Source: Bacillota bacterium
GTDB taxonomy: Bacteria > Bacillota > UBA994 > UBA5500
DNA: 33,230 nt
Reading direction: 5' to 3'
NCBI GenBank assembly: GCA_012735505.1
Contig: JAAYHE010000047.1
Location: forward strand, 1 to 33,230
Positions 1 through 33,230 of the stretch are shown piece by piece (positions within the stretch are counted from its first letter, which is position 1; each line of letters opens with the position of its first letter). Under the pieces are notes generated by a model that saw nothing but the letters and a program-made list of their open reading frames with translations, had not been told where the DNA came from and searched no databases. The translations under genes and the position numbers were made by a program.

Positions 1-263
1 GCAGCGATAGCGCTAGCAATAGCTGCTAAAGTGTGAGCAGATAAGCCAGTGTTCTTGATTTCTTCCGCTGGCTCAACCTTGGCTTCAGCCACAACCGGAG
101 TTTCTGGTTTGGCCGCAGCTTGCGATTTGGCCGCTGCCTGTTTCTCGCTTCCTACTAGTTTAGGGAGTGCGCTCATCAAGAGTGACAAGGCAAAAAGCGC
201 CACAAAGACTATCCCCATCGCGACGACAGTAAGTTGTAGGCTATCGGTCAACGAAGAAGTCAT
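1..263 (-). CDS. mmdD: Methylmalonyl-CoA decarboxylase delta/OadG-type membrane subunit (3' end outside window)
   Basis: Partial gene: 87 codons are visible and the reading frame runs open off the left edge. The ATG at 263 has a GGGAGG site 7 nt upstream. Residues about 9-31 form one hydrophobic membrane segment after a short polar N-terminus. An Ala/Pro/Glu/Lys-rich linker follows (about 40-70), and then the beginning of an Ala-rich block typical of the conserved C-terminal part of OadG-family subunits. These small subunits anchor the carboxyltransferase of sodium-pumping decarboxylases to the membrane beta subunit. The gene starts 17 nt after the carboxyltransferase gene stop, as in known mmdA-mmdD arrangements. 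The biotin carrier and beta subunit would be expected just beyond the window. The family call rests on topology, composition and position, not on a catalytic motif. Confidence 0.82.
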   Translation of the reverse strand, partial: MTSSLTDSLQLTVVAMGIVFVALFALSLLMSALPKLVGSEKQAAAKSQAAAKPETPVVAEAKVEPAEEIKNTGLSAHTLAAIASAIA

Positions 264-280
264 CAGTCAGCCTCCCTTCC

Positions 281-1831
281 CTAGACTGGCATATTACCGT
301 GTTTCTTGGGCAGACGGTGAACCCGTTTAGTAGCATTTGCCTCGAGGGCATTGATGATCATCCGTCGCGTATCACGCGGGTCAATCACATCATCTACCAT
401 ACCACGGCCAGCGGCCACATAGGGGTTAGCGAACTTGTCGCGGTATTCTTGTATTTTCTCTAGGCGCATCTTGGCCGGATCTTCCGCTGCAGCAATCTCA
501 CGGCGGAAGATAATATTAGCAGCACCCTCTGGGCCCATAACGGCAATCTCTGCTGTAGGCCATGCGTAGACGGTGTCAGCACCCAAGGCCTTGCTGCACA
601 TTGCCAAGAAGGCACCACCGTAAGCCTTGCGCATGATTAAACTAATTTTCGGTACAGTAGCCTCAGAATAGGCGTAAAGCATTTTAGCACCATGACGAAT
701 AATACCGCCGTATTCCTGGTTTAGACCCGGCATATAACCGGGAACGTCGATGAGGGTAACTAGCGGGATATTAAAGGCATCGCAAAAACGGATGAAACGT
801 GATGCCTTGTCGGAGGCGTCGATGTCTAGGGAACCAGCCAGTACCCTAGGTTGGTTAGCCACTATACCAACAGCTCGCCCATTCATCCGAGCAAAACCAA
901 CCACTATGTTTTGGGCAAAGCTAGCGTGTACTTCCATGAAATCTCCGTTGTCGACAATGCTGGTAATAACTTCGTGTACATCATACGGACGGTTAGGGTC
1001 AGTTGGGACTATGGATAACAGTTCATCGTTCTGACGAGCCTGGTCATCGCCAGTCTCGACCCACTCAACTTCATCTAAGTTGTTGTCAGGCAAGAAACTG
1101 AGCAACCGGCGGACTTGAGCTAGAGTAGCTTCCTCGCTATTAGCGTAGAAATGAGCCACACCGCTGACCTGATTATGAACGGCTGCCCCTCCTAGCTGCT
1201 CAAGGGTGACTTCTTCTCCAGTTACCGCCTTGATTACCTGGGGCCCGGTTATGAACATTTGACTAGTCCCTTCGGTCATGAAGATGAAATCGGTTAGGGC
1301 TGGGCTATAAACAGCACCGCCTGCACAAGATCCCATAATCACGGATATCTGCGGAATATAACCTGATGCTTGTGTGTTGCGGTAGAAGATGTCCCCATAA
1401 CCAGCCAGCGCGTCAACGCCTTCCTGAATGCGAGCGCCAGAAGATTCGTTAATTGCTACAAACGGAACACCGTTCTGCATGGCCAAGTCCATTACCTTGC
1501 AAATCTTCTTGGCGTGCATTTCACCCAGAGAGCCGCCGAGAACCGTAAAGTCTTGCGAGCTGACATAAATCAGACGCCCATCGACCGTACCGTAGCCGAC
1601 AACGACTCCCTCGCCGGGTGTCTCCCGACGGTCCATGCCAAAGTCAACCGCGCGATGCTTGACAAAGGTGTCAATTTCTACAAAACTATTTTCATCAAGC
1701 AGTAGCTCAATCCGTTCGCGAGCCGTTAGCTTTCCTTTTTCTTTGTGAGCAGCGATACGCTGAGCACCGCCACCTTGCATTACCTTCTCGCGCTCTTTGG
1801 CTAGCTGCTCAATCTTCTTGTCCATAGACAC
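281..1831 (-). CDS. mmdA: Methylmalonyl-CoA decarboxylase, carboxyltransferase (alpha) subunit
   Basis: 516-residue acyl-CoA carboxyltransferase of the MmdA/PccB family, at usual full length. It transfers the carboxyl group of (S)-methylmalonyl-CoA to the biotin of the carrier subunit, giving propionyl-CoA. Visible family signatures are GARIQEG at about 132-138, the oxyanion/CoA region GSCAGGAVYSPA at about 167-178, and the second-half motif YGGAFLAMCSK. The start is a GTG with AAGGAGG 8 nt upstream; an ATG two codons in has poorer spacing. Family sequence alone does not separate decarboxylase from propionyl-CoA carboxylase or transcarboxylase. The adjoining OadG-type membrane subunit and upstream epimerase and mutase favour the sodium-pumping decarboxylase. 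It is part of the operon beginning with the mutase genes near 5.4 kb. Confidence 0.93.
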   Translation of the reverse strand: MSMDKKIEQLAKEREKVMQGGGAQRIAAHKEKGKLTARERIELLLDENSFVEIDTFVKHRAVDFGMDRRETPGEGVVVGYGTVDGRLIYVSSQDFTVLGGSLGEMHAKKICKVMDLAMQNGVPFVAINESSGARIQEGVDALAGYGDIFYRNTQASGYIPQISVIMGSCAGGAVYSPALTDFIFMTEGTSQMFITGPQVIKAVTGEEVTLEQLGGAAVHNQVSGVAHFYANSEEATLAQVRRLLSFLPDNNLDEVEWVETGDDQARQNDELLSIVPTDPNRPYDVHEVITSIVDNGDFMEVHASFAQNIVVGFARMNGRAVGIVANQPRVLAGSLDIDASDKASRFIRFCDAFNIPLVTLIDVPGYMPGLNQEYGGIIRHGAKMLYAYSEATVPKISLIMRKAYGGAFLAMCSKALGADTVYAWPTAEIAVMGPEGAANIIFRREIAAAEDPAKMRLEKIQEYRDKFANPYVAAGRGMVDDVIDPRDTRRMIINALEANATKRVHRLPKKHGNMPV

Positions 1832-1866
1832 GAAGCCTACCTCCTTTTGCCACTAGATTGACCTTC

Positions 1867-2277
1867 CTAGGGTTCACGAGGGTATTCACACAGCTCTACT
1901 AGAACGCCCAGGCTTGCCTTAGGATGGATAAAGGCAATCTTCGCTCCATGTGCGCCTGGTCGCGGTTCTTCATCGATCAGACGCACCCCTTTAGCCTTCA
2001 TCTCGGCCAAAGCAGCCTCGATATCCGACACTTGGTAGGCAACGTGGTGAATCCCTTCGCCCCGTTTTTCAATAGACTTAGCAATGGGACCTTCCGGGTC
2101 GGTAGATTCTAGTAATTCAATGTTAACCTCTCCTACCGGGAAAAAGGCAGTTCTTACCTTTTGGGAAGGCACTTCTTCCTCACCTGTGCATTTGAGTCCT
2201 AGAACGTCTTCATAGAAACGCTTAGCTGCATCTAGATCTTTTACAGCAATTCCTAGATGGGCAATCTTCTCGATCAT
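1867..2277 (-). CDS. mce: Methylmalonyl-CoA epimerase
   Basis: 136-residue single glyoxalase/VOC-type protein, at the usual size for methylmalonyl-CoA epimerase. The enzyme interconverts the (R) and (S) forms of methylmalonyl-CoA, linking the mutase to the decarboxylase. Visible features are the N-terminal HLGIAV strand with a metal-ligand His at 7, an ELLE segment, the GIHHVAYQV block, and a terminal LVELCE with the expected Glu ligand. The ATG at 2277 has AAAGGAGG 7 nt upstream; a longer open frame reaching 2334 has no comparable site and would run into the upstream hairpin. It lies between meaB (75-nt gap holding a hairpin) and mmdA (35-nt gap), so context and family agree. Confidence 0.93.
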
Positions 2278-2304
2278 GTAACATCCTCCTTTCCGTCTTA
2301 TATA

Positions 2305-2343
2305 AAAGCTGTGTGGTGCAGTTGCCTGCACCATCGCAGCTTT
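2305..2343 (-). terminator. Two-tier hairpin between meaB and mce, possible attenuator
   Basis: The outer arms AAAGCTG (2305-2311) and CAGCTTT (2337-2343) pair over 7 bp. The inner arms TGGTGCA (2314-2320) and TGCACCA (2327-2333) pair over another 7 bp with loop GTTGCC. On the transcribed strand the stem is followed by TTATATAA rather than a long T run. It may be a leaky terminator or an mRNA stability/processing element separating mutase-chaperone expression from epimerase-decarboxylase expression, rather than a full stop. Confidence 0.5.
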
Positions 2344-2352
2344 GTTCCCAGA

Positions 2353-3333
2353 TTAGCTAGAGGCAGATCTTTTTATCTCGCTGACAAACTCTTGCCAGAG
2401 TTGGTTAACAGCTTCATAGGGTGAGATATTGCCGCTGACAATCTGCTGAGTATATTCTTCGTAACGCGCTGCGCCAACGACTTTTTGGAATTCCTGCGTC
2501 AAGCGTAACTGCAACAACTCGTTAAGTTCACTCTTGACGCGAGCAGTCCTCACCTCGAGCAAAAGGCCGCTAGTTTGCAAGAATTCGTAGTGGGCCAATA
2601 GCTGGTCGGCTAAGTCGGCAATGCCCTCATTCCTGATGGCCACGGTCTTAATGACAGGAATAGTCCACCCACTAGAACTTGCTTGCAGCTTGAGCATAGA
2701 AAGGAGCTCCCGCTCCGTCTTATCTGCGCCATCCCGATCAGCTTTGTTTACCACAAAGAGATCGGCAATCTCCAGAATACCAGCTTTCATAGCTTGTATG
2801 TCATCGCCGAGGCCTGGAACAGCTAAGACAACTACCGAATCGGCTACCGAAATTATATCAGTTTCAGACTGCCCGGTCCCCACCGTTTCCACAATTATGA
2901 TATCTTTTCCGAAGGCGTCTAAGAGTTTGATAGCATCTGCTGTCGCCCGCGAGAGACCACCCATACTACCCCGGGAGCTCAAGCTGCGCACATAGATTTG
3001 CGAGCTCGAGCCTTGGGCAAGGTCTGGCAAGCGCAAACGATCACCTAATATGGCCCCTCCGGTGAAAGGGCTAGAAGGGTCAACTAGCAGCAGTCCTACC
3101 GAATAACCCCGGGCAACTAGGGTTACGGCCAACTGGCCGGTTAGGGTACTTTTCCCTGCTCCAGGCGGCCCTGTAATGCCAACAACATGGGCCCGCCCTA
3201 GACGACCGCTATGTTCCTGTAAGAAGCTATGAACCACTTCTGGCTCATTCTCAGCTGCCGAAATAGCCCTAGCCAGCGCCCGCGTATCCCCAGCTAGAAA
3301 CCCTTCTTGCCAATCCGCTTTAACGACCGACAT
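2353..3333 (-). CDS. meaB: Methylmalonyl-CoA mutase-associated G3E GTPase MeaB (ArgK family)
   Basis: 326-residue P-loop GTPase of the MeaB/ArgK family, at normal length. It acts as a chaperone that gates loading of adenosylcobalamin into methylmalonyl-CoA mutase and protects or rescues the enzyme. Motifs in order: Walker A GPPGAGKS at 55-62, the family-specific VDPSSP at 84-89, ETVGTGQSE at 149-157 (Walker B/switch region), and the guanine-specificity NKAD at 196-199. A helical C-terminal dimerisation tail follows. The ATG at 3333 lies inside the end of the preceding cobalamin-binding subunit gene (14-nt overlap) with only a weak ribosome site, suggesting translational coupling. Direct linkage to both mutase subunits supports this role over the older 'lysine/arginine transport kinase' label. 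Confidence 0.94.
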
Positions 3334-3715
3334 GAGTTTTCAAGAAGGCAACAACGTCTTCCGTTGATGTGCCTGGTGTGAAAATTTCCTTGACGCCAGC
3401 TTCCTTTAGACCAGGTATGTCAGCATCAGGAATCACACCGCCTCCGATAACGACGATATCATCTGCTTGTCGCTCCCGTAGAAGCTCTACTACCCGCGGG
3501 AATAAATGGTTATGCGCTCCTGAAAGGCAACTCAGCCCAACAGCATCCACGTCTTCTTGAATAGCAGCCGTCACAATCTGTTCTGGCGTCCGTCGCAGTC
3601 CGGTGTAGATAACTTCCATACCTGCGTCACGTAGGGCGCGAGCAATCACTTTGGCACCGCGATCATGACCATCTAGACCAGGTTTAGCAATCAAGACACG
3701 GATCTTCTTCTCCAT
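3320..3715 (-). CDS. mcmA2: Methylmalonyl-CoA mutase, small cobalamin-binding subunit
   Basis: 131-residue stand-alone B12-binding domain. It carries the base-off/His-on signature: D15-x-H17-x-x-G20 near the N-terminus (LDGHDRG), with His17 the expected lower axial cobalt ligand, then the SxL-type stretch LSCLSG, and the GGG turn in [10 protein letters not shown]. Together with the large subunit encoded just upstream it makes a two-polypeptide mutase, the arrangement seen in archaea and many Firmicutes, unlike single-chain mutases. The ATG at 3715 has a purine-rich GGGGGAGAAGG upstream. It begins 17 nt after the large-subunit stop and overlaps meaB. The only alternative is the small subunit of a related acyl-CoA mutase; the partner gene argues for methylmalonyl-CoA. 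Confidence 0.93.
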
Positions 3716-3732
3716 TGTGCCTTCTCCCCCTT

Positions 3733-5412
3733 CTATAACAAGTCATGGGCGACGTATTCGCCGAAAACGTTACGTAAGCGGTCACAAATCTCACCCAAAG
3801 TAGCGTAAGACTGAACTGCTCGCAGGATTACAGGCATGAGGTTAGCATCGCCTCGGGCCGCTTGCTCCAGTTCATCGAGAACGTTAGCAACTGCTAGATT
3901 GTCGCGACGTTCTTTAAGGGCAGCTAGTTTTTTGGCCTGTAACTCACCAACAGCTGGATCAACCATCAAAAGGCCCTCTGGAGCCGGTTCTTCGATTTGG
4001 AATTGGTTAACGCCTACGACTATGCGCTCTTTACTTTCAACGCTACGCTGATATTCATATGCTGCATCCTGAATTTCTCGCTGCATATAACCATTCTCAA
4101 CAGCCTTAACAGCGCCACCCATCTCATCGATACGAGCAATATATTCTTCAGCCTTTTGTTGTAAAGCATTGGTCAGAGATTCCACATAATAGCTACCTGC
4201 CAAGGGATCGATCGTATCAGCAACACCACTCTCGTAAGCAATAATCTGTTGCGTACGCAAAGCAATTCGTACCGACTCTTCAGTGGGTAAGGCTAGGGCC
4301 TCGTCGCGAGAGTTAGTGTGCAAGGACTGGGTACCACCCAAGACTGCAGCCAGCGCCTGCAGGGCGACGCGAACAACGTTATTGTCAGGCTGCTGGGCAG
4401 TAAGGGTCGACCCTGCCGTTTGGGTGTGGAAACGCAACATCAAAGATTTTTCTTTCTTGGCTCCGAAGCGTTCCCGCATGATCTTAGCCCACAAGCGGCG
4501 AGCAGCTCTAAACTTGGCAATCTCCTCGAAGAAATCAGTGTGAGAGTTAAAGAAGAAGGACAGACGCGGGGCAAAGTCGTCAACATCTAGCCCGGCACCA
4601 ACCGCTGCTTGCACATAGGCTATACCGTTGCTCAAAGTGAAAGCAATTTCCTGGGCAGCTGTAGAACCAGCCTCGCGAATATGGTAGCCACTGATGCTAA
4701 TCGTGTTCCAATTGGGCACATTCTGGGAACAGAACTCGAAAATATTAGTGATCAAACGCATAGAAGGAGCTGGAGGGAAAATATAAGTACCTCGAGCTAC
4801 ATATTCCTTCAAGATATCATTTTGAATAGTTCCGCTCAGCTTGTTAAAAGGAACACCTTGTTTGGCTGCAACCCCCAAATACATAGCCAACAAAATAGAA
4901 GCAGGGGCATTAATAGTCATGGAAGTGCTGACCTTATCTAAAGGAATACCGTCGAACAGTATTTCCATGTCAGCTAAAGAATCGATCGCTACCCCAACTT
5001 TACCTACTTCGCCGGCAGCTAGCTCGTGATCCGAATCATAGCCAATCTGAGTTGGTAAGTCGAAAGCAACGCTAAGACCGGTCTGGCCTTGCTCAAGCAG
5101 GTACTTATAGCGCTGGTTAGATTCTTCAGCGGTGGCAAAACCTGCATATTGGCGCATAGTCCAGAGACGGCCCCGGTACATAGTGGGTTGTACACCGCGG
5201 GTATACGGATATTGGCCTGGAAATCCGAGGTCACGGTTGTAGTCTAGCTCTACCACATCCTCAGGTGTATAAACCCGCTTAGTTTCAATGCCAGAACTCT
5301 TAGTGAAAACAGCTTTGCGCTCGGGATAACGATTCAAAACCCTGTGTAGCGTAGTCTGTTCCCATTCTTCACGTTTTGAGCGGATCTCCTGTAGACGTTC
5401 GTCTGGGCACAC
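3733..5412 (-). CDS. mcmA1: Methylmalonyl-CoA mutase, large catalytic subunit
   Basis: 559-residue TIM-barrel subunit that rearranges succinyl-CoA and (R)-methylmalonyl-CoA using adenosylcobalamin bound by the partner subunit. The N-terminal hallmark region [12 protein letters not shown] with RQYAGF lies at about 71-92. The Tyr of TMYR (79) and the Arg of YVARGTY (207) match residues that, as I recall them, separate methylmalonyl-CoA from isobutyryl-CoA mutases. I chose the GTG at 5412 because AGGAGG sits 9 nt upstream. The open frame extends to a GTG at 5454, but that would put the ribosome site inside the gene, and a possible -10 (TATGAT) also lies there. No B12 domain is fused at the C-terminus, consistent with the separate small subunit. 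First gene of its operon. Confidence 0.94.
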
Positions 5413-5439
5413 TGTATTCACCCTCCTCTTCAATTGGCA

Positions 5440-5445
5440 ATCATA
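5440..5445 (-). promoter_or_regulatory. mcmA1: Possible -10 element for the mutase operon
   Basis: TATGAT on the minus strand lies between the hairpin ending the gdh operon and the ribosome site of mcmA1. Transcription from here would begin about 20 nt before the GTG at 5412. No good -35 is seen at 17 nt spacing (TTGGGT is 19 nt away), so this is only a candidate. Confidence 0.3.
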
Positions 5446-5495
5446 CAATGGCACATATGTTAATACCCAAAAAGCTGTTTTATTTCTACCTATTA

Positions 5496-5522
5496 GCCCT
5501 CCCCGGCCCAGCCGGGGAGGGC
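5496..5522 (-). terminator. GC-rich perfect hairpin after glutamate dehydrogenase gene
   Basis: A perfect 12-bp stem, GCCCTCCCCGGC (5496-5507) with its complement (5511-5522), closes a 3-nt CCA loop 29 nt past the gdh stop. The transcribed strand lacks a strong T run after it, so it may be a Rho-independent terminator of modest strength or a 3'-end stabilising hairpin. It separates the kor-gdh operon from the mutase operon. Confidence 0.65.
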
Positions 5523-5551
5523 CTCTAGTTTAAACCAAGCCGCTACAAAGC

Positions 5552-6808
5552 TTAGGCCCAGCCGCGCAATTCCATGGCTTCTGCCAGACGCCGAATAGCG
5601 AGAACATATGCTGAAGTGCGCATGTCAATCTTCAATTCGTTATGTTGCTCGTAGATGGCATCGAAAGCTTCTACCATTAAGCGCTCTAGGCGGCCATTGA
5701 CTTCCTCTAAGCTCCAGTAGAAATTCTGGAGGTTCTGGACCCACTCAAAGTAGGAAACGGTAACACCGCCAGCATTAGCGAGAATATCAGGCACAACGAA
5801 AACCCCACGATCCCACAGCTTCTTGGAGGCGGAAGCAGTGGTAGGCCCGTTCGCAGCCTCGACTAAGATCTTGGCCTTAATGACGTGCTCGTTCTCGTCG
5901 GTAATCTGGTTCTCTAGCGCTGCCGGAATGAGGAAATCTACATCGAGACCGAAAAGCTCGTCTCTGGTAAGTTCTCTAGTGCTGCCAGGATAGCCTTTAA
6001 CTCCACCGTTCTCGGCTACGTAAGCAGCTAGAGCTTTAGCATCTAACCCGTTTTCGTTATATACACCGCCGGTATGATCCTGTACGCCAACTACTTTAGC
6101 GCCTAGCAGTTCTTCAGCCAACATACCAGCGTGGCTACCAACGTTACCATATCCCTGCAGCGCAACAGTTGCGCCCTTGGTTTCAATGCCTAAACGTTTG
6201 GCAGCTTCGCGCAAGGCAATGATAACGCCGCGCCCTGTAGCTTCAGTACGACCTAAAGAACCGCCGATGGAAACAGGCTTGCCTGTTACAACGCCGGGCA
6301 TATTGTAGCCTTTCTGCTTGCTCATTTCGTCGTAAATCCAGGCCATTACCTGCGCATTAGTGCCAACGTCACCGGCAGGAATATCGCGGTCATCGCCGAT
6401 GAAATCAGACATAGCGCGAGTAAAGGCACGGGTGAGGCGTTCTAATTCACCGGCCGATAGTTCCTTAGGATCAACAGTAATACCGCCTTTAGCACCACCA
6501 TAGGGGAGACCGATTGCACTACACTTAAAAGTCATCCACATAGATAAGGTCTTGACTTCGTCAAAGTCAACATCTGGATGATAACGCAAGCCACCTTTAG
6601 CCGGGCCCATGACGTCATTGTGATGAGAGCGATAACCCGTGAAAACTCTTACAGTGCCGTCGTCCATCTTCACGGGAACGGTAACTTCTAGCGTACGCAG
6701 TGGTTGCTTCAGAATCTCGTAATAGTTGTTGTTTAGACCCAGGAGATCGCAAGCTTCTTTAATCTGAGCTTGCACTTGTCTTAGAGTTTCGCTACTCTTG
6801 CTTGCCAT
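5552..6808 (-). CDS. gdhA: Glutamate dehydrogenase
   Basis: 418-residue Glu/Leu/Phe/Val dehydrogenase family protein of the short hexameric type typical of Firmicute RocG/GudB. It interconverts glutamate and 2-oxoglutarate plus ammonia with NAD(P). Substrate-site residues are visible: GPAKGGLRY with Lys71, Lys95 in TFKCS, the GGAKGG loop with Lys107, and the catalytic Asp147 in GDVGT. The Rossmann fingerprint GYGNVGSHA is at 219-227. The ATG at 6808 has GGGGGA 6 nt upstream. It follows korC by about 35 nt with no terminator, so it is probably the last gene of the kor operon. That places glutamate deamination directly before 2-oxoglutarate oxidation. Coenzyme preference cannot be judged from the sequence with confidence. 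Confidence 0.95.
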   Translation of the reverse strand: MASKSSETLRQVQAQIKEACDLLGLNNNYYEILKQPLRTLEVTVPVKMDDGTVRVFTGYRSHHNDVMGPAKGGLRYHPDVDFDEVKTLSMWMTFKCSAIGLPYGGAKGGITVDPKELSAGELERLTRAFTRAMSDFIGDDRDIPAGDVGTNAQVMAWIYDEMSKQKGYNMPGVVTGKPVSIGGSLGRTEATGRGVIIALREAAKRLGIETKGATVALQGYGNVGSHAGMLAEELLGAKVVGVQDHTGGVYNENGLDAKALAAYVAENGGVKGYPGSTRELTRDELFGLDVDFLIPAALENQITDENEHVIKAKILVEAANGPTTASASKKLWDRGVFVVPDILANAGGVTVSYFEWVQNLQNFYWSLEEVNGRLERLMVEAFDAIYEQHNELKIDMRTSAYVLAIRRLAEAMELRGWA

Positions 6809-6843
6809 TGTAGTTCCCCCTTTACGGTTATTTTATATTTTCA

Positions 6844-7389
6844 CTAGCTACCGTTGGCAGCCAGTTGAAAACCGATAGCTAAGGCTTGCCGATTAAGATC
6901 CTCGGTGCCCCGTGGCACTCGATTCAATACGGCTTTCTCCAAAGACTCACGCTCTACGATAGCACTGCTACCTACCAGAACACCGAGAGCCATAATGTTG
7001 GCTACAATTGGCCGCTGCAAAGTTTCGGTAGCACTGCGCAGGATGGGAACGCTGATTACCTGCGTTCCTGTGGGGAGATCATCCGACACCTCGATAGACT
7101 CGTCCACCACTAACAAAGCATCCGGCGCCAAGTCATGACGGTACTTGTTATAAGATTCCTGGGTCAAAGCCAGCATGACTTGTGGTTGGGTTACTTTGGG
7201 ATAATCGATAGCGGCTTCGCTGATAATAACCTCCGAGCGGCTGGCGCCACCCCGAGCTTCTGGACCGTAGCTTTGCGTCTGCACCGCATTCTTGCCTTCG
7301 AGAATGGCTGCCTCTGCCAAAATTATACCAGCTAATTGCATACCTTGGCCACCACTGCCGCTAAGACGCACTTCATGCCTTACTGCCAT
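6844..7389 (-). CDS. korC: 2-oxoacid:ferredoxin oxidoreductase, gamma subunit
   Basis: 181-residue gamma subunit of the pyruvate/2-oxoglutarate:ferredoxin oxidoreductase family. It opens with the characteristic GSGGQGMQLAG glycine loop at about 11-21, followed by the QSYGPEARGG segment, both diagnostic of this subunit. In the complex it contributes to CoA binding and subunit assembly. The ATG at 7389 comes 2 nt after the korB stop with GGGAGGG upstream, consistent with tight co-expression. The substrate (2-oxoglutarate rather than a branched-chain oxoacid or pyruvate) is inferred from the four-subunit layout and the neighbouring glutamate dehydrogenase and succinyl-CoA-using mutase. Confidence 0.92.
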   Translation of the reverse strand: MAVRHEVRLSGSGGQGMQLAGIILAEAAILEGKNAVQTQSYGPEARGGASRSEVIISEAAIDYPKVTQPQVMLALTQESYNKYRHDLAPDALLVVDESIEVSDDLPTGTQVISVPILRSATETLQRPIVANIMALGVLVGSSAIVERESLEKAVLNRVPRGTEDLNRQALAIGFQLAANGS

Positions 7390-7391
7390 CC

Positions 7392-8204
7392 TTACTCCCT
7401 CCCCTGCAGCCGAGCAACCAGCTGATCGTACTGCTCGGTAAACTCTGGCGCTGAACTGCTATGCAATTCGCCGATAACAAACTTGCCCTCTAATTGTTCG
7501 GGCTTGAGACGGGCAGCTGCTGCTACATTGACAGCATGCTCCTTCTGCCAATTCAACATATCAATGGCTGAACCCTGCTTGTTACGACGCCCATAGTAGG
7601 TAGGACATTGGGAAATAGCTTCGACCACTGAAAAACCTTTATTAGCAAGGGCCTTACCGATGAGATCAGCCATACCAGCTGCATGGTAAGCTGTGCTCCG
7701 GGCCACATAGGTTGCACCAGCAGCCTTGGCTAGTTCGCAGACATCAAAATTTCGATCCATATTCCCATGCGGCGCAGTCGTTGCTAGATGGCCATGCGGT
7801 GTCATGGGCGAGTATTGACCAGAAGTCATACCGTAGATCGAGTTATTGAAGATGATAGTTGTAATATCAATGTTACGACGGCAAGCATGGATAAAATGGT
7901 TGCCGCCAATGGCGAGCGCATCGCCATCACCAGTCAAGACAATAACGTTTAGTTCGGGATTGGCCATCTTGACACCGGTAGCGAAGGCCAGGGCTCTTCC
8001 GTGCGTGGTGTGCAAGGTGTCAAAATTCATGTAGCCAGAAGCACGAGACGAGCAACCGATACCGGAAACGATGACTGTTTTATCTTGATCTAGTCCAGCC
8101 TTGTCGATAGCTTTAATGACAGCTTGCATGATGATGCCGTGCCCACAGCCAGGACACCAGATGTGGGGCATCATCGCATCACGTAGATATTTCTCTGCTA
8201 GCAT
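7392..8204 (-). CDS. korB: 2-oxoacid:ferredoxin oxidoreductase, beta (TPP-binding) subunit
   Basis: 270-residue thiamine diphosphate-binding subunit of a 2-oxoacid:ferredoxin oxidoreductase. It has WCPGCGHG near the N-terminus (Cys17, Cys20), a further Cys at 51 in GIGCSSR, and the TPP/Mg motif beginning GDGDALAIGG at 92 and ending with Asn-Asn at about 120. Catalysis is decarboxylation of a 2-oxoacid to acyl-CoA with electrons passed to ferredoxin. The ATG at 8204 directly abuts the TAG of korA, with GGAGG 8 nt upstream. Length and motif order match KorB-type subunits of 2-oxoglutarate enzymes. Substrate assignment is by context. Confidence 0.93.
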   Translation of the reverse strand: MLAEKYLRDAMMPHIWCPGCGHGIIMQAVIKAIDKAGLDQDKTVIVSGIGCSSRASGYMNFDTLHTTHGRALAFATGVKMANPELNVIVLTGDGDALAIGGNHFIHACRRNIDITTIIFNNSIYGMTSGQYSPMTPHGHLATTAPHGNMDRNFDVCELAKAAGATYVARSTAYHAAGMADLIGKALANKGFSVVEAISQCPTYYGRRNKQGSAIDMLNWQKEHAVNVAAAARLKPEQLEGKFVIGELHSSSAPEFTEQYDQLVARLQGRE

Positions 8205-9338
8205 CTACTTTACCTCCAGTGCGGCCTGCAAAATAGTTTCTGGTAGAATTAGCTCACCATTAGCCTGCAGCACGCGTTTAATCGGCACCTGCCCCTGCGC
8301 AGCCCTTTCAACCTCATTCACTAATTGACCAAGGTTCATTTCAGCCACGACTAGAGCTTTGAGTTGCTTAGCATACTGGGCAATTAGTTGGTCTGGGAAG
8401 GGCCATATGGTAATCGGTCTGATCAACCCAGCTTTGACACCTTGCTCCCTCGCTAAGCGAACGGCTCTAGTAGCCGAACGAGCCGTAGCGCCATAGGCGA
8501 AAATACCAATCTCGGCATCTTCCATGTCGATTGTTTCCCACAGCAAAATATCATCTAAGCTGTTATAAATCTTGTTATGCAAACGGTCTAGGAGTACAGC
8601 AGTTTTGTCAGGAGCGCTAGTTGGGAAGCCGCGCTGGTCGTGGGTCAGGCCGGTAATATGAAAACGATAGCCTTCGCCAAAGTTGGCTAACGGCGGCACA
8701 TCTCCCTGACTCTCGTCAAATGGTAGGTATTCGGATTTTGGTACGGTAGGTTTTGCGCGATCGATAATCGGAATCGGAGGTTCGTCTGGCAGTTCGATTC
8801 TTTCACGCATATGACCGATGACTTCATCCATCAGCAGGATAACTGGCGTGCGGTATTTTTCAGCGAAGTTAAAAGCTTTGATAGTCAGTTCGTAAGTCTC
8901 TGGCACCGATGATGGATAAATGGCAATAATTGGATGATCGCCATGGGTGCCCCAACGTGCTTGCATAACGTCAGACTGGGCAGGAGAAGTGGGTAAGCCA
9001 GTGCTAGGACCACCACGCATAACGTTAACAACTACGCAAGGAACCTCGGTAAATGTCGCAAAGCCAAGGTTTTCTTGTTTCAAGGAAAAACCTGGGCCAC
9101 TAGTAGCAGTCATAGCCTTAGCGCCCGTCAGTGACGCACCTACGACAGCTGCCATACTGGCAATTTCATCCTCCATCTGGATGAAACGACCTCCTACACG
9201 CGGTAGGCGTTCAGCCAGATGCTCGGCTATTTCGGTAGACGGGGTAATCGGATAGCCGGCGAAAAATTTCAAGCCAGCAGCTAGCGCACCTTCTACGCAA
9301 GCCTCGTTACCCTGTAGAAGCTTAACTGTCGGACTCAT
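8205..9338 (-). CDS. korA: 2-oxoacid:ferredoxin oxidoreductase, alpha subunit
   Basis: 377-residue alpha subunit. The GYPITPSTEI motif near residue 30 and the QMEDEIASMAAVVGAS block are the classic pyrimidine-domain signatures of KorA/PorA proteins. This subunit pairs with the beta subunit to form the TPP site; the C-terminal part is the transketolase C-terminal-like domain (LIRPITIWPFPDQ). The ATG at 9338 lies inside the end of the ferredoxin-subunit gene (17-nt overlap). The order korD-korA-korB-korC with a separate gamma subunit is the four-gene form. Together with gdhA downstream it supports conversion of 2-oxoglutarate to succinyl-CoA with reduced ferredoxin. Confidence 0.93.
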   Translation of the reverse strand: MSPTVKLLQGNEACVEGALAAGLKFFAGYPITPSTEIAEHLAERLPRVGGRFIQMEDEIASMAAVVGASLTGAKAMTATSGPGFSLKQENLGFATFTEVPCVVVNVMRGGPSTGLPTSPAQSDVMQARWGTHGDHPIIAIYPSSVPETYELTIKAFNFAEKYRTPVILLMDEVIGHMRERIELPDEPPIPIIDRAKPTVPKSEYLPFDESQGDVPPLANFGEGYRFHITGLTHDQRGFPTSAPDKTAVLLDRLHNKIYNSLDDILLWETIDMEDAEIGIFAYGATARSATRAVRLAREQGVKAGLIRPITIWPFPDQLIAQYAKQLKALVVAEMNLGQLVNEVERAAQGQVPIKRVLQANGELILPETILQAALEVK

Positions 9339-9537
9339 TCTTCTTCCCCCTTACTGTGACAGCGAAATCGGGGCAACGATCTACGCATTGGTTACACCCG
9401 ATACACTGTTCCTCTGATGTGATCTCTGGCACATTGCCCGCCTTAAAGGTAAAAACCTTGCGGGGGCAAAAGGCTGCGCAGATACCGCATTTCTTGCACC
9501 ATTTAGACTTGATAGATACGGTAAACTTGCGTCCCAT
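9322..9537 (-). CDS. korD: 2-oxoacid:ferredoxin oxidoreductase, delta (2x[4Fe-4S] ferredoxin) subunit
   Basis: 71-residue bacterial-type ferredoxin subunit with two CxxCxxCxxxCP motifs: Cys14, 17, 20, 24 and Cys45, 48, 51, 55. It carries electrons from the catalytic alpha/beta subunits to soluble ferredoxin. The ATG at 9537 immediately follows the stop of the upstream regulator gene, with a GGAAGGGG stretch 9-10 nt before it. The 3' end overlaps korA by 17 nt, so translation is probably coupled. The short N-terminal stretch and lack of a fused domain match the KorD/VorD type. Confidence 0.93.
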   Translation of the reverse strand: MGRKFTVSIKSKWCKKCGICAAFCPRKVFTFKAGNVPEITSEEQCIGCNQCVDRCPDFAVTVRGKKNESDS

Positions 9538-10518
9538 TTAACTAACCCCTTCCTTTTGTAAGTGCTCGTACTCCATTATGGCGGTCTTCAGCAGGTTAAC
9601 CGATGCCTGATCCGGGCGATAAACAAACTCGATTATTGTTTTGCCTGGAGGACACAGCTTTTCCACTTCCCGCCTGCGGCCGGGTGAAACAAGAAGCACA
9701 TCATTGCGCTCTATCACCTCGAGAATATCCTTCTCATTAGTAGAGATCGTGCTTTCAATCGGCAAATAATCGATGCCAGCACTCTCAATAGAATTAACCA
9801 CTTTCTCAGCGAAGTTCGTCGATATGCAAATTAGGCCAAGCCGTTGCCCCCGGGGTATGCGAGCAATCTTCACTACGCTCTCTAGCTGCGGATCTAGTGC
9901 AATAGCTAAGACGCGGCACTCGGCGGGAATTAGTGCTCTTACTTCATCCTGGTGAAAAAAGGTGGTAACCACCAAATCGACTTCGGACGCAATCCGACGC
10001 ACATATTCACGATTTTGCCTGATCTCTCCCAACACCAACGGGGTAATGGCAACGCCAGAATCCAGCTCTAGTTGGCGGGCAAAATAATCCACTTGCTCCC
10101 GGTTACACTCGATGAAAGCAATCTTGATTTTGCCCAAGCGAGATTCTCTTTCTCGAATCAGCTCCTCGACTAACTCCAACACTTCTGCATGGCTGATGCC
10201 AAAACTAGTTGCTGTATCCAACATTTCATTGGCGATCCGTAGTACGCGCTGTTTACGGCCTTCGGTTAAACGTTCGGTAGCTGCTTCCGCCACGAAAGTA
10301 CCTTTTCCTTGGTAAGAAATCAACTCCCCTTCTGCTTGTAACTCTTGATAGGCCATGCTCACCGTGTTGCGGCTAACGCCTAGCAAACTAGCTAACTGCC
10401 GCTCCGTAGGAAGTTTAAAGCCCGGTTGCCAAGCATTTTCCTCTATCTGTTTGCGGATCTGTTCTTTTATCTGGATGTACAAGGGAATGCCGGACTCACG
10501 AGATAGCTCGAACGCCAT
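9538..10518 (-). CDS. GntR-family transcriptional regulator of the kor operon
   Basis: 326-residue regulator. Residues about 5-75 form a GntR winged helix (IPLYIQIKEQIRKQI, LPTERQLASLLGVSRNTV, and a wing with GKGTFV), closest in style to YtrA-type proteins. Residues about 100-326 form a larger alpha/beta domain that does not resemble the FadR, HutC or aminotransferase effector domains. Its repeated strand patterns, such as KIKIAFIECN and DLVVTTFFH, suggest a small-molecule-binding or periplasmic-binding-like fold. The ATG at 10518 is 7 nt from AAGGTGG; a TTG at 10524 is less likely. It is the first gene of the kor-gdh unit and touches korD, so autoregulation and control of 2-oxoglutarate oxidation are likely. 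The ligand is unknown. Confidence 0.85.
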   Translation of the reverse strand: MAFELSRESGIPLYIQIKEQIRKQIEENAWQPGFKLPTERQLASLLGVSRNTVSMAYQELQAEGELISYQGKGTFVAEAATERLTEGRKQRVLRIANEMLDTATSFGISHAEVLELVEELIRERESRLGKIKIAFIECNREQVDYFARQLELDSGVAITPLVLGEIRQNREYVRRIASEVDLVVTTFFHQDEVRALIPAECRVLAIALDPQLESVVKIARIPRGQRLGLICISTNFAEKVVNSIESAGIDYLPIESTISTNEKDILEVIERNDVLLVSPGRRREVEKLCPPGKTIIEFVYRPDQASVNLLKTAIMEYEHLQKEGVS

Positions 10519-10666
10519 GGACAACCCACCTTCCTCGGACTAATGGCACAGTCCATCATTCCAATTCACTATATTTTATTCGTCAGACTACGACAGGTTC
10601 CTGCCTCACAATATGAATTTTTTGTCACGATTAAATGCCACTAGCGCCAACTTTCCGGCGTCACAG

Positions 10667-10705
10667 AAAAAATAAACGAGCATCCCTATCATCAGGGATG
10701 CTCGT
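10667..10705 (-). terminator. Rho-independent terminator after the PHP gene
   Basis: A perfect 12-bp stem (ACGAGCATCCCT, 10676-10687, with its complement at 10694-10705) closes a 6-nt loop. On the transcribed strand TTTATTTTTT follows. It lies 7 nt past the PHP gene stop and ends the spoVS-dipeptidase-PHP transcript before the gntR-kor operon. Confidence 0.9.
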
Positions 10706-10711
10706 AAGTAA

Positions 10712-11533
10712 TTAGGCCATTTGTTGCTTCGCAGCACTAATGGCAGCCACAGACCAAACGGGAGTAGAATAACAGCCTAATCTAGCACGCTCTCCATCGG
10801 CACAATGAAAATCGGAACCACCCGTCACCAAGAGACCCGCCCGTGCTGCTTGGTCAGCTATCCAGAGCATTTGTTCCGGCGTATGATCTGGATGCCAAAC
10901 CTCTACTCCCATTAGTCCGGCAGCCTGTAACTGCTTAAGTCGGGTGGGAGAAAAATCTGCACCTGGGTGGGCCCAAACAGCTATACCTCCTGCAGAGCGA
11001 ATTAGGGCTATAGCATGTTCTGGACTAATTTCCGTCCGGGGCACGTAGCTTGGACATCCCCTGCCAATTAGCCTGCGAAAAGCATCTGCCACATCAGCAG
11101 CGTAACCTCGCTCAACCAATGCATGAGCAATATGAGGTCTCCCAATGACACCGTTTCCAGCTATGTACTGAACCTGCTCCAGATCGATGGCAAAGCCCAA
11201 TTGGGCCAATCTAGACACCATTTGGGCTGCCCGCTCCTCCCGTCGAGCCTGCCAACGGGCTAACTCTTGCAATAATGGATCATAATTATGGTCCACCTGC
11301 AGACCTAAGATATGACACTCGCCCTCGCTGGTAGTACAACTAATTTCGATACCCGGCCATACTTCTACTCCCAACTCTATGCCTCTTTGAATTGCCTCGG
11401 GCACCCCTTGTACCGTATCGTGGTCGGTAAGGGCGAGAATGGAAAGCCCAGAATAGTAAGCGTACTCGACCAGTTGGTCCGGACGCAGGCAGCCATCGGA
11501 ATAACTAGAATGAGTGTGCAGATCAGCACCCAA
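10712..11533 (-). CDS. PHP-domain phosphoesterase (RNase AM/YciV-like)
   Basis: 273-residue polymerase-and-histidinol-phosphatase domain protein. The metal ligands are visible in the usual order: HTH at 6-8, DHD at 37-39, Glu63 in GIEIS, His74 in CHILG, AHPG near 208-211, and GGSDFH near 250. Family relatives hydrolyse 3',5'-nucleoside bisphosphates or trim 5' ends of structured RNA, so a phosphodiesterase/phosphatase role is likely; the exact substrate is not shown. No ATG is available. The TTG at 11533, 5 nt past the dipeptidase stop, with GGGG in the dipeptidase end as ribosome site, is the only start that keeps the metal-binding N-terminus. Last gene before a strong terminator. Confidence 0.87.
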   Translation of the reverse strand: MGADLHTHSSYSDGCLRPDQLVEYAYYSGLSILALTDHDTVQGVPEAIQRGIELGVEVWPGIEISCTTSEGECHILGLQVDHNYDPLLQELARWQARREERAAQMVSRLAQLGFAIDLEQVQYIAGNGVIGRPHIAHALVERGYAADVADAFRRLIGRGCPSYVPRTEISPEHAIALIRSAGGIAVWAHPGADFSPTRLKQLQAAGLMGVEVWHPDHTPEQMLWIADQAARAGLLVTGGSDFHCADGERARLGCYSTPVWSVAAISAAKQQMA

Positions 11534-11538
11534 GACTA

Positions 11539-12537
11539 CTAACCCCAGACCTGCCGGAAGACTCTGAGATAGTTACCTCCTAGAATAAGGCGAATATGCT
11601 CATCGCTGTAACCCCGCCGACATAGTCCTTCGGTAATTAAAGGCATTTTAGTGACGTCAGTTAGACCTTCTGGGGTAGCTCCGATGCCATCAAAGTCAGA
11701 GCCAAGACCGACATGCTCCGGCCCAACCAATTGCACAATATGGTCAATATGGTCAAGCAAATCATCGATGGTCGGCTTGCCATCTTCTTTGACAAAAGCA
11801 GCAGCAAAATTCATCCCCATGACGCCGCCGTTCTTGGCCAGAGCCTTAATCTGCTCGTCCGTTAGGTTACGGCGGTGATTGCAGACAGCACGGGCGTTAG
11901 AGTGAGAAGCAATAATTGGCTGAGTGCTTATCTCGATAACATCCCAAAAACCGGGATCAGACAAGTGGGAAACGTCGACTAGTATACCGAGTCGGTTCAT
12001 TTCTTGCACCACGGCAGCGCCAAACTCGCTCAGCCCTCCTTTGCTTCTAGCATCGCCCACGCCATCGGCAATATCGTTGCGCTGATTCCAAGTCAAACCA
12101 ATAGAACGAACGCCCAGCCGATGGAACATGCGTAGTACTCCCAAATCACCTTCTAAAGCCTCTCCGCCTTCAATAGCCAGTACGGCTGCTACCTTGCCCT
12201 GTTCCTTGGCCTTCATGATATCGTCGACAGTAGTAGCCATAAGCATGCGATCACTATTAGCTTCTAACTCGGTAAAAAAGGCGTCGAAAAGCTGCATAGC
12301 TCGCTTCAAGGACCGATCGGGCTTGTAAATAGGCTCGATATAGGCTGCAAAGAATTGGACGTCTACCCCGCCTTCCTGCATGCGTGGCAAATCAAGATGC
12401 CCTTCCGCATTACGCTCACCTAGCTTATATGGCTGCTGGCGGCGATAAGGGCTACGCCCCAACACTCGCAATAATGTGTCACAATGGGTATCAACGACGA
12501 TTGCGCCTTGATGCAACTTACGGGCCCTTTCCTCCAT
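11539..12537 (-). CDS. Membrane dipeptidase family M19 (renal-dipeptidase-like)
   Basis: 332-residue zinc dipeptidase of peptidase family M19, about the normal length for soluble bacterial members. Metal and active-site motifs in order: DTHCDT at 16-21, the AIEGGEAL segment with the bridging Glu near 123, DVSHL, ASHSNAR, and GSDFDG near the C-terminus. There is no signal peptide, so it should act in the cytoplasm on dipeptides, possibly including D-amino-acid dipeptides from peptidoglycan turnover. The ATG at 12537 has GGGGGAAGAAGG just upstream. It follows spoVS by about 72 nt and precedes the PHP gene by 5 nt, so it likely shares the sporulation-induced transcript. The physiological substrate is not deducible. 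Confidence 0.92.
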   Translation of the reverse strand: MEERARKLHQGAIVVDTHCDTLLRVLGRSPYRRQQPYKLGERNAEGHLDLPRMQEGGVDVQFFAAYIEPIYKPDRSLKRAMQLFDAFFTELEANSDRMLMATTVDDIMKAKEQGKVAAVLAIEGGEALEGDLGVLRMFHRLGVRSIGLTWNQRNDIADGVGDARSKGGLSEFGAAVVQEMNRLGILVDVSHLSDPGFWDVIEISTQPIIASHSNARAVCNHRRNLTDEQIKALAKNGGVMGMNFAAAFVKEDGKPTIDDLLDHIDHIVQLVGPEHVGLGSDFDGIGATPEGLTDVTKMPLITEGLCRRGYSDEHIRLILGGNYLRVFRQVWG

Positions 12538-12609
12538 CCTTCTTCCCCCTTCTAGGCATGTTTAAAAGAAACCTACAACGGCGCCACTAATGGCTAAGCA
12601 TCTGGACAA

Positions 12610-12870
12610 CTACCAAGTCTTAACGATCAGTTTAATAGCAGTACGTTCCTCTCCATCGATTATAACGTCGGCAAAAGCTGGGATACAAACAAGATTGATC
12701 CCACTCGGGGCCAAGAATCCGCGAGCGATTGCAACCGCTTTCACGGCCTGGTTGAGGGCACCTGCCCCGACCGCTTGCAGTTCAGCTTCCCCACGTTCTC
12801 GAATAACGCCGGCCAATGCTCCTGCTACAGAATTAGGGTTCGACTTTGCTGAGACTCTTAAAAGTTCCAC
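12610..12870 (-). CDS. spoVS: Stage V sporulation protein S
   Basis: 86-residue SpoVS, a small Alba-fold-like protein conserved in spore formers and needed in Bacillus subtilis for normal progress through late sporulation. The sequence starts with ELLRVSAKSNPNSVAGALAG and continues with the conserved GAGALNQAVKAVAIARGF and IPAF blocks, essentially the whole family profile. The start is the GTG at 12870, with AAGGAGG 7 nt upstream; a longer open frame to 12960 is spurious because it runs through this ribosome site. A close match to a SigH promoter lies 145-170 nt upstream. The gene order rny, ymdB, spoVS is the one known from B. subtilis. Confidence 0.96.
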   Translation of the reverse strand: MELLRVSAKSNPNSVAGALAGVIRERGEAELQAVGAGALNQAVKAVAIARGFLAPSGINLVCIPAFADVIIDGEERTAIKLIVKTW

Positions 12871-13014
12871 TGCCTCTCCTCCTTGCCCAAGTTTTCGCCC
12901 AGCGTTAGAGGCCAGATCTGCTCCTCCTCGCTGCTCAGGTAAACAAGAAGCAAGCCCCACTTACAAAAAGTTGGGCAATACTTACAGACCTGACATCTTG
13001 CTCTCTTGTTTATT

Positions 13015-13042
13015 ATTCAATGAGTCCCAGCAAAGTCCTTTT
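13015..13042 (-). promoter_or_regulatory. spoVS: SigH-type promoter of spoVS
   Basis: On the minus strand AAAGGACTT (-35) is followed, with 17 nt between AGGA and GAAT, by ATTGAAT (-10). This agrees with the SigH consensus (RnAGGAwWW, 11-12 nt, RnnGAAT) at nearly every position. SigH drives spoVS in B. subtilis. The start would be near 13007, giving a leader of about 135 nt. Within it a 7-of-8-bp hairpin is possible at 12954-12976. Confidence 0.75.
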
Positions 13043-13091
13043 GCAACATTAAAATTTTGCCTGTAGTTGTTACTGGCAAGGGAAGATAAAG

Positions 13092-13883
13092 TTAGTCAAT
13101 CAGCTCGCTAATACGTGTAGGCGGTTGCACAGCCTGAGGCGAATTAGCATCCACAAGAATATGGATTGCGTTTGCCTGTACTGGGCCCTTGGCTACTTCG
13201 AATCGTGCCGGTAAGCCGCTCAGGAACTTTTGCACGACAGGTTCAATAGTTACACCCAAGATGGAATCGCGGGCTCCAACCATGCCAACGTCGGAAATAA
13301 AGGCAGTACCTTTCGGCAAAAGGCGCTCATCAGCCGTTTGTACATGGGTGTGTGTGCCTAAGACGACGGTGACACGCCCATCCAAGTAATATCCAAGCGC
13401 AGCCTTTTCCGACGTAGCTTCTGCATGCACGTCAACGACCACAATGTCGCCCAGCCGAGTCTCGTCCTGTAAGATCTGATCAACTGCCCGAAAGGGGCAA
13501 TCCAGTTCTGGCATGAAGGTGCGACCACAGACATTAACCACCAAGACCCGGCGCGGCGGCAACCCTACTTCCACCACTACACTCCCCCGGCCAGGTGCTC
13601 CTGGCGGATAGTTAGCAGGCCGTATAATCCGTCTTTCTTCCGACAACAAGTCTAAAGCCTCGCGCTTGTCCCAAATGTGATTACCACTAGTGATAATATC
13701 TACTCCAGCACGAAAGAGCTGCTCAGCAACATCACGAGTTATCCCCTTACCACCGGCAGCGTTCTCACCATTAGCGATAACCAAATCAACCTGATAACGC
13801 CGCTTCACCCTGCTTAGCAACTCCGGCAAACTCTGCCTCCCAGGACGCCCCACAATGTCGCCAATAAACAATATGCCTAGCAT
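13092..13883 (-). CDS. ymdB: YmdB-type metallophosphoesterase (cyclic nucleotide phosphodiesterase)
   Basis: 263-residue calcineurin-like phosphoesterase of the YmdB (TIGR00282) family. Metal-binding motifs are GD at 8-9, NGEN near 38-41, GNHIWD at 67-72, DVHAEATSEK, and GTHTHVQT. In B. subtilis YmdB hydrolyses 2',3'-cyclic nucleotides and affects biofilm and motility gene expression, and it sits beside RNase Y as here. The ATG at 13883 lies 7 nt after GGAGG; a GTG two codons upstream is too close to that site. A large hairpin overlapping the rny stop separates it from rny, so the two may be expressed at different levels. The biological substrate in this organism is inferred. Confidence 0.92.
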   Translation of the reverse strand: MLGILFIGDIVGRPGRQSLPELLSRVKRRYQVDLVIANGENAAGGKGITRDVAEQLFRAGVDIITSGNHIWDKREALDLLSEERRIIRPANYPPGAPGRGSVVVEVGLPPRRVLVVNVCGRTFMPELDCPFRAVDQILQDETRLGDIVVVDVHAEATSEKAALGYYLDGRVTVVLGTHTHVQTADERLLPKGTAFISDVGMVGARDSILGVTIEPVVQKFLSGLPARFEVAKGPVQANAIHILVDANSPQAVQPPTRISELID

Positions 13884-13914
13884 AATCACACCTCCTTCTG
13901 TCTCACTAAGGAAA

Positions 13915-13956
13915 AGCGGCGTGAAACGAGGGACTCTCCCTCGTTCCAGCGCCGCT
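13915..13956 (-). terminator. Two-tier hairpin overlapping the rny stop codon
   Basis: The outer arms AGCGGCG (13915-13921) and CGCCGCT (13950-13956) pair over 7 bp. The inner arms AACGAGGGA (13925-13933) and TCCCTCGTT (13937-13945) pair over 9 bp around CTC. The transcribed strand continues TTTTCC. Its 5' side contains part of the rny TAG. It could be a partial terminator, an RNase Y autoregulatory target or a 3'-end protector; the ymdB ribosome site lies about 20 nt beyond. Confidence 0.6.
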
Positions 13957-15472
13957 ATTTAGCATAGTTTACAGCTCTCGTTTCCCTGATTACAGTTACT
14001 TTTATCTGACCAGGGTAATCCAATTCCTTTTCTACTTTCTTGGCAATATCATGTGCAATGCGTACCGAAGCCAGATCGTCTACCTTTTCTGGCTTAACTA
14101 TTATGCGGATCTCTCGCCCAGCTTGAATGGCGTAGGTCTTATCAACGCCTTCGAAGGAGTCAGCTATTTCCTCTAGCTTTTCTAAGCGCTTGATATAGCT
14201 CTCTAAACTCTCCCTCCGGGCGCCAGGACGAGCAGCTGATAAAGCATCGGCCGCTTGTACCAAAACTGCCTCGATGGTTTCAGGTTCAATGTCATTATGG
14301 TGGGCTGCTATAGCATGTACAACCGCCGACTGTTCGCGATACTTTCTAGCTACATCGGCGCCGATCTTTACATGCGATCCCTCAACCTCATGGTCGATAG
14401 CCTTACCAATGTCGTGCAACAAGCCAGCTCTGCGAGCCACGTTGACATCGGCTCCTAATTCTGCCGCCATAATGGAGGCTAGGTGAGCAACCTCGATAGA
14501 ATGCTTCAATACATTCTGCCCATAACTTGTCCGAAAACGAAGGCGACCCAATAGCTTGATCAATTCTACATTAAGACCATGCACGCCAACCTCTAAGGCG
14601 GCTTGCTCGCCTTCCTCCCGGATGCGATTTTCTATTTCGCGTTGTGCTTTCTCAACCATCTCTTCTATGCGAGCAGGGTGAATACGACCGTCTGCCACAA
14701 GACGCTCTAAAGCTATACGCGCCACTTCCCTACGGATAGGATCAAACCCAGAGATAATTACGGCTTCTGGGGTATCATCAATAATCAAATCAATACCAGT
14801 TAAGGTTTCCAAGGTACGTATATTGCGCCCTTCGCGGCCGATAATCCGCCCCTTCATCTCGTCATTAGGTAATTCCACCACAGAAACTGTCGTTTCTGCC
14901 ACATGGTCAGCTGCACAACGCTGGATAGCAAGGGTGATAATTTCCCTAGCTCTTTTATCAGCTTCTTCTCTGGCCCGTGCTTCAGTGTCCTTAATCAGCA
15001 TCGCTGCTTCATATTCTATCTCTTTTCTAATGCTGTCCAAGAGCATCTGCTTTGCTTCCTGCGAACTTAGGCCAGAAATACGCTCCAGCTCGGCCAGTTG
15101 CTCTGCAATAATTTCATCTATTTTGGCTTTCTGCCGGTCTAGCTCATTGCTCTTGCGCAGCACTTGCTCCTCTTTTTTCTCCAACTGATTCGCCTTACGC
15201 TCCAGTGTTTCGTCCCGCTGCATAACCCGTCTTTCTAAACGTTGCAATTCAGAACGGCGCTCGCGAACTTCTTTATCAAACTCTAAGCGTAGCCGATGCG
15301 CTTCTTCCTTGGCTTCTAGCAATAATTCCCGTTTCTTTGCATCAGCCGCCTTCGTTGCTTCTTCAACGATCCGACGCGCTTCTTGCTCGGCGCCGCCAAT
15401 CTTTTGTTCAGCAATATGCTTGCGGTATAAGAAGCCGGCCACGCCAGCCAGCGGAATACCTATTACAATCAC
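13955..15472 (-). CDS. rny: Ribonuclease Y
   Basis: RNase Y, the membrane-anchored endoribonuclease that starts mRNA decay in Firmicutes. From the GTG at 15472 there are 505 residues: a short hydrophobic N-terminus (1-16), a long charged coiled coil (about 25-175), a KH domain with [12 protein letters not shown] at about 208-219, and an HD domain with the catalytic LHDIGKAID at 352-360. The N-terminus is uncertain. The GTG has no ribosome site and cuts the membrane helix short. The only strong site (AAAAGGGAGG, 15511-15520) is followed 8 nt later by an in-frame ATA at 15502, which would add ten residues ([10 protein letters not shown]) and complete the helix. ymdB and spoVS follow. Confidence 0.95.
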
Positions 15473-15505
15473 TGCCCATGAAAATATCTGTCCAGTACCT
15501 ATAAT

Positions 15506-15898
15506 ACAAACCTCCCTTTTAAGTTTTCAAGGTGCTTCGCCTCAATAAAAAGTGAGCGCATATAAAGGGGCAACCCCCCACATATTGACTCGGGGCTAAC
15601 AAGGCTATGCCAGAAGCAAAGCCGGCCAGTGTGTGGCCTCTATCACTTATTGGACTACTACCCAACAAGTTCCTTTATCGAATATTGAATTGATATGAAA
15701 TAGGCATTTAGCCTACTTGACATCCTGTCTGTATCTATCATAGACATAAAATTGCCTGACCACACCTCTACAGTGCAAAAAAGGCCGAGAGATTTTCTCG
15801 GCCTAGAAAAGGTTGAAGATCACTCTTCTGACTGTAAGCCAGTCGATGCCGACCCCCGAAAGTTGAGGGGCGCCTTGTATACACTCTCTGGCAAGATT
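15506..15898 (-). other. Noncoding region between recX and rny
   Basis: About 390 nt without a convincing gene. From the recX side it holds two small hairpins (CCCC/GGGG near 15853-15870; GACTG/CAGTC near 15830-15845) and the recX terminator (15777-15804). It also holds a short palindrome TAGGC-TAAAT-GCCTA near 15702-15716 and a CACCTTGAAAACT stretch near 15523-15535. The strong ribosome site of rny is at 15511-15520. I could not place a convincing SigA promoter for rny, and no known riboswitch fold was recognised. Confidence 0.6.
15777..15804 (-). terminator. Rho-independent terminator after recX
   Basis: A 9-bp stem AGGCCGAGA (15782-15790) with TCTCGGCCT (15796-15804) around GATTT is followed on the transcribed strand by TTTTTGC. 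It ends the recA-recX transcript about 95 nt past the recX stop. Confidence 0.9.
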
Positions 15899-16393
15899 TT
15901 AACTATTTAGCCCGTCCCTGTCAAGACAGTAGATCACCTTTTGCACTGCTTCTTCTATTAGGGCATAATCATAACCACGTTGCAAAAGGTAGCGGTATAG
16001 CCCTGCACGCACTTTAGGATCAGTCAACCTTTTGTCCTGCAGACGACGCCTGACAAGCCTTTGCGCCTGTTCTAGTAATACTTCATAGGGAACAGCGGCC
16101 ACAGCTGTAGCTACAATATCTGGGTCAATGCCCCGCAATTTCAAGTCACGACTCAACTTGTGCGGTCCATGCCCAGCCCGCGACCGCATCGCTACATACT
16201 GTACGGCGTATGCTTCATCATTGACATAGTTAATTTCCTGTAAGTAGTCTACCGCATCGGCAGCCTCCTCTGCGCTATAGCCTCGCCTCAACAGCCGATC
16301 CTTTAATTGCTGTCCCGTGTAGGCCTGCCTGCCCAAAAGCCAAAGGGCGTAAGAGCGGGCACTTCTATTGGGCTTCTTCCTTTTCGGATCCAT
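15899..16393 (-). CDS. recX: Regulatory protein RecX
   Basis: 164-residue RecX, which binds and modulates RecA filaments. The three-helix tandem repeats of the family are recognisable: [19 protein letters not shown], then [16 protein letters not shown], then a basic [16 protein letters not shown] stretch and the C-terminal [23 protein letters not shown] repeat (in pieces). The ATG at 16393 overlaps the end of recA by 29 nt and has GGTGGGTGAGG from recA directly upstream, implying coupled translation; a GTG two codons earlier is possible. It is followed by a terminator. Length and position directly after recA match the family. Confidence 0.92.
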
Positions 16394-17402
16394 CCTCACC
16401 CACCGCTTTATTACCTAGGCCCAATTGATACTTTTGCCGGATGCGCTGTTCTATTTCACTGCATAAATCGGGGTGCTCACGCAAGTAATTCTTGGCATTT
16501 TCACGGCCCTGCCCAAGACGTTCGTCGCCATAAGAATACCAGGCCCCGCTTTTGGTCACAATATCTGCCTCAACGCCGATGTCGAGAATATTGCCTTCTT
16601 TAGAAATACCTTCACCATACATGATATCGAACTCGGCTTGCTTAAAAGGTGGAGCAACCTTATTCTTTACCACCCTGATACGCGTACGGTTACCAACCAT
16701 ATCGGCACCTTGCTTTAGCGTTTCTGTACGCCGCACTTCTAAACGAACAGTGGAATAGAACTTAAGAGCTCGCCCTCCCGGAGTCACCTCGGGGTTACCA
16801 AACATCACACCCACTTTTTCACGTAGCTGGTTAATGAAAACAACAACCGTATGGGAGCGATTGATAGCACCAGCTAACTTGCGCAAAGCTTGAGACATCA
16901 GCCGTGCCTGTAAACCTACATGGGCGTCACCCATTTCGCCTTCTATTTCTGCTCGCGGTACTAAGGCTGCTACCGAGTCCACAACCACTATATCTACTGC
17001 ACCACTGCGTACTAGGGCTTCGGTAATTTCTAGGGCTTGTTCACCAGTGTCGGGCTGGGAAACCAGCAGATCTTCAATATTGACTCCTAAATTTTGAGCA
17101 TATGCAGGATCTAATGCATGTTCGGCATCAATGAAAGCAGCAATCCCACCCAACTTTTGCGCCTCAGCAATCATATGTAGCGCCACCGTTGTCTTACCCG
17201 ATGATTCGGGCCCAAAAACCTCGATAATGCGCCCCCGGGGGATACCACCTACTCCTAAAGCAATATCTAGGGCTAACGAACCAGTCGGAATCACATCAAG
17301 GGTGAGTTTTGTCGCATCAGCTCCCAGGCGCATCACCGCACCTTTACCAAATTGTTTTTCAATCTGGTTGAGAGCCATTTCTAGCGCTTGTTTCTTTTCC
17401 AT
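16365..17402 (-). CDS. recA: Recombinase RecA
   Basis: 345-residue RecA: ATP-dependent strand exchange, and the coprotease that triggers LexA cleavage. Walker A GPESSGKT is at 64-71. [10 protein letters not shown] (Walker B) follows near 138-147, and the L1/L2 DNA-binding regions around [12 protein letters not shown] and the segment from about 192 to 212 ([17 protein letters not shown]) are intact. The acidic C-terminal tail ([11 protein letters not shown]) is typical. The ATG at 17402 has GGAGGGGGG about 6 nt upstream; an in-frame extension to 17477 is not supported because it passes through the promoter region. An SOS-box-like site lies about 70-80 nt upstream. recX overlaps the end. Confidence 0.98.
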
Positions 17403-17470
17403 CTGCTTCCCCCCTCCAAACCAAGAATAACTAATGTTAACATAGCATAGTTTACAAGTCCCATGCCAAC

Positions 17471-17484
17471 CACACATTTGTTCG
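17471..17484 (-). promoter_or_regulatory. recA: LexA (SOS) box-like operator upstream of recA
   Basis: The minus strand reads CGAACAAATGTGTG. Compared with the Gram-positive SOS consensus CGAACRNRYGTTYG it matches 13 of 14 positions (one G for T in the second half-site). It lies in the recA upstream region, just before TTGGCA (possible -35) and TATGTT (possible -10, 19 nt apart). LexA control of recA is therefore likely. Confidence 0.65.
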
Positions 17485-17551
17485 GTTATTGAACATCTGC
17501 ATGGATTAGCTTGCGTATACTCGTCCTATCTTCCCCAATCGTCTCTTTTTG

Positions 17552-18100
17552 CTAAACAGAAAATTCTTGCTTGTGCAGCGTACTATAGACAGCACCAGTG
17601 GGTTTGAGTTGGCTGGCAAAGAGAATAACATCTCCAATGGTATCGCATAATACCGGTCCACGCCAGGCTTGCCAACGCTTTACGGTGGCGCTAGCTGGCG
17701 CTCTCCTTACTCGTCCGATGGTTAGGTGGGGATGAAAACGCTGGTCGAGATCAAAGCCTTGCTCTTTGAGAGCGATGGCTAACGATCGCTGCAAGGCGTT
17801 CATTGACTTTTCATCTTCTTTTAAACCCAACCATAGGACCCGGGGCTTCCCCCAATGGGGGAAAGTATCGATTGTTGTGGCCAGCTCGATCTCGAAGCGC
17901 CGAAAATTTGCCAAACAATCCATGGCAGCCCTAATAGCAGGTATTGCTGTTTCCTCTATCTCACCTAAGAAGGCTAAAGTAAAATGGAAATTCTCAGCAG
18001 GCACCCATGAAATAGCCCTAGTCGCAGTAAGCGGCGCTAACGCCTTGGCCAACTGTTGACGCAAGGCGACAGATGGTTGTAATCCAATAAACAAGCGCAT
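17552..18100 (-). CDS. thpR: RNA 2',3'-cyclic phosphodiesterase (2H family, ThpR/LigT)
   Basis: 182-residue 2H phosphoesterase. The two catalytic HxTx motifs are H39-F-T-L (in NFHFTLAFLG) and H125-L-T-I (in HPHLTIGR), at the expected spacing. Family members open 2',3'-cyclic phosphates and can ligate RNA halves in vitro; the cellular role is unsettled. The ATG at 18100 follows the cinA stop by one nucleotide with GGGGGAG upstream, so it is co-translated with cinA. It precedes recA with a 149-nt gap that holds the recA control region. Size and motifs are normal. Confidence 0.93.
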   Translation of the reverse strand: MRLFIGLQPSVALRQQLAKALAPLTATRAISWVPAENFHFTLAFLGEIEETAIPAIRAAMDCLANFRRFEIELATTIDTFPHWGKPRVLWLGLKEDEKSMNALQRSLAIALKEQGFDLDQRFHPHLTIGRVRRAPASATVKRWQAWRGPVLCDTIGDVILFASQLKPTGAVYSTLHKQEFSV

Positions 18101-18101
18101 G

Positions 18102-19343
18102 CTATAACTCCCCCAGTAATAGAAGGCGGGCCATATTTATGGCTGTCTTGGCAGAGCGCTCGCGGACAGCTGCCCGCTCTCCCCTTAATGCTAGTTTTTG
18201 CACCACTTCTCCTACGGGAGATAAAACGGCAACATAAACTGTGCCTACCGGTTTCTGGGGTGTACCACCATCGGGACCGGCTATACCAGTGATGGCTATG
18301 CTAACTTGAGCTCCACTAGCCTTCAACGCTCCCTGGGCCATAGCTCTCGCACACGCCGCACTTACAGCACCATGTTTAGCCAATATTGCTGCAGGAACAC
18401 CCAGCATCTGTTGCTTAGACTCGTTGCTGTAAGTGATAAAACCAGCGCCAAAGTATGCCGAGCTACCTGGAACAGAAGTGATCATGCTACCGAGTAGACC
18501 ACCTGTACACGATTCTGCAACAGTGAGCTGGAAACCGCGCTCTTGGAGCAGCTTCCCTAGTACGCCAGGCAGCGTGTCGTCATCTACACCATAAATGGCC
18601 GTCCCTATCCGCTCTCGAATGGCTTCTTCTATTGGCTTGATCATGTCCCAGGCGTTCTTTTCGTTTTCTGCCTTGGCAGTTAACCTTATTTGCAGCTCGC
18701 CTAAACTCGCGTACAGAGCAATAGTCGGATTAGATTGGGCAGCAATCAAGTCTGCAATTTGTTCTTCTAAGGCCGATTCGCCAATGCCGACGACCCTAAG
18801 ACTGCGGGAGAGGATCACCCCGTGCCCAATCATTTCCAATAACAAGGGGCGCACCTGTTCTCTAAACATAGGTCGCATTTCGCGCGGAGGTCCAGGCAAA
18901 AGTACAGCTAAGCGATCAGCTTCTCGGATGGCTAAACCGGGGGCCGTACCCCGAGAATTGGAAAAAACTATAGCACCATCCGGCACCATTGCCTGCCGCC
19001 GATTATTTTCTGTAATAGGACTACTGCCCCGGTGCATATGCCCTTTAATTTCCTGCCACACATCGTCCCGAAACCGCAAAGGGCGTCCCAAAGCAGCAGC
19101 TATACCCTCTCGAGTGAGATCGTCGGTCGTTGGGCCTAGACCTCCTGTCAAGATGACAATCTGGGCTCTTTCCCATGCCTGTTGAAAAACCTGTATCAAC
19201 CGCTCTCTGTTATCACCTACTACAGTATGGTGGTATACATCTAGCCCTAGCGATGCTAGCTCTTGCGATAAGAATTGTGCATTAGTATTTACAATTTGCC
19301 CGAGCAGAAGCTCTGTACCAACAGCTATTATTTCTGCAATCAT
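18102..19343 (-). CDS. cinA: CinA: competence/damage-inducible protein with NMN amidohydrolase domain
   Basis: 413 residues in the usual two-domain form. The N-terminal molybdopterin-binding-like (MoCF/COG1058) domain begins AEIIAVGTELLLGQIVNTN and contains LTGGLGPTTDD. The C-terminal PncC-type domain has VAESCTGGLLG and ITGIAGPDGGTPQKPVGT. The C-terminal domain deamidates nicotinamide mononucleotide in pyridine nucleotide recycling, and the N-terminal domain in relatives hydrolyses ADP-ribose-type substrates. The ATG at 19343 has AGGAGG 8 nt upstream. It heads a cinA-thpR-recA-recX stretch, a common Firmicute neighbourhood that links it with recombination and competence. Confidence 0.95.
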   Translation of the reverse strand: MIAEIIAVGTELLLGQIVNTNAQFLSQELASLGLDVYHHTVVGDNRERLIQVFQQAWERAQIVILTGGLGPTTDDLTREGIAAALGRPLRFRDDVWQEIKGHMHRGSSPITENNRRQAMVPDGAIVFSNSRGTAPGLAIREADRLAVLLPGPPREMRPMFREQVRPLLLEMIGHGVILSRSLRVVGIGESALEEQIADLIAAQSNPTIALYASLGELQIRLTAKAENEKNAWDMIKPIEEAIRERIGTAIYGVDDDTLPGVLGKLLQERGFQLTVAESCTGGLLGSMITSVPGSSAYFGAGFITYSNESKQQMLGVPAAILAKHGAVSAACARAMAQGALKASGAQVSIAITGIAGPDGGTPQKPVGTVYVAVLSPVGEVVQKLALRGERAAVRERSAKTAINMARLLLLGEL

Positions 19344-19435
19344 CAGTCACGCCTCCTGCTTTATATCCGCTTCAGTATTCCACAAAGAGGCATGGCTTAC
19401 CTGCTTCACCGAACCAAAAGCAAGCCGAGTCAAAC

Positions 19436-19466
19436 AAAAAAACCCCAGGATTAGATCAACCTGGGG
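19436..19466 (-). terminator. Rho-independent terminator after the FtsH-like gene
   Basis: CCCCAGG (19443-19449) pairs with CCTGGGG (19460-19466), and on the transcribed strand seven T residues follow (19442-19436). It lies about 60 nt past the protease gene stop and isolates the two-gene unit from cinA. Confidence 0.88.
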
Positions 19467-19524
19467 CATGGGATTAACTTGGTGCAAATAGCCAAAGGCC
19501 TTAGGCGGAGCCTTCCTAGTCTTC

Positions 19525-21009
19525 TTATGACTCAGCCAGCCATGCTCGCAAACAACTGCCCTCGATACGTTCCTCTTGCTGTAGCCGGGAGGCTACCTTA
19601 CGCAACAGGGGCGAGTGCTCAGCCAAATAGGCACGTACTGCTTCCTCTATCTCCTTTAGCAGCGCCTGCTCAGCCTCATGAAAAGTCTCTTTACTCAGCA
19701 CCTCTTTGTCAACGACTCCCAGCGGAGACATACCCGACAAGACGTAACGACGAGCTAACTCAATCGCTTTCTGGAAGTCGCCGGTAGCTCCGGTACTACG
19801 ACTGCCTAGATTTAACTCTTCGGCAACAGCCCCGGCCAAAAGGACCCATAGCTGCTCCCGGATTTGTTCCTCGGTCTGCAGGTAACCTGCGTCGTCATTG
19901 GGAGTTTGCCGCACATAACCTAGAGCATTTCCTCGCGACAAAATAGTGACATTGGCTACAGAACCTGGACGAACATGTTCTGCGACCAAAGCATGGCCAG
20001 CTTCATGTATACTTATACGCTCCCGCTCCTTGGCGGAAGGGCGCCTATCTAGGGTTTCTCCTAACATGACCTTCTCAATGCTTTGGCGGAAATGTCGCTG
20101 GGTCAATTCCTTAGCTCGTTCACGCATAGCCAAAATGGCCGCTTCGTTAGCTAAACTTTCTAAATGAGCGCCCGAAAATCCATAAGTCTCTTGCGCTATT
20201 TGTTTCAAATCGACATCAGCCGCTAAAGGCTTGTTACGAGTATGCACCTTAAGAATTTGTAGACGTGCATCCTTATCAGGTAAATCAACCCTGACCAGAC
20301 GGTCAAATCGCCCCGGGCGTAGCAAAGCGCTATCTAAGAGGTCAGGTCTATTGGTGGCACCGATCACTAAAATACGCACGTCGTTATCGTTGGCAATACC
20401 GTCCATTTCCACCAACAATTGATTTAGGGTTTGATCATACTCGAGATGACTGCTATGCTGACCACGATGGCCACCTAAGACATCTATCTCGTCTATAAAA
20501 ATTATCGCTTTAGTTTTGCCTTGCTTCCTGGCAGTTTCTCTAGCCCGCTCAAACAGTTGGCGCACCCGCTGCGCTCCCACACCGGCATACATTTCCACGA
20601 ACTCACTGCCACTAGCTGCTAAGAAAGCAGAATCGGTATAGGAGGCGGCCGCCTTGGCCAGCAAAGTCTTACCGGTGCCCGGAGGGCCGCTTAGCAAAAT
20701 GCCCTGTAAAGGCCTGATACCAAGAGCACGGCTGATGCCGTCCTCGTTAATAAATTCGAGAGCCTCTAAGAGCTCCTGTTTTGCTGTCTCTTGCCCGCCG
20801 ATATCGTCAAAAGTAGTCAGTTGGGCTTTAGTTGCATCCGAAAGCACAGTTCCTGCCTTATTGCCGATGCCGCCTAAGCCAAAACGGTCACCCACGAGAT
20901 AAATAAACCCTGCGAACAAAACGAAAGGCAAGACGTTAATCTTTATCAGTAGCAAGAAAACAAGAAGACCGGCTATTAAACCATAACCAACCTCCTTCTG
21001 ATAATTCAT
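19525..21009 (-). CDS. FtsH-like membrane AAA zinc metalloprotease lacking the extracytoplasmic domain
   Basis: 494-residue AAA protease, shorter than typical FtsH (about 600 or more). Two hydrophobic segments at about 8-23 and 27-40 are separated by only a few residues, so the usual extracytoplasmic domain is missing. Walker A GPPGTGKT is at 108-115, Walker B IIFIDE at 169-174, and the second region of homology with RPGRFDR at 231-237. The zinc site HEAGH is at 335-339, with the expected third ligand Asp411 in GATGDFQ. All catalytic parts look intact. The pore loop reads MYAGVG where classical FtsH has MFVGVG. The ATG at 21009 overlaps the upstream stop (ATGA) and has GGAGG 9 nt before it. 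It likely degrades membrane or regulatory proteins; the substrate is unknown. A separate housekeeping ftsH probably exists elsewhere. Confidence 0.87.
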   Translation of the reverse strand: MNYQKEVGYGLIAGLLVFLLLIKINVLPFVLFAGFIYLVGDRFGLGGIGNKAGTVLSDATKAQLTTFDDIGGQETAKQELLEALEFINEDGISRALGIRPLQGILLSGPPGTGKTLLAKAAASYTDSAFLAASGSEFVEMYAGVGAQRVRQLFERARETARKQGKTKAIIFIDEIDVLGGHRGQHSSHLEYDQTLNQLLVEMDGIANDNDVRILVIGATNRPDLLDSALLRPGRFDRLVRVDLPDKDARLQILKVHTRNKPLAADVDLKQIAQETYGFSGAHLESLANEAAILAMRERAKELTQRHFRQSIEKVMLGETLDRRPSAKERERISIHEAGHALVAEHVRPGSVANVTILSRGNALGYVRQTPNDDAGYLQTEEQIREQLWVLLAGAVAEELNLGSRSTGATGDFQKAIELARRYVLSGMSPLGVVDKEVLSKETFHEAEQALLKEIEEAVRAYLAEHSPLLRKVASRLQQEERIEGSCLRAWLAES

Positions 21010-21536
21010 CGTTCAACACCTCCAAAATTAGAAACAGGAAGGGCCTCCAGCAGATCTCCTGCTTCATCTTGGAGTCGAATATAAATATTGTCTGCATCGA
21101 CGCCGATCTGGTAAGACACTCCTGGATAATTGATTACTTCCTCCACCCTCTCGGCCATCAAAACGTATTCATGCCGACGCTGAGCCTCTCCTAATATCAG
21201 GTTCAACTGATCGCGAAGCTGCAATAGCTTGCCGGTAGGATGGTCCTCCCACACTATCTCTACCGAACGACCCGGCAAAGCCTGCTGTAAGAGCTGGTTT
21301 ATCTGGGAAGCTAGCGCGGGGAAGTTGGCCTCCGCATGCACTCCGATACGCAAGCTAATCTGATGCTGTTTAGTTACCAGCTGAACGTTACTTACACCAG
21401 AAATCTGATTCAAGCTGTCTAGCAACGGCGTCCGAATAGCACGGAACTGCCAGGTTGAATAAGCTATATAGAGAAGCGCTGTAGTCAGAAATAAAACCCC
21501 AATTACTATCGCCCAGTTGAGTTTGGGCAGTCGCAT
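21006..21536 (-). CDS. Single-pass membrane protein of unknown function, coupled to the FtsH-like protease
   Basis: 176 residues, not recognised. The N-terminus is short and basic, followed by a clear membrane helix at about 9-28. A soluble region to the end then probably faces outside the membrane, by the positive-inside rule. That region alternates short strands and helices, with a GVSNVQLVTK segment near 47-56 and a similar GVSYQIGVDADNIYIRL segment near 139-155. No Cys, metal motif or lipobox is seen. The ATG at 21536 has AGGTGG 7 nt upstream, and the stop overlaps the protease start by 4 nt. An extended -10 promoter lies 42 nt upstream. The context suggests a partner or adaptor of the protease; this is inference only. 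Confidence 0.8.
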   Translation of the reverse strand: MRLPKLNWAIVIGVLFLTTALLYIAYSTWQFRAIRTPLLDSLNQISGVSNVQLVTKQHQISLRIGVHAEANFPALASQINQLLQQALPGRSVEIVWEDHPTGKLLQLRDQLNLILGEAQRRHEYVLMAERVEEVINYPGVSYQIGVDADNIYIRLQDEAGDLLEALPVSNFGGVER

Positions 21537-21577
21537 GCTATCACCACCTATCTAGTTAACATAATGTCACGATAACT

Positions 21578-21586
21578 ATTATAGCA
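21578..21586 (-). promoter_or_regulatory. Extended -10 promoter for the membrane protein/protease unit
   Basis: The minus strand reads TGCTATAAT, a perfect TGnTATAAT extended -10, 42 nt before the start codon at 21536. The -35 region 17-18 nt upstream is poor, which is typical of extended -10 promoters. It lies directly downstream of the pgsA terminator, so the two-gene unit has its own vegetative promoter. Confidence 0.65.
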
Positions 21587-21640
21587 TACGACGCCTTATT
21601 TTGGTGCAGCATGTTTTTCCGGCATATTAAGAGCTGTCTA

Positions 21641-21676
21641 TAAAGTAAAAAGTTGCCTCCAGCCAGAGGCAACTTT
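21641..21676 (-). terminator. Rho-independent terminator after pgsA
   Basis: An 11-bp perfect stem AAAGTTGCCTC (21649-21659) and GAGGCAACTTT (21666-21676) with loop CAGCCA is followed on the transcribed strand by TTACTTTAT. It lies about 34 nt past the pgsA stop. A flanking A-rich 3' side could make it partly bidirectional. Confidence 0.85.
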
Positions 21677-21709
21677 AAATAAAATTCTAAACGCAATTTC
21701 ACAACATAT

Positions 21710-22249
21710 TTAATGCCACTTCAGCTGTTTGCCTACGCCCACAAAATAATCAACGCCAGACCAGGCGGTCAAAACGATAGAAACCCAAACCGCAATATTC
21801 GTGAAGGGAAAACCGATCAAAGAGAAGGGATAATTGTCAAGCAAAAGCCCCACGATGGCCACGATTTGGCTAATGGTTTTCAATTTAGCAATCGGGCTAG
21901 CTTGGATAATGATGCCCTCTGCTGCTGCCAACGCGCGTAAGCTGGTAACGGCTAGTTCACGTGAAATAATGACGATAGCAACCCATGCAGGTAAAACCCC
22001 TGATTCTACGAGGGAAATCAGTGCAGCGGTAATTAACAGCTTATCTGCTAAAGGATCTAGCAGCTTACCTAAGTTAGTAATCTCCTTCCGTTTCCGGGCC
22101 AAATAGCCGTCCAATCCATCGGTACTAGCTGCGAGAATGAAAATACCAGCCGCAATAAAAGTACCATAGGGAATGCTCTCTAGCACAAAATACAAGAAAA
22201 CAGGCACCAAAATGATGCGCATGATGGTAATACGATTGGCCAACGTCAT
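21710..22249 (-). CDS. pgsA: CDP-diacylglycerol-glycerol-3-phosphate 3-phosphatidyltransferase
   Basis: 179-residue integral membrane CDP-alcohol phosphatidyltransferase that makes phosphatidylglycerol phosphate, the committed step to phosphatidylglycerol. The family motif D-G-x2-A-R-x8-G-x3-D-x3-D is complete: D47, G48, A51, R52, G61, D65, D69. Several membrane helices fill the rest (e.g. 11-23, 29-42, 86-96, 122-136, 148-165). The ATG at 22249 overlaps the rimO stop as ATGA, so the two are translationally coupled. Length and rimO-pgsA order are typical of Firmicutes. Last gene of its operon. Confidence 0.95.
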   Translation of the reverse strand: MTLANRITIMRIILVPVFLYFVLESIPYGTFIAAGIFILAASTDGLDGYLARKRKEITNLGKLLDPLADKLLITAALISLVESGVLPAWVAIVIISRELAVTSLRALAAAEGIIIQASPIAKLKTISQIVAIVGLLLDNYPFSLIGFPFTNIAVWVSIVLTAWSGVDYFVGVGKQLKWH

Positions 22250-23568
22250 ACCTGGGGCACCCCCACCAAATCGTACTCTAGGGCTGATACAATATCCACA
22301 ACAATTATTTGGCCCGGTTGGGCGTTAACTTTTCGCACATACACCAAACCATCTACGTCGGGTGCATCTTTTCGCCCCCTGCCAATGATGCCTTGACCTT
22401 GCGGCCACTCCTTTTCAACCAAAACTTCTATGCTTCGCCCTACAAACCGCTGATTGCGAGTGCGTGAGATCGAGCGCTGCAACGACATCAAATAGTCGCG
22501 CCTCTCTTCCTTGACATCATCTGGTATTTGGTCAGTCCGCCGAGCGGCCTCTGTTCCTTCCTCTTGCGAATAGGTAAACACGCCCACATGATCAAAACAA
22601 AATTCACGCATAAAGTTGGCCAACAACTCCACGTCAGCTTCCGTCTCGCCAGGGAAGCCAACGATAAAGGTTGTGCGTAGCGTAAGGTCAGGTATATTAT
22701 CGCGTAAAGAAGTTAGCAGTCTTCTTATTTGCGCAGGATCATCGGGCCGGCGCATTTCTCGTAGAAGACGGGGGCTAATGTGCTGCAACGGTAGATCAAT
22801 ATACTCTACAAAACGAGATTCCTTACGCATCAGATCAATTAAATCCGGCGAAAAGTGGGTTGGATAAGCATAAAGCAAACGGAACCAAGCCGGCCCCTCT
22901 ATTTGTAACAAATCCTGCAGCAAACTAGCCAACCCCAAGCGCCCATAGCGATCTAAGCCGTATCGGGTAACATCTTGGGCAATCAGGTTAATCTCCTGTA
23001 CCCCTTCCCGGGATAAGTCTTGTACTTCACGGATAATGCTATTACGGTCTCGACTCCGATAGGCACCTCGGATCAGGGGTATAGCACAATATGAACAACG
23101 ATGATCACACCCCTCGGCAATTTTCACATAGGCGCTATATTTAGGAGTTACTCGTAACCGCTTTGGCGCTGTATCATAATCATAAGCAGGATCGGCTACA
23201 GCTAGTACCCGTTCGCCCGCCAATACCCGCTTGATAACTTCATCGATTTGACCTAGCGTGCCAGTACCGAGCACACCATCCACCTCGGGCATCTCCTCGA
23301 GGATCTGTTGCCCATACCGCTGGGTCAAGCAACCGCTGACTAATATCCCTCTACAAACGCCTTTTTCTTTCCACTCAGCCATCTCCAAAATGCTAGCAAT
23401 AGACTCTTCCTTGGCCGCCTGGATAAAACCACAGGTATTAATGATTAAAAGATGAGCACGGGCAGGATCATTAGTTAGTTCATACCCTTTTGCCCGCAAT
23501 TCACCCAGCATTATCTCTGTATCTACCGTATTCTTAGCACAGCCAAGAGTGATCATTCCAACTTTCAA
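22246..23568 (-). CDS. rimO: Ribosomal protein uS12 methylthiotransferase RimO
   Basis: 440-residue radical SAM methylthiotransferase that modifies an aspartate of ribosomal protein uS12. The N-terminal UPF0004 domain has three cluster cysteines at C10 (TLGCAKN), C46 (NTCGF) and C80 (SGCLTQR). The radical SAM triad CDHRCSYC is at 154-161. A C-terminal TRAM domain follows (from about 375). The TLGCAKN N-terminus and the CDHRCSYCAIP core separate RimO from MiaB and MtaB. The start is a TTG at 23568 with GAGGAGG 7-8 nt upstream; no ATG fits. It is coupled to pgsA. A hairpin upstream ends the previous operon, so it has its own promoter, which I could not place firmly. Confidence 0.95.
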   Translation of the reverse strand: MKVGMITLGCAKNTVDTEIMLGELRAKGYELTNDPARAHLLIINTCGFIQAAKEESIASILEMAEWKEKGVCRGILVSGCLTQRYGQQILEEMPEVDGVLGTGTLGQIDEVIKRVLAGERVLAVADPAYDYDTAPKRLRVTPKYSAYVKIAEGCDHRCSYCAIPLIRGAYRSRDRNSIIREVQDLSREGVQEINLIAQDVTRYGLDRYGRLGLASLLQDLLQIEGPAWFRLLYAYPTHFSPDLIDLMRKESRFVEYIDLPLQHISPRLLREMRRPDDPAQIRRLLTSLRDNIPDLTLRTTFIVGFPGETEADVELLANFMREFCFDHVGVFTYSQEEGTEAARRTDQIPDDVKEERRDYLMSLQRSISRTRNQRFVGRSIEVLVEKEWPQGQGIIGRGRKDAPDVDGLVYVRKVNAQPGQIIVVDIVSALEYDLVGVPQV

Positions 23569-23697
23569 ACTAGGTCCTCCTCGTGTTTGCCTGACGCAGT
23601 GCTGGCTAGACTCTTATCTAATAAAGAATATCATATTTACACTACTACATATAGCCCCAACCCCTGCCAGCATGCTTACACAGCTGATCGCAACAAG

Positions 23698-23739
23698 AAA
23701 GTGACCCCTGCCTTGTCCACTGACAAGTAGAGTCACTTT
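23698..23739 (-). terminator. Hairpin terminator after the RodZ-like gene
   Basis: The outer arms AAAGTGAC (23698-23705) and GTCACTTT (23732-23739) pair over 8 bp. The inner arms CTTGTC (23712-23717) and GACAAG (23722-23727) pair over 6 bp around CACT. The transcribed strand continues TCTTGTTGC, a modest T tract. It lies 15 nt past the stop of the RodZ-like gene. Confidence 0.65.
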
Positions 23740-23754
23740 GACTTGCACAGGCAG

Positions 23755-24573
23755 CTAAGAGTCAGGCATTAGCTCGATCGTCAAATCAATGGCATTATTA
23801 CCGCCAATAATGCCCTGATCAAGACCGTTAATCATCAAGCGCAAGGCCGATGGACGTCCTACACGCACCTTAATCGAATTCTGTGCCTGTATGGTAAGAG
23901 AAGCCCTTTGACTATTCCTCGGATCTAGGGTCATCTCCTGTGACTTATTATCAGCTCGCACACCTACCCAACAGCTGTCACCTTCTGCCTTTAGCACAAC
24001 TTCCAGCGGACCTGGTTGTACCCAGTAAACAGGATGAGGTGAGTCTGGGTTTTGTCTTTCTACCTGTACAACAGGCTCATCGGCTGGCTCCTCTTCTACA
24101 GGTTCTTCAACTACGGGATCTTCAACGGGTGCCGGCAAGCCAGAGTTTGGGTCGGGCTGTTTTCCGAACTGGCTCCACATATACACTGCGACTATACCAA
24201 TAATTAGTAGGACCAGCGATATCCCAAGCCAACTAAAGGATCTTTTCTTAGACGCACGGCGGGGCGGATATTCTTTCCTTACTTGGCTTATCTCGGTTTT
24301 TGTTTTTTCTGCTTCCGGTTCTGCTATGTCTGTTTGCGGCTCAGCAATGTCGTTATAGTACGCTCGCATGGCTTCTTCTGGATCGATCCCCAACTCGCTA
24401 GCGACGTTGCGAATAAAACCCCGTAGATAAACCTCACCAGGAATCACGTCAAAATCGCCTGCTTCAATTGCAGCCAAATACTTTTTGCGAATTTTCGTCC
24501 TAGCCTGTAGGTCCTCCAGAGAAAGGCCCTGTTCTTCGCGGCGTTGGCGCAGAAGGCCTCCTAATTGACTCAC
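23755..24573 (-). CDS. RodZ-like helix-turn-helix membrane protein (DUF4115)
   Basis: 272 residues with RodZ architecture. A Cro/CI-type helix-turn-helix covers about 3-70 (LGGLLRQRREEQGLSLEDL, with YLAAIEAGDF and YLRGFIRNVA). An acidic and then basic linker follows, one membrane helix at about 114-133, a Pro/Glu-rich spacer at about 140-175, and a C-terminal beta domain (about 190-270) of the DUF4115 type. RodZ links MreB to the cell wall elongation machinery, so a shape or cell-wall role is likely. The GTG at 24573 has AAGGAGG 7 nt upstream; an in-frame ATG at 24597 lies before that site. It follows spoIIIE by about 60 nt. Firmicute members are diverged, so orthology with RodZ is probable rather than proven. 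Confidence 0.85.
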   Translation of the reverse strand: MSQLGGLLRQRREEQGLSLEDLQARTKIRKKYLAAIEAGDFDVIPGEVYLRGFIRNVASELGIDPEEAMRAYYNDIAEPQTDIAEPEAEKTKTEISQVRKEYPPRRASKKRSFSWLGISLVLLIIGIVAVYMWSQFGKQPDPNSGLPAPVEDPVVEEPVEEEPADEPVVQVERQNPDSPHPVYWVQPGPLEVVLKAEGDSCWVGVRADNKSQEMTLDPRNSQRASLTIQAQNSIKVRVGRPSALRLMINGLDQGIIGGNNAIDLTIELMPDS

Positions 24574-24635
24574 CGCCACACCTCCTTGCATAATCATCTA
24601 TTATGTTAAGCTTTTCGACAAAAGAATATCTTCTC

Positions 24636-26843
24636 CTACATAGATTGTTGTTTTTTCTCCGCCTCTAATAAGCTTTTAACAATTTCACGGTTCTTAAACA
24701 CTTGGCGTGGCTTGCTCCCTTCATAAGGACCAACAATACCGGCTTCCTCCAATTGGTCAATTAGACGTCCTGCTCTAGTATAGCCAACCCGCAACCGACG
24801 CTGGAGCAAGGAAACTGAAGCTTGTCCCGCCTCAACTATTACGCGAACAGCAGCAGCAAATAGCTCGTCACGTTCTTCGCTGGTGGGGCTAGTAACGGTT
24901 TCTTCTAACCGACAAAGGGAATCAACATATTGGGCCTCCATTTGGCTGCCTACATAATCGACTAAATTTTCGATTTCTCTATTGGAAACAAAAGCTCCTT
25001 GTACCCGAACAGGCTTGCCAGTTCCTACTGGCGCAAATAACATGTCGCCCTTACCTAAGAGCTTTTCGGCCCCACCCGTGTCCAAGATAACTCGAGAATC
25101 GGTAGCAGAAGATACCGTGAAAGCGATACGAGAAGGTATATTAGCCTTGATCAAGCCAGTAATAACATCGGTGGATGGACGCTGGGTACCAATTATCAAG
25201 TGCATACCGGCTGCCCTAGCCATCTGGGCTAAGCGACAAATGGCGTCCTCCACATCGGCTCGGGCTACCATCATTAAGTCGGCCAGCTCATCGATGATAA
25301 TGACAATAAAAGGCATTTGCTCCTTGCCTGCGCTACTTGCCCATTCGTTGTAGCGGGTTATATCGCGCACTCCAGCTTTAGCAAAAATACTGTAGCGTTT
25401 TTCCATCTCCCCGGTAGCCCATTTGAGCGCAGCGGCTGCCTTTTTGGGTTGATTGACAACTGGAGCTATCAGATGCGGGATGCCATTATAACAAGAGAGT
25501 TCAACTACTTTAGGGTCTATCATTAGAAACTTAACTTCGTGTGGCTTAGCCTTGTATAAAATGCTAGCAATCATGCTGTTAATACACACGCTCTTGCCAG
25601 AACCTGTTGCCCCAGCAATTAATAGATGGGGCATGTCCGCTAAATCGGCGATAACTGTGCTACCTGCAACATCCTTGCCCACCGCTACCGTCAGAACCGA
25701 ACTAGCCGCGCGCCATGCAGCACTTTCCAAAACCTCGCGCAACGTCACTGTGGTAACAGATTTATTGGGCACCTCAATACCGATGGCGGCCTTGCCCGGG
25801 ATGGGAGCCTCGATACGCACCTCCGAACAAGCTAGACTCAAAGCTATATCATCTGCCAAACCGGTAACCCGGCTCACCTTGGTGCCAGGTGCAGGCTGAA
25901 TCTCATAGCGTGTTACCGTTGGCCCCTTAGTAGCGTGAAGCACCTTAGCACTAATGCCAAAATTGGCCAGAGTATTCTCCAGTATTTGGCTGTTTTCCAA
26001 GATCTCACGATTCTGCCTTAACTGACGCTGACGGATGGGGCGATTTAGCAACCTCAGGGGCGGCAACTGGTAGTCAGGGGAGACAGCCGTTGTCGTTTTT
26101 GGTATGGGCAATTGCTCTACTTGCCAATCACTAATACTGTCTTCTGCATCTGCCCAGGCAGCAGGTTCTATGGGCTCAGGTTTGCTCGCAGGCACTGCCT
26201 CTTGTGCTTGTGCGTAATCAGTGATAGTGAGCGCAGGCGCAGCTTCTACCTCTGCAGACTGCTCTGCTAGATCAACTGCAACAGGCTCAACTGCTTCCCC
26301 TTGCCTTAACTGGCCAACTTGCGCCCACAACTTACGCAGTAGTCCGGCCAGCGAGGTGTGGGTAAGCCCTAACAAACTTGCAATACCTACCCCACAGAGC
26401 ACTACCCATGCGCCAATGGGGCCAAAAATAGAAGTAATGGTCCATACCAGGGCATTGCCAACAAAACCGCCGGTGGTGCCCTTGGTCCAAGCCTTTATCG
26501 GTAACAAGCCAGCCCGCAGTTGGAGTCCGGTCAACAAAGTCAAATAGAAGAGTATAAAACAGGGGGTTTCCCATTTGCGGGGTAACGATTTAGCCCCAAA
26601 GAACAATAGACGGACACTGAAAACTGTAAGTATTATTACAAATGCAGTACTCCCTTGCACTCCGAGAATCGCTAAAAAGACGCGTCTTACAGCCAGGCCA
26701 AACAAACCCATTCCCTGAGCTTGGCGCCATAAACTAAAAGCTAGTAAGGCAGCAAACGCTAATAGGGCGATGGCAACTATTTCAGTTAAAAAGGGGGATG
26801 AAGCTCGCTTCTTACGACGGGTAGAGCGTTTCTTCCTAGCCAT
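24636..26843 (-). CDS. spoIIIE: DNA translocase SpoIIIE/FtsK
   Basis: 735-residue FtsK/SpoIIIE DNA translocase that pumps chromosome DNA across the division or sporulation septum. The N-terminus is very basic and is followed by about four membrane segments (20-38, 50-80, 95-110, 128-160). A Glu/Ala/Pro-rich linker covers about 180-255. The alpha/beta motor has Walker A GATGSGKS at 411-418 and Walker B IVIIIDE at 513-519. The C-terminal gamma winged helix (about 655-722, with [16 protein letters not shown]) reads sequence polarity. The ATG at 26843 comes 7 nt after the uppP stop with only a weak ribosome site, suggesting coupling. Length is normal. A rodZ-like gene follows in the same transcript. 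Confidence 0.96.
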
Positions 26844-26850
26844 ATTTGCA

Positions 26851-27672
26851 TCACCATGCCCGCCAGATGACGATAACGCCTACTAACCATACGTAATAGG
26901 CAAAGAATTGCAACTTACCGCCCCTCAGCAACCGAACCAAAAGCTTTACAGCTATCACACCGGAAACAGTGGCAACAAGAAAACCAATTAGAAGCATTAG
27001 GCCCTGGCCACCTGCACCGTACTGTATGATGTCACCAATTTTCAATAGGCTGGCCCCAGCGATGGTGGGAATGGAAATTAAGAAGGAGAAACGGGTAGCC
27101 GCGTCCCGATCTAGGCCCCGCCCTAAAGCTGAACTTATGGTCATGCCCGAGCGTGACAAGCCGGGCACAATCGCGCAGCCCTGCGCCACACCGATAACAA
27201 GTGCATCCCATATGGTCATACGCTGCAAATCGCGGCGCCCTGGACGCAAACGCGAGATAGAAAAGAGTACCACTCCAGTCAACAAGAGAGCAATTCCAAC
27301 AGCCAGTAGCGAATCAAACAAATTTTCGAAGACAGGCTCTAGCAATAGCCCCATGATAGCCGTAGGAATGATACCAACGAGCAGCAACAAAACCAAATAG
27401 CGATATGTAACCAGCTCTCGTGACATGGAGCGCCCCCCGGTGGGGCTTATCAAAAGAGAAACAAAACCGCGAAAGAGACCTACGATATCTGACCAAAAAA
27501 CAATGACTACTGAGAACAAGGTCCCTAGATGCAACACTAGTTCAAGGACCACACCTGGGCTATGTATACCCAAAAAATTCTGAGCAACAACTAGGTGTCC
27601 AGAGCTGGAGACTGGAAGAAATTCAGTGAATCCCTGTAACAACCCCAAGACAATTACTTCCCAAATCTGCAC
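26851..27672 (-). CDS. uppP: Undecaprenyl-diphosphatase UppP (BacA)
   Basis: 273-residue polytopic membrane phosphatase of the UppP/BacA family that recycles undecaprenyl pyrophosphate for cell wall synthesis and can confer bacitracin tolerance. The family motifs are present: [15 protein letters not shown] at about 15-29 and PGLSRSGMT near 170. Hydrophobic helices fill the remainder. The start is a GTG at 27672 with GGAG about 10 nt upstream. It begins a uppP-spoIIIE-rodZ-like transcript, separated by 7 nt from spoIIIE. A possible extended -10 lies about 60 nt upstream. Confidence 0.95.
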
Positions 27673-27731
27673 CTTTTCTTAGCTCCTCTCCTAGTACAGT
27701 TTGTCACGAAAGTATAGGCTCTAACAGAGCA

Positions 27732-27740
27732 AGTATATCA
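27732..27740 (-). promoter_or_regulatory. uppP: Possible extended -10 promoter of uppP
   Basis: TGATATACT on the minus strand fits TGnTATAAT with one mismatch and lies 60 nt before the uppP GTG. No good -35 is seen. It lies downstream of the ylzJ terminator, so a promoter is expected here. Confidence 0.45.
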
Positions 27741-27850
27741 TAAAGTCCTCAGACTAGCTTGTCGAACCATGCCGCCGAATAGCAGGCACCTTTCCCAATG
27801 GGAGACGGGACCATATTAACTTAATAGTTCTTGGCCAAAGCTAATGGTAA

Positions 27851-27880
27851 AAAGTAGCCCCGCCTCAACAGGCAGGGGCT
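27851..27880 (-). terminator. Rho-independent terminator after ylzJ-like gene
   Basis: AGCCCCGCCT (27856-27865) pairs with AGGC-A-GGGGCT (27870-27880, one bulged A) around CAAC. The transcribed strand continues ACTTTTTACC. It starts 5 nt past the ylzJ-like stop. Confidence 0.85.
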
Positions 27881-27885
27881 TACGT

Positions 27886-28116
27886 CTATTTTTCGTTTTT
27901 TGCTTGCGCTGGGTAGCGGATTACCGTACCCGGTTGAAAAGCAGGGTTCAGATAAAGGGCTGGGTCGCTACTGATCAGGCGAACCAGCTTGAATTCGCCG
28001 GGCTGTTCAAGGGGCTCTGCCAGGACTTTTTGGCCCAGATAAACCAATTCCTGAGGTGCAGCCAATTTATCACTGTCTTGAAAAACAGTCTCTAACGGAA
28101 TAATGGTATGAAACAC
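27886..28116 (-). CDS. ylzJ: YlzJ-like protein
   Basis: 76-residue small protein matching the YlzJ-like family by its N-terminal pattern (FHTIIPLETVF followed by a Tyr-Leu-Gly strand) and by position: in B. subtilis ylzJ lies between tepA and spoIIIE, as here. No membrane segment or catalytic motif is present, and the function of the family is unknown. The start is a GTG at 28116, one nucleotide after the tepA stop, with GGGAG 7 nt upstream in the tepA end, so it is co-translated with tepA. Its stop is followed at once by a terminator. Confidence 0.85.
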   Translation of the reverse strand: MFHTIIPLETVFQDSDKLAAPQELVYLGQKVLAEPLEQPGEFKLVRLISSDPALYLNPAFQPGTVIRYPAQAKNEK

Positions 28117-28117
28117 C

Positions 28118-28837
28118 CTACTGCTCCCGTGACTCTGCCATTTCGTGTAATTTTGCCAGTGCTTCCCCTATACCCCCGACAGCATCTATTAGACCCACCC
28201 TGACGGCCTCAGGTCCCGTCAAAATGGTGCCGACATCTCGCGCTAGTTCTCCTGTGCGGAACATTAACTCCCGAAAAGTTTCTGCACTGATATTCGAGTG
28301 ATTAACCACAAAACGTACTACTCGATCTTGCATTTTCTCTAGATAGTCGTAGGTTTGGGGCACGCCTATCACCAGTCCAGTTAAGCGAACAGGATGAATA
28401 GTCATGGTCGCTGTCTCCGCTATAAAACTGTAGTCGGTAGCTACTGCGATAGGACCTCCAATTGAATGACCTCCCCCTAGCACCAAGGAAACTGTAGGCT
28501 TGCTCATACTGGCTATGAGTTCTGCGATAGCTAAACCGGCCTCTACGTCGCCTCCCACCGTGTTTAAAATGACGAGCAAGCCTTTGATTTTAGGGTTTTG
28601 CTCTATTGCAACCAACTGGGGCAAGATATGTTCATACTTGGTTGTTTTGTTCTGGGGAGGAAGAACCATGTGCCCCTCTATTTGCCCGATGATCGTCATA
28701 CAATGAATGTTACTCTCAGGCGCTGGCGGCAATTTGAGCTGCCCCGCCTCCTCAAGGGTTTGTAGCTGTTGGTTACTAGTCTCGCTTTTATCGCCAACTG
28801 GCTCAGAATTATATAGATTGCCGTAGTCTGATCGCAT
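28118..28837 (-). CDS. tepA: Translocation-enhancing protein TepA (ClpP-fold serine protease)
   Basis: 239-residue ClpP-class protein of the TepA/YmfB type. A polar N-terminal extension (about 1-45) precedes the crotonase-like ClpP fold. [13 protein letters not shown] corresponds to the oxyanion region, GGGHSIGG holds the probable nucleophile Ser, and ATMTIHP the His. In B. subtilis TepA was proposed to aid protein export and is implicated in spore-protein degradation. The ATG at 28837 has AGGAGG about 9 nt upstream. It is followed by ylzJ in the order known from Bacillus; the RNase J gene often found between dapA and tepA is missing. Whether it is proteolytically active is not evident. Confidence 0.92.
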
Positions 28838-28871
28838 GAGTCACGCTCCTCCTGTAGGTAAGCTACAGTAG

Positions 28872-29024
28872 TCAGCAGCGTCTAGTGCGCTGGTTAACTC
28901 TAGTATCATCATTTCTCAAAGCAATTATTGCTTTGCTTACCACATGGAGGAACACTACAACTACAAGCGCTGCGAAGATTAGCTTCCCTTTCCATCTAGC
29001 TCTACCAGCGCCCTTATAGTACCG
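28872..29024 (-). other. 51-codon hydrophobic open frame directly after the dapA stop
   Basis: After the TAG of dapA the same frame stays open for 50 codons to a TGA. It reads as a basic stretch, a strongly hydrophobic run (LIFAALVVVVFLHVV) and a charged tail (about ALRNDDTRVNQRTRR). There is no ATG, GTG or TTG before the hydrophobic run, so it would need stop-codon readthrough or an error in the sequence. An overlapping ATG frame at 28909-28995 gives a 28-residue Cys-containing peptide without a clear ribosome site. It may be chance or a decayed small membrane protein. Confidence 0.2.
28917..28935 (-). terminator. Hairpin in the dapA-tepA gap
   Basis: An 8-bp perfect stem CAAAGCAA (28917-28924) and TTGCTTTG (28928-28935) closes a TTA loop, about 90 nt past the dapA stop. 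There is no T run on the transcribed strand, so termination is uncertain. It may only partly separate dapA from tepA. Confidence 0.4.
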
Positions 29025-29918
29025 CTAGTTTTCCAATAAACCAAAATTTAGCAAAGCCTGCCGCACGACTTTTTGTTCTGCCGCGGGACAAGGCAAAAGG
29101 GGCAAACGCGGTGCGCCCACAGAGACACCAATCATATTTAAGGCAGCTTTTAGGGGTACTGGATTGGTAGTCACAAACATGGCACGACAAACGGGCAAGA
29201 TTTCATAATGCCATTTTCTAGCTGTATGTATTTCGCCCCGCTTGTAGGCCCGTACCATCGCCTTGAGCTGACGTCCGATCAGGTGAGACGCAACACTGAC
29301 CACGCCATGTCCCCCTACTGCTAAAATAGGCAGCGTCAGGCTATCATCGCCGCTGTAGATGACAAAATTAGCAGGAGCCTGCTCTGCGATAGCGCTCACT
29401 TGATCTAGATTACCGCTTGCTTCCTTAACTCCAAAGATATTTTCTATAGCTGCCAGGCGCAAAACGGTCTCTGGCAATATGTTGCTAGCAGTACGGCCCG
29501 GGACGTTATAGAGCAGAATGGGTAACTGGCAGGCAGACGCTACAGCGTGAAAATGTGCATACATTGCATCTTGCGATGGTTTATTGTAATAGGGTGCTAC
29601 CAACATTATTCCGTGCACACCAGAGGCAGCTGCACTTCTGGTGAGGGCAATAGTTTCCGCCGTATCATTTGTTCCGGTACCTGCAATCACCTTAGCTCTA
29701 CCCGCCACCTTATCAACAACATGAGAATATATGGCAACTTTCTCTTGGAATGATAGTGTAGCTGCTTCACCGGTAGAACCGGTAACGACTAGGGTGTCAG
29801 TGTCATTCTGTAGCAGATGCTCGATCAAGGCATCCATAGCTGTCCAGTCGATAGCGCCGGTAGCGTCAAAGGGGGTAACCATGGCTGTAAGTATTTCCCC
29901 AAAATAGTCCTTATACAT
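29025..29918 (-). CDS. dapA: 4-hydroxy-tetrahydrodipicolinate synthase
   Basis: 297-residue class I aldolase that condenses pyruvate and aspartate semialdehyde, supplying the precursor for both lysine/diaminopimelate and spore dipicolinate. The Schiff-base Lys165 is in GVKEASG, the proton-relay Tyr137 in YNVPGRT, and a substrate-binding Arg142 is present. The proton-relay loop reads GSTGE (Ser48, Thr49) where many enzymes have GTTGE, a conservative change. The ATG at 29918 has AGGAGG 7 nt upstream. It follows dapG by 11 nt. Position after spoVFA-spoVFB-dapG identifies it as the sporulation-operon copy, though it may be the only one. Confidence 0.96.
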   Translation of the reverse strand: MYKDYFGEILTAMVTPFDATGAIDWTAMDALIEHLLQNDTDTLVVTGSTGEAATLSFQEKVAIYSHVVDKVAGRAKVIAGTGTNDTAETIALTRSAAASGVHGIMLVAPYYNKPSQDAMYAHFHAVASACQLPILLYNVPGRTASNILPETVLRLAAIENIFGVKEASGNLDQVSAIAEQAPANFVIYSGDDSLTLPILAVGGHGVVSVASHLIGRQLKAMVRAYKRGEIHTARKWHYEILPVCRAMFVTTNPVPLKAALNMIGVSVGAPRLPLLPCPAAEQKVVRQALLNFGLLEN

Positions 29919-29929
29919 TGATCAACCTC

Positions 29930-31174
29930 CTAGCTCTTACTCGTCACTAGAGCTGGTTCAGCGATACTACCCAGCTCTGCTAACCGAAATTCTTGATGGA
30001 GAGCATTCACCGCTGTAACCAACTGGGATTGATCCACTAAACATGAAATCGTCATATGGGAATCACTGGTCTGCAAAATTTCAACTCCTGCCTCATACAG
30101 AGACCGACATACCGTTGACATGATGCCTGGTAGGCCACGCATGCCAACACCAACCACCGATACCTTGCTACAACCAGCGCGTATTTTGCGTTCTGCCGGG
30201 AGCTGATCTAATGCGGATTGAGCGCGCCCGAGAAGGTGAGCGTCAACAACAAATGTTTTGTTTTTCGGACTAACGTTTATTAGGTCTACACTGACGCCGT
30301 GTTCAGCTAAGGCGTTGAATAAACGGCAATCGAAGCTAGCGTCTGCAATTTGTGGCTGGACTACGATCTGCACCAGATCGACGCGGTAGGCGACGCTAAC
30401 GACCGGATAAGAACGTCTTCCTTCGTAACTAGTAGCAGTAGTTATGACCGTACCTGTATGCTCGTTTGCAGGAGAACGAACTACAAGACGAGTATTATTG
30501 TGCATCGCCATCTCTACCGCCCGCGAATGAACGACCTTGGCTCCTTCGTACGCCATCTGCAGCATTTCTTGGTAATCTACGAACGCTAGCACTTTGGCTT
30601 CTGGCACTATTCGTGGATCTGCCGTCATAATACCAGCAACATCGGTATATATTTCTACTACCTCTGCTCCTAGCGCAACTCCTAAGGCTACAGCTGTTGT
30701 ATCACTACCGCCTCGGCCGAGGGTCGTTATTTCACCGTCGGCACAAGCTCCCTGAAAGCCTGCTACCACCACAACATAGCCGTCGGCTAGCAATTGTTGA
30801 ACTCGGTCAGGGTGCACATTGACGATTCGCGCATCACCATGCACCCTGTCCGTAACGATACCCGCTTGCCTTCCAGTCAGCATTATCGCTTTGCAGTGCT
30901 GGCGCAGTTTAGCTGTAAAGACCCCAGCTGAAATAATCTCTCCACAGGCCAGAACCAAATCCAAGTCTCGCCCTTTGAGGCAAGCTCCGTCGTTATTAAC
31001 AAGACTAATCAATGTATCCGTGGCATAAGGGTCCCCCATACGACCCATGGCAGATACAACCACCACTACCGAATAACCTTCTTGTCGCGCATGTAGAACA
31101 CGAGATATAGCGATCTCCCGGCTGGCTGGGGTAGCAACAGATGAACCACCAAATTTCTGTATTACGATCGGCAC
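29930..31174 (-). CDS. dapG: Aspartokinase (DapG type)
   Basis: 414-residue aspartate kinase, the first enzyme of the aspartate pathway. The amino-acid kinase domain begins IVIQKFGGSSVA and includes VVVVSAMGRMGD, GRGGSDTTAVAL and VEIYTDVAGIMTADPRIV. Two ACT domains cover about 260-414. The start is a GTG at 31174 with GGGGAGG 9 nt upstream; a longer frame to 31213 has no ribosome site. In B. subtilis dapG encodes the diaminopimelate-sensitive isozyme and lies in the dipicolinate operon as spoVFA-spoVFB-asd-dapG-dapA. Here asd is absent between spoVFB and dapG. Inhibitor specificity is not readable from sequence alone. Confidence 0.94.
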   Translation of the reverse strand: MPIVIQKFGGSSVATPASREIAISRVLHARQEGYSVVVVVSAMGRMGDPYATDTLISLVNNDGACLKGRDLDLVLACGEIISAGVFTAKLRQHCKAIMLTGRQAGIVTDRVHGDARIVNVHPDRVQQLLADGYVVVVAGFQGACADGEITTLGRGGSDTTAVALGVALGAEVVEIYTDVAGIMTADPRIVPEAKVLAFVDYQEMLQMAYEGAKVVHSRAVEMAMHNNTRLVVRSPANEHTGTVITTATSYEGRRSYPVVSVAYRVDLVQIVVQPQIADASFDCRLFNALAEHGVSVDLINVSPKNKTFVVDAHLLGRAQSALDQLPAERKIRAGCSKVSVVGVGMRGLPGIMSTVCRSLYEAGVEILQTSDSHMTISCLVDQSQLVTAVNALHQEFRLAELGSIAEPALVTSKS

Positions 31175-31221
31175 GCTTATATACCTCCCCGCCATCCCTG
31201 GACTTATTGCCACTGCAGTGC

Positions 31222-31800
31222 TTACCGCTGAATTAGGACTGGCTGTAACTGCTTGCCGACAAGTGCGTGTCGTGCAGCTTCCACCAAAAGTTTAGAATCG
31301 GCTACGAGTGAAGTAGGCTTGCCATGCGGATCATCCTGGCCGAAAGGCACGAAAAACACATTGCGAGCAGCTAATAACAAACCTATATTCTTGGCGTTCA
31401 GACCTAAACCATCGTTAGTAGATATAAACAATAAGACCGGCCGTCCATTGCGCAAGTGTGCTTTGACTGCCATAGTTACGGCCGTATCGGTAATGGCGTT
31501 AGCTAGCTTTGCTATGGTGTTACCAGTGCAAGGCGCGACTATAATCAGATCGAATAGACGATTTGGGCCGATGGGTTCAGCCTCGGTGATACTATGGATG
31601 ATATTCTTACCCGTGATGGCGGTTAGTGCCTGATGCCAAGAAGCAGCATCACCAAAGCGGGTAGTTTGGTTATAGGCAGTTTCTGACATGATCGGTTGGA
31701 CTTCGGCACCAGCTGCAACCAGTTCCCGTAGTGGCGTCATGATCTCTTGAAAGGTGCAGAATGAACCTGTCATGGCAAAGCCGATACGCTTTCCTTTCAT
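31222..31800 (-). CDS. spoVFB: Dipicolinate synthase subunit B
   Basis: 192-residue flavoprotein-family protein, the B subunit of dipicolinate synthase, which oxidises dihydrodipicolinate to dipicolinic acid in the mother cell. The flavoprotein-type pattern is clear: KRIGFAMTGSFCTF at the N-terminus, APCTGNTIAKLANAITDT in the middle, and ISTNDGLGLNAKNIG near 126-140. The ATG at 31800 follows the spoVFA stop by 2 nt with a GGGGGAGGGG stretch upstream that lies inside the end of spoVFA. Both subunits adjacent and in the usual order make the call secure. Confidence 0.96.
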   Translation of the reverse strand: MKGKRIGFAMTGSFCTFQEIMTPLRELVAAGAEVQPIMSETAYNQTTRFGDAASWHQALTAITGKNIIHSITEAEPIGPNRLFDLIIVAPCTGNTIAKLANAITDTAVTMAVKAHLRNGRPVLLFISTNDGLGLNAKNIGLLLAARNVFFVPFGQDDPHGKPTSLVADSKLLVEAARHALVGKQLQPVLIQR

Positions 31801-31802
31801 GA

Positions 31803-32699
31803 TTAGTAACCCCTCCCCCCATAGTTCTTTTTGATGATTCGCGGCAGCAACTCACCTAGAATACGGCCAGCAGAACGAGCCGCTACTTTTCCTGGTAGGC
31901 TCGGCGCCAGCAGTGCCTTTCTACCCAGCCTCTGAGCCGCCACAAAATCTACTCCCCCAGGACTTGACGCTATGTCAATGATGACTACTTCCGGTTTAGT
32001 CAAAGCAAGCAGTTGCCTTGGCAAGACCAGAGCAGGAACCGTGTTGAAAATAAAATCACAACTTCCTATCACATCTGCCAATGACGTGAAACTGATTGCG
32101 TGATAGCCAAAGACATGGGCCCTTGCCAAATCAGCTGTGGAACGGGCTGCTACAATAACTCTCGCCCCTAATCCATCCAAACTATGGGCTAAAGTAACGC
32201 CACAACGCCCAAAACCTAATACGAGACTGGTGCTGCCGTGAATGGTAATATCCGATTCTGTCATCGCCATCTGCAAAGCTCCCTCGGCCGATGGAACAGA
32301 ATTCAAGATAGCTAGATCATCAATATCAGCGATCTCTACTAATCGCCAACCATAATTGGACGCCAGCTCTTTCAAGTGAGCATTAGCTACCCCTGTCAAA
32401 ACTAAAAGGCCGGTTTGCGTCAAAGCACACATTTCTGGAGTAAGTACCAACTTGTCATCTGCGTATTGCGCCCCCACAGTCCCATCGCTAGCGAGGCCGG
32501 ACATAGGTAGAATAAGGACGTTGGCCCAAAGTAATGCTTCTGTAATCCCCACCAACTCACAGGGCACTAAGCCGACGGCATTATCAAAGCCGACTGCTTT
32601 TACGGCGGCGCCTGCCTCTAGAAGGGCCGGGATATAGAAAAGGCTACGAGCATCGCCACCGAGCACTACAATGCGCATGCCAGCTAAACTAGGTGACAT
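31803..32699 (-). CDS. spoVFA: Dipicolinate synthase subunit A
   Basis: 298-residue catalytic subunit of dipicolinate synthase, related to NAD(P)-dependent 2-hydroxyacid and S-adenosylhomocysteine-type dehydrogenases. The N-terminal half begins MRIVVLGGDARSLFYIPAL. The Rossmann fingerprint GFGRCG is at 162-167, followed by ARVIVAARS. The ATG at 32699 has GGAGG 7 nt upstream; a GTG two codons earlier is too near the site. First gene of the operon, preceded by a SigK-like promoter. This supports mother-cell expression late in sporulation, when dipicolinate is loaded into the spore core. Confidence 0.95.
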   Translation of the reverse strand: MSPSLAGMRIVVLGGDARSLFYIPALLEAGAAVKAVGFDNAVGLVPCELVGITEALLWANVLILPMSGLASDGTVGAQYADDKLVLTPEMCALTQTGLLVLTGVANAHLKELASNYGWRLVEIADIDDLAILNSVPSAEGALQMAMTESDITIHGSTSLVLGFGRCGVTLAHSLDGLGARVIVAARSTADLARAHVFGYHAISFTSLADVIGSCDFIFNTVPALVLPRQLLALTKPEVVIIDIASSPGGVDFVAAQRLGRKALLAPSLPGKVAARSAGRILGELLPRIIKKNYGGRGY

Positions 32700-32729
32700 C
32701 TCCACCCCTCCCCTTCCCGTTATTCCCTA

Positions 32730-32757
32730 CAATATATGAGCCGCCGTCTGGAGGTGT
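32730..32757 (-). promoter_or_regulatory. spoVFA: SigK-like promoter of the dipicolinate operon
   Basis: The minus strand has AC, then 17 nt, then CATATATTG. This agrees with the SigK pattern (AC, 16-17 nt, CATAnnnTA) except for the last base. CATATATT also resembles a SigE -10. In B. subtilis spoVFA is SigK dependent. The start would be about 30 nt before the gene. Confidence 0.45.
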
Positions 32758-32798
32758 GAAAAGCTAAGAACACAAGACACCATCCAGTTGCCGGCGGC

Positions 32799-32824
32799 AA
32801 AAAAAAGAGCGGTCATCAGACCGC
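32799..32824 (-). terminator. Rho-independent terminator after the ymxH-like gene
   Basis: GCGGTC (32809-32814) pairs with GACCGC (32819-32824) around ATCA, and on the transcribed strand TCTTTTTTTT follows. It is short but backed by a long T tract, 6 nt past the gene stop. Confidence 0.85.
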
Positions 32825-32830
32825 CACTGA

Positions 32831-33076
32831 TTAGTCGCCTAGAGGAAAATCTAAAATGATTACATCAGTGCCAATCCGCTTGATGGCCGCCCAGGGTATC
32901 ATAATTTCGTCTCCGCCGTGTCCCCCGAAAAACGCTCTCTTTTCTACCACTAAAGACTGCAGCTGACCGGTATTGGCATCGATAACCAAATCATAGACGC
33001 CTGCCCACCCCAACTTTTTCCCATCATGATAGTTGATTAGCTCTTTCGCGGTCAATTCGCTATAGTATATAGCCAC
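32831..33076 (-). CDS. ymxH: YlmC/YmxH-family PRC-barrel sporulation protein
   Basis: Small PRC-barrel protein of the YlmC/YmxH family: SELTAKELINYHDGKKLG, then a DLVIDANTGQ turn, ending in a short IIPWAAIKRIG-type segment (here IMIPWAAIKRIG). Function in sporulation is by association; the gene often lies near the dipicolinate operon. The start is uncertain. The ATG at 33097 has no ribosome site. The GTG at 33076 (81 residues, listed here) follows AAAGGAG by only 3 nt. The ATA at 33070 lies 9 nt from that site and would make the N-terminus align with the Met-x-x-Ser-Glu start usual in the family. The gene sits alone between terminators. Confidence 0.85.
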   Translation of the reverse strand: MAIYYSELTAKELINYHDGKKLGWAGVYDLVIDANTGQLQSLVVEKRAFFGGHGGDEIMIPWAAIKRIGTDVIILDFPLGD

Positions 33077-33139
33077 CCTCTCCTTTCTGTTTATCATCTA
33101 TTACTAATAGATGCAGCAGGCGACGTTTCTAGCATAAAC

Positions 33140-33167
33140 AAAAAGGGGCTGTCGCACTAACAGCTCC
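33140..33167 (-). terminator. Terminator upstream of ymxH-like gene (first of tandem pair by position)
   Basis: GGGGCTGT (33145-33152) pairs with ACAGCTCC (33160-33167) over 7 of 8 positions around CGCACTA. The transcribed strand continues TTTTTG. It would serve a minus-strand gene beyond the right edge of the window. Confidence 0.7.
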
Positions 33168-33176
33168 TGAAAAAGT

Positions 33177-33216
33177 AAAAGACGGCCCCTGGCGATGATG
33201 CCAGGAGCCGTCTTTT
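33177..33216. terminator. Strong, probably bidirectional terminator
   Basis: AAAAGACGGC (33177-33186) pairs with GCCGTCTTTT (33207-33216). After one C/A mismatch, CCTGGC (33188-33193) pairs with GCCAGG (33200-33205) around GATGAT. T-rich sequence follows on both strands. On the minus strand it precedes the 33140-33167 terminator, making a tandem stop for a gene outside the window. Confidence 0.88.
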
Positions 33217-33230
33217 GCTGTAAGATATAA

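Follow-up and report, generated by a model that had tools for sequence, protein, structure and literature searches.

Layout of the ymxH-like locus

The window, meaning the whole 33,230-nt stretch of DNA that was analysed, carries on its minus strand a ymxH-like gene whose open frame begins at ATG 33097 and ends with the stop codon at 32833–32831. The product scores 73.8 bits against TIGR02888 (YlmC/YmxH sporulation protein; cut-off 44.2) and also matches the PRC-barrel family PF05239. The next gene downstream encodes dipicolinate synthase subunit A (31803–32693, NF006162, 331.7 bits), followed on the same strand by dipicolinate synthase subunit B (31222–31800, TIGR02852, 272.9 bits), aspartate kinase (29930–31213, NF006068, 511.9 bits) and dapA (29025–29918, TIGR00674, 339.8 bits). 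B. subtilis ymxH is set likewise, upstream of dipicolinate synthase and dap genes. With these four genes downstream and a Met two residues before Ser-Glu/Asp, the protein is a true YlmC/YmxH-family member, of the YmxH type, in a dipicolinate/dap operon. The genome's YlmC-type paralog lies at a separate locus (L034), where its ATG is one codon further 5'.

Candidate starts in the open frame are ATG 33097 (33095–33097), GTG 33076 (33074–33076) and, if it is permitted, ATA 33070 (33068–33070), from which the coding sequence would span 32831–33070 and encode 79 residues plus the stop. On the minus strand, the start region reads CATCTATTAGTAATAGATGATAAAC AGAAAGGAG AGG GTG GCT ATA TAC TAT AGC GAA TTG ACC. 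The only strong Shine-Dalgarno (SD) sequence in it is AGAAAGGAG (33088–33080), at an aligned spacing of 8 to the ATA and 2 to the GTG. The initial annotation had the coordinates of all three codons right; the AAAGGAG that it took as the ribosome site is the last 7 nt of this SD, and its distances from the last SD base, 9 nt to the ATA and 3 nt to the GTG, hold. It had also placed the SD downstream of ATG 33097, as the coordinates confirm. This codon is the first ATG of the open frame and would yield an 88-residue protein with the SD inside its coding sequence, and the 25 nt before it contain no SD match of at least 4 nt with GGAG, GAGG or AGGA.

We surveyed SD spacing in 443 kb of the same genome. 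Of the 369 ORFs there with 100 aa or more, 163 had an SD of at least 6 nt near a canonical codon; when two such codons shared an SD, we took the one nearest an aligned spacing of 8. The commonest spacing was 7 (51 ORFs), followed by 8 (36), 9 (25) and 6 (20). GTG 33076 is a standard start codon, on the same mRNA as the SD and in the right order, and GTG makes up 31 of the 173 SD-spaced canonical codons in this sample. Standing two codons upstream of the ATA, it would add just Met-Ala, giving Met-Ala-Ile-Tyr-Tyr-Ser-Glu-Leu. Its aligned spacing of 2 was nevertheless seen in none of the 163 ORFs; under a cruder rule based on whichever canonical codon comes first in the ORF, that spacing occurred in 2/78. 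The ATA thus stands at normal SD spacing, with no canonical codon at that spacing, as expected of an AUH (AUA, AUU or AUC) start.

The SD is 9 nt long, a length of match reached or exceeded in 21/369 ORFs of the genome, and it is longer than the SDs of the ATG-starting orthologs in the same-family genomes G002 (locus L002) and G001 (locus L003). Its duplex energy is −16.5 kcal/mol, against −12.4 (L002) and −13.2 (L003), as calculated with a 16S tail whose anti-SD comes from relatives of the same class, G005 and G006, both of which match it exactly; the exact pattern of the 16S 3' tail was not found in the window's own genome. We rejected a leader hairpin that hides the SD, since the fold was no better than shuffles (z −0.78; 40/200 shuffles at least as good). 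The fold predicted for the leader does pair three bases of the SD with a CCU upstream of it, which counts against an AUA start.

Two further features lie upstream. A perfect 9-bp inverted repeat, CATCTATTA-G-TAATAGATG (33113–33095), lies just upstream of the SD. It is conserved in part at L002 and L003 and might act as an operator or a promoter element. At 33165–33215, a terminator-like inverted repeat is followed by a T-rich stretch (by eye).

The ymxH start column in relatives

ymxH matches were present in 53/61 genomes, and the loci of 29 relatives were read (L002–L030); two (L027, L028) were left out of the start-column count as YlmC-type. In all 27 remaining YmxH-type loci, the column of the ATA is canonical (19 ATG, 4 GTG, 4 TTG), and the window is the sole YmxH-type locus read that lacks ATG, GTG or TTG there. 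The same-family orthologs in G002 (74% identical) and G001 (69%) both have ATG at this column; in G003, the third same-family genome, only a YlmC-type paralog was seen. As the initial annotation had anticipated for an ATA start, close relatives thus replace the codon with ATG. It had also given Met-x-x-Ser-Glu/Asp as the start for the family. This fits the ATA, whose column is the start in homologs: position 1 of the TIGR02888 profile is the residue after the ATA, and position 2 is residue 12 of the ORF product.

Relatives that retain a longer N-terminus, which the initial annotation had named as an argument against the ATA, were not seen in the family: an in-frame TAA lies directly before the ATG in G001 and nine codons before it in G002, so the longer N-terminus is not conserved. 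This stop in G001 adds to the lack of an SD in making ATG 33097 an extremely improbable start. The column of GTG 33076 reads AAG in G002 and GGT in G001; given its spacing as well, initiation at this GTG is unlikely.

The near-cognate codon of ymxH is therefore not itself conserved, and it is a recent change, unlike those of infC, rny and sigE (below), because G001 and G002 carry ATG. The ATA was seen in one genome only, in sequence from an assembly, so a wrong base or a minor variant has to be considered, with ATG as the real codon: the genome is in 87 contigs, the species is represented by one copy and both relatives have ATG. A second genome of the same species, sought among genome contigs (from which the genome's own records were possibly omitted), was not found; the one match was a G002 contig, Firmicutes bacterium UBA5500. 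Yet the ORF is otherwise intact, and G001 contig C15 is collinear with the window. Moreover, fliW of the same genome (L047:1394–1392, minus strand) has ACG behind GAGGTGAT at an aligned spacing of 8, where G001, G002 and G003 all have ATG; it appears to be a second lineage-specific near-cognate start. Misreading would then need two independent errors hitting start codons, an argument weakened by the fact that the screen sought such cases. We regard an assembly error as quite unlikely.

A lineage-specific loss of ATG also looks like early start loss, by which the gene would be on its way to a pseudogene and translated poorly or not at all. However, the frame is intact, non-synonymous change is far below synonymous, and the SD is longer, not shorter, than in the two ATG relatives, making this reading very unlikely. 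The dN of ymxH was 0.16 against G002 and 0.22 against G001, with synonymous sites saturated or nearly so; by this comparison, which cannot tell whether constraint lasted past the ATG-to-ATA change, the protein is under purifying selection.

We therefore favour translation of the ymxH-like gene from AUA 33070–33068, probably (about 0.78) producing a 79-residue protein that begins fMet-Tyr-Tyr-Ser-Glu-Leu through SD-driven, IF3-disfavoured initiation. The 9-nt SD would recruit the 30S subunit and position the AUA in the P site for pairing with initiator tRNA, despite a third-position mismatch. IF3 would be expected to disfavour this codon, so that the yield would be a fraction of that from AUG and higher when IF3 discrimination is weak. 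The ATG-to-ATA change would be recent and specific to a lineage in which, judging by sequence, infC, rny and sigE are already started at AUH. Most simply, the AUA would be a recent change tolerated in such a lineage, with the longer SD perhaps compensating for it; it may also have a regulatory role. What the sequence shows is the layout and spacing of the start region, the homology of the start column, purifying selection on the protein and the lack of canonical codons at the SD of several other genes; initiation at the AUA, its efficiency, IF3 dependence and any regulatory benefit are what we infer.

Near-cognate starts at rny and other genes

The window also contains rny, which encodes RNase Y (13955–15502, minus strand; 515 aa from ATA 15502–15500). 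Its product scores 784.1 bits against TIGR03319, for which the cut-off is 454.35. The SD AAAGGGAGGT (15519–15510) has ATT 15505 at aligned spacing 5 and ATA 15502 at aligned spacing 8, and the first in-frame canonical codon, GTG 15472, is 10 codons downstream of the ATA. rny thus appears to start at ATA 15502 (or ATT 15505), as the second AUH-start gene in the window. G001 and G002 have ATA too; in both, a stop precedes it by two codons and canonical codons are absent as far as +15 codons. G003 gave no RNase Y match above the cut-off.

To read this start across the phylum, we used a start-blind rule that takes the best SD of at least 5 nt and then the in-frame codon at an aligned spacing of 6–11. 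All 61 genomes searched had an rny match, 58 of them over the cut-off. Sample 1 comprised 40 loci (30 from this search and 10 fetched), of which 31 were AUH (15 ATT, 8 ATA, 8 ATC), 4 were canonical and 5 had no SD. Sample 2 comprised 65 further loci from a 299-genome search, 25 plus 40 hand-picked among the best-scoring matches listed; the latter were anchored on profile coordinates instead of tblastn, with a narrower search range. Here 28 were AUH (23 ATT, 3 ATA, 2 ATC), 20 canonical and 9 without SD, and 8 had another codon, most of these calls adjoining a canonical codon. By the start-blind rule, rny therefore has AUU, AUA or AUC in 59/105 phylum loci read, in samples that are non-random. 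No ATG, GTG or TTG at all occurs from the upstream stop to +15 codons in 10/40 loci of sample 1 and 6/65 of sample 2. Many loci do offer formal alternatives, either the GTG of GGAGGTG three codons upstream or a nearby ATG (e.g. L199, L200).

We ran the same rule on two control genes. For ymdB, found in 26 of the 30 searched loci of sample 1, it called 10 canonical, 1 AUH (ATT), 6 other and 9 without SD, and by eye a canonical codon stands at the N-terminus in 25/26. For ymxH (30 loci), it called 17 canonical, 1 ATA (the window), 5 other, 3 without SD and 3 without a hit; one further call, an ATC in L010, is internal and false. The retention of AUH as a class at rny, with the third base drifting, suggests selection for weak initiation. 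The single AUH call for ymdB, the gene after rny, comes from L190 in the large-genome relative G035, where AGGAGGAGAGAAAC is followed by ATT with no canonical codon nearby, and it is an AUH candidate of its own.

We also screened the 443 kb of the window's genome with an SD-anchored search and read candidates by hand. At sigE (G000:C80, L058:10789; relatives at L129, L215 and L216), the apparent start reads ATC in the window's genome, ATT in G001, ATA in G002 and ATT in G003. It is AUH in 4/4 family genomes; of the canonical codons nearby, a GTG falls within the SD, as the nearest one upstream, and a TTG follows 3 to 14 codons further down. Over all 41 sigE loci, 16 had no SD of 5 nt, 14 were canonical, 6 were AUH (4 of them the window's family) and 5 had another codon; because the outcome outside the family is mixed, we make no phylum-wide claim for sigE. 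A small Mut7-C-ubiquitin/ThiS-like gene (PF14451; L044:11770–12000 in the window's genome) appears to start at CTG in 4/4 family genomes (9 loci read in all). In L251, L252 and L253, the stretch between −25 (or the stop upstream) and +6 holds no canonical codon; in the window's own genome, a GTG lies within the SD and a TTG occurs 18 codons further up. Two class relatives (L256, L258) read ATA (G005) and ATT (G007) at this gene; G006 and G009 are canonical, and G004 has ATG. infC, matched in 6/7 genomes and read by eye, has ATC in the window's genome, G001 and G003, ATT in G006 and G010, and ATT or ATC in G004. The parallel with infC drawn in the initial annotation is apt, given the apparent ATC start of this gene in the window's genome.

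Judged by SD position and homology, on which these start calls rest, infC (AUC), rny (AUA), sigE (AUC), the Mut7-C-ubiquitin-like gene (CUG) and fliW (ACG) have no canonical codon at normal SD spacing. Near-cognate codons at SD spacing, observed against expected, numbered 10/4.8 in the window's genome, 4/2.3 in G001, 5/2.2 in G005 and 0/2.5 in G022, counts that include chance hits and are weak taken alone. Choosing columns by SD only in 68 gene pairs of the window's genome and G001 gave no rate and was abandoned: 41 were canonical in both, and in most of the other 27 the column was off by one next to a canonical codon or the SD was internal. By hand, four near-cognate genes stand out among the pairs, namely rny, sigE, ymxH and the CTG gene (its column misaligned). 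An ATA candidate before a TrmH-like gene (L052, named by eye) was dropped, with an ATG three codons on. In G005, a BirA-like gene (named by eye) has ATA and another gene has ATT at SD spacing (L136, L143).

Wider meaning and known near-cognate starts

RNase Y is the enzyme that opens mRNA decay. We consider it possible, though short of probable, that near-cognate starts provide, across this part of the Firmicutes, a widespread and conserved layer of control that has largely escaped annotation; infC and RNase Y and, in the window's family, sigE (AUH) and the ubiquitin-like gene (CUG) would be members of an IF3-responsive set coupling initiation fidelity, mRNA decay and sporulation entry, with members such as ymxH and fliW still being recruited. 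Confirmed at the bench, the rny pattern would show that an enzyme central to mRNA decay is kept at a low level by the trick that IF3 and E. coli poly(A) polymerase use, and a link between IF3, mRNA decay and sporulation would become directly testable. The ATG-to-ATA difference of ymxH, with a longer SD and otherwise intact sequence, amounts to a natural experiment in initiation drift. Gene callers in general permit just ATG, GTG and TTG, and therefore near-cognate starts are misplaced without notice, a problem raised for sigR and infC in passages of PMC5472188.

In the open-access literature, we found neither RNase Y nor sigE reported with an AUH start, and no report of such a CUG start or of ymxH at AUA; this absence is weak evidence because only the open-access literature was covered. 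AUA starts are already known from S. aureus infC and ccpN, and ymxH adds another case; the RNase Y and CUG cases are without a report that we found. E. coli pcnB has an AUU start, reportedly described by Binns and Masters in 2002. There, an RNA-decay enzyme is limited by AUU, as proposed here for RNase Y, but enzyme and phylum are unrelated. For B. subtilis rny, passages of PMC10303841 describe an AUG start and autoregulation by mRNA cleavage; the gene is the same, and its expression is restrained in the mRNA leader and close to where translation begins. The difference is the start codon, AUH in 59/105 of our loci.

According to passages of PMC5472188, infC of E. coli and Streptomyces has an autoregulated AUU/AUC start, an AUH codon discriminated by IF3, and infC of the window's genome likewise reads ATC. 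ymxH has no known link to IF3 homeostasis. The same source describes a GTC start repressed by IF3 for Streptomyces sigR, where a non-canonical start keeps down the output of a sigma-factor gene, analogous to the AUH of sigE here; that case is a GTC in another phylum and experimentally proven, whereas the sigE start is read from sequence.

The closest parallels are in S. aureus, for which passages of PMC13009471 describe AUA starts at infC, ccpN and citZ and an AUU start at cvfC1. In poor medium, reporters for ccpN, citZ and cvfC1 reached about 10% of the AUG level, and in rich medium ccpN rose to as much as 30%; the near-cognate start of ccpN is conserved to B. subtilis. Those starts were mapped by Ribo-Ret, ccpN and citZ with reporters as well, whereas that of ymxH is read from sequence in one lineage. 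The long ymxH SD resembles the extended SDs of S. aureus non-canonical starts, a likeness that is only suggestive from one case: there, the extension that aids weak codons is start-proximal, and in ymxH the extra bases are beyond the core, away from the start, which counts against the AUA. Like S. aureus infC and ccpN in that source, ymxH is a Firmicute gene with an AUA behind a long SD at suitable spacing.
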